A DNA stretch of 64,000 nucleotides, taken from Fidelibacterota bacterium (GTDB lineage Bacteria > Fidelibacterota > UBA8477 > JABMPR01). A model generated the notes under the pieces. It was not told the DNA's origin and ran no database searches. It saw only the letters and a list, made by a program, of their open reading frames with translations. Both the position numbers and the translations under genes were made by a program. Shown piece by piece: positions 1 through 64,000 of this stretch. The stretch spans positions 1-64,000 of the forward strand of contig JAIPJF010000003.1 of NCBI GenBank assembly GCA_021734325.1, written 5' to 3'. Each line of letters starts with the position of its first letter. Within the stretch, counting starts at the first letter, position 1.

Positions 1-333
1 TTGTCCATGATTATAGATGCTGTATAATTAATGACTTATGATATATGCAGAAGGGAAATAATAGTTTAGACTGGTGGTAAACGTCGCCTCGCCGTGGCTG
101 CCTGTGGGGCAGAATAAGCTGGCAGAATGTATGAAAATAGTGACAGAAAAGAGGATCTCTGTCAGTCTGGAACTAAGTATAATTTTAAACTATTAACTAT
201 TTATAAGCAGAATATTCCGATTTACAGGCTGAATCATGGGAAATATGGATTCATCCGCATAACCGCCATTCGCAGGACTCCAAACCAGGGATCTTCTGTC
301 AGCGAACTTCATATTGCATGGCTCGCTAGGGTG

Positions 334-365
334 GATAAAAAAAGCGGACCATGAAGATCCGCTTT
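334..365 (-). terminator. Rho-independent terminator of the 133-aa membrane protein gene
   Basis: Read on the minus strand, AAAGCGGA and TCCGCTTT (plus-strand 341-348 and 358-365) form a perfect 8-bp stem with a 9-nt loop. It is followed by a run of T, from the plus-strand A run at 337-343. It sits about 24 bases past the stop of the gene ending at 389. The rest of 1-388 shows no gene I can support; the only reading frame there (127-354) has low-complexity, unrecognisable content. Confidence 0.8.
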
Positions 366-388
366 GGCATTCATACCTGTTTGGGTGA

Positions 389-790
389 TTATTTATCTTT
401 AATGGTTTCCTGCTTGTGGATGATCTTCAATTTACCATCGCCTGACTTTCCATCGCCTTTATATTTCTTGATGAAGATATGACCATCTCCACTTTCAATG
501 GTCTTGATATCAAAATCTTCTGCATCGACTTCTTTGCCATTTACGGTCACGACGATGGTCGAATCACCATCTCCGGTTTTTTCAATCACTACCTCGATAT
601 TATTCATACCTGACATGTCCAGGAGTCCATCATCATCCGTCATCCACATCATTTCATGACCAGGCATGCCCACTGGTTTTGGCATCATTAATCCTGGTCC
701 ATGATTCCTGCCGATCTGGGCAAAGCCATATACCAGTACGACAAGGAGCAGATATTTCCATAGAAGATCCAATTTTTCTTTGTTTGTCAT
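389..790 (-). CDS. Small membrane-anchored protein of unknown function
   Basis: I do not recognise a family. The 133-residue product has a charged N-terminus (MTNKEK), one hydrophobic segment at about residues 11-26, then a Met/Pro/Gly-rich linker and an acidic, Gly/Asp-rich C-terminal domain with beta-type alternation (IEVVIEK, STIVVTVNG). This suggests a single-pass inner-membrane protein with a small globular domain outside. The start at 790 is chosen because GGGAGG lies 5 bases upstream; a start four codons earlier would place that ribosome site inside the gene. It is divergent from the gene at 963 and ends in a clear terminator. The loop region contains a Met/His-rich stretch (MPGHEMMWM) that could bind metal, but this is only a composition remark. 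Confidence 0.55.
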   Translation of the reverse strand: MTNKEKLDLLWKYLLLVVLVYGFAQIGRNHGPGLMMPKPVGMPGHEMMWMTDDDGLLDMSGMNNIEVVIEKTGDGDSTIVVTVNGKEVDAEDFDIKTIESGDGHIFIKKYKGDGKSGDGKLKIIHKQETIKDK

Positions 791-962
791 TTTACCTCCC
801 ATTTGATTTGAATCTCATTCACTGATGAGACTTTATGCTGATAGCAGGCCAATCCATATTGCTAAGAATTATTGTGGTCATAATTTAGGTGATCCTTGTA
901 TGGAATTCCAAAATGAATATAATAATACCTATTTCAGGAGTATTCGTGGTGGCAATTGCAAA

Positions 963-1493
963 ATGAAGAAAATCCTGTTGATTCTGGTCCTGGCAGTTGG
1001 TCTGTGCTTTTATTTTACCTGGAAACCATCCACGAGCGCCATTGTCGATAAAATGAAATTCGGTGAAGTCTTGAGCTATGATGGGATTGTCTTTCATACG
1101 GTATGGGGCAATAGCGAGACCCTAGAGGGCTTTGTGAGACGTATTGACCGCCATTATGACAGCAGTGTGCCTGTCATCACCTACAATCTGGTCCTGACGA
1201 CGGAGGAGTACAACGATCCTGACATTGTCACAGTCCGATATGATGGTGGGGGGAATTATCATTGGTCTGCACCCAAGCAACCAAAGGGCAGTATCCTTTT
1301 TTATCATACCATTCCGGCAAGTCGCCGCGTCCAGAATAAGCTTGATGGAATAAAAGAAGGCCAGATACTTCGTCTGGAGGTGAAAGTATCTGAGAATAGC
1401 GAGATCAGGAGCTCCTCAGGTGCATATGTAAAATTAATGCATAGCAATCATAAATTTATTCTGGTTGAGGATGTGTTTTCGTCAGGACATTAA
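963..1493 (+). CDS. Exported or membrane-anchored hypothetical protein
   Basis: A 176-residue product starting MKKILLILVLAVGLCFYFTW, a typical short positively charged N-region plus hydrophobic segment. This is either an uncleaved anchor or a signal peptide. The remaining 150 residues have mixed beta content with no motif I recognise. An in-frame upstream start at 825 is possible but would bury the hydrophobic signal at residue 47, so the internal ATG at 963 is preferred; a weak GGTGG precedes it. It stands alone between a divergent gene and the tRNA-Pro repeat region, and no operon partner is evident. Confidence 0.5.
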   Translation: MKKILLILVLAVGLCFYFTWKPSTSAIVDKMKFGEVLSYDGIVFHTVWGNSETLEGFVRRIDRHYDSSVPVITYNLVLTTEEYNDPDIVTVRYDGGGNYHWSAPKQPKGSILFYHTIPASRRVQNKLDGIKEGQILRLEVKVSENSEIRSSSGAYVKLMHSNHKFILVEDVFSSGH

Positions 1494-1570
1494 GGTGGTC
1501 ACTGAGGGTCTCAAAATGTTCGATTGTCATGTTTGGCTGATGGCTTCGAGAACCTCAACCACAAGAAACA

Positions 1571-1811
1571 TAAAGCCACCCAATGAATAGGTTGCTTCAT
1601 GCTTTCGGAACCAAATTTCGCACTTTCTGAGCTCCGCCCGACAGGCGGGGAGATTTCACAGCTCGCTCCGCTCCTGTGTTCTCCGAGGTTACGCTGTAAG
1701 CTCTCCGGCTGAACCGAATCCCGCAGTAGGCGGGACCCGACCTTTTTACCCCGCACTTGCGGTGGCCCGGCAATCCTATCGGGACGCGCTAACCGGCTTT
1801 TATCATAAAGT
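1571..1811 (-). repeat. tRNA-Pro tail copy 4 (most diverged, with nested palindrome insertions)
   Basis: On the minus strand this 241-bp segment carries the same landmarks as the tRNA-Pro 3' part: D-arm piece CCGGTTAGCGCG, T-arm and acceptor pieces, and the GGTGGCTT-type hairpin. It is interrupted by several GC-rich insertions: plus-strand TCCCGCAGTAGGCGGGA (1719-1735), CCGC-ACTT-GCGG (about 1751-1762), CCCGGCAATCCTATCGGG (about 1767-1784) and a 35-nt block at 1612-1646 shared with copy 3. It is the copy farthest from the functional tRNA and the most degraded. Confidence 0.7.
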
Positions 1812-1957
1812 AAAAGCCACCCAATGAATAGGTGGCTTCATGCTGTCGGAACCAGACTTCGCTCTTTCTGAGCTCCGCCCGACAGGCGGGGAGATTTGAA
1901 CTCCCGACCTTCCCGACATACATGTCGGGACGCGCTAACCGGCTTTTATCATAAAGT
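1812..1957 (-). repeat. tRNA-Pro tail copy 3
   Basis: A 146-bp unit in tandem with copies 2 and 4. It keeps the D-loop/D-arm 3' part, T-arm, acceptor 3' strand and terminator-like hairpin of tRNA-Pro. The anticodon arm is replaced by the palindrome TCCCGACATACATGTCGGGA at 1911-1930. A 35-nt block (1853-1887), containing CCGCCCGACAGGCGG, splits the acceptor strand exactly between CGGAAC and GGGGAG (plus strand). The 5' acceptor strand and 5' D-stem of a tRNA are absent, so this cannot be a working tRNA. Confidence 0.8.
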
Positions 1958-2068
1958 AAAAGCCACCCAATGAATAGGTGGCTTCATGCTGTCGGAACGG
2001 GGAGATTTGAACTCCCGACCTTCCCGACATACATGTCGGGACGCGCTAACCGGCTTTTATCATAAAGT
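1958..2068 (-). repeat. tRNA-Pro tail copy 2
   Basis: A 111-bp unit nearly identical to the 3' part and terminator of the functional tRNA-Pro next to it, with one C/T change in the hairpin flank. The 17-nt anticodon arm is replaced by the 20-nt palindrome TCCCGACATACATGTCGGGA at 2022-2041. The flanks CCGACCT and CGCGCTAACCGG (plus strand) are kept exactly. Lacks the 35-nt insertion seen in copies 3 and 4. Confidence 0.85.
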
Positions 2069-2101
2069 AAAAGCCACCCAATGAATAGGTGGCTTTATGC
2101 T
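2069..2101 (-). terminator. Terminator-like hairpin after tRNA-Pro
   Basis: On the minus strand AAGCCACC and GGTGGCTT form an 8-bp stem around TATTCATT, followed by TTTTACTTTAT. The same hairpin is repeated in each of the three tail copies upstream in plus coordinates, so transcription from the tRNA would meet up to four successive terminator-like structures. Confidence 0.65.
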
Positions 2102-2102
2102 G

Positions 2103-2177
2103 TCGGAACGGGGAGATTTGAACTCCCGACCTCTTGACCCCCAGTCAAGCGCGCTAACCGGGCTGCGCTACGTTCCG
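2103..2177 (-). tRNA. tRNA-Pro (anticodon GGG)
   Basis: The minus strand folds as a full cloverleaf. Acceptor CGGAACG pairs with CGTTCCG, with discriminator A. The D-stem is GCGC/GCGC. The anticodon stem CTTGA/TCAAG carries loop CTGGGGG, giving anticodon GGG. The T-stem is GGGAG/CTCCC with loop TTCAAAT. It totals 75 nt without encoded CCA. It is the only intact member of a four-unit tandem array. A run of T on the minus strand's 3' side is supplied by the hairpin at 2069-2101. Confidence 0.93.
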
Positions 2178-2249
2178 TTTTTTTTAAAGCGGACTAATTA
2201 AAGTCATTAATCCACCTGAATCAAGCAAGCTTTAGCTATTTGTTGAAAA

Positions 2250-2711
2250 TTAAGATTCGATGAGCTTGAGCAGCTCCTGGAGGTCTGCTTTAAGATTGAG
2301 CAGGAATTTCTTGTAACGATCAGAATCAGTCGTAGACGCTCCTACGACCTCTGACCGAGTTTCAGTCGCTTTGAAGACCGGCTCTGACACAATGGGAGGT
2401 CGTTGTACAGGAATCGTGTGGGACTGATCTTCCAGACTGCCCACATTCAACGGTAAACCACTCTCCTGGAGTTCTTTGAGCTTCTGACGGGCACCTTCAA
2501 TGGTATACTTCTTCTCATACAGCAGGGTCTTGATAAAATTGACCAACTCAATATCCTTTTCACGATACGTGCGATTACCAGCACGATTCTTGGCAGGCGA
2601 GAGTTGGGGGAATTCTGATTCCCAGTAACGAAGGACGTATTGCTTCAGGTCCGTTGCTTCACTGACTTCACCAATTGAATAATAGAGCTTTTTAATCGCT
2701 TCTCTTGGCAT
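2250..2711 (-). CDS. MerR-family transcriptional regulator
   Basis: A 153-residue protein with an N-terminal MerR-type winged helix: YSIGEVSEATDLKQYVLRYWE (helix-turn-helix, about residues 11-31), then the wing with NRTYREKDIELV (about 45-57) and the typical GARQKLKEL helix. The C-terminal 60 residues are short and low in complexity and end in a Leu-rich helix. No effector-binding domain is present, and there are no cysteines to suggest metal sensing. This short form is common as a constitutive or nucleoid-type MerR protein in FCB bacteria; the target cannot be told. It lies just upstream of and divergent from smpB, with a 265-bp intergenic region that may hold both promoters. Confidence 0.85.
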   Translation of the reverse strand: MPREAIKKLYYSIGEVSEATDLKQYVLRYWESEFPQLSPAKNRAGNRTYREKDIELVNFIKTLLYEKKYTIEGARQKLKELQESGLPLNVGSLEDQSHTIPVQRPPIVSEPVFKATETRSEVVGASTTDSDRYKKFLLNLKADLQELLKLIES

Positions 2712-2976
2712 TTTACTTTAACCTTATAATGAGTCTCTGACCATCACTTGAACCATTACTTTAATTATAATCCCTTATTTACCTTTCATCAAGGGATTAA
2801 TAGCAGTTCTTCAAGCTTTTTTTAGTTAAAGTAAATTATTAATGGAGGCTTGACAGGATTGCATTTCTTCTCAAATATGCTTGGTTTAATTGCAATTCAC
2901 AATCTGTGATATGCTAAAAATATCAATCAATTATCCTCAAAATGCAGGTTGTTATCAAAGGGCGCCTGAATAAATT

Positions 2977-3453
2977 TTGCCCGTGAATGAAAGCGAAGCC
3001 AAGATTAAAATGATCCTCCGGAATAAGCGTGCTTTTCATGAGTACACCATTCTGGAGAAATATGAAGCCGGGATTTCCCTCCAGGGAACTGAAGTAAAAT
3101 CGATTCGGGCAGGCAAAGTGACCATGGGTGATGCCTACGCAGGATACCGACAGGGCAGTATCTCTCTGCTGAATCTCCATGTGAGCCCCTGGGAAACTGC
3201 CAATGACTATGATCAACATAATCCCACACGTCCCAGACTGCTCTTGCTGCATAAACGGGAAATCGCTAAGCTCACCCATCAAATCCAAGCAAAAGGATAT
3301 ACCTTATTGCCGCTGGCCCTTTATTTTAAGAACGGCAGATTGAAGGTTGAACTGGGTCTGGCCAAAGGTAAGAACATCCATGATAAAAGACAAACTGCCC
3401 TAAAAAGAGATGCTCAACGCGAAATGGACCGCGCTTCCAAGTTTGGCAAATAA
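2977..3453 (+). CDS. smpB: SsrA-binding protein SmpB
   Basis: A 158-residue OB-fold protein that binds tmRNA and brings it to stalled ribosomes for trans-translation. Family hallmarks are visible: NKRAFHEYTILEKYEAGISL, GTEVKSIRAGKVTMGDAYA, the HVSPW turn, and the basic C-terminal tail with GKNIHDKRQ and a final K-rich segment. Length is normal for the family (about 150-160). The start is uncertain: TTG at 2977 or GTG at 2983, since no ATG precedes the conserved core and no strong ribosome site is seen. It is followed 18 bases later by tyrS. The tmRNA gene itself is not in the window. Confidence 0.93.
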   Translation: MPVNESEAKIKMILRNKRAFHEYTILEKYEAGISLQGTEVKSIRAGKVTMGDAYAGYRQGSISLLNLHVSPWETANDYDQHNPTRPRLLLLHKREIAKLTHQIQAKGYTLLPLALYFKNGRLKVELGLAKGKNIHDKRQTALKRDAQREMDRASKFGK

Positions 3454-3470
3454 AATATTCGGAGTATATA

Positions 3471-4682
3471 TTGAAATTCCCAGCGATCAATGAACAGATG
3501 GACCTTTTATCAAGAGGGATCGAAGATTTTGTTGCACCTGAAGGTCTTGAAAAGAGACTTCAAACATCCCTGAAAACAGGGAAGCCCCTCCGTGTGAAGC
3601 TGGGCGCCGATCCCAGCCGTCCTGATCTGCATATTGGTCATGCCGTTGTACTAAGAAAATTGCGACAGTTCCAGGATCTGGGCCATCAGGCCACCCTGAT
3701 CATCGGGGATTTTACCGCATCAATCGGTGATCCCACCGGCAGGAACAAGACCAGACCGAGCATATCTCTTGCAGAAGCAAGACAATATGGCTTATCCTAT
3801 CTGGAACAGGCCGCAAGCGTCCTTGATCGTGAACATCTGCAGGTCGTTTATAACTCAGACTGGCTTGACAACATGAATTTCTCCGCTGTGATCAAGCTGG
3901 CCGGCCAGGTAACAGTTGCCCAGATGCTCGAGCGGGACGACTTTTCACAACGCTACAAGGGCGGTGTTCCCATCTCAGTCCATGAATTCCTCTATCCCTT
4001 GGCCCAGGCCCAGGATTCTGTCCATTTACAGTCTGATGTCGAACTTGGAGGCACAGATCAATTATTCAACCTCCTCATGGGACGTGAATTACAAAAAAAA
4101 GTGGGACAGGATCCGCAGATCATTATGACCGTGCCTCTGCTGGAAGGTACTGATGGTGTGGAAAAGATGTCCAAGAGCTATGATAATTATATCGGACTGT
4201 CTGATACAGCTCAGGACATGTTCGGCAAAGCCCTGTCCATACCGGATGAATTGATAATCAAATATCTCACGCTGACGACTGACCTCCCGATGGAGACCAT
4301 CGTAGAGATCGATTCCAAGATGAAAGCAGGTGAAAACCCCCGTGATTTTAAACGGCTGCTCGGCAGGGAACTGGTGAAGGTCTACTATGATGAAGCCGCC
4401 GGACTTGCTGCACAGGAAGCATTTGATCAGTTGTTCATCAAAAAGGACGTCCCCGATGAAATGCCTGAGTTCACGGTAAAGGATCCTGAAGCGAATCTTT
4501 TGTCCATCCTGGGTGACAGTGGGCTGTTTGAGAGCAAGGGCGAAATACGCCGCCTGGTCAAGCAAAATGCCGTGAGTGTGGATGGCGAAAGGGTGAATGA
4601 TGAATTTCATACCTTTCATTCGCCAGGAGAATATGTTGTCAAAGCAGGGAAACGGAAATTCCTCAGAATCATCTGTGTCTGA
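3471..4682 (+). CDS. tyrS: Tyrosyl-tRNA synthetase
   Basis: A class I aminoacyl-tRNA synthetase charging tRNA-Tyr. The Rossmann-fold catalytic domain shows HIGH at residues 54-57 (PDLHIGHAVVLRKLRQFQ) and KMSKS at about 232 (GVEKMSKSYDNY). The C-terminal 60 residues are an S4-type RNA-binding domain (EIRRLVKQNAVSVDGERV). Length 403 fits the TyrS form with the HIGH/KMSKS signature. The start is TTG at 3471, supported by GGAG seven bases upstream. It follows smpB closely and probably shares its transcript. Confidence 0.95.
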   Translation: MKFPAINEQMDLLSRGIEDFVAPEGLEKRLQTSLKTGKPLRVKLGADPSRPDLHIGHAVVLRKLRQFQDLGHQATLIIGDFTASIGDPTGRNKTRPSISLAEARQYGLSYLEQAASVLDREHLQVVYNSDWLDNMNFSAVIKLAGQVTVAQMLERDDFSQRYKGGVPISVHEFLYPLAQAQDSVHLQSDVELGGTDQLFNLLMGRELQKKVGQDPQIIMTVPLLEGTDGVEKMSKSYDNYIGLSDTAQDMFGKALSIPDELIIKYLTLTTDLPMETIVEIDSKMKAGENPRDFKRLLGRELVKVYYDEAAGLAAQEAFDQLFIKKDVPDEMPEFTVKDPEANLLSILGDSGLFESKGEIRRLVKQNAVSVDGERVNDEFHTFHSPGEYVVKAGKRKFLRIICV

Positions 4683-4709
4683 CCATATCAGAGCAAGCAG
4701 GGGGCTGAA

Positions 4710-5594
4710 TTGATCGAATTACTGAATATTTCAAAGGAATATAATTCAGTTCAAGCCGTTGATAAACTCCACATAAAAATACAACCTGGTCGCATCTGTG
4801 GCTTTCTTGGGCCTAACGGTGCCGGAAAGACCACCTCCATTCGCATGCTCATGAACATTATTCAACCGGATGAGGGCGAGATATTGTTCAATGGCAAGCA
4901 GGATCGTCCAAATGCCGTAGAAATTGGTTATCTCCCGGAAGAGCGGGGATTGTATCAAAAGATCTCCGTATCTGAAACCCTGCACTATTTCGCCCATTTG
5001 AGAAACGTGAAACAAGCCCACGAAAAGATCATATCCATCTTGGACCGTTTCGAGCTTCAAGATCGGCTCCACTCCAAAGTAAATGAGCTCTCAAAGGGGA
5101 ATCAGCAGAAGCTGCAATTCATCAACACCATTCTCCATGATCCTGAGTATGTCATCCTGGATGAACCACTCTCCGGTCTGGATCCAGTGAATCAGCTCCT
5201 GCTTAAGGAGATACTTGAAGACATGAAGAAGGCTGGCAAAACCATTATTTTCAGTTCCCATCAAATGGAGCAGGTGGAAAAGATCTGCGATGATGTGGCT
5301 CTGATTAATAAAGGTAAATTAATTTTATCCGGCAGTCTTACACAGATTCTTCGCGAATACGGAAAAACCCACCTTCAGGTCACTCCGGAGAACGAATCTG
5401 ATCTTGCGCACCCTGTTTTAACAGAAGCCGATGCAGCCATTCGGAATGGATCTGCCTATATCCTGCTAAGTGGTAGAAACAAATCCGATCTGATTGCCAG
5501 AATCAACAAGGCCATGGACATCAGGACCATCAAAGTTGCTGAACCGGGACTGGAAGACATTTTTATCCAGTTGGTCAAGGGGGATCACAAATGA
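4710..5594 (+). CDS. ABC transporter ATP-binding protein, NatA type
   Basis: A 294-residue ATPase. Walker A is GPNGAGKTT (about residues 34-42), the signature is LSKGNQQKLQF, Walker B is YVILDEPLSGLDP, and the switch histidine is in SSHQMEQVE. The LSKG signature and the C-terminal 80-residue extension fit the NatA/CcmA-like subfamily that pairs with an ABC-2 permease. The permease follows with a 4-base overlap (ATGA). The substrate is unknown; relatives export Na+, drugs or peptides. The TTG start at 4710 is preceded by a G-rich ribosome site (AGGGGG). Confidence 0.9.
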   Translation: MIELLNISKEYNSVQAVDKLHIKIQPGRICGFLGPNGAGKTTSIRMLMNIIQPDEGEILFNGKQDRPNAVEIGYLPEERGLYQKISVSETLHYFAHLRNVKQAHEKIISILDRFELQDRLHSKVNELSKGNQQKLQFINTILHDPEYVILDEPLSGLDPVNQLLLKEILEDMKKAGKTIIFSSHQMEQVEKICDDVALINKGKLILSGSLTQILREYGKTHLQVTPENESDLAHPVLTEADAAIRNGSAYILLSGRNKSDLIARINKAMDIRTIKVAEPGLEDIFIQLVKGDHK

Positions 5595-6823
5595 CCTTCC
5601 TGAAGATAGCCTGGTTTGAATATCTGCGCAGGATTCGCTCAAAATGGTTTTTGATCGGAACCTTTGGTATGCCCATTCTCATTCTGGGCATCAGTTTGAT
5701 TGGTGGCTACCTGACCGGGACAGGTGCTGGTCTCGAAACCAAGTATATGGGCATGATCGATGAGACGGGAATCTACGGTCAACAGCTGATAGCTGACCTG
5801 GACATAAAATATGCCGACGAGGATGTCCCACCGATCAATATCGCCCTTACCAAGGGTGAGTTCAGGGACCTGCAGGAGCAATTCGATGCGCTGGTGAAAG
5901 AGCATTCCTTTGACGGCTACTTTGTCATACCAATGGATTTTGGTGAAACACAGCAATTAAAATTCTATGCCCAATCAAGCGCAACCATGCGATCCACTGA
6001 TGTTATCGCTGCCGAACTGAGACAGATCCTCACCCAGGAGCGTGCCGCATCACTGAATCTATCCCCGGAATCGCTGACCAAATTGTTTGTCAATGTAGAC
6101 GTTGACCACTACGATCTCGGTGCCTCAGAGGCACGGGACACAGAAGAACTTATCGCCGGCTATGTTGCCCCATTCATCTTTATGTTTCTGCTCTTTCTGG
6201 GAATCTTCACCGGTGGTCAACTATTGATGAGAGCAGTTCTTGAAGAAAGATCATCACGGGTGATCGAAGTGCTGCTTTCAACGGTCAGTTACAACGACCT
6301 GATGGGTGGGAAGATCGTCGGCCTTGGCATGCTGGGTCTGACCCAATCAGCCATTTATCTCCTGGCTGGTGTGATCGGTGGTTACTACTACGACATGTCG
6401 ATTGTTACAGCAGGGATCGGATCACTGTATTTCATCTATTTCATTCTGGGATATCTGCTCTATGCCGGGGTTTACATAGGCGTTGGGGCTTTGTTCGATT
6501 CAGAACAGGAAGCCCAACAGGCGATCCAGATCATCACCTTCATTGCTGTGATACCCATGCTTTTATGGACGCTGGTCATTGAGAATCCAAACTCCGCACT
6601 GGTAAATGCACTGTGTTATTTTCCCCCGGTCACACCTTTTTTCATGATGATCAAAATTGCTGTGGGTGAGACAACCATGTTCCAGATCGTCCTTACTATT
6701 CTGCTTATGCTGGTCAGTGTCTATGCCAGTATACGCCTCGCTGCAAAGCTGTTTCGTACGGCTATTTTGCTGTACGGGAAGCGCATCACGATGCCTGAAG
6801 TCATTCGCTGGCTTAAAGCCTGA
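5591..6823 (+). CDS. ABC-2 type permease, NatB type
   Basis: A 410-residue membrane subunit. It has one N-terminal membrane segment (about residues 22-42), a large external loop of about 140 residues, then five or so membrane segments between about 190 and 380. That is the architecture of NatB/ABC-2 exporters. The motif LEERSSRVIEVLLST just after the second segment is typical of the family. It is translationally coupled to the upstream ATPase. Substrate not predictable. Confidence 0.88.
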   Translation: MTFLKIAWFEYLRRIRSKWFLIGTFGMPILILGISLIGGYLTGTGAGLETKYMGMIDETGIYGQQLIADLDIKYADEDVPPINIALTKGEFRDLQEQFDALVKEHSFDGYFVIPMDFGETQQLKFYAQSSATMRSTDVIAAELRQILTQERAASLNLSPESLTKLFVNVDVDHYDLGASEARDTEELIAGYVAPFIFMFLLFLGIFTGGQLLMRAVLEERSSRVIEVLLSTVSYNDLMGGKIVGLGMLGLTQSAIYLLAGVIGGYYYDMSIVTAGIGSLYFIYFILGYLLYAGVYIGVGALFDSEQEAQQAIQIITFIAVIPMLLWTLVIENPNSALVNALCYFPPVTPFFMMIKIAVGETTMFQIVLTILLMLVSVYASIRLAAKLFRTAILLYGKRITMPEVIRWLKA

Positions 6824-6841
6824 ATTGAATATTTGTTGAGC

Positions 6842-6869
6842 TTGACATACCTGACAAGACGCTTATCTT
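6842..6869 (+). promoter_or_regulatory. Candidate sigma-70-type promoter for trxA
   Basis: TTGACA at 6842-6847 (a perfect -35) is followed after 16 bases by TATCTT at 6864-6869 (4 of 6 to the -10 consensus). It sits about 45 bases before the trxA start. This is based on consensus matching only. Confidence 0.45.
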
Positions 6870-6913
6870 CTCCAGGTTTTTTTATTTAGGAATTTAGCGC
6901 CAAGGGAGAGAAA

Positions 6914-7243
6914 ATGGCTGAAAACGTAAGAGAGTTTACTGACGGTGACTTTGTTGAAGAGGTAATCAATTCTGATATACCTGTGTTGGTTGATTTCTGG
7001 GCAGTTTGGTGTATGCCATGCAAAATGGTAGCTCCAGTTGTAGCAGAGATCGCAAAAGAGTATGATGGTAAACTCAAAGTTGGAAAACTAGATGTGGATA
7101 GTAACCCTGGTGTTGCACAGAAATACGGCATTAGAAGTATCCCCAGCCTCCTGATCTTCAAGAATGGCGAAGTTGCTCAGATGCTGGTGGGTGCTGTTCC
7201 AAAACCTCAGATCGTAGCGAAGGTTGATGCTGTCTTGGGCTAG
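6914..7243 (+). CDS. trxA: Thioredoxin with a WCMPC active site
   Basis: A 109-residue thioredoxin-fold protein that would reduce disulfides in the cytoplasm. It shows [14 protein letters not shown] with redox cysteines at 33 and 36, the cis-proline in SIPSL, and a normal length with no signal peptide. The usual dipeptide between the cysteines is GP; here it is MP, which may shift the redox potential. GGGAGA precedes the ATG. It appears monocistronic, with its own candidate promoter and a strong terminator. Confidence 0.95.
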
Positions 7244-7265
7244 ATCTCCCGCTTTAAACATTTTA

Positions 7266-7300
7266 TAAAAAAGACCGTCCCATGTGATGGTCTTTTTTTT
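7266..7300 (+). terminator. Rho-independent terminator after trxA
   Basis: AAAAAAGACC and GGTCTTTTTT form a stem around a loop of about 12 bases, ending in eight T. It separates trxA from the TPP riboswitch unit. Confidence 0.85.
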
Positions 7301-7336
7301 GTACACACTTGAGGCAAATCATATATATTCGCAATG

Positions 7337-7424
7337 CAACACGGGGTGCCTGGTGACGCGATATCGTCGGAGGCTGAGATCAAACCCTTTGAACCTGATC
7401 TGGATCATGCCAGCGTAGGGAGAT
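7337..7424 (+). promoter_or_regulatory. TPP riboswitch (THI box)
   Basis: The conserved THI-box cores are present in order: GGGGTGCC, GGCTGAGA, ACCCTTTGAACCTGATCTGG, ATCATGCCAGCGTAGGGA. The variable P3 hairpin lies between the first two (GACGCGATATCGTC). The 3' conserved GTAGGGAGA is also the ribosome-binding site of the TonB receptor that starts at 7429. Thiamine pyrophosphate binding would therefore be expected to hide the ribosome site and shut off translation. Confidence 0.95.
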
Positions 7425-7428
7425 CGAC

Positions 7429-9741
7429 ATGCTAAACAAATCACACCTATTTATTTTCCTTTTACTCTTTTCACGTCTTTTTTTAGAAGCAGCATCACCA
7501 TCTTTTGATGGAAGGGTGATCGATATGCATACAGGTGAGGGAATCCCTGGTGTGGAAATCTTGTCCGGTCTGGTAGGAACGATCACTGACCAGAGTGGAT
7601 ACTATCGATGGAATGGTACCCTGGCTGACAGTCTGAAAGTCCGTTGTATGGGCTATGAGACCCTTCAAATCGCATCGGAGGATGTCACATCAGTGCTTGT
7701 TCTCAAAGCACGGGTTCTCGAGGGACAGAGTATTCATATAGCAGCCAATCGTGTCATTCCCGGGATCAGCCCGGTGGCTTATTCCATTCTTGAACCACGG
7801 GAAATTGAATCTCGCTACACGGTAGAGGACGTGCCCATGATCCTTAGTTCGGAAGTTGGGATTCACGCCTATAGTGAATCAGGGAACGGTACCGGATATT
7901 CCTATGTTTCAATTCGGGGTTTTGATCAAAGCAGAATCGCCGTCATGCTGGACAATGTCCCCCTGAATGACAATGAGAGTCATCAGGTATACTGGGTCGA
8001 TCACGGTGATATTTTAAGCAGCGCGAAAGATATTGAAATTCAGCGGGGAGTAGGCAGCAGCCTCTATGGTGCCAGCGCCTTCGGTGGATCCATCAACATT
8101 CACACGGGAATAAAATCAGAACACGAATCGATCAGCCTTGGCGCATTGAATGGCTCCTTTAATACTGAGAAATACCGCCTGGCCTACAAATCGGGTCAGC
8201 GCTTTGGCGACAATCTTAGCGTCAGCCTGAGAGCTTCCATTCTGAACTCAGACGGTTACCGCGTCGATTCACGTTCTGAGCAGAATTCCGTTTCTCTGGC
8301 CATCGAGCAGAGGGGACACGGGATCACAAATCAGCTCCGGGGGATCATTGGCAAGGAATTCAGTGTCCTTCAATGGGACGGCATCAGCAGGGAATACCTC
8401 GAAAACAGAACGCTTCGCCGTCAAAAGATGAGCTGGACAGTTCCATTCACTGACGATTTCTTGCAGCAGATATACTCCCTCAACACCCGCATTCAGTTAA
8501 ACCCTCATTCGACGATCAGAAATGTCACTTATCTGGTCAAGGGAAGCGGATTTTACGAGGTCCAGAAATACGGACAGGACTTCTACACCTATAATCTTGA
8601 TGTAAATGATATTTATCCAGATTCAATTGAATTGGGTTTTGAGACAGATCTCCTGCGGCGCAAATGGATCAACAATGTCTATTACGGGATCACACCGGTC
8701 TGGACCCGGGAGAGCAAACGCTGGCGCTCGGATATTGGATTGGAGCTGCGAACATATAAAGGCGATCACTTTGGTGAAGTGATGAATGTCAGTGATTCCA
8801 CACTGCAATCAATTTTGCCAAAAAACTATGAATACTACAGCTATGCCGGGAATAAATCGGTGACAACCCTGTTTGGTCATTTCCTGATCAGGATCACACC
8901 AAAATTAAACACCTCTCTGGACTTGCGCGCCCAGCAGATCAAATGGCAACTGGATCAGGAAAAGATTGGACATGCACAAGGTGTTGACCTGACGGCTGAT
9001 TGGCAATTCTTCGATCCCAGATTTGGACTGAACTATGCACTCAGTGATGCTTTCAATCTTTTTATCAGTCGGGGAGTGGCCAGCATGGAACCGGCAGATG
9101 CGCAGATCATTGAGGCGGATGATGTTTGGAGCAAACCTACGCCAGCGGAAGCAGAGCGTGTGATCAATACGGAGATCGGTGTCAATTATTTTAGCGGAGC
9201 AACCCGATTTTCCCTCAATCTGTATCGTATCGAATACCAGAATGAACTCCTCAGCGATATTTATGATTTTCAGGACGGTGGATTTACTGTTGAAACGGCA
9301 GATCAAACACTCCATCAGGGAGTAGAAATCGATATGCGATCCAGACTTTCTGAAACGCTGGAATTAAGTCTGAATGGGACCATCGCTGAACATCGTCTGA
9401 GCAATCAGGGTGAGAAGGGAAATTATATTGCCAACGTACCTGGCATTTTATCAAATGGGCAAGTACGCTATGACCATAATGATCATTTGCATGCTGCTCT
9501 ATCCCTGAAATACGTTGGGAAACAGTTTATTGATCAGGACAATACAGAGGATATTGCCATTCCAGGATATGTCCTCACTGACCTGTTCCTTCAGTATGAA
9601 CTCTCAAAATTGTTGCTCGAATTTAAGTTGAATAACCTTCTCAACACACAGTATGCAACTTTTGGTTATAACTACTATGGGGCTTATTATTGGCCGGGGG
9701 CAACTCGTAATTATTCTCTGAGCATGAATTATTCATTTTGA
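7429..9741 (+). CDS. TonB-dependent outer-membrane receptor, predicted thiamine(-precursor) uptake
   Basis: A 770-residue receptor. It has a signal peptide (about residues 1-22) and a CarboxypepD-regulatory-like domain at about 25-95 (GRVIDMHTGEGIPGVEIL). The plug domain follows at about 105-230 (SYVSIRGFDQSRIAVMLDNV, SSLYGASAFGGSINI). The beta-barrel ends in an aromatic residue (SLSMNYSF). Family members move scarce solutes across the outer membrane using TonB energy. The TPP riboswitch directly upstream is what points to thiamine or a precursor as the substrate; comparable TPP-controlled receptors are known in Bacteroidetes. A WecB-like gene follows 40 bases downstream and may be co-transcribed. 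Confidence 0.9.
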   Translation: MLNKSHLFIFLLLFSRLFLEAASPSFDGRVIDMHTGEGIPGVEILSGLVGTITDQSGYYRWNGTLADSLKVRCMGYETLQIASEDVTSVLVLKARVLEGQSIHIAANRVIPGISPVAYSILEPREIESRYTVEDVPMILSSEVGIHAYSESGNGTGYSYVSIRGFDQSRIAVMLDNVPLNDNESHQVYWVDHGDILSSAKDIEIQRGVGSSLYGASAFGGSINIHTGIKSEHESISLGALNGSFNTEKYRLAYKSGQRFGDNLSVSLRASILNSDGYRVDSRSEQNSVSLAIEQRGHGITNQLRGIIGKEFSVLQWDGISREYLENRTLRRQKMSWTVPFTDDFLQQIYSLNTRIQLNPHSTIRNVTYLVKGSGFYEVQKYGQDFYTYNLDVNDIYPDSIELGFETDLLRRKWINNVYYGITPVWTRESKRWRSDIGLELRTYKGDHFGEVMNVSDSTLQSILPKNYEYYSYAGNKSVTTLFGHFLIRITPKLNTSLDLRAQQIKWQLDQEKIGHAQGVDLTADWQFFDPRFGLNYALSDAFNLFISRGVASMEPADAQIIEADDVWSKPTPAEAERVINTEIGVNYFSGATRFSLNLYRIEYQNELLSDIYDFQDGGFTVETADQTLHQGVEIDMRSRLSETLELSLNGTIAEHRLSNQGEKGNYIANVPGILSNGQVRYDHNDHLHAALSLKYVGKQFIDQDNTEDIAIPGYVLTDLFLQYELSKLLLEFKLNNLLNTQYATFGYNYYGAYYWPGATRNYSLSMNYSF

Positions 9742-9781
9742 ACACGCGTCGGGGAGCAGATACCAGCAGGCAGGGAGGATC

Positions 9782-10876
9782 ATGACAAAGATCGATGTAA
9801 TTATGGGCGTAAGACCTGATTTTATTCAGGCAGCGGCATTAAATCGGACATTTTCTGAATACGAGGATAAATTGGATCTCCGCTTCATCCATACAGGGCA
9901 GCACTATGACCTGGAATTGAGTCAGATCCATTTGGAGCAGCTGAATGTGAATCCTCTCCACGCAATCCTTCCCGTGGAGGGTGAACAAGGCAATCAGCAG
10001 TTATCTGCCATCATGCTTGCCTATGAGCAACAGCAACTTCTGGATCCTCCTGATTTCGTCCTTGTGATGGGTAATTCAAACTCAGCCCTGGCCTGCTCTC
10101 TGATTACTGCAAGAAATGGCATCGGATTGGGTCACATTGGTGCTGGTACCCGCTATGAAAACCGTCTGTTGATCGAAGAACAAAACGACTTGCTTATCGA
10201 CCAGTTAGCCACCCTGCTTTTCCCTTCTGATTCAGAAAGTGTGATCAATCTGATACGCGAAGGCGCAGAGAATTCGAGGATAGTTGAAATTGGTAATATC
10301 AGAGCTGATTCAGTGTTCCAAAACCTTGGCCATGTCGAGGACAGCAATGTGTTGGACCGGTATGGTCTGGAGTCCGGCGCTTTTATAACCGTCACCCTTC
10401 ACCATGCATATCTGCTCAAGGATATCCCATTTCTAATCTCCTTTTTCACACTGCTTGAGGAACTTTCTGAAAGTCTGACCATCCATGCGGTGCTGCACCC
10501 CCAGACCCAGATGATAATCGAGGATATCCCCGAAATCATCCAAGAGTCATCAGATAACTTTCAGATTGTCAGTGCCCATAACTATCATGATATGCTGAAA
10601 TTGATCAAGAATTCAGCAATGGTGGTGACGGATTCCCAGGGTCTTCAGGAGGAAACCACCATTTTGGGTGTACAATGCCTCACCCTTGGTGAATTTACCA
10701 ATCGGCCGATCACTCTGGCCAAAGGAACCAATACTCTGGTTGGCCGCAGTTCAGAGTTGTTACGCGCGAAGATCATGGAGATCGTTTCAGGTGAAAGAAA
10801 GGAAGCATATCCCATGGAATTGTGGGATGGTAAGGCGGGCCAGCGTCTTGCCCAGTATTTGCTGAATAATTCCTGA
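9782..10876 (+). CDS. WecB-like UDP-GlcNAc 2-epimerase family protein with altered active site
   Basis: A 364-residue protein with the fold markers of non-hydrolysing UDP-GlcNAc 2-epimerases: FIHTGQHYD, the NxRAD segment, and VTDSQGLQEE near the C-terminus. Several residues normally tied to catalysis differ. The VHGDT motif is VMGNS (Asp to Asn), HVEAGLR is HIGAGTR (Glu to Gly), and the VTxHRxEN stretch is VTLHHAYLLKD. The PEE glutamate is kept as IEEQND. GTRPE is GVRPD. This suggests either a changed reaction or loss of epimerase activity. A strong AGGGAGG site precedes the ATG. It follows the thiamine-regulated TonB receptor. Confidence 0.75.
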   Translation: MTKIDVIMGVRPDFIQAAALNRTFSEYEDKLDLRFIHTGQHYDLELSQIHLEQLNVNPLHAILPVEGEQGNQQLSAIMLAYEQQQLLDPPDFVLVMGNSNSALACSLITARNGIGLGHIGAGTRYENRLLIEEQNDLLIDQLATLLFPSDSESVINLIREGAENSRIVEIGNIRADSVFQNLGHVEDSNVLDRYGLESGAFITVTLHHAYLLKDIPFLISFFTLLEELSESLTIHAVLHPQTQMIIEDIPEIIQESSDNFQIVSAHNYHDMLKLIKNSAMVVTDSQGLQEETTILGVQCLTLGEFTNRPITLAKGTNTLVGRSSELLRAKIMEIVSGERKEAYPMELWDGKAGQRLAQYLLNNS

Positions 10877-10978
10877 GATTAGACCAACTCCAGGCTGAAT
10901 AAAATTAATATTGCAGCTAATTATTTTCCATTTCTTTGGTCTTTTCTCCTATTTTGCAGCCAATAGGTTTATGCCGAA

Positions 10979-13300
10979 ATGAATAATTCTCAAATACTCA
11001 TCGTCGACAACGACGCTCAGTCTGCATCAGACCTGAGTAAGGGACTGGAGAAATTCGACTGTAGTATCGTCGGACTTGCAAGCACTACTGAAGAAGCGGT
11101 GTCCATGTGCACATCGCCATTCCCGGACATCATCCTTTCATCGATCAATCTGTGGGAGCAATTAAAATCAAGCAGCTCTGCTTCAATGAGGACACTATTT
11201 AAAAATGTCCCGGTATTACTTTTTCTAGATCCTGAATCTCACGAGAATCCCCTGGATATTGCTGATCAAAGCAATTTTTACGGTTTTCTCCAGAAGCCAG
11301 TCGATCCCCGTGCTGCCTGCATGATGGCTAGAATAGCCGTTTCCAAACACAAGAAGGATTTGGACAGATTGTCCATGAGCAATGTCTTCCGCTTTGCAGA
11401 TATCATTGAAAAATCCACAACCGGTATCTATATGGTCGATAATAATTATCACCTGCTGTACGCAAATGATACGCTATGCCATATCCTTGGTCGGGATAGG
11501 AGTGAGATTATCGGTCATTCTTTTACTGAATTTCTGGGTGAATCAAGGGATCTGGTCATCGAGAGGTACAAAGCCAAGCAGGCCGGGGAGTACGCTCCCA
11601 GTGAATATGAAATTGATATTGTCAGGAAAACGGGCGAAGTGAGGAATTTATTGATTTCAACGAGTCCCGTGGTGAATGATAATGGAATTAATAAAAGTTC
11701 AGGGCATCTCCTGGACATCACGGAGCAGAAACGTGCAAATATGGAGTTGGCAAAACTCAGCCTCGTTGTTGAACAAAGCCCGGTCATGACATTGATTACA
11801 GACAGACTGGGAAATATTGAATATGCCAACCGCGAATTTCAAAGAATAACCGGCTATGCCTTGAAAGAACTGCTTGGAAATAATCCACGCATTTTAAAAT
11901 CAGGAATCCATGACCAGGCTTTTTACAAGGATCTGTGGGATACAATTACGAGTGGTCAAACCTGGACCGGTGAATTGACAAATAAAATGAAGGACGGATC
12001 CATTCTTTGGGAAAGGGCCTCGATCGCTCCCATCCGTGATCTGCAAGGGAATATTACTCATTATGTTGCCTTGAAAGAGAACATTACCCAATACAAGGAA
12101 GAACAGAAAGTTGCGCTGAAGAATCAACAACTCCGGGATATTCAGTACGAAATCACCTCAGCAGCAATCAAATCTGAAGACGTGTCCGTTCTCTATGAAA
12201 AGATATACCACTATATCAGTGAGATCATCAGCACGAGCAATTTTTTCATGGCACTTTTGGACAAGGAGCAGAATCGGATCATTTTTCCCTTTGATAAGGA
12301 TACGTTCGAGACAGAATTACCAGAGAGCATTCCTTGCGACCCTGATCAGTCTCTGACTGCAAAAACGATCGTCTCAGGAAAAACACTGCACCTGAGTTCG
12401 GAAGAGATACTTAAACTCAAGGATGAAGGACAAATGCTTATCGCCGGAGATATTCCCAGTGTCTGGCTTGGCATACCCCTTATCCTGCGGGATGAGGTCA
12501 TCGGTGCCTTTGTGCTCCAGGAGTATTATGGGATCACCCGTTACGCTGAAGAAGATGTACGCATGCTTGAACTGGCCGCAGGACAAGTCGCCTTGACCAT
12601 TGATCGAGCCAGGAAAGATGATGCTCTGCGCACTCTGGCAGAAGAGCTCCGCAGTACGAATGACATCAAGGAACTGCTCCTCGATGTGATCACCCATGAT
12701 CTGAGGAACCCTGCCGGTGTCATTAAAACCATCACGGAGGTCCTGGATGCTGAGAATCGGAATGATGAACTCATTTCGACCTTAAAATCAAGCGGCGATA
12801 ATCTGATAAAGGTGATTGATAATGCCAGCGTGCTGTCAAAGGTAAATGTGGGCGAGAGCATTGCAAAAGAGTCCCTTGACCTAGTCAATATTCTGCATGA
12901 AGTCTCTGCTGAATTCAGCTCACAATTATCGATCAACAAGATGACCTTGGATTTTCAGATGCCTGATTCCTTGCCGATTGAAGCCAATCCCATTATCTCT
13001 GAGATCCCAAAGAATTATATCAGCAATGCGATCAAATACGGCTCACCTGGTGGGAAGATAGAAATAATTGTGAAAACGGAGGGTGATCGTCCAGTCATGC
13101 GCATCGAGGATAGGGGTCAGCCCGTGCCCCAGGATAAGAGGGAAATCATATTTCAGAGATTCACCCGCCTGGAAGGACATCAAAAGAAAGGCAGAGGTCT
13201 TGGTCTTGCAATCGTAAAAAGAATTGCGGATGCTCACGATGCCGAGGTAGGCATTGAGCAATCAGTCCACGGCGGGAACAGCTTTTATCTAAAACTATAA
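10979..13300 (+). CDS. PAS/GAF sensor histidine kinase with a pseudo-receiver domain
   Basis: A 773-residue cytoplasmic signalling protein. Domains in order: receiver-like (1-125), PAS (about 131-255, ending LLDITEQ), PAS (about 256-375, ending LKENITQ), GAF (about 385-540), HisKA with the phospho-acceptor His in DVITHDLRNP, and HATPase with GRGLGLAIVKRIA. The receiver lacks the phospho-accepting Asp (ILSSINL where a D is expected), although the KP lysine motif remains, so it is probably not phosphorylated. No membrane segments are present. No partner response regulator adjoins it, so the output is unknown. Confidence 0.85.
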   Translation: MNNSQILIVDNDAQSASDLSKGLEKFDCSIVGLASTTEEAVSMCTSPFPDIILSSINLWEQLKSSSSASMRTLFKNVPVLLFLDPESHENPLDIADQSNFYGFLQKPVDPRAACMMARIAVSKHKKDLDRLSMSNVFRFADIIEKSTTGIYMVDNNYHLLYANDTLCHILGRDRSEIIGHSFTEFLGESRDLVIERYKAKQAGEYAPSEYEIDIVRKTGEVRNLLISTSPVVNDNGINKSSGHLLDITEQKRANMELAKLSLVVEQSPVMTLITDRLGNIEYANREFQRITGYALKELLGNNPRILKSGIHDQAFYKDLWDTITSGQTWTGELTNKMKDGSILWERASIAPIRDLQGNITHYVALKENITQYKEEQKVALKNQQLRDIQYEITSAAIKSEDVSVLYEKIYHYISEIISTSNFFMALLDKEQNRIIFPFDKDTFETELPESIPCDPDQSLTAKTIVSGKTLHLSSEEILKLKDEGQMLIAGDIPSVWLGIPLILRDEVIGAFVLQEYYGITRYAEEDVRMLELAAGQVALTIDRARKDDALRTLAEELRSTNDIKELLLDVITHDLRNPAGVIKTITEVLDAENRNDELISTLKSSGDNLIKVIDNASVLSKVNVGESIAKESLDLVNILHEVSAEFSSQLSINKMTLDFQMPDSLPIEANPIISEIPKNYISNAIKYGSPGGKIEIIVKTEGDRPVMRIEDRGQPVPQDKREIIFQRFTRLEGHQKKGRGLGLAIVKRIADAHDAEVGIEQSVHGGNSFYLKL

Positions 13301-13426
13301 AATATTTTCAACCCATTCCATTATTTTTCCTTTTACAAACATCACCGTTTTACCCTTTTAATTCCTATTTTAAGGCTTTCTTTCCTTCCTGTTTGATAAG
13401 GTTAAATCAAGCTTATATTGGCTCCT

Positions 13427-15226
13427 ATGATACGCTCACAAGTCCGCAATTTCAGTATTATCGCCCATATTGACCATGGAAAATCAACCCTGGCAGATCG
13501 TTTACTGGAGGTGACTCACACCGTTTCTGATAAACAGATGATGAATCAGGTACTGGATGACATGGATTTGGAGAGAGAGCGGGGGATCACAATCAAGTCT
13601 CATCCCATTCAGCTCAAATATAAAGCATCAGATGGATTAGAGTATATTCTGAATCTGATTGATACGCCGGGACATGTTGATTTTAGCTATGAAGTATCCC
13701 GTAGTCTGGATGCCTGCGAAGGAGCACTGCTCCTGGTCGATGCTGCTCAGGGAGTTGAGGCACAGACGGTAAGTAACGCCATGCTGGCCGTTGAAAGTGG
13801 ACTCGAGATCATTCCCATTATCAATAAAATTGACCTCCAAGCAGCTCAGGTTGACAATGTCAAGGCACAGATCGTTGATCTGCTGGGCTGTGATGAAGAT
13901 GAGATCATTCTCGCCTCGGCCAAGGTAGATATTGGCATCGCTGAAATTCTGGAAGCCATCGTTTCCAGAATCCCTGCACCGACTGGCGATCGGGACGCGC
14001 CCCTGAGAGCACTCGTATTTGATAGTACCTATGATCCGTATCGGGGGGCTGTCGCTTATGTGCGGGTTCTGGATGGGCAGCTTAAAGCCCGCGACATCAT
14101 GCGGTTTATGGCCAGTAAGGATGAGTATGAAGTTGCAGAACTGGGCTATTTCAAGCTGAAGAAGGTTAAGGGGAGTATCCTGGAGGCTGGCGATGTTGGT
14201 TATATCATTGCAAATATCAAGGATATCAGTGAGATCCATGTGGGTGACACAGTTACTACAGCCCGGAATGGTGCCAAGAAAGCATTATCCGGGTATAGAG
14301 AAGTCAAACCCATGGTCTATTCAGGGGTGTATCCAATCGTTTCAGATGATTACGCCAATCTGCGGATGGCCCTCGAGAAATTGACCCTGAATGATGCTGC
14401 CTTAAAATGGGAGCCTGAGACCTCCAGTGCCCTGGGTTTCGGATTTCGGGTTGGTTATCTCGGACTGCTGCACATGGAGATCGTTCAGGAAAGGCTGGAA
14501 CGCGAATTTGCCATTGATCTGATCACCACTCAACCCAATGTTGAATTCAAAGTCATTCTGAGGAATGGCGAAGAGAGAAGGGTTGACAAGCCCAGCGATC
14601 TGCCCGATGTAGCGGATATCGATCATATCCAGGAGCCCTATGTAGCCGCTGAGGTGCTGACGCCTCCAGTCTACATTGGAAATTTGATGAAGCTTATCAT
14701 CGATAAACGGGGCACCTACAAATCGACTCATTACCTGGATGAATCCAAGGTACAGATCTATTTTGACATCCCTTTGTCAGAGATCATCTTTGACTTTTAT
14801 GACCAGCTGAAGAGCACCTCCCGTGGGTATGCCTCATTCGATTACGAACCAATTGATTTTCGCCGCGGTGACCTGGTGAAACTTGATATACTTATCTCAA
14901 CAGAACGTGTTGATGCTCTGTCTCAGATCGTCCACAGGGATAAGGCATATGACCATTCACGAAAATTATGCGCCAAGCTGAAGGAACTCATTCCACGACA
15001 ACAATTCGAAGTTGCCATTCAAGGATCCATCGGACAAAAGATTATTACCCGTGAAACGGTAAAAGCGTTGAGAAAGAATGTTACCGCCAAGTGTTATGGA
15101 GGAGACATTAGCCGGAAAAGAAAACTGCTCGAGAAACAGAAGGCCGGAAAGAAGAGAATGAAGCAAGTCGGCCGCGTTGAAGTTCCTCAGGAGGCTTTTC
15201 TGGCAGTGTTAAAGCTCAATGACTAA
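13427..15226 (+). CDS. lepA: Elongation factor 4 (LepA), ribosome back-translocase
   Basis: A translational GTPase of 599 residues. G1 is [10 protein letters not shown]2 is ERERGITI, G3 is [12 protein letters not shown] and G4 is NKID. The LepA-specific C-terminal domain is complete ([40 protein letters not shown]). EF4 acts on stalled or mistranslocated ribosomes. Start chosen at ATG 13427 ([16 protein letters not shown]); a TTG three codons upstream is also open, and neither has a clear ribosome site. The next gene overlaps its end by 8 bases. Confidence 0.96.
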
Positions 15227-15938
15227 ACGGATCTCTCTGCTCCGTCAATATCTGAACAGTTCACGCACCATACATTACAGCCTGATTCTGGTGTTACCTG
15301 CGCTGGCAATCTATGAAATCGGCATCTTGATCCTGTTTCGGGATTCATTCTTTGAAATGCGGAATAGTGGTGAAATTTTGCTGAGAAGTTTCTTTACCAG
15401 CATAAAACTGACCAATCCCTACATCGTTTCAGTCATTTTACTCTCGCTTTTTGCCCTGGTAATGATCCGGGGCTACAAACTTGAGCGGAAACCCGGGGTT
15501 CACGCGAATTATCTCGTGTTTATGCTGCTGGAAAGTATGTGGTGGGGTGTGATCCTGTTCACCCTCATGCACCTCTTTTTGCAGATCCCGTTCCAGATGG
15601 TCACGCTGGAAGAGAAATTTGCCAATATTAATCTCGCCATCGGTGCTGGTATTTTTGAGGAAATGATCTTCAGAATGGTGATTATAACTGCGCTCATAGT
15701 TGTCCTGAACCGCGGACTGAATATTTCACACAGTGTGTCCAATATCCTGGCAATCCTGGTGGCTGCCTGTATTTTTGCGGCCTTCCATTTATTCATGGAA
15801 AGCTACTCACTACCTGTCTTTGCCCAACGGGTGAGTGGTGGTGTTTTCCTCGGAATCCTCTATAATTTCAGAGGCTATGGAATAAGTGTTTATACCCACA
15901 TTATCTTTAATTTTCTCATTTTAGCGAATACATGGTAG
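15219..15938 (+). CDS. CPBP-family intramembrane metalloprotease (CAAX protease-like)
   Basis: A 239-residue multi-spanning protein with the three CPBP motifs: EExxxR (E147, E148, R152 in FEEMIFR), FxxxH (F186 to H190 in FAAFH) and HxxxN (H227 to N231 in HIIFN). These residues are the expected metal site of Rce1-like proteases. About six hydrophobic segments are visible. Bacterial members are poorly defined and include bacteriocin-immunity proteins. The start overlaps the lepA stop, which implies coupled translation. Confidence 0.85.
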
Positions 15939-16012
15939 GCTAATTTCCCATCCAAAAAGGAAACGGGAACGATATACATCGGATTACGTTTGTATATGAC
16001 AAGCATGTGGGT

Positions 16013-19000
16013 ATGAAAATTCAAACTGGATCTGAATATTTGAATCTTAAAAATTACACAATATCCATCCTTCGCGATCTCCTTTATCTGATCCTGATTG
16101 CTGCGGTCTGGCTTCCCCAGGCCAAGGCTCAAACTGATTCCTCTGGTGTAAAAGGGATGGCGAAGGTTGACTCAATTCCCATATTCATTGGTGCTGATAC
16201 AGTATATATCAAGAAATACTACTTTTTGGAGTTTCCTGCATACCGCCCCCTCATGGACAGTCTGGCAATGCCTTTAAAGTCCGGTCAGGATCGAGAAGAA
16301 GAGCGGGAATCTGAATTGGAAGCATCAGGAAGCATCAGCCGCGGAATTCAGGTATCCAGTAATGCCTCCGTCTCCCTGCAATCCAGTCTCTATTTGAAGA
16401 TCAAAGGATCCCTGAGCGAGAACTACACAGTTTCAGGTGTGCTGACAGAGAAGACCTCACCCTTGCAGCCCATTGGAAATACAAGGCGACTGAATGATTT
16501 TGATCGTGTCCTGGTCACCGTAAATGGACCTGCCCTGACTGCATCCATTGGTGATATCGACATCCATACCCGAAACGGCAAGTTCGGATTCCTGGATCGT
16601 TCAATAGAAGGTCTTGATCTGGAGGCGCGCTCCGGATTGGCAAGTGTAAGGACCTCCCTGGGATTCAGTTACGGACAAAATCATTTGCTGCAGATACAGG
16701 GCAAAGATGGCAAACAGGGTCCTTACCGGTTGAGCGGAAAAAATGGTGAGAGGTTCATCATTGTGATCGCCGGGTCCGAAAAAGTTAAAATTGATGATCA
16801 CCTCCTACAGCGTGGGGAGTCTGATGATTACATCATCGATTACAACGCCGCAGAGATAACCTTCACTCAAAAACGTATTCTGTCCAGTAATTCGCGGATA
16901 AGTGTGGATTTTGAATACGTACCGGATATTTACCTGGCCTCCTATTCTTTTGGCAAACAACTCGTGAGTGGTGGTCTATCCCTTGGTGATAAAATGCAAT
17001 CGCCCTTTTATCTATCTGCAAACTGGCAGGAATTCAAGGATGATAAGTCCAATCCCCTGGGGAATGTTGACAAGGACCGTATAGAGGCTGTTTTCGCATC
17101 GCTCTCAGACACTGTTCAAACCACATCTGTCAGCAGCATCCGGCCTGATTCAGCGAATGGGGATTATGTTCTCACCGGGGAACAAATTCTGGTCTATGCC
17201 GGTGATGGCCTGGGGGCCTATTCTGTAGATTTTAATTTTGTCGGTCTGGCAAATGGCAAATACAGAAAAGAACTTGGTTCAGTGGAAGATTTCTTTGTTT
17301 ATGATACTGTTGGTGGAGAGTATTTGCCCTCTGATAAATTGATCGCACCTCAGTCTCATTCCGTACTTTCAGTGACTGGGGGTATTCATCAAAAAGCCTT
17401 CTCTCTGAATACTGATTTCGGGGTCTCCCGCAAGATCAACAACCTGTATGCCCGCCAATCTGCCAGCATGGATAAAAAAGCCTGGAATATCGAACTGAAG
17501 AGTTCTGGACAACGTTTTGAGGTACTCCTTGGTGATAAATATTTTGAGTCCGGCTTTCTGGCCCATGATAAGATAGAATCTCTGGAATATTATCGGCTCT
17601 GGAAACTGACGCCACGTAACAGCGAGGAAGAACACCTGAGTTACACCCAATTTCGATTGGGAAGTTCAGCCGGAACGCACCTGAATACTGAACGTTCTCA
17701 GCTGGAACGAGACGGCAGGACCGTTGGTCAGCAGCTTCGTCTTAACAGCTCACTCAAGGTCGCTGAGCTCGTTCAGGTGGACATGAACAGTTTGCTCACC
17801 GATATCAAGGGCGATCTGAGTCAGCTGCATGCCATCAATTCCCTGGTTACAGTCAATAAATTCAGAACTGCCTTGAATTTTGGACTTGAGGAGGGATTCA
17901 ATTCCGGTAATACCATTCCCAATGATCATCTGACCGGGGGAATTGGTCTATTTTATGATTTTTCAGAACAGCACAAGGCTGCTCTTCATTTTGATCAACG
18001 TCAGGATTATCGACTGGATCAGCAGGTTATGGGTTCTATTCTGAGTGGAAGTAATTATAATCTCTGGTCAGATAAAAGAAAAGAGTGGGCGGCGGAATAC
18101 AGCTTTGCCGAATTTGTCAATACCAACGGAATGGTCCTGCTTAAATATCGTGAGCTTTTAAATGATTCCAGTGGCACATCCACCTACAGTCTTGGAAATA
18201 TTAAATTGAATGCAAAGGCCTGGGAAGAACGCATTCGCTATGCTGGAGAATACGTCCTGGATGAAGAACACATCCCAAAGTATGATTTTCAATATGTACT
18301 CGTTGATTCAGGTTATGGTGATTACAGCTTTGATCCATTTATCGAGGATTACATTCCAATCAGCGGTGGACGCTATATCAGACAACGGGTCTTCTCTGAT
18401 AATGAGGAACAGGTAAGAACGTATGAGAATAGCACCCAGCTGGAATATGTGAGCCATTCCTATGGCAAACACGATGAGGGGGGGGTAAAGGCCAGACTGG
18501 GATCTGAGACCAGATCAAAACTGCAGGTAAAAAGTGGCTCCCGCATTCAGGACCAGGAACTCCTGAGCTTTGACCTCAATCTGCGAACCGATCATCATAC
18601 TGTGCTCAGCGACCTCAATTATCAGGGGAAATCTACCAATAACCACTCTGAGTTGTACAATTATGGAGCTGAGACAAGTCAGTTCAACTCCCACGAGCTC
18701 AATACTATTTTCAGCTGGAATATCCGCCATTCATCGAAGCTGGGTGTCGAGTATGAAGCACGGGAAAGGGAGGTCGAATACAACATCCTGGCTACAGAAT
18801 CGTGGCTTTCCTACAGACCTTATATTAAGCATACCTTCATCTATTCTGCTCAGCAGAAAATGTTGCTGGAGCTGAAGTACTCAAATGTTGATGACCTTCA
18901 TCAGGATAAAACATATACGGAAGCATACCTGACCTTTGATCATAGTCTGAGTTACAAGCGACGGGGAAGAATTGATCAGCGGATCATGTTGTCAAAGATC

Positions 19001-19192
19001 CAGTCAGATGTTTCAGGAATTCCCTATTCCATCTTTTCCGGTCGTCAACCTGGGAATAACTGGAAATACACCCTGAATACACGCTATACCTTCTCAAATC
19101 GATTTCAGCTGGCGATGAACTATAGCATGGAAAAACGCGGAGCGGGAAGAAAAGAACAATTCCTGCGCCTGGAAGGCAGGACACACTTCTAA
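16013..19192 (+). CDS. Large exported, probably outer-membrane-associated protein of unknown function
   Basis: A product of about 1,059 residues that I do not recognise. A hydrophobic signal (LLYLILIAAVWLPQAKAQ) ends near residue 40 after an unusually long N-region, so the start is uncertain. The rest is rich in alternating beta-strand patterns with frequent Tyr/Ser/Asp, for example SLYLKIKGSLSENYTVSGVL. It ends in a terminal aromatic (LEGRTHF), as outer-membrane barrels do. It overlaps by one base the start of an Omp85-family gene, which suggests the two form a unit in the outer membrane. No sorting domain is visible at the C-terminus. Confidence 0.7.
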   Translation: MKIQTGSEYLNLKNYTISILRDLLYLILIAAVWLPQAKAQTDSSGVKGMAKVDSIPIFIGADTVYIKKYYFLEFPAYRPLMDSLAMPLKSGQDREEERESELEASGSISRGIQVSSNASVSLQSSLYLKIKGSLSENYTVSGVLTEKTSPLQPIGNTRRLNDFDRVLVTVNGPALTASIGDIDIHTRNGKFGFLDRSIEGLDLEARSGLASVRTSLGFSYGQNHLLQIQGKDGKQGPYRLSGKNGERFIIVIAGSEKVKIDDHLLQRGESDDYIIDYNAAEITFTQKRILSSNSRISVDFEYVPDIYLASYSFGKQLVSGGLSLGDKMQSPFYLSANWQEFKDDKSNPLGNVDKDRIEAVFASLSDTVQTTSVSSIRPDSANGDYVLTGEQILVYAGDGLGAYSVDFNFVGLANGKYRKELGSVEDFFVYDTVGGEYLPSDKLIAPQSHSVLSVTGGIHQKAFSLNTDFGVSRKINNLYARQSASMDKKAWNIELKSSGQRFEVLLGDKYFESGFLAHDKIESLEYYRLWKLTPRNSEEEHLSYTQFRLGSSAGTHLNTERSQLERDGRTVGQQLRLNSSLKVAELVQVDMNSLLTDIKGDLSQLHAINSLVTVNKFRTALNFGLEEGFNSGNTIPNDHLTGGIGLFYDFSEQHKAALHFDQRQDYRLDQQVMGSILSGSNYNLWSDKRKEWAAEYSFAEFVNTNGMVLLKYRELLNDSSGTSTYSLGNIKLNAKAWEERIRYAGEYVLDEEHIPKYDFQYVLVDSGYGDYSFDPFIEDYIPISGGRYIRQRVFSDNEEQVRTYENSTQLEYVSHSYGKHDEGGVKARLGSETRSKLQVKSGSRIQDQELLSFDLNLRTDHHTVLSDLNYQGKSTNNHSELYNYGAETSQFNSHELNTIFSWNIRHSSKLGVEYEAREREVEYNILATESWLSYRPYIKHTFIYSAQQKMLLELKYSNVDDLHQDKTYTEAYLTFDHSLSYKRRGRIDQRIMLSKIQSDVSGIPYSIFSGRQPGNNWKYTLNTRYTFSNRFQLAMNYSMEKRGAGRKEQFLRLEGRTHF

Positions 19193-20595
19193 TGCGCCAT
19201 ATTATTTTCATCCTGACTCTCCACCTCGGATATTGTGTTTTCCTCAACGCTGGCATCATGCCCGGTGACACAACAGGGATAATTCAGAGTGCAGACACGA
19301 TTTCCATCGCCATTGATCAGTTGGATTCAACCATAGTGAGCTATATGGATGAAAACCGCACCCTGGGGTACTGGCGTGCGCGAATCGAACTTCTTGGCAT
19401 GAATGAGGATAGTACTGGCATGTTTGTATCCATGTTCAGGGGAGAACTTTCGTCGATCAATCACGTCCACTTTTCTGGCGCAGCGGAAAGGGAGAAAGAT
19501 TATCTGAATCAGGAATTTTATCTGGGTAAAAGGATGCTCAGTATACAGGATGTTTCGAAAGCTGAAAGTCGCTTGAGAGATATTGGGTACCGGATGAATC
19601 GATTGCGAGATATTTCAATAGATGGTGATGGCAAGTATCATTTGAATTACATGATTACCAAAAGACCAGAACTCAATATTGATGCTCTGGCAGCATTTAA
19701 TCAGAGCGCTGGAGCTGATACACTGGCATTTTTTGGACATATCTATCTCTACGTACCCAATCTCGACGGCAAAGGGAAATCGCTTAGCTTGAACTGGCAA
19801 CGCTTGAAAAGCAATTCAGAATCATTCTCTCTGTCCTATGCCCATCCCTGGTTGTTCGATCTGCCCATAAAGGCAGTCTTTGGCTTCGGGCGCGAAGTGG
19901 TTGATGGTAATTATCAGAATATTCAAAGCAAAGCAGGTCTCGAATGGACACTGAATTGGGAACGGACCATGTTCTTCCAGTTTGAGGATCAGCAATCACT
20001 GATCACCTACGAGGGATCCCTGTTATATCCGGAATGGAAAGCAGCACACCGTCAGTTGTTCGGACTTGGATATAAGCAGTACAATCTTGATAAAAGGCTT
20101 CACCGAGGCTTTGCAGTAAGGACTTCCCTTTCCCAGGAGCTCGAATTCGAGCCAAGTTCACTCAGCCGACTGGATTTTCGGTCAGAAGCAGAAATCCCCC
20201 TTTTCCGGCATCTATATTTTTCCCAGAGAACAGCACTCAGCATTCAGAACAAGACCAATAATGAAAATGATCCCTCTGTGTTAAAGCCTCTGGGGGGGGT
20301 GACCAGCGTCAGAGGATATGAAGAAAACAGATACAGAAGCCTCTCCGTGGCTAGTTTTCAACACGATGTTTATTACATCCTCGGCAAACAGACGCGTTTT
20401 ATAACTTTAATGGACCTTGGTATTTATGTAGATTCAGAGACACTGCGCTATCTGGGCGGATATGGTCTCGGTGTACAGCTGAACAGTTCCAGAGGGCCTA
20501 TACGCATTATTCTCGCGAAGCATCAGGGATTGAGTTTACAAAATAGCTTTCTTCATATCGAATATTCAGGAGGAATTTCATGGATCGATCGCTGA
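19192..20595 (+). CDS. Omp85-superfamily outer-membrane protein with a short periplasmic region
   Basis: A 467-residue protein with an N-terminal signal, one or two POTRA-like segments (INHVHFSGAAEREKDYLNQ, then SRLRDIGY at about 85-145) and a C-terminal barrel. The barrel carries the diagnostic GGVTSVRGYEENRYRS (VRGY/F motif of the lid loop). It is far shorter than BamA and resembles TpsB/TamA-like members that move a specific partner. The likely partner is the upstream 1,059-residue protein, judging from the one-base overlap. Its end overlaps the start of RNase R by 16 bases, so the three are one transcript. Confidence 0.8.
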   Translation: MRHIIFILTLHLGYCVFLNAGIMPGDTTGIIQSADTISIAIDQLDSTIVSYMDENRTLGYWRARIELLGMNEDSTGMFVSMFRGELSSINHVHFSGAAEREKDYLNQEFYLGKRMLSIQDVSKAESRLRDIGYRMNRLRDISIDGDGKYHLNYMITKRPELNIDALAAFNQSAGADTLAFFGHIYLYVPNLDGKGKSLSLNWQRLKSNSESFSLSYAHPWLFDLPIKAVFGFGREVVDGNYQNIQSKAGLEWTLNWERTMFFQFEDQQSLITYEGSLLYPEWKAAHRQLFGLGYKQYNLDKRLHRGFAVRTSLSQELEFEPSSLSRLDFRSEAEIPLFRHLYFSQRTALSIQNKTNNENDPSVLKPLGGVTSVRGYEENRYRSLSVASFQHDVYYILGKQTRFITLMDLGIYVDSETLRYLGGYGLGVQLNSSRGPIRIILAKHQGLSLQNSFLHIEYSGGISWIDR

Positions 20596-22679
20596 TAAAG
20601 AAAAAATTGCTGGATATTATGAAGCAAAATCAGGGTCGCTGGTATAAACCACGCGACCTGATGAAGCAGAGTGGGATCAGGGAAAATGATTATCACACCC
20701 TGAAAGGCGTCCTGATCGATTTATATCGTGAGGGGAGCATTGACCAGAAGGGGAGGCATCAATACGCCTTTAAACCCAAGCAACAGGAGAAGACGGGTGT
20801 TCTCGGTGTAACCAGTAGAGGATTTGGTTTTATCGAGCTCAGAGATGGCTCAGAGGTGTTTGTCAGAGCTCAGGACATGCAGCATGCCCTGCATGGTGAT
20901 CTGGTCAGGGTAAAAATTCTTAAACGTCAATCAGGAGATAAACCTGACGGTCAGATCATTGACGTCATTCGCCGTCAGCAGACTGAATTCGTCGGGACCT
21001 ATCAATCTGACCGATTTGGTGAATGGGTGATCCCTGAAGACAAACGCATCCGCGTTCGTTTTGCCGTAGCAGAAGGCAAGCCCTCGAAGGTCGAAAATGG
21101 AGCCATGGTCACCGTTGAGCTCATCCACTGGGACGTCGGTCATGCTGAACCCCTGGTACAGATCAAGGAGGTACTCGGTTTTCCAGGCGATCCCGGGCTT
21201 GATATTGCCCTGATCGTTCATGAACACGGCTTATTTACAAGCTGGACCCAGAATGCCCTGGATCAGGCCGATTCCTATTCCCAGGAAAGTGTAGTATCTG
21301 AGATCAATCGGCGTAAAGACCTTAGGGATGTTACCTGTTTTACCATCGACCCGGAAACTGCCCAGGATTTTGATGATGCTGTTTCCATTGAAAAGAAAAC
21401 AGATGGGTGGATTCTGGGGGTGCATATAGCTGATGTCTCTCACTATGTCACTCCTGGAAGTCCCATTGACAGGGGAGCAAGAAAGCGGGGAACAAGTGTT
21501 TATCTTGTCGGAACCGCCATCCACATGTTGCCGGAAAAGCTGGCTTCGGATCTGTGTTCATTGAATCCAGACATTGATCGTCTCGCCATGTCCTGTGTGA
21601 TGCATGTGGGCAAAGATGCCAAAGTGAATCACTACGAGATCTATCCTTCAATTATCAATTCAAAACAAAGATTCAGCTATCAGGAGGTGGAGAACATCAT
21701 TCAAGGTGAATCACATCACCTCTCAGATGATATCCACGAGATGGAAAAATTGCGAAAGATCCTTTTTGCAGAAAGAAAATCCAGGGGCAGTATAGATCTC
21801 GATCTGCCTGAGGCGATCATTGAACTTGATGAATCTGGATTTCCGAAAAGCATTAAACCGTCAAAAAGATTAACCTCCCATCGCCTCGTCGAGGAGTTCA
21901 TGCTCCTGGCCAACCGGGTGACTGCTGAGTATCTGATGAAGGTCTTTCGAAAAGCAAAATTGCCTGGTATTTACAGGGTACATGAGCCACCATCTATTGA
22001 TGATACCACCAAATTAAGATCCGTTTTGAAGCGCCTAGGCATCGAGCAATCCATTTCCAGTCCAGTAAAACCTCTGGATTATCAGAAGCTGGTGGAGGCC
22101 GTAAGGGAAAGCCCTTTTCGGCATTTTATCGAAAAAGTTGCCCTGCGCTCCATGACCAAGGCCAAATATTCAGTTGAGAACAAGGGTCATTTTGGATTGG
22201 CATTCCCTTCCTACACCCATTTTACTTCACCCATCCGACGTTATCCTGACCTGACTGTACACCGACTCCTGAAATCCTATCTGGTGAATCAGAAAGACGA
22301 AGAATCCAGCATAAAATCTTTATCGAAATTGGCCGAGCACTGTTCGCAGAGAGAACGTGTCGCCATTGAGGCAGAGCGGGATCATATCAAAATGAAACAG
22401 CTCCAATACCTGAGCAAACATGTTGGCGAGTCTTCTGACGGCGTCATTTCAGGCGTCATGCGATTCGGATTCTTCGTTGAACTGGCAGAAACGTTCGTCG
22501 AAGGCCTTGTCCACGCTTCCAGTCTCGCTGATGACTATTATGAATTCCAGGAGGATCAATACAGTCTGGTGGGGAGACGGTCCAGAAAAGCATATCGGCT
22601 GGGAGATCCGGTCCGGGTGAAGGTGATCTCTGTGTCAATCTCTGAAGGACTGGCTGATTTTGCCGTGGATTCGATTTAA
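20580..22679 (+). CDS. rnr: Ribonuclease R (3'-5' exoribonuclease)
   Basis: A 699-residue RNB-family enzyme that degrades structured RNA processively. The order is a winged-helix HTH at 1-60, cold-shock/OB domains at about 65-220, the RNB domain with the metal-binding acidic motif IDPETAQDFDDAVSIE, PRxxAxYSVENKGHFGLA-type active-site elements (KAKYSVENKGHFGLAF), SPIRRYPDLTVHR, and a C-terminal S1 domain (VISGVMRFGFFVEL). It is shorter than the E. coli enzyme and lacks its long basic tail. The AGGAGG ribosome site lies inside the end of the upstream Omp85 gene. Confidence 0.95.
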   Translation: MDRSLIKKKLLDIMKQNQGRWYKPRDLMKQSGIRENDYHTLKGVLIDLYREGSIDQKGRHQYAFKPKQQEKTGVLGVTSRGFGFIELRDGSEVFVRAQDMQHALHGDLVRVKILKRQSGDKPDGQIIDVIRRQQTEFVGTYQSDRFGEWVIPEDKRIRVRFAVAEGKPSKVENGAMVTVELIHWDVGHAEPLVQIKEVLGFPGDPGLDIALIVHEHGLFTSWTQNALDQADSYSQESVVSEINRRKDLRDVTCFTIDPETAQDFDDAVSIEKKTDGWILGVHIADVSHYVTPGSPIDRGARKRGTSVYLVGTAIHMLPEKLASDLCSLNPDIDRLAMSCVMHVGKDAKVNHYEIYPSIINSKQRFSYQEVENIIQGESHHLSDDIHEMEKLRKILFAERKSRGSIDLDLPEAIIELDESGFPKSIKPSKRLTSHRLVEEFMLLANRVTAEYLMKVFRKAKLPGIYRVHEPPSIDDTTKLRSVLKRLGIEQSISSPVKPLDYQKLVEAVRESPFRHFIEKVALRSMTKAKYSVENKGHFGLAFPSYTHFTSPIRRYPDLTVHRLLKSYLVNQKDEESSIKSLSKLAEHCSQRERVAIEAERDHIKMKQLQYLSKHVGESSDGVISGVMRFGFFVELAETFVEGLVHASSLADDYYEFQEDQYSLVGRRSRKAYRLGDPVRVKVISVSISEGLADFAVDSI

Positions 22680-22752
22680 TCCCTGCATCATTGGGATAAA
22701 AATCGTACATTTGATTTACAGACGTGGTTGATAAGGAGGAGGCGTAAAGGAA

Positions 22753-23781
22753 ATGAGACATATGAACAGACTCTGGTATATTTTTTTTGCAGCACTCCTG
22801 CTGGTCATCCTTTCCTGTGAAAAACCCAAGGATCCGGCAATCGGGTACGATCATGTTATCACTGTAGTCTGTGATGATGAGAATTGGATGGCTTGTGAAC
22901 CTATTCTTAATGAAACTCTGGGCAAGGTCTTTAAAACACCCAGAACTGAGACCCTGTATTCGTTTCAGAGGATCGACCCTGGTGATCTTCCCTTGAATAT
23001 TAAGAATAAGACCTTGTTGATCATCTCCCAGCTTGAGGTCTCAAGTGAGATTACCGGACAGGTCAGATCCATGCTGCCAGATACGACCATTACCCGCATC
23101 CGGGAAAAACGGGGGGCCTATTATCATCGGAAAGATGCCTATGCGCAGGGACAAGCACTGATCATCATCCTCGGTAAGAACTATTCCGATCTGCAGAATC
23201 GCCTGAAATTGAATCAGGATGAGATATTTAAATTTGTTGAGCGCAAGATGTATGAACGGAATACAGCGTTTGTGTACCGTTCTGGTGAGCAATTTGAACT
23301 CGCCAGGAAATATTTCGATCAATATGGGTATTACCTGCGGATGATGCATGATTACGTTGAAATCGAAAACGCACCAAAAAAGAAACTGGTCTGGTTGGGA
23401 CGAGACTTTCCCTATCGCTGGTTAACGGTAAGCTGGGAGACCCCTGATGATTCGACGGAATTGGAAACGCAACTGACAAGCCTTTTAAAGGATACCTTTG
23501 GTCATAGACTGGGTGATGTGCAATTAAATGAGAGCTATCTACAGTCTGAATCCTTCTGGTTTAAGGAATACTCGGCAATAAAATATTACGGTCTCTGGGA
23601 GTCGAAAAAGGAAGTGAAGGGTGGTCCCTTCATCGCCTATGGATTTTATGAACCTGTCAAGGACAGATTGTACCTGCTATCCGGCATCATTCATGCACCT
23701 GAAAAGGAAAAAATACCCTACCTGAGACAAATGGAAACTATTTTTCGCACATTTGATACAAAGGCCTATAAGCCAAAATGA
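22753..23781 (+). CDS. DUF4837-like lipoprotein
   Basis: A 342-residue lipoprotein: signal MRHMNRLWYIFFAALLLVIL, then the lipobox SC with the lipidated Cys at 22. The sequence WLGRDFPYRWLTVSW at about 215-230 and the general plan resemble the DUF4837 family of Bacteroidetes lipoproteins, whose role is unknown. The family match is from memory of the motif and is moderate. GGAGGAGG lies 10 bases before the ATG. The 73-bp gap after RNase R contains a small GGGAT hairpin but no clear T run. Confidence 0.65.
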   Translation: MRHMNRLWYIFFAALLLVILSCEKPKDPAIGYDHVITVVCDDENWMACEPILNETLGKVFKTPRTETLYSFQRIDPGDLPLNIKNKTLLIISQLEVSSEITGQVRSMLPDTTITRIREKRGAYYHRKDAYAQGQALIIILGKNYSDLQNRLKLNQDEIFKFVERKMYERNTAFVYRSGEQFELARKYFDQYGYYLRMMHDYVEIENAPKKKLVWLGRDFPYRWLTVSWETPDDSTELETQLTSLLKDTFGHRLGDVQLNESYLQSESFWFKEYSAIKYYGLWESKKEVKGGPFIAYGFYEPVKDRLYLLSGIIHAPEKEKIPYLRQMETIFRTFDTKAYKPK

Positions 23782-23814
23782 TGCGGAAAAAGCTAAAATA
23801 GAAATTATGATTTG

Positions 23815-24708
23815 ATGCATATCCTCATTACAGGCATAAATGGTCTCCTCGGTCAGAATCTGGTCCGAGAATTTTCCGGCGATAATCAGATCAGCGGCAT
23901 AGATCTGGCTCCCTGGATTGGTGCGAAGCATCTATCTGTTGCTGTCACCTCTCTGGACCTGACGCAGCAGACAATACTTAGGCCTTTCATACTTGAACTT
24001 GGTCCTGATCTGGTCATCCATACGGCCGCCTTCACCAATGTTGACAAAGCTGAATTGCACCCAGAACTTGCTTACGCTGTGAATACCACAGTGACAGGTG
24101 ATCTGGCTTATATCTGTAATGAACTGGATATTCCGTTGATCCATATTTCGACTGACTACGTTTTCAAAGGAGATTCAGGACCCTACAGGGAGGACGACCA
24201 AAGAGATCCACAGGGTGTTTACTCAAAATCGAAACACGCTGGAGAACAGGCGGTTCTGGACAGAGCTAATAAAGCAGCGGTTATTCGCTCAAATGTCATG
24301 TATGGTTACGGTCAGGAGTTAAAAAGCAGCTTTGTCGATTGGTTGATTCGGGAACTAAGTCAGGGGAGATCTGTTAATATTGTTGATGACCAATTTAACA
24401 ACCCAACTTATGCCGGACGTCTTGTACAAGTGATTCGTTCCATCATAGAAAATAAGGCCTGGGATATCTGGCACTTTGGGTCAAAGGAAGTAGTTTCCCG
24501 TTACAGCTTTGCATTGAAGATTGCCGATACTTTTAGGTTGCCCACCAACTTAATTCATGCAATTTCAACGAGTGACTTGAAACAACTGGCTCCCAGGCCC
24601 ATGCGTAGTGGGTTGATCTGCAACAAGCTGCAGCAAGAACTGGGTGTCAAAATATTAAGCATTGGAGAAGAACTCGCACTATTAAAGGATGAAATGAATG
24701 CCGCTTAA
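23815..24708 (+). CDS. rfbD: RmlD-like dTDP-4-dehydrorhamnose reductase family protein
   Basis: A 297-residue NAD(P)-dependent reductase of the extended SDR/RmlD family. It shows the GxxGxxG nucleotide motif (ITGINGLLGQN), HTAAFTNVDKAE, STDYVFKG and the YSKSK catalytic Tyr-Lys. In rhamnose synthesis the enzyme makes dTDP-L-rhamnose; no other rml genes are beside it, so another deoxysugar or a SAM-synthetase-beta-like role is possible. A TTG codon directly precedes the ATG. The next gene starts 11 bases before its end. Confidence 0.8.
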   Translation: MHILITGINGLLGQNLVREFSGDNQISGIDLAPWIGAKHLSVAVTSLDLTQQTILRPFILELGPDLVIHTAAFTNVDKAELHPELAYAVNTTVTGDLAYICNELDIPLIHISTDYVFKGDSGPYREDDQRDPQGVYSKSKHAGEQAVLDRANKAAVIRSNVMYGYGQELKSSFVDWLIRELSQGRSVNIVDDQFNNPTYAGRLVQVIRSIIENKAWDIWHFGSKEVVSRYSFALKIADTFRLPTNLIHAISTSDLKQLAPRPMRSGLICNKLQQELGVKILSIGEELALLKDEMNAA

Positions 24709-25417
24709 CCTGACTATCATACCGACATACAATGAAAAAGAGAATATCCTCCTGGTGATAGAAAAAGTATTATCACTCTCAGTAAAAACGGACATCCTCA
24801 TCGTGGATGATGGTTCTCCTGATGGTACGGCTGACGTGATACGAAAAAAACAGAAGAACACCCCCGAGCTGCATCTCATGGAGCGGGAAGGAAAGCAGGG
24901 TCTTGGGACAGCTTATATTGCCGGCTTCAAGTATGCAATTGAACATGGGTATGAGACGGTTGTCCAGATGGATGGAGACTTTTCCCATGATCCCCAGGTC
25001 ATTGAGACCTTTCTTAAAGAAATTGAAACCAATGATCTGATCATCGGTTCCCGCTATCTGAATGGGATCAGTGTAGTCAATTGGCCCCTGCGTAGATTGA
25101 TGTTAAGCTATTTTGCCAGCAAGTACATTCAGATCATCACACGCATGCCGGTTAATGATGGTACGGGTGGATTTAAATGTTGGCGCGTGTCGCTTCTAAA
25201 GGAGCTTCAACTGGAAAAAGTACGTAGCAATGGCTATTCATTTCAGGTTGAGATGAATTTCCGTGCCTGGCGCAAAGTTCCAGATCGTGTCAAGGAAGTC
25301 CCCATTTTGTTTGTCGATCGTACGGTGGGACAGAGTAAAATGTCTCAGGCCATCGTTCGGGAAGCCATCTGGCGCGTGTGGTGGCTGCGTCTCATGGCTA
25401 TTCTGGGAAAAATTTAG
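24698..25417 (+). CDS. Polyprenol-phosphate mannosyltransferase-like glycosyltransferase (GT2)
   Basis: A 239-residue GT-A enzyme: IIPTYNEKENI at the N-terminus, the VDDGSPDGTAD nucleotide-sugar site, QMDGDFSHDP (metal-binding DxD-like), and SRYLNG plus the GFKCWR segment, as in dolichyl-phosphate mannose synthases (DPM1). There is no C-terminal membrane domain, as in bacterial soluble DPM synthases. It would make a polyprenyl-phosphate sugar donor for glycosylation outside the inner membrane. Sits in a sugar cluster with the RmlD-like and GT2-fusion genes. Confidence 0.88.
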   Translation: MPLNLTIIPTYNEKENILLVIEKVLSLSVKTDILIVDDGSPDGTADVIRKKQKNTPELHLMEREGKQGLGTAYIAGFKYAIEHGYETVVQMDGDFSHDPQVIETFLKEIETNDLIIGSRYLNGISVVNWPLRRLMLSYFASKYIQIITRMPVNDGTGGFKCWRVSLLKELQLEKVRSNGYSFQVEMNFRAWRKVPDRVKEVPILFVDRTVGQSKMSQAIVREAIWRVWWLRLMAILGKI

Positions 25418-25441
25418 TACTCAAGGCAGCAGTCATACCAA

Positions 25442-27448
25442 ATGAAACTCTCGATTATCATTGTCAATTACAATGTGAAGGCCTTCCTGCAGCAGGCTCT
25501 GGAGAGTATTTACAAAGCAACCCGGAATCTTGAGACGGAGATATTTGTCGTTGATAATCATTCAGTTGATGGCAGTATAGAGCTTCTCGAAGCAGTATTT
25601 CCTCAGGTAAAACTGATCGTAAATAGCGAAAATCTCGGATTTGCCAAAGCCAACAACCTGGCCCTTGAAAGAGCGGCAGGGGACTATGTATGGCTGCTCA
25701 ATCCAGATACTCTGGTTCAGGAAGATACTCCCCAGAAGCTCATTCAGGTGATGGAATCTGACGCAAAGATCGGAATGCTGGGATGCAAGATACTCAACGA
25801 TGATGGGAGTCTGCAGCTTGCCTGTCGAAGAAGTTTCCCCACCCCTTGGGTCGCCTTCACAAAGCTTCTTGGATTAGCCAGTCTTTTCCCAAAGTCAAAA
25901 CTGTTCGGACGCTATAATCTGACCCATCTCGATGAGAATGAAGCGTGGGAAGTAGAAGCCATCAGCGGATCCTGCATGTTTCTGAGGAAAGAAGCCCTCA
26001 ATGAGGTTGGTTTTCTGGATGAGAGCTTTTTCATGTATGGGGAAGATCTTGATTGGGCTTTCAGATTTCGAGAGAAGCAGTGGAAGGTCTATTACACCCC
26101 CGAAACCAGTATCGTTCATTACAAAGGTGAGTCATCCAAGGTCGCCGCCTGGGATTCATTGACGCATTTTTATTCTGCCATGGACATATTTGCCAGAAAA
26201 CATTTTTCCTCATCAAGCCGTTTTCCTCTTCAGTGGCTATTGAGAGGAGGCATACTGGTCCGTTTTCTGGTCTCCATTGTCACCAAACTGGGAAAGAATA
26301 TCATGCGATATTTCCTCGACCTGGGTGGCTTGCTACTGTTAACACTTCTCGCCATCTATCTAAAATTCAACACACTCCAGGTATTGGACCAGTATGTCTA
26401 CGTGCTTCCCGTCTATTTAGGTATCTGGATGGCAGTCATTTCAAGTTTCGGGTTATACAGGGCTTATAAATATTCTGTCAGTCGCTCCGTAGTGGCTGTC
26501 ACAATTGGTTTTCTGATCAATGTGACCCTGACCTACTTTTTCAAAGAATACGCATTCTCCCGCGGGGTTATGCTGCTCAGTTTTCTTGGCGCTCTGGTCT
26601 GGGTACCTGGTTGGCGAATATTTGCTTCCACCAGACGGACAGAGAATTATGAGCTGGGCACACAAAGGACCCTGATCATTGGAGATCTTAAAAGCGCCTC
26701 AGATATTCATTCAAAATTGATGACCAATCTGGGATTGGGCTACACACCTGTTGGCATTGTGCTCATTGATGACCTGGAGGGAAAAGATGAGCGGGTGATT
26801 GGAAAACTGGATGATCTCCTTGATCTCGTACAATACCATAAGATTGATGATGTGATCTTTACTTCTGATAAATTTGAATTAAAACAAATCTTCGAATATC
26901 TGCCAGCCCTGAGTCAGCAGGGGGTAAAAATCAAGCTGGTACCGGGAAATCTGTCCTTTATCATTGGCAAATCAACGGTGGAAAATTTACAGCCAGTTCA
27001 GTTCGTGGATATGGACTTCAAATATTTTCACACCGGGTCACGTTTTTTTAAAAGATTATTCGATATCCTCATCGGCTTGTTATTCTATCTATTCATTCGG
27101 CCCTTTCAAGGCATCGCAATACGTATGCAAAAGCTCACTGAAAAGCAGATGCATTTTGGAAAACGGGACTACATGATCTATGTGACAAAAAATGGCAGGG
27201 TCACATTTTGGAGTAATTTAAGCTTGCTTCCATTGGTGATTCAGGGAAAGTTGAGTCTGGTTGGTTCACCACTGGAATTGAAGGAAAGTGAGCATGCAGT
27301 AAAACGAGGCTTATTTAGTCTCGAATCGGTTCGTGGGGGAACACAATTGAGTGAGGAAGAACGGTATTCGCTATTGAATTACTATCTTCACAATCACTCC
27401 GGACTATTAGACCTGGAGATTATTATCAAGTCAATGTTAGGAAAGTAA
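25442..27448 (+). CDS. Fusion: GT2 rhamnosyltransferase-like domain plus degenerate polyprenol-phosphate sugar-transferase domain
   Basis: A 668-residue bifunctional-looking protein. Residues 1-250 are a family 2 glycosyltransferase (SIIIVNYNVKAFL, VDNHSVDGS, SENLGFAKANN, LNPDT, GEDLDWAFR). Four membrane segments follow at about 290-400. A nucleotide/CoA-binding-like domain lies at about 410-520 (RTLIIGDLKSASDI). The C-terminus matches the start and end of a WbaP/PglC-type transferase (FFKRLFDILIGLLFYLFIRP, GKLSLVGSP), but the catalytic KFRSM and acidic dyad region and the VGPRP motif are not conserved. The second half may therefore be a membrane scaffold. It is followed two bases later by accA. 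Confidence 0.82.
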   Translation: MKLSIIIVNYNVKAFLQQALESIYKATRNLETEIFVVDNHSVDGSIELLEAVFPQVKLIVNSENLGFAKANNLALERAAGDYVWLLNPDTLVQEDTPQKLIQVMESDAKIGMLGCKILNDDGSLQLACRRSFPTPWVAFTKLLGLASLFPKSKLFGRYNLTHLDENEAWEVEAISGSCMFLRKEALNEVGFLDESFFMYGEDLDWAFRFREKQWKVYYTPETSIVHYKGESSKVAAWDSLTHFYSAMDIFARKHFSSSSRFPLQWLLRGGILVRFLVSIVTKLGKNIMRYFLDLGGLLLLTLLAIYLKFNTLQVLDQYVYVLPVYLGIWMAVISSFGLYRAYKYSVSRSVVAVTIGFLINVTLTYFFKEYAFSRGVMLLSFLGALVWVPGWRIFASTRRTENYELGTQRTLIIGDLKSASDIHSKLMTNLGLGYTPVGIVLIDDLEGKDERVIGKLDDLLDLVQYHKIDDVIFTSDKFELKQIFEYLPALSQQGVKIKLVPGNLSFIIGKSTVENLQPVQFVDMDFKYFHTGSRFFKRLFDILIGLLFYLFIRPFQGIAIRMQKLTEKQMHFGKRDYMIYVTKNGRVTFWSNLSLLPLVIQGKLSLVGSPLELKESEHAVKRGLFSLESVRGGTQLSEEERYSLLNYYLHNHSGLLDLEIIIKSMLGK

Positions 27449-27449
27449 T

Positions 27450-28409
27450 ATGGCAAAGACAGTCTTAGAATTTGAAAAACCCATTCATGATCTGGAGCAA
27501 AAGATCATAGAAATGGAGATCATGTCTGACGATTCCCAGGTCGACATGAAAAAAGAAATCAAAAAATTACGCAAGAAACTTGTAGAGCAATCAAAAAAGA
27601 TAAATAAAGGCCTGAGCAGATGGCAACGGGTGGAGCTTGCCAGGCATGCGGACCGTCCCCATTCACTTGATCTGATTGAACTCATGTGCGATTCCTGGAT
27701 CGAGCTCCATGGCGACAGGCTTTTTGGCGATGATAAGGCCATGGTCGGTGGTATCGCCAGGATGGGTGATCAAAGAATGGTTCTGATCGGACAACAGAAA
27801 GGCCGGACCACAAAGGACAATCTCTATCGAAATTTTGGTATGCCTTACCCGGAAGGATATCGAAAAGCTCTGCGTTTGATGAAGCTGGCAGAAAAATACG
27901 ATCTACCCGTCGTAACCCTGGTTGATACCATAGGCGCATATCCTGGTATTGAAGCAGAGGAACGGGGACAGGGGGAGGCCATCGCACGGAACCTCTTTGA
28001 GATGAGCCGCCTGAGAGTTCCTATCCTGGTTATCGTAATAGGTGAGGGGGCGTCTGGAGGAGCTCTTGGGATCGGGGTAGGTGATCGTCTGATTATGCTG
28101 GAGAATACGTGGTATTCCGTTATTTCACCAGAGGGCTGTGCAACAATTCTATACCATGACTCTTCCCAGAAGAAAAAGGCGGCAGAGGCCATGCGGGTTA
28201 CTGCAGCAGATCTGCTCGAAATGAGTATTGCTGACCGAATTGTTGATGAGCCCCTTGGTGGCGCGCACCGTGATTACAAAGGAACTGCTCAGATCATAAA
28301 AGAGGTGATCCTTGGGGAGCTTGCAGAGCTGTTAAAATTACCCCTCACTGAAATGCTTGAGAAGAGAATCCAAAAACTTGACAGCATTGGTGTTCTGGAA
28401 GATAAATGA
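27450..28409 (+). CDS. accA: Acetyl-CoA carboxylase carboxyltransferase subunit alpha
   Basis: A 319-residue subunit that transfers the carboxyl group from biotin to acetyl-CoA, making malonyl-CoA. Features: the N-terminal helical pair (FEKPIHDLEQKI), RPHSLDLIELMCDSWIELHGDR, VTLVDTIGAYPGIEAEERGQ and EGASGGALGIGVGDRL, all standard for AccA. Length is normal. accB, accC and accD are not nearby. Its stop overlaps the thioesterase start (ATGA). Confidence 0.96.
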   Translation: MAKTVLEFEKPIHDLEQKIIEMEIMSDDSQVDMKKEIKKLRKKLVEQSKKINKGLSRWQRVELARHADRPHSLDLIELMCDSWIELHGDRLFGDDKAMVGGIARMGDQRMVLIGQQKGRTTKDNLYRNFGMPYPEGYRKALRLMKLAEKYDLPVVTLVDTIGAYPGIEAEERGQGEAIARNLFEMSRLRVPILVIVIGEGASGGALGIGVGDRLIMLENTWYSVISPEGCATILYHDSSQKKKAAEAMRVTAADLLEMSIADRIVDEPLGGAHRDYKGTAQIIKEVILGELAELLKLPLTEMLEKRIQKLDSIGVLEDK

Positions 28410-28822
28410 TAAGTTACAGGTATCCTTTCAGGGTACGTTATAAAGATATTGATCAGATGGGTGTCATGTACTATTCCCGCTATTACGAGTATTATGAAGC
28501 AGCCCGGACGGACATGATGCGGGAAATGGGTCTCACCTACAAAGAATTGGAAGCGCAGGGGATCATGATGCCTGTAGTCCACAGTGAATCCGACTATTAT
28601 GGGGGGCCAGGATTCGATGATCATTTGGTATGCATCACTGAAATACGGGAAATCCAAAAAAGTCGGATGGAGATATTTTATACCATCATCAGAGAAAATG
28701 AACCTCAAAAGATATTGAATACCGGAAAAACAATACATGCTTTTGTTAAAATGAACGGGATGACAACACGGATGCCAACTCAACTCCACGAAGTCATGAA
28801 GCAGAAATGGGTGCATGAATGA
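28406..28822 (+). CDS. YbgC-like acyl-CoA thioesterase (hot-dog fold)
   Basis: A 138-residue hot-dog protein with VRYKDIDQMGVMYYSRYYEYYEAAR, the 4HBT/YbgC active-site region (Asp in DxDxMGxxYY). These enzymes hydrolyse acyl-CoA or acyl-ACP; the substrate is unknown. It overlaps both neighbours by 4 bases, in a small operon with accA, which suggests a lipid-related role. Confidence 0.88.
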   Translation: MISYRYPFRVRYKDIDQMGVMYYSRYYEYYEAARTDMMREMGLTYKELEAQGIMMPVVHSESDYYGGPGFDDHLVCITEIREIQKSRMEIFYTIIRENEPQKILNTGKTIHAFVKMNGMTTRMPTQLHEVMKQKWVHE

Positions 28823-29523
28823 GCAACGAGCTTATATTTTTAATTCAGACCATTATGGGATTAGGGGTTGTCCTTCTGGCTTTTAGAATGGGGAAAACCT
28901 GGCTCTATGCACTCATCGCCGTCAATTATGTATTGGCCAATATATTTGTCACCAAAACGATCATGCTCTTTGGCTTTGAGGCCACTGGAGGTAATGTTCT
29001 CTACGGTGCCATTTTCCTGTCCACAGATATTCTCTCTGAATATTATGGCAAGGAAGCGGCCAGGAAGGGTGTTTTTATTGGCCTGGGAGCAACCCTCTTT
29101 TATTTGATGATGTCCCAATTTATGCTTTTCTATAAGGCCAGTCCCAATGATTGGGGGCCGGCTGCCGGAATGGAAGCAATTTTTGGTTTTGCCCCTTCGA
29201 TCGTCATCGCCAGTGTTACGGCGTATTTGATTTCACAGCTTCACGATGTGTGGGCCTTTCACATGTGGAAGGACAAATTTGAAGGTAAATACCTCTGGTT
29301 AAGAAATAATCTTTCCACCGTCGTCAGTCAATTGATCGATTCCCTGACTTTTGGCCTCCTGGCATTTTCGGTGTTCCCCAGATTGTTCATGAATCCAGAC
29401 AGTGTACTTCCCATGAATGTGGTCTGGCAGATCGTCTTCACCACCTATATTCTGAAATTGCTGGTTGCCTTTATTGATACACCCTTCATCTATCTCAGCC
29501 GGAGATTTCAGCCAAAAGATTAA
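28819..29523 (+). CDS. yhhQ: Queuosine precursor transporter, YhhQ/VUT family
   Basis: A 234-residue integral membrane protein with about six hydrophobic segments. Family sequence is visible: NIFVTKTIMLFG, LSTDILSEYYGKEAARKGV, QLHDVWAFHMWK and RNNLSTVVSQLIDSLTF. YhhQ takes up queuosine precursors (preQ0/preQ1) for tRNA modification. It is coupled to the upstream thioesterase by a 4-base overlap, a link that probably reflects operon packing rather than function. Two tRNA-Ser genes follow. Confidence 0.88.
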   Translation: MSNELIFLIQTIMGLGVVLLAFRMGKTWLYALIAVNYVLANIFVTKTIMLFGFEATGGNVLYGAIFLSTDILSEYYGKEAARKGVFIGLGATLFYLMMSQFMLFYKASPNDWGPAAGMEAIFGFAPSIVIASVTAYLISQLHDVWAFHMWKDKFEGKYLWLRNNLSTVVSQLIDSLTFGLLAFSVFPRLFMNPDSVLPMNVVWQIVFTTYILKLLVAFIDTPFIYLSRRFQPKD

Positions 29524-29642
29524 TTGATTTCTACCGCTTTGACTTTTCATTTGTCCCGACATGCACTGAGATTATATTTGCCCGCCTTCAAATCACTGAA
29601 GCTTGAATTTGGTGAAACAGGCAGCGCTTTTTTTTAGATATG

Positions 29643-29729
29643 GGAGACGTGGCCGAGTGGCTTAAGGCGGCGGCTTGCTAAGCCGTTGTACGTTTTGGCG
29701 TACCGTAGGTTCGAATCCTACCGTCTCCG
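29643..29729 (+). tRNA. tRNA-Ser (anticodon GCT)
   Basis: An 87-nt class II tRNA. Acceptor GGAGACG/CGTCTCC, discriminator G, and D-arm GGCCGAGTGGCTTAAGGC. The anticodon stem GCGGC/GCCGT has loop TTGCTAA, giving GCT. The long variable arm is TGTACGTTTTGGCGTAC and the T-arm is GTAGGTTCGAATCCTAC. No encoded CCA; a T-run (GTTTTTT) follows at 29731. Confidence 0.95.
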
Positions 29730-29730
29730 C

Positions 29731-29894
29731 GTTTTTTGCACAGGACCATCTATTCGAACCTCGCGGGGAAAAGTGCTGGTTGAGAAAGGTTTGAAACGGA
29801 GCGAAACGGAGTAAGAGGAGGACAATGTCCGACTCAATCCTATCGTTCGTGTCACGGCGAAGTGAAACGAAGCCGGATCCGAGTTTTTTGCATC
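29731..29894 (+). repeat. Degenerate tail copy of tRNA-Ser(GCT)
   Basis: After the tRNA the sequence TTCGAACCT (29753-29761) mimics the T-loop TTCGAATCCT. About 120 bases later CCGAGTTTTTTGCATC repeats the tRNA end plus downstream CCGCGTTTTTTGCACA (29727-29742). The filler between is rich in GAAACGGAGCGAAACGGAG-type purine runs and short GC palindromes. I read it as a partial duplicate of the tRNA tail with an insertion. The match is short, so this is tentative. Confidence 0.4.
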
Positions 29895-29933
29895 AAATTG
29901 ATTATCAATAATCTACCGATAATTAATTTGTCG

Positions 29934-30016
29934 GGAGGTGTAGGCTAATTGGTAAGTCAGCGGTCTTGAAAACCGCCGTCCGTGAGGACTTGGGAGTTCG
30001 AGTCTCTCCACCTCCG
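29934..30016 (+). tRNA. tRNA-Ser (anticodon TGA)
   Basis: An 83-nt tRNA with acceptor GGAGGTG/CACCTCC and discriminator G. The D-stem GGCT/AGTC has one G-T pair. The anticodon stem GCGGT/ACCGC carries loop CTTGAAA, giving TGA. The variable arm is GTCC-GTGA-GGAC and the T-arm GGGAG-TTCGAGT-CTCTC. The type II variable arm and the anticodon agree on serine. Its T-arm and acceptor end are duplicated 310-360 bases downstream, on the far side of a GIY-YIG gene. Confidence 0.9.
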
Positions 30017-30061
30017 CACAACTTCGTTCGATTAACAAGAGAGCGAAGATCATCATCCACA
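30008..30061 (+). repeat. tRNA-Ser tail repeat, copy A
   Basis: The first copy of a direct repeat that begins in the tRNA acceptor end (CCACCTCCGCACAACTTCG...) and runs up to the GIY-YIG start codon. Positions 30008-30060 are identical to 30368-30420 over 53 bases. The following ATGAAATA is also shared. Confidence 0.95.
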
Positions 30062-30322
30062 ATGAAATACTACACATACATTCTTCAAAGCAAGAAGGAT
30101 AATCGATATTATATCGGTTCTACTTCAGATATGGAACGAAGATTAAAGGAGCATAATTCCGGTAAAACCAAATCTCTGCGATTTCGAAGACCGCTAGTTT
30201 TGATTCATAAAGAAGAATTCGATTCAAGAGAATCCGCTGAAACTCGAGAGAAACAGATCAAATCCTATAAAGGTGGTATAGCATTTAAAAAGCTAATCTC
30301 TGGGAGTTCGTCCCGCCAATAG
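30062..30322 (+). CDS. Small GIY-YIG nuclease inserted behind tRNA-Ser
   Basis: An 86-residue single-domain GIY-YIG protein. It shows YTYIL (positions 4-8), YYIG (16-19), the basic helix MERRLKEHN with Arg 27, and catalytic Glu 63 in TREKQIK, so the active site looks intact. Related small proteins are often annotated as UvrC-like or UPF0213 but lack UvrC domains. The frame is open upstream through the tRNA, but the ATG at 30062 aligns with the family start. The last codons (GSSSRQ, stop TAG) are supplied by a copy of the tRNA T-arm (TGGGAGTTCG) and by the palindrome TCCCGCCAATAGGCGGGA. It lies between duplicated tRNA tails, as a mobile or homing element would. DNA cleavage is known of the superfamily; mobility here is inference. 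Confidence 0.85.
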   Translation: MKYYTYILQSKKDNRYYIGSTSDMERRLKEHNSGKTKSLRFRRPLVLIHKEEFDSRESAETREKQIKSYKGGIAFKKLISGSSSRQ

Positions 30323-30421
30323 GCGGGATTCGTTTCACTCAGTCTCTGTACCCCGCCAACGGCGGGGCCACCTCCGCACAACTTCGTTCGATTAACAAGA
30401 GAGCGAAGATCATCATCCACT
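30301..30421 (+). repeat. tRNA-Ser tail repeat, copy B, split by two palindromes
   Basis: The second copy of the T-arm/acceptor end. TGGGAGTTCG (30301-30310) is followed by a 30-nt insertion (30311-30340, TCCCGCCAATAGGCGGGA plus 12 bases), then AGTCTCT. A 20-nt insertion (30348-30367, with CCCCGCCAACGGCGGGG) follows, then the 53-bp block identical to copy A. Removing both insertions restores the tRNA-Ser T-arm exactly. Confidence 0.92.
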
Positions 30422-30469
30422 ATGAAATATCACACATATTTTCTATGTAAGTTGAGTGAGAACGGTTAA
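30422..30469 (+). pseudogene. Remnant of the first codons of a second GIY-YIG gene
   Basis: Directly after tail copy B the frame reads MKYHTYFLCKLSENG then stop. It mirrors the intact gene's start MKYYTYILQSKK at the same distance from its tail repeat. The rest of the gene is missing and replaced by AT-rich palindromes, so this looks like an older, truncated insertion. Confidence 0.65.
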
Positions 30470-30478
30470 TTATTAATA

Positions 30479-30539
30479 AACCGTTAAAACGGTTAACCTT
30501 AAATATTGATGAATCAGACACCCAACTAAAGTTGGGTGT
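30479..30539. repeat. AT-centred palindromes AACCGTT-AACGGTT type and ACACCCAAC-GTTGGGTGT
   Basis: Two perfect inverted repeats. AACCGTT-AA-AACGGTT is at 30479-30494, and ACACCCAAC-TAAA-GTTGGGTGT is at 30518-30539 (9-bp stem, 4-nt loop). They resemble REP-like elements in style. No REP transposase gene is in the window. Confidence 0.8.
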
Positions 30540-30568
30540 TAATGAAATCTATTATTGGGTATCTCATT

Positions 30569-30631
30569 AACACCTGATTTTAATCAGGTGCAAACCTCGG
30601 CACTTATAACAGACAACCGTTTCAACGGTTT
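30569..30631 (+). repeat. Paired-palindrome repeat, left copy
   Basis: CACCTGAT-TTTA-ATCAGGTG (30571-30590), a linker with GCACTTATAACAGAC, and AACCGTT-TC-AACGGTT (30615-30630). The same two-palindrome order and linker recur at 33744-33807, on the other side of the two-gene cassette. Confidence 0.75.
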
Positions 30632-30659
30632 ACCTGCAGTCGACAGAGTTCTCTCTATT

Positions 30660-30736
30660 CGAGGACAGTTTTAATTCGATTAACATGAGAACGAAGATCA
30701 TTATCCACGATAAAACACCATATATTTTCTATTATT
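30660..30736 (+). repeat. tRNA-Ser tail repeat, copy C (degraded)
   Basis: TTCGATTAACATGAGAACGA (from 30675) and the following AGATCATTATCCAC align with the spacer of copies A and B with a few mismatches. CATATATTTTCTAT then matches the truncated GIY-YIG start of copy B. The tRNA acceptor end is no longer recognisable. The remaining bases to the next gene hold no feature I can name. Confidence 0.65.
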
Positions 30737-30888
30737 GGCCAGATCGATAATTGAATTCCTTTGGGGGTGTTTATGCTATTGTCAATAACACTTCAATAAT
30801 TTATAATTCTATTGGGCGTGAAAGGTTCTCTGCATAAGTTTAGTCTAGTTTCCTAAATAGACGTAACTCTATCCTTGTGGGGGGTGCT

Positions 30889-32547
30889 ATGTTTATCAAA
30901 AGACTTCTCGTTTGCCTTCTGATTGTTTCAATGCCATTTAGCTATGCAAAAAATGTTTCCTGGCCTACGGATCTCAAGAGGTTCACTAACCGAGGTACGA
31001 AACAAAAGGGAGTTGTTGACATCCCTTTTTCACATACCGGGGAATATCTTATCGAAGATTTTCAGTGTGGGCACCATTTCAACCCTCGTAATAATACACT
31101 CTGCACTTCATATAATGTAATTGATAGTGTAATCATTGCAGCAGAAGATAGTGTCCTGGATAAACGGTTATTCTCCTATAGTGAAAATGGTAGAATGCTC
31201 TCGGATGAAGTCATGCGAAAGAAAGGTCTCTCAGCGTGGGACAAATTGTGGAAACGCAGTTACACCTATGATAGCGATGGAAATGTGATTAGTTATTCAA
31301 GCGGACCCTTGCAGGATACGACATGGGTTGTCACCAACCTTACTACACTTTTTTACGACATCGATGGACGCATAAAAAGCCAATTTTTTCAGAGTGGGTA
31401 TGGATTTCCCTTAGATATTGATTCTAGACAGACTTACTCATATGACAACGATGGAAATTTGATCAACCAGCTAGTTGAAGATTGGGAAGAACCGTTCTGG
31501 ACAATTAAAGAGCAGTGGATATATGACTATGATGTAAATGGCAATATCACCTCACATGTCCATGAGGAGCGAGATGGCAATGAATTATTAGATGGATGGA
31601 GAAAAACGTATACCTATGATTTTCGAGGTAACTTGGTTTCATATTTAATTGAGAATTGGAATGGCTCTAGGTGGATACTTGAAGAAAGAACTACATTCAC
31701 CTGTGATGATAGTGGAAATATGGCTACCTCTCTTTATGAAATATGGAATGATCTCGTTCTAGTGGAAAGTTGGCGATATACCTATACTTATGATAGTAGA
31801 GGATACAAAACTTTTTCCTTAGTCGAAACATGTTCCGGTTCTATATGGGAACCTGTAACCCTGTATGCCTATAATTACAACAGCAAAGGTGATATTTTTT
31901 CCATAGCAGATGGAGAATATACTTCATCTGGCTGGGAATATCATTGGCGAGACACTTATTCATACGACAGTTTTGGAAATATTACTTCACACCAGTATGA
32001 AGTAACTAATAATGATTCTATCTGGGAGCCATATTGGAGAAAATTGAAAGTATTCGATACCAATGGAAATTTGATCTCTTTTCGAAATGAGTTTCTGGAT
32101 TGGGATCGTTCTGAATGGCAAACATATGCCGATGAACTAATCATTACAGACCATCTCGATAATGAATATTCTTTTTGGGGTCACTATGGAGATTTGTATT
32201 ATTCAACCAGTGAGCCAGCTGCTGCAGTCCAAAGTTCATTAATCACCCAATTATCCTTGGTTCGTAATTACCCGAACCCATTCAACCCAAGCACAACAGT
32301 TGAATATGAAGTCCCAGAACAAGCGGATGTCACACTGATCGTCTACGACATCAATGGACGAGTTGTCCAGACACTTGTCTCAAAATCTCAACCTGCCGGA
32401 AGATACAAGGTGATTTGGGACGGATTGAATAGTGAAGGGAAGCAAATGAGTGGGGGAGTCTACTTAGCCAAATTGCAGGTCGTGGATTCCTATATGGGCA
32501 GTACATCTGGCTACTCAAGTACTATAAAGATGGTGTATTTACGATAA
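30889..32547 (+). CDS. Secreted YD-type repeat protein with C-terminal sorting/FlgD-like domain
   Basis: A 552-residue exported protein. A signal peptide covers about residues 1-20 (MFIKRLLVCLLIVSMPFSYA). A repetitive region of about 36-40-residue units follows at about 100-430, each with a YxYDxxGN core (YTYDSDGNVISY, YSYDNDGNLINQ, YTYDFRGNLVSY, YSYDSFGNITSH), like RHS/YD repeats. The last 90 residues form a beta domain (NYPNPFNPSTTVEYEVPEQA, VYDINGRVVQTL, AGRYKVIWDG, SGGVYLAKL) typical of type IX-like sorting or FlgD-Ig tails in FCB bacteria. ATG 30889 is used because GGGGGTG precedes it. Its base composition is more AT-rich than its neighbours. Confidence 0.8.
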   Translation: MFIKRLLVCLLIVSMPFSYAKNVSWPTDLKRFTNRGTKQKGVVDIPFSHTGEYLIEDFQCGHHFNPRNNTLCTSYNVIDSVIIAAEDSVLDKRLFSYSENGRMLSDEVMRKKGLSAWDKLWKRSYTYDSDGNVISYSSGPLQDTTWVVTNLTTLFYDIDGRIKSQFFQSGYGFPLDIDSRQTYSYDNDGNLINQLVEDWEEPFWTIKEQWIYDYDVNGNITSHVHEERDGNELLDGWRKTYTYDFRGNLVSYLIENWNGSRWILEERTTFTCDDSGNMATSLYEIWNDLVLVESWRYTYTYDSRGYKTFSLVETCSGSIWEPVTLYAYNYNSKGDIFSIADGEYTSSGWEYHWRDTYSYDSFGNITSHQYEVTNNDSIWEPYWRKLKVFDTNGNLISFRNEFLDWDRSEWQTYADELIITDHLDNEYSFWGHYGDLYYSTSEPAAAVQSSLITQLSLVRNYPNPFNPSTTVEYEVPEQADVTLIVYDINGRVVQTLVSKSQPAGRYKVIWDGLNSEGKQMSGGVYLAKLQVVDSYMGSTSGYSSTIKMVYLR

Positions 32548-32583
32548 ACCGGCATATCACTTTCGCAAAAAGGATATTGCTCT

Positions 32584-33744
32584 ATGCGCATTCCTGAAGT
32601 CGAATGCTGTACGAATCCGTCCCCATTTTTAATTTCTCTCTTGTTCCTCGCATTTATGCTTGCCTGTTCCAAACCAACAGAGAAAATCGAACCTGTAATC
32701 TGCGAAGAGGGGTGGTATCCCTGCGGGCCAGACTCTCAAACGTGTTGTCTGGATACCACTAGCCATGAGTTTACATGGGTGATTGACACCTTTGGAACGT
32801 TTGGAGGCAGCATCCAGGATGCAGCGATCATCAGCGAAAATGATATCTGGCTGGCTGGGCGAGTGGGGTTTGAATCTTTCGACTCGTTGGGGATAAGAAC
32901 TTTAGTCTGGTACAATGCCATTCATTGGGATGGCTTCGAGTGGACCTATTATGAAGCCTGTGGAAACACATTGCTAAAAAGTGTTTATGCTTCCAGTTCT
33001 GATGATGTATGGTTTGTGACCGGGAACGATATCATTCACTATGATGGGAATGCTTTTACAATTGTTTACCAATCAACTTATGGCAAAGTCAATCAAGTTA
33101 CCAAGGTCTGGGGCAGTTCTGGTGAGAACATTTACTTTGTGGGCAATGATGGTATCATAGTGTACTACGACGGATCAACCTTTACCAGCGCCCAGCCTGA
33201 AGCAGACTCAGATTTCATAGGTGTGGCAGGTACTCCTGATGGTGAACATATATTTGTCCTGAGTGAGTCCATATCTGATGGAGAAGGAAATATCTTGCTT
33301 CATTCCAGGAATAATCTGGATTTCTGGGAAACCATCAAGTATCCATTATCTACGGCACTGGGGTTTGACCCACCTCTTGCGTTCTGCCTGGATGTTGTTG
33401 GGGATAATGTCTATATCCCAAAGAATCTGGAACTGTGGAAGTATAATATTTCCTCTAGACGATCCACCCTGAATGGAGGTATTGATCACATCTATGAGCG
33501 GTACAGGTTCATTAAAGGACTTTCAGAGAGTGATATCTTTTACGGTACCACGAACTTCGACTACCTGCATTACAATGGAAGTGATTATTTTTACGCGAAT
33601 GCTCTGGAAGATGAATATAGATATCTTCTTCTCCGTGGTGGGGATTTCAAGGATAATACCGTCGTAATGGTGGGGAGTTTTGAGAGCAACTTGTGGCCTG
33701 GGAAGGCTTTGGTAGCCAGGGGCTACAGAAATGAATCACACTGA
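32584..33744 (+). CDS. Lipoprotein with propeller-like repeats, unknown function
   Basis: A 386-residue lipoprotein with a signal ending FLAFMLACS (Cys 28). The early part has a Cys-rich stretch (CEEGWYPCGPDSQTCC). The body has repeated strands such as SSDDVWFVTGNDIIHYDG, SSGENIYFVGNDGIIVYYDG and SESDIFYGTTNFDYLHYNG, which suggest a beta-propeller. There is no catalytic motif. It lies 36 bases after the YD-repeat gene, and the two form the cassette between the paired-palindrome repeats. Confidence 0.7.
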   Translation: MRIPEVECCTNPSPFLISLLFLAFMLACSKPTEKIEPVICEEGWYPCGPDSQTCCLDTTSHEFTWVIDTFGTFGGSIQDAAIISENDIWLAGRVGFESFDSLGIRTLVWYNAIHWDGFEWTYYEACGNTLLKSVYASSSDDVWFVTGNDIIHYDGNAFTIVYQSTYGKVNQVTKVWGSSGENIYFVGNDGIIVYYDGSTFTSAQPEADSDFIGVAGTPDGEHIFVLSESISDGEGNILLHSRNNLDFWETIKYPLSTALGFDPPLAFCLDVVGDNVYIPKNLELWKYNISSRRSTLNGGIDHIYERYRFIKGLSESDIFYGTTNFDYLHYNGSDYFYANALEDEYRYLLLRGGDFKDNTVVMVGSFESNLWPGKALVARGYRNESH

Positions 33745-33807
33745 TACACCTGCTCTCAACCAGGTGTATTAGTCAGCACTGAGAACACGCAACCGTTTAA
33801 ACGATTT
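33744..33807 (+). repeat. Paired-palindrome repeat, right copy
   Basis: ATACACCTG-N8-CAGGTGTAT (33744-33769), linker GCACTGAGAACACGC, then AACCGTTTAAACGATTT (33791-33807). Same order and orientation as the copy at 30569-30631. The first palindrome begins at the lipoprotein stop codon and may serve as terminator for the flanking convergent genes. Confidence 0.75.
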
Positions 33808-33809
33808 TC

Positions 33810-35588
33810 TTACATCGGCCAGATAATCGGGATCAATATCACACCCACAATACCTAGAATAATATGCAGAGGGATACCTGCCTTCAGGAAGTCCGTATAA
33901 CGATACCCACCAGGTGTGAACACCATGGTATTGGTCTGATATCCATTGGGTGTCATGAATGACAGGGATGCTGCAAACATGATGGTCATGATAAAGGGCA
34001 GAGCATTCAAACCCAACAAACCGGCTGTTTTTAGTGCCAGGGGCGTCATGATGATCGCTGTGGCTGAATGAGATAAAAATGAGGTCATGAGCATGGTTGT
34101 AAAGAAAAGGACAGCTATCAGTCCCATTTGTCCAAAGCTATCACTGGCAATGTTGATCAAACCACCAATATGGTCAGCCAGACCGATGGTATCCATGGCA
34201 GCTCCCAGAGGGATGAGGGCGGCAATCAGAAAGATGACGGACCAATTGATAGCTTTATAGGCTTCCTGAGGTGGTACAATCCCCGTCGCCATGACCACAA
34301 TCGCACCCAACAAGCTGGCTTCCATGATGCTCATGATATTCAGGGCCGCGAGCCCAACAACCAGAGGAATGATGGCTACAGCTAGCCACCAGTATTTGAT
34401 CTTGTGTAATGCATGATCAAGTTCGTCCAGCATGATAAAGTTTGGATCTGTGTGTAGCGCAGACATTCGTGTCCTTGAACCAAAGATTAATAGCGTATCA
34501 AATTGCTTCAGTTTGATATGACCGATCTTCTTGTTGGCGACCTCCCGGTAATGCCTTACCGCCAGAACGAACAAGCCGTAACGCCGTCTGAAGTCAATTT
34601 CCATCAGGGTCGAACCAGCAAGTCTTGAATTTGGGGAGACCATGGCCTCTACCAGAATATTCTCGTTATTGGCCAGCTCATTGTCATTCATCTTCACATC
34701 AGTAAGGAGCAGGACTTTCTGCTCTGTCCGGAATTGCTGTAGCTTTTCAACCGAGATCTTGATCAGGAGAGTGTCATCGGACCTGAGGATGATATTTCTC
34801 AGATTCGTCGTAATGTGATTCTTACCTCTAATAATATCCAGGACAGTCAGCTCGTAGTTTACTCCCAGATTCATATCCATGAATTTATTGCCCACCAGGG
34901 GAGATTCATCGGTAAGCTTGACCTCGGTCAGATAGGTCCCAAGGTGATATTTATGAGTCAAACCCGAAATGGCAACCCGGGAGGGGAGAATCCACTTCTG
35001 AGCGACCAGGATATAAGCCAAGGTAATTGCAACGAGAATCAGTCCCAGCTTACTCAATTCAAACACACCGATCTGATAACCTGCAGCCAGAGCGATATCA
35101 TTCACGATCAAATTGGTGGATGTCCCGATTACTGTGCAGGTGCCACCCACGATAGCTGCAAATGAAAGAGGGATCATGATTTTGGACGCGCTCATCTTCA
35201 ATCGATTTGAGAGTTCTGAGGCCGCAGGAATCAGCAGGGCGACCGTAGCTGTATTGTTGATAAAAGCTGAGAATATGGAAACGGACAGCAGAAAGAGTGT
35301 AGAAACCAACCAATTAGTGCCCTGCCCAATATTTTCAATCCAGACTGTAAAAACCCGAATAAATCCAGTCTTCGTAAAGGCATGGCTTAATACGAACATG
35401 GCCCCAATCGTAATGACGGCCTTATTTGAAAAACCAGAAACCACCTGATCCTTATCGATCAATCCCGTCAGGAGCAGGGAAGACAGAATGATCAATGAGG
35501 TTACCTCAATGGGAAACCATTCGCGAATAAAAGCGATCAATGAAACGATTAATATCGCAAGGAATATGAGAGTTTGCGTATCGGGCAT
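33810..35588 (-). CDS. SLC13-family (DASS) anion permease with TrkA-C domains, paralogue 1
   Basis: A 592-residue inner-membrane carrier with about 11-12 membrane segments split by a hydrophilic centre (about residues 210-380) containing two RCK/TrkA-C-like domains. This plan is typical of SLC13 permeases for sulfate or dicarboxylates. The first substrate/sodium loop reads FINNTATVALL. The second, usually SNTAT, is SHSATAIIMTP here. It lies downstream of its paralogue on the same strand, separated by 77 bases. Confidence 0.85.
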   Translation of the reverse strand: MPDTQTLIFLAILIVSLIAFIREWFPIEVTSLIILSSLLLTGLIDKDQVVSGFSNKAVITIGAMFVLSHAFTKTGFIRVFTVWIENIGQGTNWLVSTLFLLSVSIFSAFINNTATVALLIPAASELSNRLKMSASKIMIPLSFAAIVGGTCTVIGTSTNLIVNDIALAAGYQIGVFELSKLGLILVAITLAYILVAQKWILPSRVAISGLTHKYHLGTYLTEVKLTDESPLVGNKFMDMNLGVNYELTVLDIIRGKNHITTNLRNIILRSDDTLLIKISVEKLQQFRTEQKVLLLTDVKMNDNELANNENILVEAMVSPNSRLAGSTLMEIDFRRRYGLFVLAVRHYREVANKKIGHIKLKQFDTLLIFGSRTRMSALHTDPNFIMLDELDHALHKIKYWWLAVAIIPLVVGLAALNIMSIMEASLLGAIVVMATGIVPPQEAYKAINWSVIFLIAALIPLGAAMDTIGLADHIGGLINIASDSFGQMGLIAVLFFTTMLMTSFLSHSATAIIMTPLALKTAGLLGLNALPFIMTIMFAASLSFMTPNGYQTNTMVFTPGGYRYTDFLKAGIPLHIILGIVGVILIPIIWPM

Positions 35589-35665
35589 GATGTGCTATTT
35601 AAGAACTCAGCATAGGAAAAGCCACTGAAATATATCAACGATCTGCGGAGATTACGAAGATACGA

Positions 35666-37444
35666 TCAAAAAGGCCATATTTTTGGGATAAGCACTACAC
35701 CGATAATCCCCAGCAAGATATGTAATGGAATACCAACCTTCATGAAATCCGTATATCTATATCCACCAGGGCTGAGCACCATGGCATTTGTCTGATAGCC
35801 GTTTGGTGTCATGAATGACAGTGAGGCGGAAAACATGATCGTCATGATAAAGGGCAGGGGACTCAGGCCAATGATATTTGCAGATTGAATGGCCAAAGGC
35901 GTCATGATGATGGCTGTGGCAGTGTTTGATAAAAAAGCAGTCATCAGCATGGTCAGGAAGAAGAGCAGGGTGATCAAACCTTGAGGTCCGAACTGAATAT
36001 TGGCCAGAGTAATCAGCATTTCAATTTTCTCTGCCAAATGAATATTTACCATGGCGTCACCCATGGGAATAAATGCGGCAATCAGAAAAATAACTGTCCA
36101 ATTGATCGATTTGAAGGCTTCCTGAGCGGGGACAATCCCAATTGCCATAACCAGAATAGCCCCCAATAAGCTGGCTTTTAAGATCGACATGATGCCAAAA
36201 GCAGCTAATAAAACCACGATGGGGATAATGGACACTGCCAACCACCAGTATTTTATCTTGTGGAGATTCTGGTCAATTTCATCCAGCATGATAAAATTCG
36301 GATCTGTTGCAAGGGCAGCAGCTCTTGTCCTGGAGCCAAATATCAGGAGCGTATCAAATTGTTTTAATCGCACATGGGCAACTTTTTTGCGCATAATTTC
36401 CTTGTATCGTCGTACAGCAAGGACAAATAAACCATAACGCCGACGGAAATCACTTTGCATCAGTGTCAGGCCGGCAAGTCGAGAGTTGGGAGATACCATT
36501 ACCTCAATAAGAATATTTTCAGTATCAGCGAGTTCCTTGTCATTCATTTTTACATCAGTCAGCAGGAGTACCTTTTGATCGGCCTTGAATCGCTGCAGCT
36601 TGTCTACTGCACACTGCACAAGCATGATATCGTCAACTTTCAGAATGATATTCCTGATATTTGTCGTAATGGGATGTCCGTTTCTGATGATCTCCAATAC
36701 CGTGAGATCGTAGGTTGCGCCAATATTCATTTCCAGAAATTTCTTCCCCACCAGCGGCGATTGCTCCGTTAAAACAACTTCAGTCAGATAGGTACCAAGA
36801 TGGTATTTTTTTGTCAATCCCGAAACGGGGACCCTGGACGGTAATAGCCATTTTTGAGCAAACAGGATATAGCCCAGCGTGGCACCTACCAGAATCAATC
36901 CCAACTTACTCAATTCGAACACACCAATATGAAACCCTGCATCCTTTGCAAGTTCGTTGATGATCAGATTTGTGGATGTACCTATCATCGTGCAGGTACC
37001 ACCCACGATTGATGCAAAGGAAAGGGGAATCATGATCTTTGATGCACTCATTCTGAGTCTATGAGCCAGATCCCTGGCGACAGGGATCAGTATCGCCACC
37101 GTTGCAGTATTGTTAATGAAAGCGGAAAAGATGCTCACCGACACCAGGAATAAAAGGGTGATCGCCCAGCCCCGTCCCTGGCCATTATTTTCAAGCCAGA
37201 TAGTGAACACTGAGATAAATCCAGTCTTTGTGAAGGCATGACTAAGTATGAACATGGCCCCAATCGTAATAACAGCCTTATTTGAAAAACCGGCTATCGC
37301 CTGTTCAGTATCTATTAAACCTGTCAGGAGCAGGGCTGCCAGAACCAGGAGGGAGGTGACCTCTATGGAAAACCAATCCCGAACGAAGGCAATGATCGAC
37401 AGGATGAGAATGGAGAAGAATAGTATGGTCTGTATGTCTATCAT
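35666..37444 (-). CDS. SLC13-family (DASS) anion permease with TrkA-C domains, paralogue 2
   Basis: A 592-residue protein clearly homologous to its neighbour along the whole length, with the same membrane/TrkA-C/membrane order. Here the second loop keeps the canonical SNTATAIIMTP. The start at 37444 (MIDIQTILFFSIL) aligns with the paralogue's MPDTQTLIFLAIL; an upstream in-frame start would add 11 residues with no counterpart. The substrate (sulfate, phosphate or dicarboxylate) cannot be told. The pair reads as a tandem duplication. Confidence 0.85.
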   Translation of the reverse strand: MIDIQTILFFSILILSIIAFVRDWFSIEVTSLLVLAALLLTGLIDTEQAIAGFSNKAVITIGAMFILSHAFTKTGFISVFTIWLENNGQGRGWAITLLFLVSVSIFSAFINNTATVAILIPVARDLAHRLRMSASKIMIPLSFASIVGGTCTMIGTSTNLIINELAKDAGFHIGVFELSKLGLILVGATLGYILFAQKWLLPSRVPVSGLTKKYHLGTYLTEVVLTEQSPLVGKKFLEMNIGATYDLTVLEIIRNGHPITTNIRNIILKVDDIMLVQCAVDKLQRFKADQKVLLLTDVKMNDKELADTENILIEVMVSPNSRLAGLTLMQSDFRRRYGLFVLAVRRYKEIMRKKVAHVRLKQFDTLLIFGSRTRAAALATDPNFIMLDEIDQNLHKIKYWWLAVSIIPIVVLLAAFGIMSILKASLLGAILVMAIGIVPAQEAFKSINWTVIFLIAAFIPMGDAMVNIHLAEKIEMLITLANIQFGPQGLITLLFFLTMLMTAFLSNTATAIIMTPLAIQSANIIGLSPLPFIMTIMFSASLSFMTPNGYQTNAMVLSPGGYRYTDFMKVGIPLHILLGIIGVVLIPKIWPF

Positions 37445-37567
37445 GGGTAAGCAGTATTTTAAGGAAACATTGGCCACAAAACAAAGAGAAGCTTCCTGAT
37501 TTAACTATTTTCATTTGAATTGGATAGGGTATTGATTCTCTGTCACATTTGTATATTTTACGTCATT

Positions 37568-39559
37568 ATGGCAGATTTTAAATTATACACGACTTTTGCC
37601 CCTGAAGGGGATCAACCGGAAGCAATCGCCGAACTGGTCAAGGGAATTCAGGATGGAACGCAATTCCAAACCCTCCTCGGTGTCACTGGGAGCGGGAAAA
37701 CCTATACCATCGCCAATGTTATCCAGGCTGTGTCCAAGCCAACCCTGATTGTCTCCCACAATAAAACGCTCGCAGCGCAGCTCTATGGCGAATTCAAGTC
37801 ATTTTTCCCTGACAATGCCGTAGAGTATTTTATCTCGTACTACGATTATTACCAGCCTGAGGCTTATTTGCCGGTTACGGACACCTTCATCGAAAAGGAT
37901 ATGTCGATGAACGAGGAGATCGACAAGCTGCGTTTAAAGGCCACCAGTGCACTTTTATCCCGGAAGGATGTCATTGTAGTTGCTTCCGTATCCTGCATCT
38001 ATGGTCTGGGCGACCCGGCCGAATACAAAAAATCCCTGGTTATCATCAACAAAGGATCCAGCTATCATCAGCGTGATATCATGCGCAAATTGGTTGACAT
38101 CTATTATGAACGGAATGATGTGAATTTTATCCGGGGCAAATTCCGGGTTCGTGGTGATGTGCTGGAAATCTTCCCTGCATACAATGAACATGCGATACGC
38201 ATTGAGTTTTGGGGGAATAAGGTGACTGATATTATGACGATCGATCCTTTGACCGGTGAGATCGTCTCAGAAGATGATGTCTGTGTGATCTATCCAGCCA
38301 GGCATTTTGTTACCTCTGACGAGCATATTCATAAAGCACTGGATAATATTTCTGCTGAACTCCAGGAGCAGGTCCAGCACTTCAGGAAAAACGGACAACT
38401 GCTTGAGGCTCAGAGAATTGAACAACGTACATCATTCGATCTGGAGATGCTTCGGGAAGTTGGACACTGTTCCGGAATAGAGAATTACAGTCGCCATCTG
38501 ACAGGCCGCAAGCCTGGTGACCGCCCCTTTACACTTATCGATTTTTTTCCAGAAGATTTCCTCCTGATCATCGATGAATCCCACGTTACACTGCCACAAT
38601 TCAGGGGTATGTTTAATGGGGACCAATCCCGCAAGCGAACCTTGGTGGATTATGGCTTTCGACTCCCGTCTGCCCTTGATAACCGTCCACTCAAGATCTC
38701 CGAGTTCGAAGATTCGATGAATCAGGTCATTTTCACCACGGCCACACCGGCTGATTATGAATTGGAAAAGTCCAATGGGGTCGTGGTAGAACAGGTGATC
38801 AGACCAACAGGCTTGCTTGATCCTGAAATCGAGATTAGGTCAAGTGAAGGTCAAATTGATGACCTGATGGACGAGATAAACGATCGGGTTAAACATCACC
38901 AGCGCGTACTGGTTGTCACGCTTACCAAACGCATGTCTGAAGATCTATCAGATTATTTGACAAATTATAACCTTAAGGTTCGCTACCTGCATTCGGAGAT
39001 CGATAGCATCAAACGGATATCCATCCTGCGGGATCTGCGTCTGGGGGAATTTGATGTATTGGTCGGTATTAATCTGTTGAGAGAGGGTCTGGACCTGCCA
39101 GAAGTGTCCCTGGTAGCGATCATCGATGCCGACAAGGAAGGATTTCTCAGGAGCAAGACCTCTCTGATGCAGATTGCTGGAAGAGCAGCCCGTCATTCCG
39201 ATGGCAAGGTCATTCTTTATGCTGACAAGATCACGGATAGTATGCAGTACCTGATAGACACAACGGATCTGAGAAGGAAGAAGCAGTTGGCGTATAATGC
39301 AGAACATGGAATTGTCCCTGAATCGATCTATAAATCGAGGGAGGATATCATGGGAATTACCTCAGTGGCAGACAAAATGAAGGGCAAACAGGATGCGATA
39401 CGTGACAGCCTCAGCAGATATGATAATGACTATGAATCAGGTGAATTCCTGGATCTGATGAGAAAAGACATGCTCGCTGCCGCTGAAGCCCTGGATTTTG
39501 AAAAGGCTGCTATGATCAGAGACGAGATCAAAAAACTTGAAAACGAGATGAAACGATGA
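37568..39559 (+). CDS. uvrB: Excinuclease ABC subunit B
   Basis: A 663-residue nucleotide-excision-repair helicase-like protein. Walker A is GVTGSGKT, the beta-hairpin motif is YYDYYQPEAYLP, helicase motifs include DESHVTLPQ and TATPADYELEKS, and IGINLLREGLDLPEVSLV and AGRAARH are present. A C-terminal UVR domain (LRKDMLAAAEALDFEKAAMIRD-like) contacts UvrC. The ATG at 37568 (MADFKLYTTFAPEGDQPEAI) is the family start; an upstream TTG-type extension is unlikely. It leads a dense operon through nadE. Confidence 0.97.
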   Translation: MADFKLYTTFAPEGDQPEAIAELVKGIQDGTQFQTLLGVTGSGKTYTIANVIQAVSKPTLIVSHNKTLAAQLYGEFKSFFPDNAVEYFISYYDYYQPEAYLPVTDTFIEKDMSMNEEIDKLRLKATSALLSRKDVIVVASVSCIYGLGDPAEYKKSLVIINKGSSYHQRDIMRKLVDIYYERNDVNFIRGKFRVRGDVLEIFPAYNEHAIRIEFWGNKVTDIMTIDPLTGEIVSEDDVCVIYPARHFVTSDEHIHKALDNISAELQEQVQHFRKNGQLLEAQRIEQRTSFDLEMLREVGHCSGIENYSRHLTGRKPGDRPFTLIDFFPEDFLLIIDESHVTLPQFRGMFNGDQSRKRTLVDYGFRLPSALDNRPLKISEFEDSMNQVIFTTATPADYELEKSNGVVVEQVIRPTGLLDPEIEIRSSEGQIDDLMDEINDRVKHHQRVLVVTLTKRMSEDLSDYLTNYNLKVRYLHSEIDSIKRISILRDLRLGEFDVLVGINLLREGLDLPEVSLVAIIDADKEGFLRSKTSLMQIAGRAARHSDGKVILYADKITDSMQYLIDTTDLRRKKQLAYNAEHGIVPESIYKSREDIMGITSVADKMKGKQDAIRDSLSRYDNDYESGEFLDLMRKDMLAAAEALDFEKAAMIRDEIKKLENEMKR

Positions 39560-40776
39560 TGTATTTCGAGAATACGCGTACCGAAGCGCTCCAGAAAAAA
39601 TTCGGCATACTGGGAAAATCAGCTGATGTGCAAAGCATGTTGGAAACGATTGAACAGGTGGCTCCAACGGATATATCGGTGCTTATCGCAGGAGAGAGCG
39701 GCTCTGGCAAGGAACTGGTCGCGATGGCCCTTCACAAGCACTCATCACGCAGCCATAAACCCTTTGTCATCGTAAACTGCGGTGCCATTCCGGCTGGCAT
39801 AATTGAAAGTGAACTCTTTGGACATAAAAAAGGCTCCTTTACTGGTGCTCAAAATGATCGGAAAGGGTATTTTCAATCAGCAGACGGCGGAACCATTTTT
39901 CTGGATGAGATCGGGGAAACCCCACTGGATACGCAGGTGAAACTTTTGCGAGTCCTCGAACAGGGAGAATTCCTGCCAGTTGGGTCTTCAACTTCGGTTA
40001 GAGTTGATGTTCGCGTTATCGCTGCTTCTAACCGCGACCTTCAAAAGGAAGTGGAGACTGGTTCATTCCGTAAGGACCTGTATTACAGATTAAAGGCCAT
40101 AACCATCAAAGTCCCTTCTTTAAAAGATCGAGTTGATGATATTGCCATTCTGGCCAACAAATTTGCCCATGATTGTGCAATAAGAAATCAGATCTTGTTT
40201 AAGGGCTTTTCAGAAGGCGCCATCCATGTCATGAGCCAGCACAAATGGCCAGGGAATATCCGGGAATTGAAGAATTTCATTGAAAGTCTGGTTATTCTTG
40301 AAAAAGGAGGGGTCATTAAGACAGAGACCGTCCAACGCTATCTGAATGCTGAATCCAGTCCCCGGGGGCTGAATCCGCTCCTCCCGGTGAAACTTGATCG
40401 CAGTGTGGATCAGGCTGAACGAGAATTGATCCTTCAGCAACTTTTCATGTTAAGACGTGAGATCAGCGAAATGAAGGAGCTTATCGGGCGGAATATCCCT
40501 GTTCGTTCAGATAGTGATAATTCACATGACGAATATCAAGCTGCACTGGAGGTTCTGCCAGAGGATCATTCATCAGAGACCAATGTTGACACGATTCCTA
40601 TTATTAATCCTCAAATGATGGGTAATTTGACAGCAGCACAAGTGGAAAAAGAGCTGATCCTTAGGAGTTTACAAAGATTCAACTATAACAAGCGCAAGAC
40701 AGCCCAGGCCTTGGAAATGGCCGAACGAACACTCTACAGAAAGATAAAAGAATATGGCATTGTCAAAGAAAATTAG
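39556..40776 (+). CDS. Sigma-54-dependent transcriptional activator without receiver domain
   Basis: A 406-residue AAA+ activator. Walker A is GESGSGKE, the sigma-54 contact loop is [13 protein letters not shown], and Walker B is [11 protein letters not shown]. The arginine region [12 protein letters not shown] and RKDLYYRL follow, and a Fis-type HTH ends the protein ([22 protein letters not shown]). There is no N-terminal receiver, PAS or GAF domain, so the AAA+ core begins almost at once and its control must come from elsewhere. The linker between about 270 and 370 is acidic and variable. It overlaps uvrB by 4 bases and lptE by 23. Confidence 0.92.
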
Positions 40777-41275
40777 TCTATTCCTCATCGTCCAGTTCCT
40801 GTTCCTGGGGTGTGGGTTCTATTCCTTCAAGGGGAGTATTCCTGATCATCTCTCAGATGTCGAAATTATGACCTTCAAGAACTTGACTACTGAATTCGCA
40901 GTGGAATCTGATATTGAAGATGCCTTGACCGAGCGTTTGCTGAAGGAACAATTGCTACCCCTTTCATCCAAAGAATCACCTGATTCACATATTGAGGGCA
41001 AAATTAATTCCATTCTGGATAAGCCTAATAGCTTTGATGAGAATGAAAATATTTTAGAATATCGACTTGAATTTCTTGGTGAGATCATGTGGTATGATCA
41101 TATCCGTGACACTGAATTGTTCAAAAAGAATTTTACAGTTTTTGGGACTTACTTCAGTGAAGATCAAAATGCTACGAGAAGCGATGGAGAAAAACGTGAA
41201 CGTGAAGATGCCTACGCAGAGGCTATCGAAAAATTGATTGATTTAATTATAGAATCTATGACAGAAGAATGGTAA
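40754..41275 (+). CDS. lptE: LptE-like outer-membrane lipoprotein (LPS assembly)
   Basis: A 173-residue lipoprotein with its lipobox at FLFLGC (Cys 20) followed by [25 protein letters not shown], the signature opening of LptE in FCB bacteria. Basic and acidic helices alternate at the C-terminus. LptE plugs the LptD barrel and helps insert lipopolysaccharide; lptD is not in this window. The start lies inside the end of the sigma-54 activator gene. Confidence 0.75.
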
Positions 41276-41279
41276 GAAC

Positions 41280-42572
41280 ATGAAAGAATATTTTATACAG
41301 AACGCAAAAGCATTCGTAGGGGAGACAGTTACACTCAAGGGATGGGCCTATAACGTCCGAAAAAGCGGCAAGATATGGTTTCTACTGCTCAGGGATGGTA
41401 CTGGTATCATGCAGTGTGTCGTCACGTCATTTGATGCCGATGAGGCTTCTTTCGCCCTGAAGGACGAGATCACGCTGGAGTCATCCGTTCTGGTTACGGG
41501 TGTCGTGAAAGCAGAACCCCGTTCACCGGGTGGTTATGAAATGCTTGCTCACAAACTTGAACTCGTGGCCATCGCAGAAGAGTACCCCATATCCAAAAAG
41601 GATCACGGAATTGATTATCTGATGGATAATCGTCACCTCTGGCTGAGGTCCAAAAGACAGAACGCAATTATCCGCATCAGACACACGATTATCAAAGCGA
41701 TCAGAGACTTTTTTGATGCCCGCGATTTTACGCTGGTGGACACTCCCATCTTTCAAAAAGCAGCCACTGAGGGAGTAGCAACCTTGTTTGCCACAGAATA
41801 CTTTGGGGAAAAAGCCTATTTGGCCCAAACCGGACAACTTTACGGTGAGGCAGGAGCTGCGGCCTTCGGAAAAATTTATTGTTTTGGTCCCACCTTTCGG
41901 GCTGAGAAATCAAAGACACGGCGTCATCTGACTGAATTCTGGATGGTTGAACCGGAAATGGCGTTCTATGACCTGGATATGAACATGGACCTTGCTGAAG
42001 AATTTGTTACCTACATTGTTGCACAAGTTCTTGAACATCGTCGCCCAGAACTTGAAACACTGGAACGGGATACTTCAAAACTTGAGGCAATCCAAGTGCC
42101 TTTCCCGCGTATCAGCTATACTGAAGGCGTCAAGATCCTCCAAAAGAATGGAGTTGATTTTAAATGGGGAGATGATTTTGGCGGGGGAGATGAAACCATC
42201 ATATCCAGCCAGTTTGATCGTCCTGTCATGGTTCACCGCTATCCAGCGGCGATCAAAGCCTTCTATATGAAACGTGATCCTGAGAATGACAAACAGGTAA
42301 TGGCTCTCGACATGCTTGCTCCGGAGGGCTACGGCGAGATCATTGGTGGATCGCAGAGAGAGGATGATATTGAGAAACTAATCTCCCGGATCAAGGATGA
42401 TGGAGCCACTGAAGAAGATTATAGCTGGTATCTCGACCTGAGACGCTATGGATCCTTTCCTCATTCAGGTTTCGGTCTGGGAGTGGAACGTGTCGTCACC
42501 TGGATCTGCGGATTAAAACATATCCGTGAAACCATACCCTTTCCGAGAACCATATCCAGACTCAACCCATGA
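41280..42572 (+). CDS. asnS: Asparaginyl-tRNA synthetase
   Basis: A 430-residue class II synthetase. It has an N-terminal OB domain ([26 protein letters not shown]), motif 2 ([26 protein letters not shown]), and motif 3 ([27 protein letters not shown]). The [10 protein letters not shown] ending is typical of AsnRS. It begins 4 bases after the lptE stop. Its stop overlaps the next gene by 4 bases. Confidence 0.95.
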
Positions 42573-43042
42573 TATTGGCTAAAAATTCACTTCGAGTTGC
42601 TATTATTGGTGCCAGGGATGCCACACAGGACGGCCTTTCCTTCGCATATGAGCTAGGAAAACTACTGGCTGAGAAGGGCGTTCTGGTTTATAACGGTGGT
42701 GGTGCAGGGATTATGGAAGCTGCAAGTAAAGGCGTTCAGGCCGGAAATGGAATCTGTATTGGTATTCTGAAGGAGGATGACCTGTCTGTAGCCAATGAAT
42801 TTATCAATATACCCATAATGACCGGCATGGGCGATCTCAGAAATGGTATCATCATTCGTTCAGTTCATGCTGCCATCGCCATCGAAGGTGCCTATGGCAC
42901 TTTATCTGAAATCGCATATACCCTCGGCGATAAAAAACCCGTTTTCGCATATCATTCGTGGGATATTCCCGGAGCTAATAGGGTGGAGTCACCTGAAGAA
43001 GCCGTCAATTCACTGCTGAATAGTTTAGGTCACCATGAGTAG
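42569..43042 (+). CDS. LOG-like nucleotide-binding protein (TIGR00725 type)
   Basis: A 157-residue Rossmann-like protein with [24 protein letters not shown], the RN segment [12 protein letters not shown], and EGAYGTLSE in place of the PGGxGTxxE loop of lysine-decarboxylase-like/LOG phosphoribohydrolases. LOG enzymes cleave nucleoside 5'-monophosphates; activity of this subgroup is unproven. It overlaps nadE by 8 bases, so a nucleotide role fits. Confidence 0.75.
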
Positions 43043-44681
43043 CAGTCTGAAAATAGCTATCGCCCAACTCAATCCTACCGTCGGAGCCCTGTCAGAGAAT
43101 ACTCACAAAGCCCTGGAAGTGATGCAGCGGATGGATGCTGCAGGCAATGACCTGCTGGTATTCCCAGAAATGTTTATCCCTGGTTATCCTGCCCAGGATT
43201 TGATCCTTGAACACCATTTTGTCAAAGAGAATCAAAAGATGGTGGATCGCCTGGCAAAAGCCAGTGGTGAAATGGTGACCCTCATCGGGGCTATACATTT
43301 TGACGGACAGGATACCTACAATGGGGTTGCTATTCTCCAGCACGGAAAACTATTGCAATGGGTCCATAAATCCCTGCTTCCAACCTATGATGTTTTCGAT
43401 GAATGGCGCTATTTTAAGCCTGCACGGGACAATCGACCAGTCTCTATCACTTTCCGGCATGGCCAGACCCTGCGCCTCGGAATTCATATCTGTGAAGACC
43501 TGTGGGATGAAAATATCGATTACAAAATTTGCAATATCCTCGGTGATGCCGGTGTCGATCTTTTTGTTAATCTTTCTGCCTCTCCCTTTGTGACCAACAA
43601 GTACAAAGAGCGTAGTAGACTGATAATCAATAAGGTATCGCAATATCATAAACCTTACGTTTATGTGAATTTGATAGGGGGGCAGGATCAGCTTGTTTTT
43701 GATGGAATGTCCATGATCGCAGACTCCCTGGGGAACTGGATCCATGTCAGTCCACAATTCAAGGAGAGCATTTGTCAACACGAGCTGATCATGGATTCAA
43801 CTGGGCAGGATATCGTCAGTATTCCGGAAATCCCCAGAGAAGAACAAGTATTTAATGGTTTGGTCCTTGGTGTACACGATTATTTCAAAAAGACGAATCA
43901 TTCAAAGGCCGTATTAGGTCTTTCAGGTGGTATCGACTCTGCCGTAACGGCAGCCATCGCAGTGGAGGCATTGGGAGCTGAGAATATATTGGGGATTGCC
44001 ATGCCCTCGAAGTATTCATCTGACCACAGCGTGACCGATGCAAAACAACTGGCTGAAAACCTGGGCGTCCACTATCATGAGGTACCCATTGGCGAAATCT
44101 TCGATAGTTTCCAGGAAACTTTTCAGGAAACAACAGGAGCTCCGCTATCAGGATTATCTGAAGAAAACCTGCAGGCCAGGATCCGGGGAAATATCCTCAT
44201 GAGTTTTTCCAATAGGGACGGTAGCCTTCTCCTCACCACAGGAAACAAGACTGAAATTGCATTGGGTTATTGTACGCTGTATGGTGATATGTCAGGTGGA
44301 CTGGCAGTGATCAGCGATATTGGAAAGAGAATGGTTTATTCATTGGCCAACTATTACAATGATATCCATAATGACATATTGATCCCTAAAAATACCATTG
44401 ACAAAGTACCCAGCGCAGAATTAAGAGAAAATCAGGTGGATCCCTTTGATTATGAAGTGGTAGCGCCTTTGGTAAATTCCATTATTGAAGAACACTCTGA
44501 TATTGATACCCTGGTTGCAAAGGGTTGGGATAAGGAATTGGTCGAGGATATTCTACAGAAAGTAAGATTGAATGAATATAAGCGCCAGCAAATGCCCCCT
44601 GGGATCCGGGTAACCTCCAAGGCTTTTGGTATTGGCAGACGCATGCCAATTGTGAATCAATATCATCAAAACGACGAATAA
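43035..44681 (+). CDS. nadE: Glutamine-dependent NAD+ synthetase
   Basis: A 548-residue two-domain enzyme. The N-terminal nitrilase-type glutaminase (about 1-260) has the catalytic Glu (FPEMFIPGYPAQ), Lys (HKSLLPTYDVFDE) and Cys (HICEDLW). The C-terminal NAD synthetase has the PP-loop LGLSGGIDSAVTAAIA and TGNKTEIALGY. It converts NaAD to NAD+ with glutamine. Last gene of the uvrB operon. Confidence 0.96.
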   Translation: MSSSLKIAIAQLNPTVGALSENTHKALEVMQRMDAAGNDLLVFPEMFIPGYPAQDLILEHHFVKENQKMVDRLAKASGEMVTLIGAIHFDGQDTYNGVAILQHGKLLQWVHKSLLPTYDVFDEWRYFKPARDNRPVSITFRHGQTLRLGIHICEDLWDENIDYKICNILGDAGVDLFVNLSASPFVTNKYKERSRLIINKVSQYHKPYVYVNLIGGQDQLVFDGMSMIADSLGNWIHVSPQFKESICQHELIMDSTGQDIVSIPEIPREEQVFNGLVLGVHDYFKKTNHSKAVLGLSGGIDSAVTAAIAVEALGAENILGIAMPSKYSSDHSVTDAKQLAENLGVHYHEVPIGEIFDSFQETFQETTGAPLSGLSEENLQARIRGNILMSFSNRDGSLLLTTGNKTEIALGYCTLYGDMSGGLAVISDIGKRMVYSLANYYNDIHNDILIPKNTIDKVPSAELRENQVDPFDYEVVAPLVNSIIEEHSDIDTLVAKGWDKELVEDILQKVRLNEYKRQQMPPGIRVTSKAFGIGRRMPIVNQYHQNDE

Positions 44682-44705
44682 TCTTAATTAAAACATACAA
44701 TATTA

Positions 44706-44757
44706 TCAGATATGGCTCATAATTGCCATGATATGCGCCATTCTGGCATATATCTGA
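44706..44757 (+). other. Inverted repeat between nadE and dnaK
   Basis: TCAGATATG (44706-44714) pairs with CATATATCTGA (44747-44757) apart from a 2-base bulge, leaving a 32-base loop. It may be an RNA hairpin at the end of the nadE transcript or an operator. It lacks a T run, and it does not match the CIRCE sequence. Confidence 0.4.
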
Positions 44758-44760
44758 CTT

Positions 44761-44775
44761 TGGCACAACCCTTGT
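44761..44775 (+). promoter_or_regulatory. Candidate sigma-54 promoter upstream of dnaK
   Basis: TGGCAC-AACCC-TTGT matches the -24/-12 consensus TGGCACG-N4-TTGC at the right spacing, apart from T for the final C and A for the G. It lies 63 bases before the dnaK start. No CIRCE element is seen. Consensus match only. Confidence 0.3.
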
Positions 44776-44837
44776 CAGTAAAGGGGAGTGTCTATGAAAA
44801 CTAGAAATGATAATATAGAGCAGTGAAAGAGGTAAAA

Positions 44838-46754
44838 ATGGGAAAAGTTATTGGTATAGATCTGGGTACGACAAATTCATGTGTATCCGTTATCGAAGGT
44901 AAAGATGCCGTCGTTATTACAAATGCTGAAGGTGGCAGGACGACACCTTCAGTGGTGGCATTTACAAAAGAGGGGAACCGGCTGGTTGGACAACCTGCAA
45001 AAAGACAAGCAATCACAAATCCAGTCAATACCATCCATTCCGTCAAGAGATTCATGGGTAGGAAATTCAGTGAAGTTGGTCGAGAGATTGAAGAAGTTCC
45101 GTACAAGATCATCAGTGGTCCCGGTGGTCGTAGTCAAATTCAGATTGGTAGTGATTCATATTCACCACCTGAAATATCGGCCATGGTGCTTCAGAAGATG
45201 AAACAAACGGCCGAAGAATATCTGGGTGAGAAGGTTGAAGACGCTGTAATCACCGTACCCGCCTACTTTAATGATTCACAGCGTCAGGCTACGAAGGATG
45301 CCGGAAAAATTGCCGGTCTTAATGTCAGACGTATCATTAATGAGCCAACAGCGGCAGCTTTGGCATATGGACTTGACAAAAAGAAGGATGAAACCATTGC
45401 CGTATTCGATTTAGGTGGTGGTACATTTGATATATCCATCCTTGAGCTTGGTGATGGTGTTTTCGAAGTAAAATCGACCAATGGTGATACCCATCTTGGT
45501 GGTGACGACTGGGATCATGCAATCATTGACTGGTTGGTTTCTGAATTCAAGAAGACTGAAGGGATTGATCTGTCAAAGGATGCCATGGGGATGCAGCGTC
45601 TTAAGGAAGCTGCAGAGAAGGCTAAAGTCGAACTCTCAAGCACCTCTTCGACTGAAATCAATTTGCCTTATGTGACTGCCGATCAGACTGGTCCCAAGCA
45701 CCTTGTGCTTACTCTGACAAAAGCAAAATTTGAAAGTCTGGCAGATGATCTGTTCAAAAGGCTCCGTGAGCCTTGTATCAGAGCCATCAAAGATGCCGGA
45801 TTGACAACAGGTGAGATCGATGAAGTCATCCTGGTAGGTGGCTCGTCACGAATTCCAAAGGTTCAGGATATTGTGAAGGATATTTTCGGGAAAGAGCCCA
45901 ACAGGGGTGTAAATCCGGATGAGGTTGTCGCCATGGGTGCTGCCATTCAGGGTGGCGTGCTGTCAGGATCTGTCTCCGATGTATTGCTCCTGGACGTAAC
46001 CCCGCTTTCACTTGGTATCGAGACCCTGGGCGGTGTATGTACACGCCTGATCGAACGGAACACAACCATTCCCAGTAAGAAGAGTGAAGTGTTTTCAACT
46101 GCGTCTGACAACCAGGCTCAGGTAGAAATTCACATTCTCCAGGGTGAACGACAAATGGCAGCCGATAACAAATCTCTTGGCAGATTCATTCTGGATGGTA
46201 TTCCACCAGCCCCCAGAGGTGTTCCACAGATTGAAGTGACCTTTGATATTGACGCCAACGGCATCATGCATGTCAATGCGAAGGACAAGGCGTCCGGTAA
46301 GGAACAATCGATCCGCATTGAGGCATCCAGTGGTCTTTCAGATAGCGAGAAAGAAGAGATGATCCGTGATGCTGAATCCCATGCAGATGAGGATAAAAAG
46401 GCTCGCGAACTCATTGATGTACGGAATCAGGCCGATGCCCTCGTCTATCAGACCGAAAAGAATCTCAAGGAGTATGGCGAAAAGGTGCCCGAAGCAATGA
46501 AGGCTCAACTTGAAGAACGCGTTGAAGCCTTGAAATCAGCACAGCTGGGATCAGATAAGGCTGCCATTGAAGCAGCTATAGCTTCCTTGACTGAAATATG
46601 GAATCAGGCCTCTGGTTCCATGTATGACGCTGCGAAGAAGGAGGGAGGCGAATCAACTTCACCGGGGGGCGAAGCTAAATCAGAGTCTGCCAGTGATGAA
46701 GAAGTTGAAGAAGCCGATTTCGAAGTTGTCGACGATGAGGAAAAGAAGAAATAG
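44838..46754 (+). CDS. dnaK: Chaperone DnaK (Hsp70)
   Basis: A 638-residue Hsp70. It shows [17 protein letters not shown], the phosphate-2 loop [19 protein letters not shown], the adenosine loop [13 protein letters not shown], and the linker [19 protein letters not shown]. The substrate-binding domain is followed by a helical lid and an acidic tail ([15 protein letters not shown]) ending KKK. ATG 44838 has GAGG 5 bases upstream, so an in-frame GTG five codons earlier is not used. No grpE or dnaJ is adjacent. A 10-codon frame with a strong ribosome site precedes it (44794-44826). Confidence 0.98.
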
Positions 46755-46795
46755 ACGCATAATATTTGAGTTTTAATACTCATATTTAGATAGAG

Positions 46796-46843
46796 AGTAA
46801 TGATCAGGAATCCATACATGGTGACCTGGTCATTACTTTTTTA
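46796..46843 (+). terminator. Rho-independent terminator after dnaK
   Basis: AGTAATGATCAGG and CCTGGTCATTACT form a 13-bp stem (one G-T pair) around a 15-base loop, followed by TTTTTT. Confidence 0.85.
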
Positions 46844-46947
46844 TTATTAAATACCGCCATAAATCAATGAACTCTTAGCCTTCTAAGTGGTAGAATTATC
46901 TAAATGCAGCTATAAATTCAAGGCTGATTAAGGGAGCAGATGCGCCA

Positions 46948-49900
46948 ATGAAGAAAAGGGTCACACAATGGATTGGAGGTGGATTGCTTAGTGCACTGGC
47001 AATCCTCATCTACCTTTTCCTGTACAACACCTCATTCTTCTCCGCTTTCCTGATCGGTCAATTCAACACCAACTTTCTAAAACCTTATCAGCTCTCTGCA
47101 AGCGGAAAAATTACTGGCAGTCTGCTGGGAAGATCTATTGGTTTTCAAGATCTTCTTCTAACGGGTGGACAAAATAATGATACCCTTTTCTCAGCATCAG
47201 AGGTTCTCATCAGGGGCTGGGAAATAGAGTGGGACTTGAATGATATCATCATTCATAATGCAAAAATGCGTGACTTTTTTATTGACGCAGCAAAATTCCA
47301 GAATGTGACCACTGGTGACTCAATCCGATCAACATCACTATCGATGATCGTCGAGCGATTTGAGGCTGAATCTGGCGACCTGCACTTCCATCTTTCAGAC
47401 TCCCTGCACTCTGCATCCATTGATCGACTCAATTCAAACGCCTGGTTCATCGATGGCCACACTGGCATTAACATCACGCAGCTCTTTGTTCAAATACCTG
47501 CATTTACGGATGATTCATTGATTATTTCCGGTTTGATAGGAATTGATCGCGAAGGGACAAAAAGGATTAATAAGCTCCATTTGAATTTCCCCCATTCTGA
47601 CATGCAAATCAGTGGAGAGATAGGCGATGGCTGGATCGGTGCCAGGCTCAAGGCGATCAACGTAAATCCAAGCTCATTCCCAGTTCTTAATTTTTACGGG
47701 AATTACCCGGATCTATTTATTGATTATGATCTTGATCTTTATAAAAACGATTCTGAATTATCAATTGGAGGTATAGGCTCTTTTGCTCATAAGGGCTCCC
47801 GATATACATTCGATCTGGCAAATTATACGGATCACGTTGGGGAAAGATCACTTGACCTAAGTGTCGGACCTGCGCAAAATAACACACATCTAAAATTAAA
47901 AATAGCTAAAAATGGTGCTATCAGCGGCACGGCAAAGGTCTTCCGGGCTAAACTTGATTCATTTATTCCCTCTGAGAAATTACGATTCAACGAACCAATC
48001 GGTTTTGCAACATTTAAAGGAAATAAAAAGGGGTTTGAAGTCTACACCGAACTCGAATCCTTCATCCTAAATGGGATACATTTCGATACCCTTAAAAGTG
48101 AAATGACGATACTCCCGGAGCAGGGAATCATCTTTCATACAGGTCTGATGACCGAAAAAAGCAATCGGATAGATTTCTCAGGAGATGCTACCCCTGAAGA
48201 GTTGAACATAAATGCCCACATGCAGATTTCTGATTTATCGTTCATGCAAAGTCAACTCGGATGGAAAGTTATGGAAGGTCAGTTAAGCGGCAATATGAAT
48301 CTGAAGGGTGCACCCAATAATCTGCAAGTTTTTGGTGAATTACTACCTGATAATTTAGGATATGGGAATCAACTCAGACTGAATGGCCTTGCTAAATATA
48401 AATTTCAGTTCTCCGATGGCAGACCATATGGGAATATCGCATTCCAGGGTGAAAAAGGAACCCTTTTAGGAGACACGCTTCTGGCCTATCAGCTCCTGGC
48501 CAATATTTCAGACAATCGATATGAGCTTGAGGACCTTCATTTTCAAAGTACCCACAATATTGTATCTGCGAGTGGTGCAGGTGGAAATGACGGTTTGGAA
48601 ATATACAAACTCAATGTCTGGAAAGAGGAAAACCAGTTTAACCTGATTGATACGCTAGAGATTAAAAAGGTTAAAAAGGGCGAATATCTCTTAAATCCTG
48701 GTGTAATGGTCTTTAATTCGGCCGGTATCTCCCTCGAGGGTAGTTATACTGAGGTTACTGGGTTCAATGTCAGCGCCGAGTATGAATTGCTCGATTTGAA
48801 AGATATCACAGAATTCTTCGACATTCCCATTCCATTTGAGGGAATAGCCACTGGCTCAGCAAAAATTGTTGGTCCTCCGGAGCACCCAGAGATTCTTACC
48901 GATCTCTATCTGCAGAAGGGTCTCACTTTAGGCTACCCCTCAGATTCAGCCCATATCGATTTGATTCTCAGACCAAATTCTACCACAAGTAACAGGATTG
49001 ATGCCAAGCGAGCAGGGGGATCGCTGACGCTTATCGGAAAGTTACCCTGGGGTTACAAAATGCGTGGCGATACTTATAAACGTGCCCAGCAAAATTTTTC
49101 GATCAGTTTTGAGAATTATCGACTCGAAGATATTAAGCTCCGATCAGTCGTAGGAAAACCGATTAAAGGTCGAGCATCAGGATCCATATCGATTCGGGGC
49201 ACACCTCTGAATACAAAAATGGATGCCCAGGTTACCCTCCAGCAAGCAAAGTTTGATACGATCAACTTCACTTCGGTCTATTCAGATTTTGTTTATGAAA
49301 ATAATTTATGGACCTTCGATTCGCTCTCGGCAATAAGTACCTGGGGATACGGGTCAGGAACAGGTTCCATGCCGATATCGTTGGACATGGTAGCTGCTGA
49401 TCGTAGTACTGCGTCGGACAGAGAGATTGGACTTAATTTTGATTTTATATTAAATCAAATGCCTTTTCTCACCTCCTATATCTCGTCTATCGATGCCATC
49501 GAGGGCACCTTTGCGGCAAATCTGAGTTTAACAGGTCCCATGTCTGCCCCGATTCGAAATGGGAAAGTGCGAGGGCATAACGGTCGACTTGAGATCTCGG
49601 TTTTAGGCAACCCAATTACTAATATTCATGCCGAAGCTACACTGCTTGATAACACCATGACCATCGATCATTTTTCAGGGCGGATGATGTTTTCTGAAGG
49701 TTCAGCTTTGAAGAATCAGGGTGTTGTGGGCAGAGCGACCTCTTTTATTGGCGCTTTGATTGGCGTTGATCCTGCTACCAATTATGCCGGCACTGTGAAT
49801 GCTACTGGACAAATTGATTTTAAATCATTTTTCAAACCGAAATTCGATATTCAACTCAAGGCCAAGGAGGTGTATTACCGCAGCGCAGACGGTTTGATCG

Positions 49901-50778
49901 AGGCTATCGCTGATGCCGATCTTAGCTTTAAGGGACAGGACACCCTGGATGTCAACGCAGTCATACCAGTCAAGCGCGCTGTCTATTATAGTAATTTCAC
50001 TTCACAAGAGAGCTACCAGCAGACTATCAGTCAGGTAGATAGCTCCATCTTTAAATATAGTCTTGATACACAATATCCAAGCGATCTTGTCATTTCCAAT
50101 GATCAGATGGAGGCTGAGTTCGAGGGTGAACTGTGGCTGCTTGATTACGGAGACGGCATTATGCGTTTTACTGGAACATTGACAGCCCTTGAAGGGGGGA
50201 AATTCTATTATCTGGGGAATGAACTCAATATCGTCACAGGACAAATCAGGTTCCAGTCTGTAGATTTCAATCCGCAAATTACCATGGAGACAGATATCCT
50301 GATGTACGACCAGACAGTGACTGTAACGTTAACTGGTGATTTGGCAGAACCAGAACTTGTGATTAATGCAGAAAACACAGACCTTACACAGAGTGATGTG
50401 ATCACCTATCTGACCCTGAATCAGAAACTGGTCGAGGTCAGTTTTGGTACCCAGTCAGCACTTAACCCGGTAAAAAGCTATTCAGAGATGCTGGTGGAAA
50501 AACAGCTATCCAAAATTGGGCGAGAGTTGACTGGTTTGGATATTCTGGATGTGGGAATAAATCTAGATTCTGTGGCCACCGCACCACGGTTTCAACTTGG
50601 GCAGAGACTCTCAAAGAATTTAAAAGTCACTTATGAAGGCGCACTCCAGCCGATAGACGGCAAATCTGATTATGACTTTGGTTTGGAATATCAAATTAAT
50701 AGGAATCTCTCTATTACAAGCAAAATCAATCAGAATAATGAAGTCGAATTGAATGGGAGGTTAAAATTCACTTATTAA
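46948..50778 (+). CDS. tamB: TamB-like translocation and assembly module protein (AsmA/DUF490 family)
   Basis: A 1,276-residue protein with one N-terminal membrane anchor (about residues 9-27) and a very long beta-rich periplasmic body. It ends in the typical TamB/DUF490 domain: GGKFYYLGNELNIVTGQIRF, QITMETDILMYDQTVTVTLTGDL, SDVITYLTLNQ, and a final barrel-like strand set. TamB-type proteins bridge the inner and outer membranes and carry lipid and help outer-membrane proteins assemble. It is directly followed by an Omp85/TamA gene, which supports the name. Confidence 0.85.
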   Translation: MKKRVTQWIGGGLLSALAILIYLFLYNTSFFSAFLIGQFNTNFLKPYQLSASGKITGSLLGRSIGFQDLLLTGGQNNDTLFSASEVLIRGWEIEWDLNDIIIHNAKMRDFFIDAAKFQNVTTGDSIRSTSLSMIVERFEAESGDLHFHLSDSLHSASIDRLNSNAWFIDGHTGINITQLFVQIPAFTDDSLIISGLIGIDREGTKRINKLHLNFPHSDMQISGEIGDGWIGARLKAINVNPSSFPVLNFYGNYPDLFIDYDLDLYKNDSELSIGGIGSFAHKGSRYTFDLANYTDHVGERSLDLSVGPAQNNTHLKLKIAKNGAISGTAKVFRAKLDSFIPSEKLRFNEPIGFATFKGNKKGFEVYTELESFILNGIHFDTLKSEMTILPEQGIIFHTGLMTEKSNRIDFSGDATPEELNINAHMQISDLSFMQSQLGWKVMEGQLSGNMNLKGAPNNLQVFGELLPDNLGYGNQLRLNGLAKYKFQFSDGRPYGNIAFQGEKGTLLGDTLLAYQLLANISDNRYELEDLHFQSTHNIVSASGAGGNDGLEIYKLNVWKEENQFNLIDTLEIKKVKKGEYLLNPGVMVFNSAGISLEGSYTEVTGFNVSAEYELLDLKDITEFFDIPIPFEGIATGSAKIVGPPEHPEILTDLYLQKGLTLGYPSDSAHIDLILRPNSTTSNRIDAKRAGGSLTLIGKLPWGYKMRGDTYKRAQQNFSISFENYRLEDIKLRSVVGKPIKGRASGSISIRGTPLNTKMDAQVTLQQAKFDTINFTSVYSDFVYENNLWTFDSLSAISTWGYGSGTGSMPISLDMVAADRSTASDREIGLNFDFILNQMPFLTSYISSIDAIEGTFAANLSLTGPMSAPIRNGKVRGHNGRLEISVLGNPITNIHAEATLLDNTMTIDHFSGRMMFSEGSALKNQGVVGRATSFIGALIGVDPATNYAGTVNATGQIDFKSFFKPKFDIQLKAKEVYYRSADGLIEAIADADLSFKGQDTLDVNAVIPVKRAVYYSNFTSQESYQQTISQVDSSIFKYSLDTQYPSDLVISNDQMEAEFEGELWLLDYGDGIMRFTGTLTALEGGKFYYLGNELNIVTGQIRFQSVDFNPQITMETDILMYDQTVTVTLTGDLAEPELVINAENTDLTQSDVITYLTLNQKLVEVSFGTQSALNPVKSYSEMLVEKQLSKIGRELTGLDILDVGINLDSVATAPRFQLGQRLSKNLKVTYEGALQPIDGKSDYDFGLEYQINRNLSITSKINQNNEVELNGRLKFTY

Positions 50779-50786
50779 GATCAATT

Positions 50787-52619
50787 TTGACCCTGCGAAT
50801 ATTTCTATTCACCTTTCTGGCTTCTCAAATCATTGCGCAATCCAACATTGAGTCTCCAGAAATTGTCGATATCATTATTTCTGGCAATAAGTATCTAAAT
50901 ACCAGCGATCTTCTGTCCCAGATTCATTTGAAGGAAAAAAGGCTCTTTTCTGAGGGGAGCTACTATAATCGACATCATGTGGCCCGGGAAATTGAGAAAC
51001 TGGAAAATTATTATACGCTACATGGCTTTCTCGATGTCAAGATCACAGATTCACTGAGCTTGGGCAAACAGAACGACATGACAATATTATTTCGGGTTGA
51101 CGAGGGAAAGCAATATTACCTCAAGGAAGTGATTTTATCCGGGAATACGGTTTTTTCCGATCAGGAATATCTTGAGCTGATCGAGTATCAGGCTGGTTCG
51201 AGTTTCAATACTTTTAAAATTAGAGAAAACCTGATTGAAATGGTGTCCCTGTATCGGGACAATGGATATCCCCTGATCGAAATTCAGGATAGTGAAACAA
51301 TCGCGGATTCTGTCACACTGTACATCAGGGTCAAAGAAGGTCCTAAACTGAATATCGGAAAGATCAACATTGGAGAGGTTGAGAACATTCCAGCAGACAT
51401 AATCAGACGTGAACTCATTTTTCATAGTGGAGACCTGTATAACAATACCAATATTGAGGAATCAAAGCGACGACTTTATGAGACAAGCTTATTCAATGGT
51501 GTGAACATCCGTTTCGGAAATGTCGACACCCTGGCATCCACCATTAATCTTAATGTTGAATTGATCCCGGCGAAATTCAGGGGATTTGATATGAATATAG
51601 GGGTAAAACAGGGATTTGTAGACGAGGTTATTAATGATGCCCCAAAATTGAGTGTTGGTGTCTCTGGAAGCTGGTATCATAACAATCTCTTTGACCGCAG
51701 CAGACGGATCAAAGTACAAACAGAGGTAAGTTCGATCTATCCTTCGATATTTATCCCTCAAGTATTCAAGATGGATTTCTTTTATGTTGAACCATGGTTG
51801 TCAAAATATCGACTTCCCTTAACCATAAATCCCTTCTACTGGTACATTGATATTATTGAAAACAGAGAGACAACTTTTAAGAATGAAGCCTATGGACTCA
51901 GAGCTATTATGACTTACAGGTGGTTTAGGGAATTAAAAATTCAATCCCTCGCCGAATGGAGTCGTTCAACCAGCCAGGGCACACCAAACAAACCTAGCTA
52001 CCTCTATACAAGTGCCAGAAAAATGGGTCTCAAGTTGATCTGGGACAAACGAGATAATTATTTCTATCCCAAGCATGGATTTAAGCTGGTCGTGGAACCA
52101 GGATTGGTCGGGTATTTACTCGGTGGTGAGAATCACTATATGCAGTTTCAAACATCTTTTAGCCACTTCTGGAACCTGTTCGCAGACCTGGTATTTGCAC
52201 ATAACATCAATATTGCAGTTGCTAAGCAAAGATATGAGCACTTAGATATTCCCTATCGGAACAGGTTTTTTCTGGGTGGTAGTTCAAGTATTCGAGGTTA
52301 TCCGCAACAAGCCCTTGGACCTACTGTTTTGACTGATGGAGAGATAATTCCATCCGGTGGCAATCTGAGATATTTTACTAATTTCGAAATCCGCTTTCCG
52401 ATTTATTCTTATTTTGGTGCTGAGATCTTCTTGGATGCAGGAAATATCTGGTCAGATGCAAATATCGCAAAAATCTCAGAGATATATACTGCGGTGGGGG
52501 TAGGGTTGACGATAGAAACGCCCATCGGGCCAGCGAGGATCGATTATGGAATCCCAATCGGATACGGTTCAGAAGGGAAATCAGGACAACCACATATTGC
52601 TATAGCATACGCCTTTTAG
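50787..52619 (+). CDS. tamA: Omp85 outer-membrane assembly protein, TamA/BamA-like
   Basis: A protein of about 610 residues. It has a signal peptide (FLFTFLASQIIAQ), three or four POTRA domains at about 25-260 (VDIIISGNKYL, LKEVILSGNTVF, LNIGKINIGEVEN) and a barrel with FFLGGSSSIRGYPQQALGP (the IRGY lid motif), ending IAIAYAF. The adjacency to tamB and the short POTRA set favour TamA over BamA, though BamA cannot be excluded. The start is odd: TTG 50787 lacks a ribosome site, while an ATT at 50766 sits 5 bases behind GGGAGG. Confidence 0.82.
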   Translation: MTLRIFLFTFLASQIIAQSNIESPEIVDIIISGNKYLNTSDLLSQIHLKEKRLFSEGSYYNRHHVAREIEKLENYYTLHGFLDVKITDSLSLGKQNDMTILFRVDEGKQYYLKEVILSGNTVFSDQEYLELIEYQAGSSFNTFKIRENLIEMVSLYRDNGYPLIEIQDSETIADSVTLYIRVKEGPKLNIGKINIGEVENIPADIIRRELIFHSGDLYNNTNIEESKRRLYETSLFNGVNIRFGNVDTLASTINLNVELIPAKFRGFDMNIGVKQGFVDEVINDAPKLSVGVSGSWYHNNLFDRSRRIKVQTEVSSIYPSIFIPQVFKMDFFYVEPWLSKYRLPLTINPFYWYIDIIENRETTFKNEAYGLRAIMTYRWFRELKIQSLAEWSRSTSQGTPNKPSYLYTSARKMGLKLIWDKRDNYFYPKHGFKLVVEPGLVGYLLGGENHYMQFQTSFSHFWNLFADLVFAHNINIAVAKQRYEHLDIPYRNRFFLGGSSSIRGYPQQALGPTVLTDGEIIPSGGNLRYFTNFEIRFPIYSYFGAEIFLDAGNIWSDANIAKISEIYTAVGVGLTIETPIGPARIDYGIPIGYGSEGKSGQPHIAIAYAF

Positions 52620-52751
52620 AAAAACTATAATGCGGGGAACATGACCACATAATATTAGTAGAAATGATCATGATGAGTGAAGCGTGTTCAGTTAAACAAT
52701 AAATAGATTTAAATGTTAGGTCAGGAAAACAAAGAAAGAGGAATTGTAGGA

Positions 52752-53462
52752 ATGAAGAAATTTTTATTGTTAGGAATGGTAATCGCTGGATTGATCCTTT
52801 CCTCCTGTGGTAAATCATATGACGAATCCATGGTCCAGGGAACGGACCATATTAAAGCTGAAAAATACCAGGAAGCATTGGAATCATTTGACAATGCAAT
52901 CAAAAAGGCTTCAACCGATGTTCAGAGAGTAGAGGCAAAAATTAATGCTGGTAATATGAGTTCTCTCTACCTCCATGATATGGAACTTGCCAATTCCTAT
53001 TACCAATCTACGCTGGAAAATATATCGGAGTACTCATCTGCTGATATCCATGATCTTGCCCGTCAGGCACTGGCTGCCCAGGCAAACAAGGCAGCTGTCA
53101 ATCTGTTCAAGCTCTGGCTGGAAAAATTTCCAGACGATGAGAATGTTTTGAATAGGCGCTATGAATTGGCTGAGGTCTACCATAAAAATGTACGTGATCT
53201 TCGGTCTGCTATCAAGGCTTATGGGGAAATCGTTGATGAATATCCTGAGACTGAGCAAGCTCCCAAGGCATTATTCTCCATCGGATATATTTATGCCAAC
53301 GAATTGGGAGAGGATTCTTCTGCAACAGTGGCCTATACAAAATTTATTGAAAAATATCCAGATCATGAGATGGCACCTTCAGTAGAATTCGAGCTAAAGT
53401 ATCTGGGCAAATCACTGGAAGAGATTCCAGAGTTACAACATTTACTCACAAAGACATCATAA
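52752..53462 (+). CDS. TPR-repeat lipoprotein
   Basis: A 236-residue lipoprotein (signal ending LILSSC, Cys 19) made of tetratricopeptide-like helix pairs (KAEKYQEALESFDNAI, DLRSAIKAYGEIVDEYPETEQAPKA, DSSATVAYTKFIEKYPDHE). This resembles BamD/YbgF-like periplasmic scaffolds. ATG 52752 follows AGAGGA; a start 13 codons earlier would hide the signal peptide. Its place after the Omp85 gene is consistent with a role in outer-membrane assembly, but this is inference. Confidence 0.75.
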   Translation: MKKFLLLGMVIAGLILSSCGKSYDESMVQGTDHIKAEKYQEALESFDNAIKKASTDVQRVEAKINAGNMSSLYLHDMELANSYYQSTLENISEYSSADIHDLARQALAAQANKAAVNLFKLWLEKFPDDENVLNRRYELAEVYHKNVRDLRSAIKAYGEIVDEYPETEQAPKALFSIGYIYANELGEDSSATVAYTKFIEKYPDHEMAPSVEFELKYLGKSLEEIPELQHLLTKTS

Positions 53463-53480
53463 CAAATAGGATTTCAGAGC

Positions 53481-54473
53481 ATGTCATTTGATCTTACTGA
53501 ACTTAACGAAAAGATTAAGGAAAAAAGCGCTTTCCTGAAAACCCTGGAAGCAGAGGCGAGCAAAGTCATTGTTGGTCAACAGGGTATGATTCGACGAATA
53601 CTGATCGGGCTTCTGTCAAATGGACATATTTTATTGGAAGGTGTCCCTGGTTTGGCCAAGACACTTACTATTAAGACACTGGCAGAGTTGATCGCCGTCA
53701 GCTTTAATCGGATCCAGTTCACACCGGATCTACTTCCAGCTGATCTTCTGGGAACATTGATTTACAATCAAAAAAATGGTGAGTTCAATGTTAAAAAGGG
53801 ACCCCTATTCAGTAACCTCATCCTGGCTGATGAAATAAATAGATCTCCAGCTAAAGTTCAGGCAGCACTCTTGGAATCCATGCAGGAAAAGCAGATTACC
53901 ATTGGTGACACCAGCTATAAACTTGAAGAACCTTTTCTGGTCCTGGCAACCCAGAATCCAATCGAGCAGGAAGGAACATACCCCTTGCCAGAGGCCCAGG
54001 TTGATCGGTTCATGCTTAAAGTGAAGGTAGATTACCCCTCGGAGTTGGAGGAATTTGAGATCATCAAACGAATGGCTCACCCTGATCCATCTTTTAAGAT
54101 CAAACCAGTTATCAAAAAAAAGGACATCCTCGATGCCCGAAATGTTGTCGACGATATCTATATCGATGACAAAATTATAAAATATATCGTCTCTCTTGTC
54201 CTGGCTACCCGGAATCCTGCAAATGCGGGACTGGCAGATCTGGCTCCACTGATTGAATATGGTGCCTCCCCAAGAGCCTCCATTAATCTGGCTCTGGCCG
54301 CAAAGGCAAATGCCTTTATCAATCAGCGTGGTTATGTGACTCCAGATGATATCCGGGCCATAGGGATGGATGTCATGCGTCATCGGGTACTGGTTTCCTA
54401 TGAAGCAGAAGCAGAGGAAGTAAGCAGTGAAGATATCATTCAACGGATCTTTGAGGTTACTGAAGTTCCTTGA
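53481..54473 (+). CDS. MoxR-family AAA+ ATPase
   Basis: A 330-residue ATPase. Walker A is GVPGLAKT, Walker B is LADEINRSPAKVQAALLESMQE, sensor 1 is VLATQNPIEQEGTYPLPEAQVDRF, and the C-terminal lid is present. MoxR proteins act with a DUF58 protein and VWA-domain partners, often in envelope stress or enzyme maturation. Here the DUF58 and BatD-like genes follow. Confidence 0.92.
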   Translation: MSFDLTELNEKIKEKSAFLKTLEAEASKVIVGQQGMIRRILIGLLSNGHILLEGVPGLAKTLTIKTLAELIAVSFNRIQFTPDLLPADLLGTLIYNQKNGEFNVKKGPLFSNLILADEINRSPAKVQAALLESMQEKQITIGDTSYKLEEPFLVLATQNPIEQEGTYPLPEAQVDRFMLKVKVDYPSELEEFEIIKRMAHPDPSFKIKPVIKKKDILDARNVVDDIYIDDKIIKYIVSLVLATRNPANAGLADLAPLIEYGASPRASINLALAAKANAFINQRGYVTPDDIRAIGMDVMRHRVLVSYEAEAEEVSSEDIIQRIFEVTEVP

Positions 54474-54540
54474 TCGGCCGTTTACGCTCCTAATCCCAAA
54501 GAAATCTTATCGATCATTATTTAATGGGAAATAACTGGTT

Positions 54541-55419
54541 TTGCTGAATCGTGAATTATTAAAAAAAGTCAAGCGAATTGAATTAAGCACAAGGCACCTT
54601 GTGAATGAGGTGTTCGGTGGTGAATATCATTCTGTCTTTAAGGGACGCGGTATGGAGTTCGCCGAAGTTCGTGAATATACACCAGGGGATGAGATCAGAA
54701 CCATTGACTGGAACGTATCAGCCAGGGCCGGCACCCCCTATGTAAAACTTTTTGAAGAAGAACGTGAACTAACGGTCATGGTATTGGTTGACGCCTCCGC
54801 CTCCGGCGCATTTGGAACCAAAGGACAAATGAAACGGAATCTTGCCGCAGAGTTATCTGCCGTTCTGGCCTTCTCGGCTGTCAAAAACAATGATAAGGTT
54901 GGGTTGATCATTTTTACTGATCGTGTTGAAAAATTTATTCCCCCTCGAAAAGGTCGTTCCCATGTACTCCGAGTAATCAGAGAAGTGCTTGATCATGAAC
55001 CAAAATATCAGGGCACAAATATACAGGCAGCCATGGAATTCATGAATCGGGTCATCAGGAAACGCTCTGTTATTTTCATGATCTCGGATTTTTTGGATGA
55101 GGGATATGAAAAGAGTCTCAAGCAGTCCAGCAGCAGGCATGATATGCTCTCATTCCATCTACATGACCCCTGGGAATTAGAATTACCTGATTTGGGTTTG
55201 ATTCAGATGCACGATAGTGAAACTGGTGACACATCGCTGATTAACACAGGGAATGCAGCTGTACGTAAGACCTTTAATGCAAATTCAAAGCAACGCTTTG
55301 AACAGCTGCAGTCATTTTTTAAATCCAATCGCCTGGATTATCTCCCCATTCGTACAGATCAGCCTTATGTGGATTCTTTGATCCAATTCTTTAGAAAAAG
55401 GGCTTTAAGAATTAGATGA
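54541..55419 (+). CDS. DUF58-domain protein (von Willebrand-like)
   Basis: A 292-residue protein with the DUF58 signature FKGRGMEFAEVREYTPGDEIRTIDWNVSAR-like block (about residues 35-60) and a VWA-type metal site (VDASASGAFG). It starts at TTG 54541 with no strong ribosome site. It pairs with the MoxR ATPase upstream, and its end overlaps the BatD-like start by 4 bases. Confidence 0.88.
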   Translation: MLNRELLKKVKRIELSTRHLVNEVFGGEYHSVFKGRGMEFAEVREYTPGDEIRTIDWNVSARAGTPYVKLFEEERELTVMVLVDASASGAFGTKGQMKRNLAAELSAVLAFSAVKNNDKVGLIIFTDRVEKFIPPRKGRSHVLRVIREVLDHEPKYQGTNIQAAMEFMNRVIRKRSVIFMISDFLDEGYEKSLKQSSSRHDMLSFHLHDPWELELPDLGLIQMHDSETGDTSLINTGNAAVRKTFNANSKQRFEQLQSFFKSNRLDYLPIRTDQPYVDSLIQFFRKRALRIR

Positions 55420-56360
55420 TCCGCTCAATCCTCCTTGGACTTCTCCTAACGCTAGATCTCCTTCTGGGCTACGACACAAGCTTCAAAGCTGACAGTTTGC
55501 ATGGTGCTCTGGGTGATATTATCTCATTTGGCTGGGAGATAGAACATGGCAAAGCGCTTGAGGCCACAATAGCAGAACCCGACCTGGAGGGTTCGGGTAT
55601 AGAAATGTTGAGTCAAAGCTTTCAATCGATCAAGACAGGAACATCCGTTCGATTCCAAACTGCCGTATATGACTCTGTGGGAATCTATCATTTTCCTCCT
55701 GTAAAAGTGTATCTCGAGGGCGCAGCAGGCAGAGATAGTATTGTTCTTGCGGGACCAAGCATTGAGATCAGATCCATCCTGACTCCCAGTGATACGACAT
55801 TTCGCGATATCAAAGACCTGCATCGGATTCGAACGGGTATTAATCTGAAAGTGTTCCTTATTCTCCTTGCCTTGTTGGTTGTCGCATACATTATTTATTT
55901 GCTTCTGAAACGCTTTAGACCAAGGCATCGTATCAAGGATGAGATCAAGATCATTCCACCAGAGGAAGCCCATGTGATTGCATTACGGGATCTGGATGTA
56001 CTTCAACATTCAAGCTATTTAAAAACCGGGAAGTACAAGCAATTCCACTCTGATCTGATCCATATTCTGAAACAATATTATGAAAATCGGTTTATGATCG
56101 ATGCATTGGAAAATACAAGCTCAGAACTGATTGAGAAGATGAATTCGATGACTGAATTTAGTGATGATCTGATAGCCCTCACAAGCAAGATACTCACAAC
56201 AGCGGACTTAATAAAATTTGCAAGGGGTACAAGTTCAGAGATCAAATCTGGTCAGGACCTGCAAAATGTCGTGAAAATCGTTCAGTCAACCAAGATTGAG
56301 ATGAAACCTGCTGAAGAAAGTGATTTAGGGCCGCAAAAACCCCTTAAAATTTATACCTGA
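55416..56360 (+). CDS. BatD-like membrane protein
   Basis: A 314-residue protein with a short signal (ILLGLLLTLDLLLG), an external beta domain (about 25-140), one membrane segment (VFLILLALLVVAYIIYLLL, about 150-170), and a cytoplasmic helical tail with QFHSDLIHILKQYYENR. This plan fits BatD/aerotolerance-type proteins that accompany MoxR-DUF58. The BatA/BatB VWA genes usually seen next are absent: the operon stops here and converges with a minus-strand gene that overlaps it by 17 bases. Confidence 0.65.
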   Translation: MIRSILLGLLLTLDLLLGYDTSFKADSLHGALGDIISFGWEIEHGKALEATIAEPDLEGSGIEMLSQSFQSIKTGTSVRFQTAVYDSVGIYHFPPVKVYLEGAAGRDSIVLAGPSIEIRSILTPSDTTFRDIKDLHRIRTGINLKVFLILLALLVVAYIIYLLLKRFRPRHRIKDEIKIIPPEEAHVIALRDLDVLQHSSYLKTGKYKQFHSDLIHILKQYYENRFMIDALENTSSELIEKMNSMTEFSDDLIALTSKILTTADLIKFARGTSSEIKSGQDLQNVVKIVQSTKIEMKPAEESDLGPQKPLKIYT

Positions 56361-57678
56361 TATTTACTCTGTATCTGGTTCCGAGAGAAAAATCAGTCAT
56401 CTTATACTCACTCGGTGGTGACACCTCCAAATCCAGATAAAGCGGGATGATGTAATCTATCTCTGCACTCACATCCAGCTGCAAAAGCATCCTTTTCTCG
56501 AGCTGAACGCTGATCTTTTCCAGAATATATGAATGAAACTCCAGTTCCTGAATTCGTAGGTCAGTCAGGGGATTGAATAGCTGGAAGACATAGTGGGAAG
56601 CGTGCAACTTACCTATTCCTGCGATGAATGAGCTCTCCATTCTATACTGCAAGCGAGCTCCCTTTTGGGATGCCCTCCAAAGCTTGAAATCCAACCAGGA
56701 GCTGCTTCCATTGATCTGATGAAAATAGCGGGCTCCGCTGAGCTGTGTAAATAGATCGCCAAAATATGAGGCCATGACCATTCCACTAAAGTCGATGCGT
56801 GCAAAATGGTGTGTCAAGGAGATGCCATTTCTTACTCCGTAAATGAAAAGTCCCATCTTCACGTATTCCGTATCGAAGGCATAAAGTTTACCGATCGTAC
56901 TTTCGCTCTTTTTTATATCTGTATTCAGCGTATCACTTCTGTTGGCTACGAACAATCCGTATGCAACTTTATTGCTGAGCTCTCTGCTATACTTTATGTC
57001 ATAGGCATATTGTACAGGAGTCATCTTGACGCCAATATCGTCAAAGGGAAACCTGTACTTCATTGGTAGCGGTGTATCGATTGCCAGCGAGAAAGTGCCG
57101 AGACGCGTACGCATTATACTGCCGGATCTCACAAGTGATAGATTGTAGTTGGTGAGTCCAGGGACAGTTTTCGATTGGTTCTCAATAGAGACCATCCAAA
57201 TCTTCCGATCCAGCAATATTTGAGTGAAGAAGTCAACTTGCTTCCAATGGTGCACATAGCTTATGTGCAGCTTATCGACACCCATGGTTTCGCGTATGCC
57301 TACCTCAAAATCAAACTCATTTTTATTGAAGATTTGATTAATCCTGAAAGCGAGAGAGCTGTGGTCTCGATTCTTTACATCAAGGGATAGGTTGCTGCTA
57401 TCCCTGATCACGTAAGTCTGATTATTTTGGAATATATCAATCGAAAACCTGGTACCCCGATCATTGTTCTGCTCATATCCCAGTATCCAGCGTTCATTTC
57501 CTGAAGCAATATCGATCTGTGATTTGCTGCTAAGGAAAAGGGGAGATGTGTATAGGTGCCCAAATCTGACATTCTGAGAGGCAGCCTCTTCAGTTCCAAG
57601 CCTGTCTGCAAGCCACTGACCGTTAAGTATGGGTGCCAGGATGAAATTCAGTAAAATTATAATATATTTGAGCTGCAT
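56344..57678 (-). CDS. Outer-membrane-like protein of unknown function
   Basis: A 444-residue protein with an N-terminal signal (IIILLNFILAPILNG) and a beta-rich body of amphipathic strands ending YRVNIRYKF, with the terminal Phe typical of outer-membrane barrels. No family recognised. ATG 57678 is preferred to a TTG three codons upstream. It lies downstream of a terminator, so it should have its own promoter. Its 3' end overlaps the convergent BatD-like gene. Confidence 0.65.
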   Translation of the reverse strand: MQLKYIIILLNFILAPILNGQWLADRLGTEEAASQNVRFGHLYTSPLFLSSKSQIDIASGNERWILGYEQNNDRGTRFSIDIFQNNQTYVIRDSSNLSLDVKNRDHSSLAFRINQIFNKNEFDFEVGIRETMGVDKLHISYVHHWKQVDFFTQILLDRKIWMVSIENQSKTVPGLTNYNLSLVRSGSIMRTRLGTFSLAIDTPLPMKYRFPFDDIGVKMTPVQYAYDIKYSRELSNKVAYGLFVANRSDTLNTDIKKSESTIGKLYAFDTEYVKMGLFIYGVRNGISLTHHFARIDFSGMVMASYFGDLFTQLSGARYFHQINGSSSWLDFKLWRASQKGARLQYRMESSFIAGIGKLHASHYVFQLFNPLTDLRIQELEFHSYILEKISVQLEKRMLLQLDVSAEIDYIIPLYLDLEVSPPSEYKMTDFSLGTRYRVNIRYKF

Positions 57679-57693
57679 AGGATTCAATCAAAA

Positions 57694-57726
57694 TAAAAAA
57701 AGGCGGTCATCCTGACCGCCTTTTTA
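57694..57726 (-). terminator. Terminator after the 575-residue lipoprotein gene
   Basis: AAAAAGGCGGTCA and TGACCGCCTTTTT form a stem with a 5-base loop and T runs on both strands, so it can act in either direction. It lies between the 59470 gene and the 57678 gene, both on the minus strand. Confidence 0.85.
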
Positions 57727-57742
57727 TTAATTTCTAGAAACA

Positions 57743-59470
57743 CTAGTTATTCATTTGGTCCCAGTCTTCTTGATAGAAACCAAAGAAATCTGCGATTCCT
57801 GCGGCATCCATATCCGGGAAAATCCCATTCATGGTTGGATCCGGCCAATGGCTCAGCCAATCTGAATACGTCGCGTCGTTCCAGGTGGGATGAGGTTCAA
57901 CATAGGCACCATATATCTGTTCATATTCTATGTAAACATCTCCTTGAACCGACAAACTCTGTCCACTGGTTACCGATCCATTCCAATAGAAGGTAATATA
58001 GGGGTATTCATACAGCTCACTGGAGTACTGGTCCACCAGGGCCAGAAAAGCACTGTAGGCTTCCATGATTACTGCCGGAACCGCACTTGGATTTGTTGTC
58101 AGATCATATCCCAGGAACCCGATCTGAACAAAGGCTGTTATGGGGATCGTATTCCAGGAATCATATGAAAGAGAGACAGATACAGGTGTATTGTCAAGAC
58201 CTGTAACATCGACTGATGTTGTGCTTACATCGACATGGACATAGTCATAATGATATTCCGATTCATAATACACCTGAGTACCCATGGTATATGGTGGAAG
58301 CATTGCCTTAAAATCAGTTATGGGGTTGATGAAGAATTGAGAGATATCAATCTTGATACTGTCTTCAATATATTCTTCGTCCACCCAGTAACCGTCATTG
58401 TCATAGATGTCCTCCCAGTATCCATAGTGGATCAAGGTTGGTCCCTGGAGCGCGCTCTGGATCTCTGTGATATCCGCCCTGATTTCAGCCGGATCATCAT
58501 CTTCGGAGAAGGCAATTAAATCGTTGCTTTGATCATCTGTCTCAGCTTCCAGAAAGTCGAGGGCAGCAAAAACCTTTTCAAATGCCGTATTGACTGAGGA
58601 AAGTGCAAATCCCAGGTCCCTTGTTCCATTTGATTTAAGTGTGGCAAATTCAGATCCCTGATTTAATTCGGTCACAATTCCGATAGAATCAAATGAAACA
58701 AAATCGAAATTATAGGCTACCACTGTTTTCAAAACTCCCTTGAGAGAGTAGAGCCCCGCTTCAAGCAGATAGATCTCCGTCAGGTCTAATTCGAGAGGGT
58801 CACTCTCAGGATCGCCTTGCATGCTTGAACTGATCATAAATACATAGCTCGAATCATCATCAACCATTTCAAGTGCTGCAATGCTCTCATCAATGATGGG
58901 CAGAAAGAGGGACTCAACCAGGTCCTGAAATTCGCTGAATTGCGGAACATCTGCCAGACTCATTTTGCTTAATGCCATTGGCATTTCCATAAATGGCACC
59001 AGGGGAACACCAATCCCATCTATACTCATAGGCAAACCATATCCTGCCCGACCAAGGTTGTTGGAGTAACTCTCCACGAGAAAGGGTTCATTAACCTTGA
59101 AATACGCTTCCCATCTTAAAAGCATTTCGTCCAGTTGGGGATCCTGGGTGAGTCGCATAAACCCTGTGAAGGCCATACCAAAATTTGCATCGCTATTTCC
59201 CGGGTCAAGCTGACTTGCTTCCGAGTACAGGGCATAGGGTTCACTAAAGTCAAGCAGATCGATCATCTCCTGGACTGAATCAGGGTCTGCATCAAAAACA
59301 TCCTGCATGATATTTTCAAGTGATGCTGTCGCCGCGTCAACTTTGCTGACTGCCGCTGTAGAATCCTCTGCGGATATAGTCCCATCATCAAGATTGTCAC
59401 ATCCAAAAAACATGAACATACTGAATAACACTAAAACAACCGCTTGTTTCATAAATGCTTTGGTTCTCAT
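57743..59470 (-). CDS. Large acidic lipoprotein of unknown function
   Basis: A 575-residue lipoprotein with a signal ending FMFFGC (Cys 24). The N-terminal part is helical and TPR-like (SEASQLDPGNSDANFGMAFTGFMRL). The rest is acidic, with beta-type stretches and many Tyr/Asp. The ribosome site is excellent (AAGGAGG, 6 bases before ATG), suggesting high expression. No family recognised. Flanked by its own terminator and a 138-bp gap to the SDR gene. Confidence 0.72.
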   Translation of the reverse strand: MRTKAFMKQAVVLVLFSMFMFFGCDNLDDGTISAEDSTAAVSKVDAATASLENIMQDVFDADPDSVQEMIDLLDFSEPYALYSEASQLDPGNSDANFGMAFTGFMRLTQDPQLDEMLLRWEAYFKVNEPFLVESYSNNLGRAGYGLPMSIDGIGVPLVPFMEMPMALSKMSLADVPQFSEFQDLVESLFLPIIDESIAALEMVDDDSSYVFMISSSMQGDPESDPLELDLTEIYLLEAGLYSLKGVLKTVVAYNFDFVSFDSIGIVTELNQGSEFATLKSNGTRDLGFALSSVNTAFEKVFAALDFLEAETDDQSNDLIAFSEDDDPAEIRADITEIQSALQGPTLIHYGYWEDIYDNDGYWVDEEYIEDSIKIDISQFFINPITDFKAMLPPYTMGTQVYYESEYHYDYVHVDVSTTSVDVTGLDNTPVSVSLSYDSWNTIPITAFVQIGFLGYDLTTNPSAVPAVIMEAYSAFLALVDQYSSELYEYPYITFYWNGSVTSGQSLSVQGDVYIEYEQIYGAYVEPHPTWNDATYSDWLSHWPDPTMNGIFPDMDAAGIADFFGFYQEDWDQMNN

Positions 59471-59608
59471 TTTTTCCTCCTTTTGAGGATTATTTTTTCA
59501 CTCTTTATATTAATCAATCATCTAACTTTTCTATTTGCGCTAGAACACGAGTATTGACCGATGTGATATACATCGTGGCAGTAACATTCATAGATGTTTT
59601 CTCCGCAG

Positions 59609-60391
59609 TCAATTTTGTCTATCCCGGTGTATAACAGTTGCAGAAGCTTGTTTCGTCGGAAAGATGATCATATCAGCGATCTGAACATGGGGGGGACGAC
59701 TTGCCGCAAAATAAACTGCTTCTGCAATATCTTCTGCGATCAGGGCTTCCAAACCCCGGTAGACTGCCGAAGCTTTTTCCTGATCTCCCTTAAACCTGAC
59801 CAAGCTGAATTCTGTATCAACCAAACCGGGTGAAATAGCTGTAACACGAAGATCAGTATCAACCAAATCCATTCTCAGACTTTTTGTGATCGCATCCACT
59901 GCATGTTTTGATCCACAATAAATACTTCCACCAGGATAGGCCTCATGCCCGGCGATGGAGGATATGTTGATCACATGGCCCCGATTCTTGGAGACCATCT
60001 GCGGAACGATTGTGCGAATAAGGTTCAGAATTCCCTTTACATTGGTATCAAACATAGTGTCCACATCTGATTCAGGTGTCTCATGAGCTTTTTCAACGCC
60101 TATCACCAGGCCAGCATTATTTATCAACAAATCAATATTTCTAAACGCGCGGGGCAGTCCCCAGATCATTTCGTCCACCATTTGACTGAGCCTGACATCC
60201 AGACTCACGACATGCGTTTTTATGGAATACGCTTTTTCAAGAGAGTGAGCTAATTCTTTTAGTCGATCTTCACGACGGGCAGTAAGAATTAAATTGGCTC
60301 CTGCTTCAGCAAATATTTTTGCGCAGGCTTCCCCAATTCCTGCACTTGCTCCAGTAATCAGGACAGTCTTATTTTTGAACTCGTTAGGCAT
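59609..60391 (-). CDS. Short-chain dehydrogenase/reductase (SDR)
   Basis: A 260-residue classical SDR: TGASAGIGEA (cofactor loop), NNAGLVIG, the Ser in INISSIAGHE, and YCGSKHAV (catalytic Tyr/Lys). The arginine after the cofactor loop (TARREDRL) hints at NADP preference, as in YdfG-like serine/3-hydroxy acid dehydrogenases. Substrate unknown. It overlaps the symporter stop by 8 bases. Confidence 0.88.
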   Translation of the reverse strand: MPNEFKNKTVLITGASAGIGEACAKIFAEAGANLILTARREDRLKELAHSLEKAYSIKTHVVSLDVRLSQMVDEMIWGLPRAFRNIDLLINNAGLVIGVEKAHETPESDVDTMFDTNVKGILNLIRTIVPQMVSKNRGHVINISSIAGHEAYPGGSIYCGSKHAVDAITKSLRMDLVDTDLRVTAISPGLVDTEFSLVRFKGDQEKASAVYRGLEALIAEDIAEAVYFAASRPPHVQIADMIIFPTKQASATVIHRDRQN

Positions 60392-61766
60392 TCTCAGTTT
60401 CACTTTTTGAATGGTTAAATAGCATTATTATCAGCAAACTTGACAGCACTCCCGGATAAAAGGGTTCCAGCCTTAAAAAGTAATTCCATTGATCGATTTT
60501 TCCAAAGAGGAACCACGTGATGGAAATGAGTGGCGGGACAATCAGGTTCAGCCTGACTGCTTTAAGGCTCAAGGGCTTTCCTGAGATGCTAAAAAGGGTC
60601 GGAGCGAGTAAAGCCGGTATGGCAATTGTCCCAAAGGTGTACCACAGATCAATCACTGAAGGGAGAGCGATAGCCATTATTATGGCAATAAACAGGACAA
60701 ATCCCATGCTCACCTTGATGATCCTCTCAGTGTCAATCCGCTGGTAAGTGGAATAGCTTCCCAATATATCTTTACCCAGGGTAATCCCTGAGATGAGGGT
60801 ATTGCTATCAAGGGTAGACATGACGGTCGCCAGCAATCCGGCAAAGAATACTCCCTGGAGTCCAATGGGCAAGACCTGACTCCCAAGCATGAGAAAGGCT
60901 TGTGAAGGCATTGCAGGTCCAGACAGGTAAGAGAAGGCATACAGTCCAGTGAAGGTGGTCATGATGTCAAAGAAGAACCAGAAAAGTACAGCCCATAGTA
61001 TACCTGTCTTTGCAATTCTGGGAGTGGTTGTGGCATAGACTCTTTGGTGAAAACCGGGATCAACCAGGGTCCAGGATCCAATAAAGAACCACACCAGTAT
61101 ATATCCCAGGTTATGACCACCGCTCAGGGAGCGATGGGAGGCAGGCAGGGACTCCCAGAGGACCCAGGGTGATTTATATGTGAAACCCAATACAAGCAGG
61201 ATAACTGCAAAACCTAGGAACATGAGAACAAATTGAATTTTGTCCGTATTGACTACTGCGACAAATCCGCCCCGATAAATGTATAAGAGGGAAAATAGTG
61301 TCCCGAAAATAATAGCCGTATTTAGGGAAATACCCGTAAAGAAATTGAGGAGAATGCCCAGGGTCAGAACATATGGTGCCGGACTTGCCAAAAGCAGGAC
61401 CCAAAGTGCTGAAAGACGTCCAGCTGCGGCCCCATAGTCTTTCGCAATCAATTCAGCGAGTGAATTCACCTGAAGGGCTCTGGCGCGCTTGGCCACAGAT
61501 AGGGCAAATATGATCCCGAACAGATAATAGGGCATCCCGAAGATGACCCAGTTCGATATTCCATAACTTGTACTGTATTCACTCACACCGAGAATACCAC
61601 CATACCAGGTCGACACCAGGGTCATGACAAATGCTGGCAGGGACAGTTTGCGTCCCATAAGCATGTAATCGAGGGAATCCCCTTTTTTCCGCCTGATGAA
61701 CCCAACCAGAAAAATTGAAATTAAATAAAAGAAGATGATCCCGATATCCAGAGGATGAAGATTCAT
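60384..61766 (-). CDS. Sodium:solute symporter (SSS family)
   Basis: A 460-residue carrier with about 13 membrane segments and typical SSS sequence (LVGFIRRKKGDSLDYMLMGRKLSLPA, TWYGGILGVSEY, GGFVAVVNTDKIQ). SSS members import sugars, amino acids, vitamins and other solutes with Na+. Because thiamine pyrophosphokinase is 15 bases upstream in the same operon, thiamine or a precursor is a plausible substrate (as proposed for ThiV-type symporters), but no riboswitch is seen here. Confidence 0.85.
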   Translation of the reverse strand: MNLHPLDIGIIFFYLISIFLVGFIRRKKGDSLDYMLMGRKLSLPAFVMTLVSTWYGGILGVSEYSTSYGISNWVIFGMPYYLFGIIFALSVAKRARALQVNSLAELIAKDYGAAAGRLSALWVLLLASPAPYVLTLGILLNFFTGISLNTAIIFGTLFSLLYIYRGGFVAVVNTDKIQFVLMFLGFAVILLVLGFTYKSPWVLWESLPASHRSLSGGHNLGYILVWFFIGSWTLVDPGFHQRVYATTTPRIAKTGILWAVLFWFFFDIMTTFTGLYAFSYLSGPAMPSQAFLMLGSQVLPIGLQGVFFAGLLATVMSTLDSNTLISGITLGKDILGSYSTYQRIDTERIIKVSMGFVLFIAIIMAIALPSVIDLWYTFGTIAIPALLAPTLFSISGKPLSLKAVRLNLIVPPLISITWFLFGKIDQWNYFLRLEPFYPGVLSSLLIIMLFNHSKSETENA

Positions 61767-61781
61767 CGTGATTTTCAGACC

Positions 61782-62423
61782 CTACTTATAAGCTGCAATA
61801 TATACAGATCCGGTTTTTAAGGTAATTGTTGGGTTGTCCCTGATGACTTTATTGCTTTGACTTATAAAACCCATACCTGAGTCAATATGATCCCACTCCC
61901 ATTTTAGGCCAGATGAGGTCAGACCTGCAAAATCAGTAGTCTGGAGGAGACTTATCGTTTCTCCACAGTTCACTTTTAGTTCCGGCTGGGAGTGAGGTGT
62001 GATCCTGATAATATCTTCACGAGTATATCCAGTCTGCATATTTCCATCGTGCTTAAAGACAATCTCTATGCGGGAATCAATTTGGGCACATATTTGAAGA
62101 TTATTCAAAAGATGATCTGCTCTTCCACCCGTTCCCCCCAGGATGGTTATTTTTTTTACCTGGTATTGCTCACTGATATAATCCAGAGCCTTTTGCAGGT
62201 CCGTCTTATCCTGATCAATTCTTTTAAGCAGGTGTGGTGTGCGATCAGGATTTCCGGTGAAAGAATCCAGGTCTCCAATGATAACATCCGGTTCATAATC
62301 AAGGTTCTTGAGTACATTCCCTCCGCCATCAACCCCAATAATGACATCTCCGTGTCGAATGGACTCTTCAAGGAGTTCCGATCCAGGCGGGTCTCCGGCG
62401 AGTACGAGTAAGATATGCACCAT
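61782..62423 (-). CDS. thiN: Thiamine pyrophosphokinase
   Basis: A 213-residue TPK that makes thiamine pyrophosphate directly from thiamine and ATP. Its motifs are clear: GVDGGGNVL, IIGDLDSF, DQDKTDLQKAL, GGTGGRADHLLNNL, and the C-terminal SSGLKW and SNKV thiamine-site segments. The start at 62423 (MVHILLVLAGD) has GAGGT upstream; a longer frame exists but adds no family sequence. It starts 7 bases after the kinase gene's stop. Its presence means the cell can salvage thiamine itself, in agreement with the TPP-controlled TonB receptor at 7.4 kb. Confidence 0.9.
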   Translation of the reverse strand: MVHILLVLAGDPPGSELLEESIRHGDVIIGVDGGGNVLKNLDYEPDVIIGDLDSFTGNPDRTPHLLKRIDQDKTDLQKALDYISEQYQVKKITILGGTGGRADHLLNNLQICAQIDSRIEIVFKHDGNMQTGYTREDIIRITPHSQPELKVNCGETISLLQTTDFAGLTSSGLKWEWDHIDSGMGFISQSNKVIRDNPTITLKTGSVYIAAYK

Positions 62424-62430
62424 CACACCT

Positions 62431-63852
62431 CTAATAGGTAAAATAGCTATTGCCGATAAATTCGCGCAAGATCGATGTCCCTGGAACATGTTTGTCAGGA
62501 ATGGTATGGAAAAGCGAGAGCAGGGTGATCAATCGATCGCGTATGGTGCTTTTCTCTGCTTTTCTTAACAAGGGAAGCGCATATCGTTTCAATATTGAAA
62601 GTTCATAGAGTAAGGCTGAGTTGAACATGACATCTGCCTGTTCCTGGTAAGGGAATATATTATGCAATTCTCCGTGTCGAACTGAATTCCAGCGCTTGAG
62701 CGTCTCATCTGCGCTATAACCTCTGTATTTATGGTCTCTAACGATTCTTCGAATGAGACGGCCATCAGAGGTTGATACTGGATGGGTATTGTCAATATTC
62801 AATTGCGTGAGTGCACTAATGTACACTTTAAAAAAACTATTACTCGCCAATTCACGGTGTATCATCGGGTTTAGTCCATGTATTCCCTCAAAAATAAGAA
62901 CCTCACCAGGTTTCAGGATCAGCGTCTCTTTAAGAATCTCCTGCTTGCCGGCAACAAAATCATAATGTCGATGATGGATCTCATTTCCTGCTACCAGTTG
63001 ACTTAGGTCATCTCTGAGCGAGTCCAAATCAAGGCAATCCACACTCTCATAATCCAAAATGCCATTGGACTGGGGTTCGATTTTATCCCGATCCAGATAG
63101 TAGTCATCCATTGATAGATAGTGTGATCTGATCCCATTCACTGCCAGATGAATGGATAAACGTCTAGTAAAAGTGGTTTTTCCTGAAGAGGAGGGACCTG
63201 CAACAAAAATAACCCTGGTTTTTGGATGGGCAAGGACAGCATCAGACAAAGCGGCGATCCGCTTCTCATGCAATCCCTCAGCGACCCAGATGAGCTGCTT
63301 GAAGCCCATTTCCAGTATCTGTTTGTTGAGATCCGAGATAGATGAAACCTTCAGGATTCGTCCCCATTTTTCATGCTCTTTCATCATACGATAAAGTTTG
63401 GGTGTATCGATAAAGGGCTTTAATGTGTTCCCATTCTCACCAAATCTGAGCAGAAAACCGTTATCATAATCCATGAGCGTATACTCTGGCAGTGCAGAGA
63501 GATCAAGATTGGTAAATTCATAGGATGGGGAAATGTGCTCTCCCAAAATCAGCATTGGGGGACGTGCCAGACGACTATTGGGAGATCGCAAATGCTTCCA
63601 GTCATTCTGATTAGCCTGGCGAATTTTTATCCTTTTATGTTCCAACTGCAAAACTCGCATATGGGCTTCAAGTTTCGCGAGATTAACCTCGGTAACGCCA
63701 TTTTTATCTTTCAATACACAATAATAGCCATCTCCCAGGGAATGATCAACGACAAGGCGTCTGGTTTCCCCGAATAGATCTTTAACAGCTGCCGATAATA
63801 GAAATATCAGTGCCCGGGTCTTGTGCCGATACGCCTCAATCTGAGCACTCAT
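62431..63852 (-). CDS. Uridine kinase-like P-loop kinase with N-terminal ThrRS-type domain
   Basis: A 473-residue protein. The N-terminal part (about 1-190) resembles the second additional domain of threonyl-tRNA synthetase (HSLGDGYYC), and the C-terminal part is a uridine/phosphoribulokinase-type kinase ([35 protein letters not shown]). Related nucleoside kinases in clostridia and FCB bacteria usually also carry a TGS domain at the start; here it seems missing. It overlaps the parvulin stop (ATGA). Confidence 0.85.
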
Positions 63853-64000
63853 CGCTGTCCTGTCTTCTTGATAATATGATACCCGAATTGTGTTTTGACT
63901 GGGCGGGAGGGCTTATTTCTTGGCATTTTCTGGACAGCCTCTTCAAAGGGTTTTACCATTTTTCCAGTTCCAAACCAACCAAGATCGCCGCCCTTTGATC
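63849..64000 (-). CDS. Peptidyl-prolyl isomerase (parvulin), C-terminal part only
   Basis: The minus strand reads [20 protein letters not shown] and, a little further on, [18 protein letters not shown], then stop. This is the end of a PpiC/SurA-type parvulin domain (GGDLGWF and the QFGYHII motif). The gene is cut by the window edge, so its N-terminus, signal and full domain set are unseen. It is the first known member of the downstream kinase-TPK-symporter-SDR operon. Confidence 0.85.

Follow-up and report, generated by a model that had tools for sequence, protein, structure and literature searches.

Small GIY-YIG nuclease genes between intact and spoiled copies of tRNA genes: what looks like an undescribed mobile element that keeps one copy of its essential target alive

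In dozens of independent genomes, a gene for a small GIY-YIG nuclease sits between two copies of its target tRNA, one intact and one spoiled, an arrangement that looks like an undescribed mobile element invading essential tRNA genes whilst one copy is kept alive. The architecture was recognised in the window, the whole stretch of 64,000 nucleotides analysed here, from a genome of Neomarinimicrobiota (G000), and was not found described in the open-licence papers searched. The explanation that we favour, and consider probable, is that homing-type elements invade tRNA genes and duplicate the gene they target, whilst one copy stays functional. Its observed basis comprises the architecture in its two mirror forms, sites seen both empty and occupied, scars, units that stand in tandem or lack a gene, palindromes in tRNA arms, purifying selection in scorable pairs and a link between nuclease and tRNA isotype.

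Two tRNA genes of the window are affected (Table 1). Past tRNA-Ser(TGA), the nuclease gene ends within one continuous displaced tRNA tail, made up of TGGGAGTTCG, a first insert, AGTCTCT, a second insert and CCACCTCCGC. Each insert contains a perfect palindrome; the nuclease (P0001) takes its final codons from the displaced T-arm and terminates at a stop codon inside the palindrome loop. A sequence-only reading of this stretch had already described a nuclease gene enclosed by copies of the tRNA-Ser tail, an exact 53-bp repeat, a T-arm piece recurring at 30301 and, further on, a truncated second gene and an older third repeat. Each of these features was confirmed: the repeat (30008-30060 and 30368-30420) is exact and belongs to an extended match of 77 nt at 94%, and the remaining elements lie at the positions tabulated. 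Missed at that stage were the palindromes marking the spoiled copy and the unity of the T-arm copy with the 53-bp repeat. Because truncated second and decayed third gene starts follow the displaced tail, the locus was once an array, at least two or three units long. Chance is excluded as the origin of the arrangement, since the pattern CCCGCC..GGCGGG occurs twice in the 64 kb, both times at the tRNA-Ser locus, against 0.02 expected. Two ORFs (30877-33744) separate this locus from a transporter gene (33810-35588), the end of which seems to lie directly past the tRNA in several relatives; a TPP riboswitch is present at 7332-7438 (Rfam, 63 bits).

Table 1. Features of the tRNA loci in the window (positions from its first letter).
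Feature	Position	Strand	Support
Further gene-less tRNA-Pro units; the second unit has TCCCGACATGTATGTCGGGA instead of the anticodon arm	1785..1942	-	
Gene-less unit: tRNA-Pro t17-28, TCCCGACATGTATGTCGGGA for the anticodon arm, then t46-76	1991..2053	-	
Intact tRNA-Pro(GGG), second affected tRNA	2102..2177	-	ARAGORN
tRNA-Ser(GCT)	29643-29730		
Intact tRNA-Ser(TGA), occupied target	29934..30017	+	ARAGORN; Rfam tRNA 55.3 bits
Spacer with TTCGTTC..GAGCGAA hairpin	30018..30061	+	
GIY-YIG nuclease gene (P0001, 86 aa)	30062..30322	+	Pfam GIY-YIG 4.9e-18; AF2 model pLDDT 86
Displaced tail piece 1, TGGGAGTTCG (T-stem 5' and first half of T-loop)	30301..30310	+	
Palindrome insert 1, in displaced T-loop, 30 nt: TCCCGCCAATAGGCGGGA + 12 nt, in full TCCCGCCAATAGGCGGGATTCGTTTCACTC	30311..30340	+	
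Displaced tail piece 2, AGTCTCT	30341..30347	+	
Palindrome insert 2, near displaced T-stem end, 20 nt with CCCCGCCAACGGCGGGG, in full GTACCCCGCCAACGGCGGGG	30348..30367	+	
Displaced tail piece 3 (CCACCTCCGC) and second spacer copy	30368..30420	+	53/53 identical
Second GIY-YIG gene, truncated start	30422..30444	+	
Third, decayed spacer and gene start	30656..30732	+	62% identity

The breadth of the arrangement emerges from 80 loci, gathered by protein query only and containing 90 GIY-YIG ORFs. For 70 of these ORFs a tRNA or tmRNA is found no more than 300 bp away, sharing their strand in 70/70, and such tRNA-linked genes occur in at least 18 named phyla; UPF0213-like ORFs from the same searches, an internal control with the same domain, had a tRNA nearby in 0/10 cases. 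The tRNA lies downstream of 45 of the linked genes and upstream of 25, and the notion that it must be upstream was dropped once this mirror class appeared. In the first form an intact tRNA is followed by the gene and then a spoiled 3' copy; in the second, a spoiled partial 5' copy is followed by the gene and then the intact tRNA, which the gene end often overlaps by 10-23 nt. The two are versions of one thing, because at the same tRNA-Arg the spoiled copy is upstream in L227 and downstream in L231, with similar proteins and the same palindrome position in the D-loop. Against a null of mismatched tRNAs and regions, a spare copy scored above the 99% point in 49 of 69 gene-tRNA pairs. The spare tRNA-Pro of L093 and L095 is almost complete, its main difference being a D-arm replaced by a palindrome. 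The original idea that the tRNA tail, or 3' end, is what becomes duplicated holds at the window and is too narrow beyond it, 5' ends being duplicated at least as often. No relative of the protein was found on viral contigs, and plasmids and phages gave only matches below 45% identity.

That these loci reflect ordinary tandem duplication with a bystander ORF, or an artefact of metagenome-bin assembly, is very improbable. Arrays of identical units do exist (G036) and most of the genomes are metagenome-assembled, but the full structure is present in cultured isolates (Flavobacterium xinjiangense L147, Marixanthotalea L127 and Paucihalobacter L116), which refutes this as a general explanation. The pattern also falls within single contigs of 2.8 Mb and 2.56 Mb (L042, L103), and neither the regularities of strand, arm and palindrome nor the empty sites of relatives fit such an origin. 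Gene-bearing units of tRNA-Asp form arrays of three and four in L041 and L042, with the T-arm or half of it replaced by a palindrome.

Invasion by a homing-type element is supported by site variation. Within the window's genus the tRNA-Ser(TGA) site could be read in 16 genomes: it is empty in three (G008, G012, G018), holds the window's element type in five (G000, G009, G014, G015, G017) and a different GIY-YIG subfamily, in some cases decayed, in five more (G003, G005, G006, G011, G013), whilst G002 retains a gene-less decayed scar of the window type with both palindrome positions recognisable, and only a hairpin remnant survives in G007 and G016 (the latter partly masked). Looking for empty sites in close relatives had been proposed from the window alone; in G009 the displaced tail joins directly the homologous flank of the empty sites. 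Flavobacterium offers a second case at tRNA-Arg(TCG), where 28 of 30 loci are without an upstream GIY-YIG gene (one of these, L231, carries the mirror arrangement), and where the upstream flank of occupied F. xinjiangense is homologous to that of empty L222 up to the displaced 5' copy, the intact tRNA of the occupied genome being identical to that of the empty site. As in free-standing homing endonucleases, the gene lies outside any intron or intein, and a conserved site exists as empty and occupied alleles; in a departure from them, the target is wholly or partly duplicated in the 49 pairs above. The proposal of a tRNA-associated mobile element that leaves a functional tRNA behind is thereby supported, by the scars as well as by both sets of sites. 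Further observations concern the spacer. The window's hairpin is missing in G009, G014 and G017, whose genes begin 4-5 bp past the tRNA. A second GIY-YIG subfamily stands at the tRNA-Ser(TGA) 3' end in L061, L062, L063, L070 and L075 with the tail not duplicated, and its hairpin, TTCGTTCGAA..GAACGAAG, is similar to the window's spacer.

The same site variation bears on an RNA-level function, in which the gene would be co-transcribed with the tRNA, the spoiled half would act as a processing or regulatory hairpin, and the whole would be kept for the benefit of the host and moved only by ordinary duplication. The invariable shared strand speaks for it, as do genes that lie a few bp from tRNA ends or overlap them, stop codons placed inside the tRNA D-loop or a palindrome, and the arm-like hairpin of similar length kept in several spoiled copies. 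It is nevertheless improbable: empty sites are common, as the Flavobacterium loci illustrate, scars and decayed genes occur, and many tRNAs are used, with isotype tracking but no detected phylum signal.

Palindromes mark the spoiled copy. A perfect stem of at least 6 bp is found in 73% of the spare copies that exceeded the null; the figure is 5.5% for control windows taken from the same loci, 8% for shuffles and 16% for intact tRNAs. When survey loci, loci from relatives and two Flavobacterium loci were pooled, 54 palindromic interruptions could be assigned a position. Every one falls in the D, anticodon or T arm or next to it, and the acceptor stem contains none. Some are insertions, most commonly in the D-loop or D-stem (t21-23) and in the T-loop, and the others take the place of an arm, sometimes matched in length (15 for 15, 13 for 13). 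The earlier view of a T-arm-targeting element is supported as to mobility and tRNA linkage and too narrow as to the arm, which is one of three affected. Several unrelated palindrome types are in use, and no constant tag was seen beside them when the flanks were read by eye.

Units without a gene, which go beyond the earlier interpretation, are found in the window itself. Three of them follow tRNA-Pro(GGG) on the reverse strand (1560-2177); the first two swap the anticodon arm (t29-45) for TCCCGACATGTATGTCGGGA, and the second and third have an extra insert at the border of T-stem and acceptor. Elsewhere in G000, gene-less spare copies of tRNA-Val(TAC) and tRNA-Pro(TGG) have the anticodon hairpin exactly replaced by TCCCGAC..GTCGGGA, and one of tRNA-Asp(GTC) has its T-arm exactly replaced by the same palindrome (together loci L203, L207, L210 and L205). 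Eight GIY-YIG genes are present in G000. Six of them come directly past a tRNA or tmRNA and share its strand: one each at tRNA-Ser(TGA), tmRNA, tRNA-Ala(CGC) and tRNA-Ala(GGC), and a tandem pair at tRNA-Lys, with palindrome-bearing tail copies at the tRNA-Lys and tRNA-Ala(GGC) loci too. Of the remaining two, we read one as UPF0213-like and the other, which is longer, as carrying a UvrC-type domain. Palindromes of this type number 17 in G000, nine of them in the neighbourhood of a tRNA gene and most of these within about 150 bp; they are enriched at tRNA genes, yet not confined to them. The window had suggested such confinement, a view that was dropped when genome searches gave dispersed copies. 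In L201, L202 and L204, a larger inverted repeat has a dispersed TCCCGAC..GTCGGGA palindrome in its loop.

The protein has the marks of the GIY-YIG nuclease superfamily. The catalytic Tyr, Tyr, Arg and Glu are present in the fold, and 20 diverse members share Tyr6, Tyr17, Arg27, His31 and Glu63 without exception. An AlphaFold2 model of P0001 matches UPF0213 BH0048 first, then SLX1 and then I-TevI, with 1zg2 among the matches; SLX1 is a cutter of branched DNA. The protein is under purifying selection in scorable pairs, because dN/dS between orthologues is 0.06-0.31 in pairs with unsaturated dS, most pairs being saturated. Its tree (88 columns, weakly resolved) follows tRNA isotype, which requires 27 changes against a minimum of 35 in 500 shuffles, or 24 against 25 when Bacteroidota are left out. 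Phylum labels (27 changes, shuffle mean 27.5) did not differ from shuffles, weak evidence given the narrow shuffle range, and neither did the side, upstream or downstream, on which the gene lies.

In another alternative, mobility belongs to the palindromes themselves: REP-like hairpins would move, perhaps single-stranded, into tRNA hairpin loops or swap arms, the tRNA duplication would be the rescue of survivors, and the GIY-YIG gene would be a mover, in the way that RAYT, an HUH (Y1) transposase, serves REPs, or a passenger. Dispersal of the palindromes (17 in G000, several to about 45 matches in some Flavobacteriaceae), the position of some in the loop of another inverted repeat, the exact arm swaps of the gene-less tRNA-Val, -Pro and -Asp units and the SLX1-like, branched-DNA fold suggested by the model all point this way. 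We nonetheless regard it as unlikely, since palindrome counts in the genus do not follow those of the gene (G002, with 10 palindromes, has no P0001-like match), the palindrome types are several and unrelated, the flanks read contain no constant tag and the unit no transposase, and gene and architecture go together in 18 named phyla.

If homing-type elements they are, several known systems invite comparison. Integrase islands insert into tRNA genes, regenerate the tRNA end and leave a direct repeat, as is seen here; the present unit, of about 0.4 kb, differs in a GIY-YIG ORF as its sole ORF with no tyrosine or serine integrase, in the palindromes of the displaced copy and in 5' as well as 3' duplications. 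The nearest known parallels are SegB of phages and the gene-end-replacing mobile ORFs of fungal mitochondria. SegB of phages T4/T6, a GIY-YIG endonuclease of tRNA regions that drives tandem amplification, and other free-standing GIY-YIG homing endonucleases share a stand-alone gene among tRNA genes, a target in the tRNA region and intronless homing; they are, however, phage-borne and placed between tRNA genes, and the excerpts of these sources describe no spoiled tRNA copy, mirrored tRNA duplication or arm palindrome (PMC13096335, PMC2988022). In the mobile ORFs of Allomyces atp6 and Glomus atp6/atp9/cox2/nad3, an endonuclease ORF arrives with a substitute gene end, which comes to lie before it, and the native end is displaced to a position after it; they differ in residing in protein genes of mitochondria, in being mostly LAGLIDADG in Glomus and in a clearly diverged foreign end, and neither a 5' mirror form nor a hairpin swap is described in the excerpts of that source (PMC3630166). 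The order of new end, ORF and displaced native end was found in the tRNA-upstream class (G009 compared with G008, G012 and G018), whilst a chimera comparison of the kind made in Allomyces meets two tRNA copies so nearly identical that a foreign half could not be told from a native one. Bacterial group I introns with homing endonucleases likewise represent nuclease-driven invasion of tRNA genes, although here the tRNA is kept by duplication rather than splicing (PMC3984707), and no group I intron was found in the window at the Rfam gathering threshold. Three relatives of the protein do lie beside group I introns (L113, L122, L132), two of which interrupt tRNA-Thr and tRNA-Asn, tRNAs that also have spare fragments. 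REP/RAYT systems resemble the present loci in their small dispersed palindromes (PMC3733652); here, reading of the flanks revealed no constant tag, and the palindromes are concentrated in tRNA arms.

How such a homing-type element might work can be sketched from these comparisons. It would be a minimal mobile element, its sole protein a GIY-YIG nuclease of about 80 residues and its target a particular tRNA (or tmRNA) gene; the intact copy would keep the cell alive, and the other would be spoiled by a GC palindrome in, or in place of, a hairpin arm. The nuclease would break one arm of a tRNA gene that is still unoccupied. An occupied donor, with tRNA copies on either side of the gene to provide homology, would serve as the template for repair, and the gene would be copied in together with a second tRNA copy, whatever sequence lies around the target. 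If a palindrome stood where the cut is made, it would lie between the homology arms and always be transmitted, which would fit the constant palindrome position in a given tRNA, and a target arm conserved across phyla would let the element cross phyla whilst staying with its tRNA. We infer nuclease activity, a cut site at the palindrome and homing by double-strand-break repair, and the palindrome may mark or destroy the cut site. The weak point is the intact tRNA, which is unchanged in occupied Flavobacterium, so that an enzyme reading tRNA sequence only should cut its own host; the nuclease would have to be restrained, context-reading or structure-reading. Gene-less units with the same palindromes, and palindrome counts that do not track gene counts, also tell against homing. 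Arm-for-arm swaps, dispersed palindromes in other hairpins and the SLX1-like fold keep a structure-specific, palindrome-centred mechanism alive. More tentatively, and with somewhat less than an even chance of being right, the loci could represent a new class of mobile element, spread over many bacterial phyla. Its mini GIY-YIG nuclease would be structure-specific and would recognise, at the DNA level, the hairpin arms of tRNA genes; it would duplicate the tRNA on both sides of its own gene and swap an arm of the spare copy for a palindrome, allowing parasite and essential gene to coexist.

As tRNA genes are essential, any element that invades them must avoid killing its host, and the known solutions are splicing and integrase-made tails. 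The solution here, at either end of the tRNA, is to keep one tRNA copy and spoil its twin with a palindrome, tRNA-linked genes being present in at least 18 named phyla. If this reading is true, it would explain many of the genes annotated as 'GIY-YIG nuclease family proteins', would account for the tRNA fragments and palindromes that lie beside tRNA genes, and would provide a small model of the way in which free nucleases turn into gene-splitting elements.
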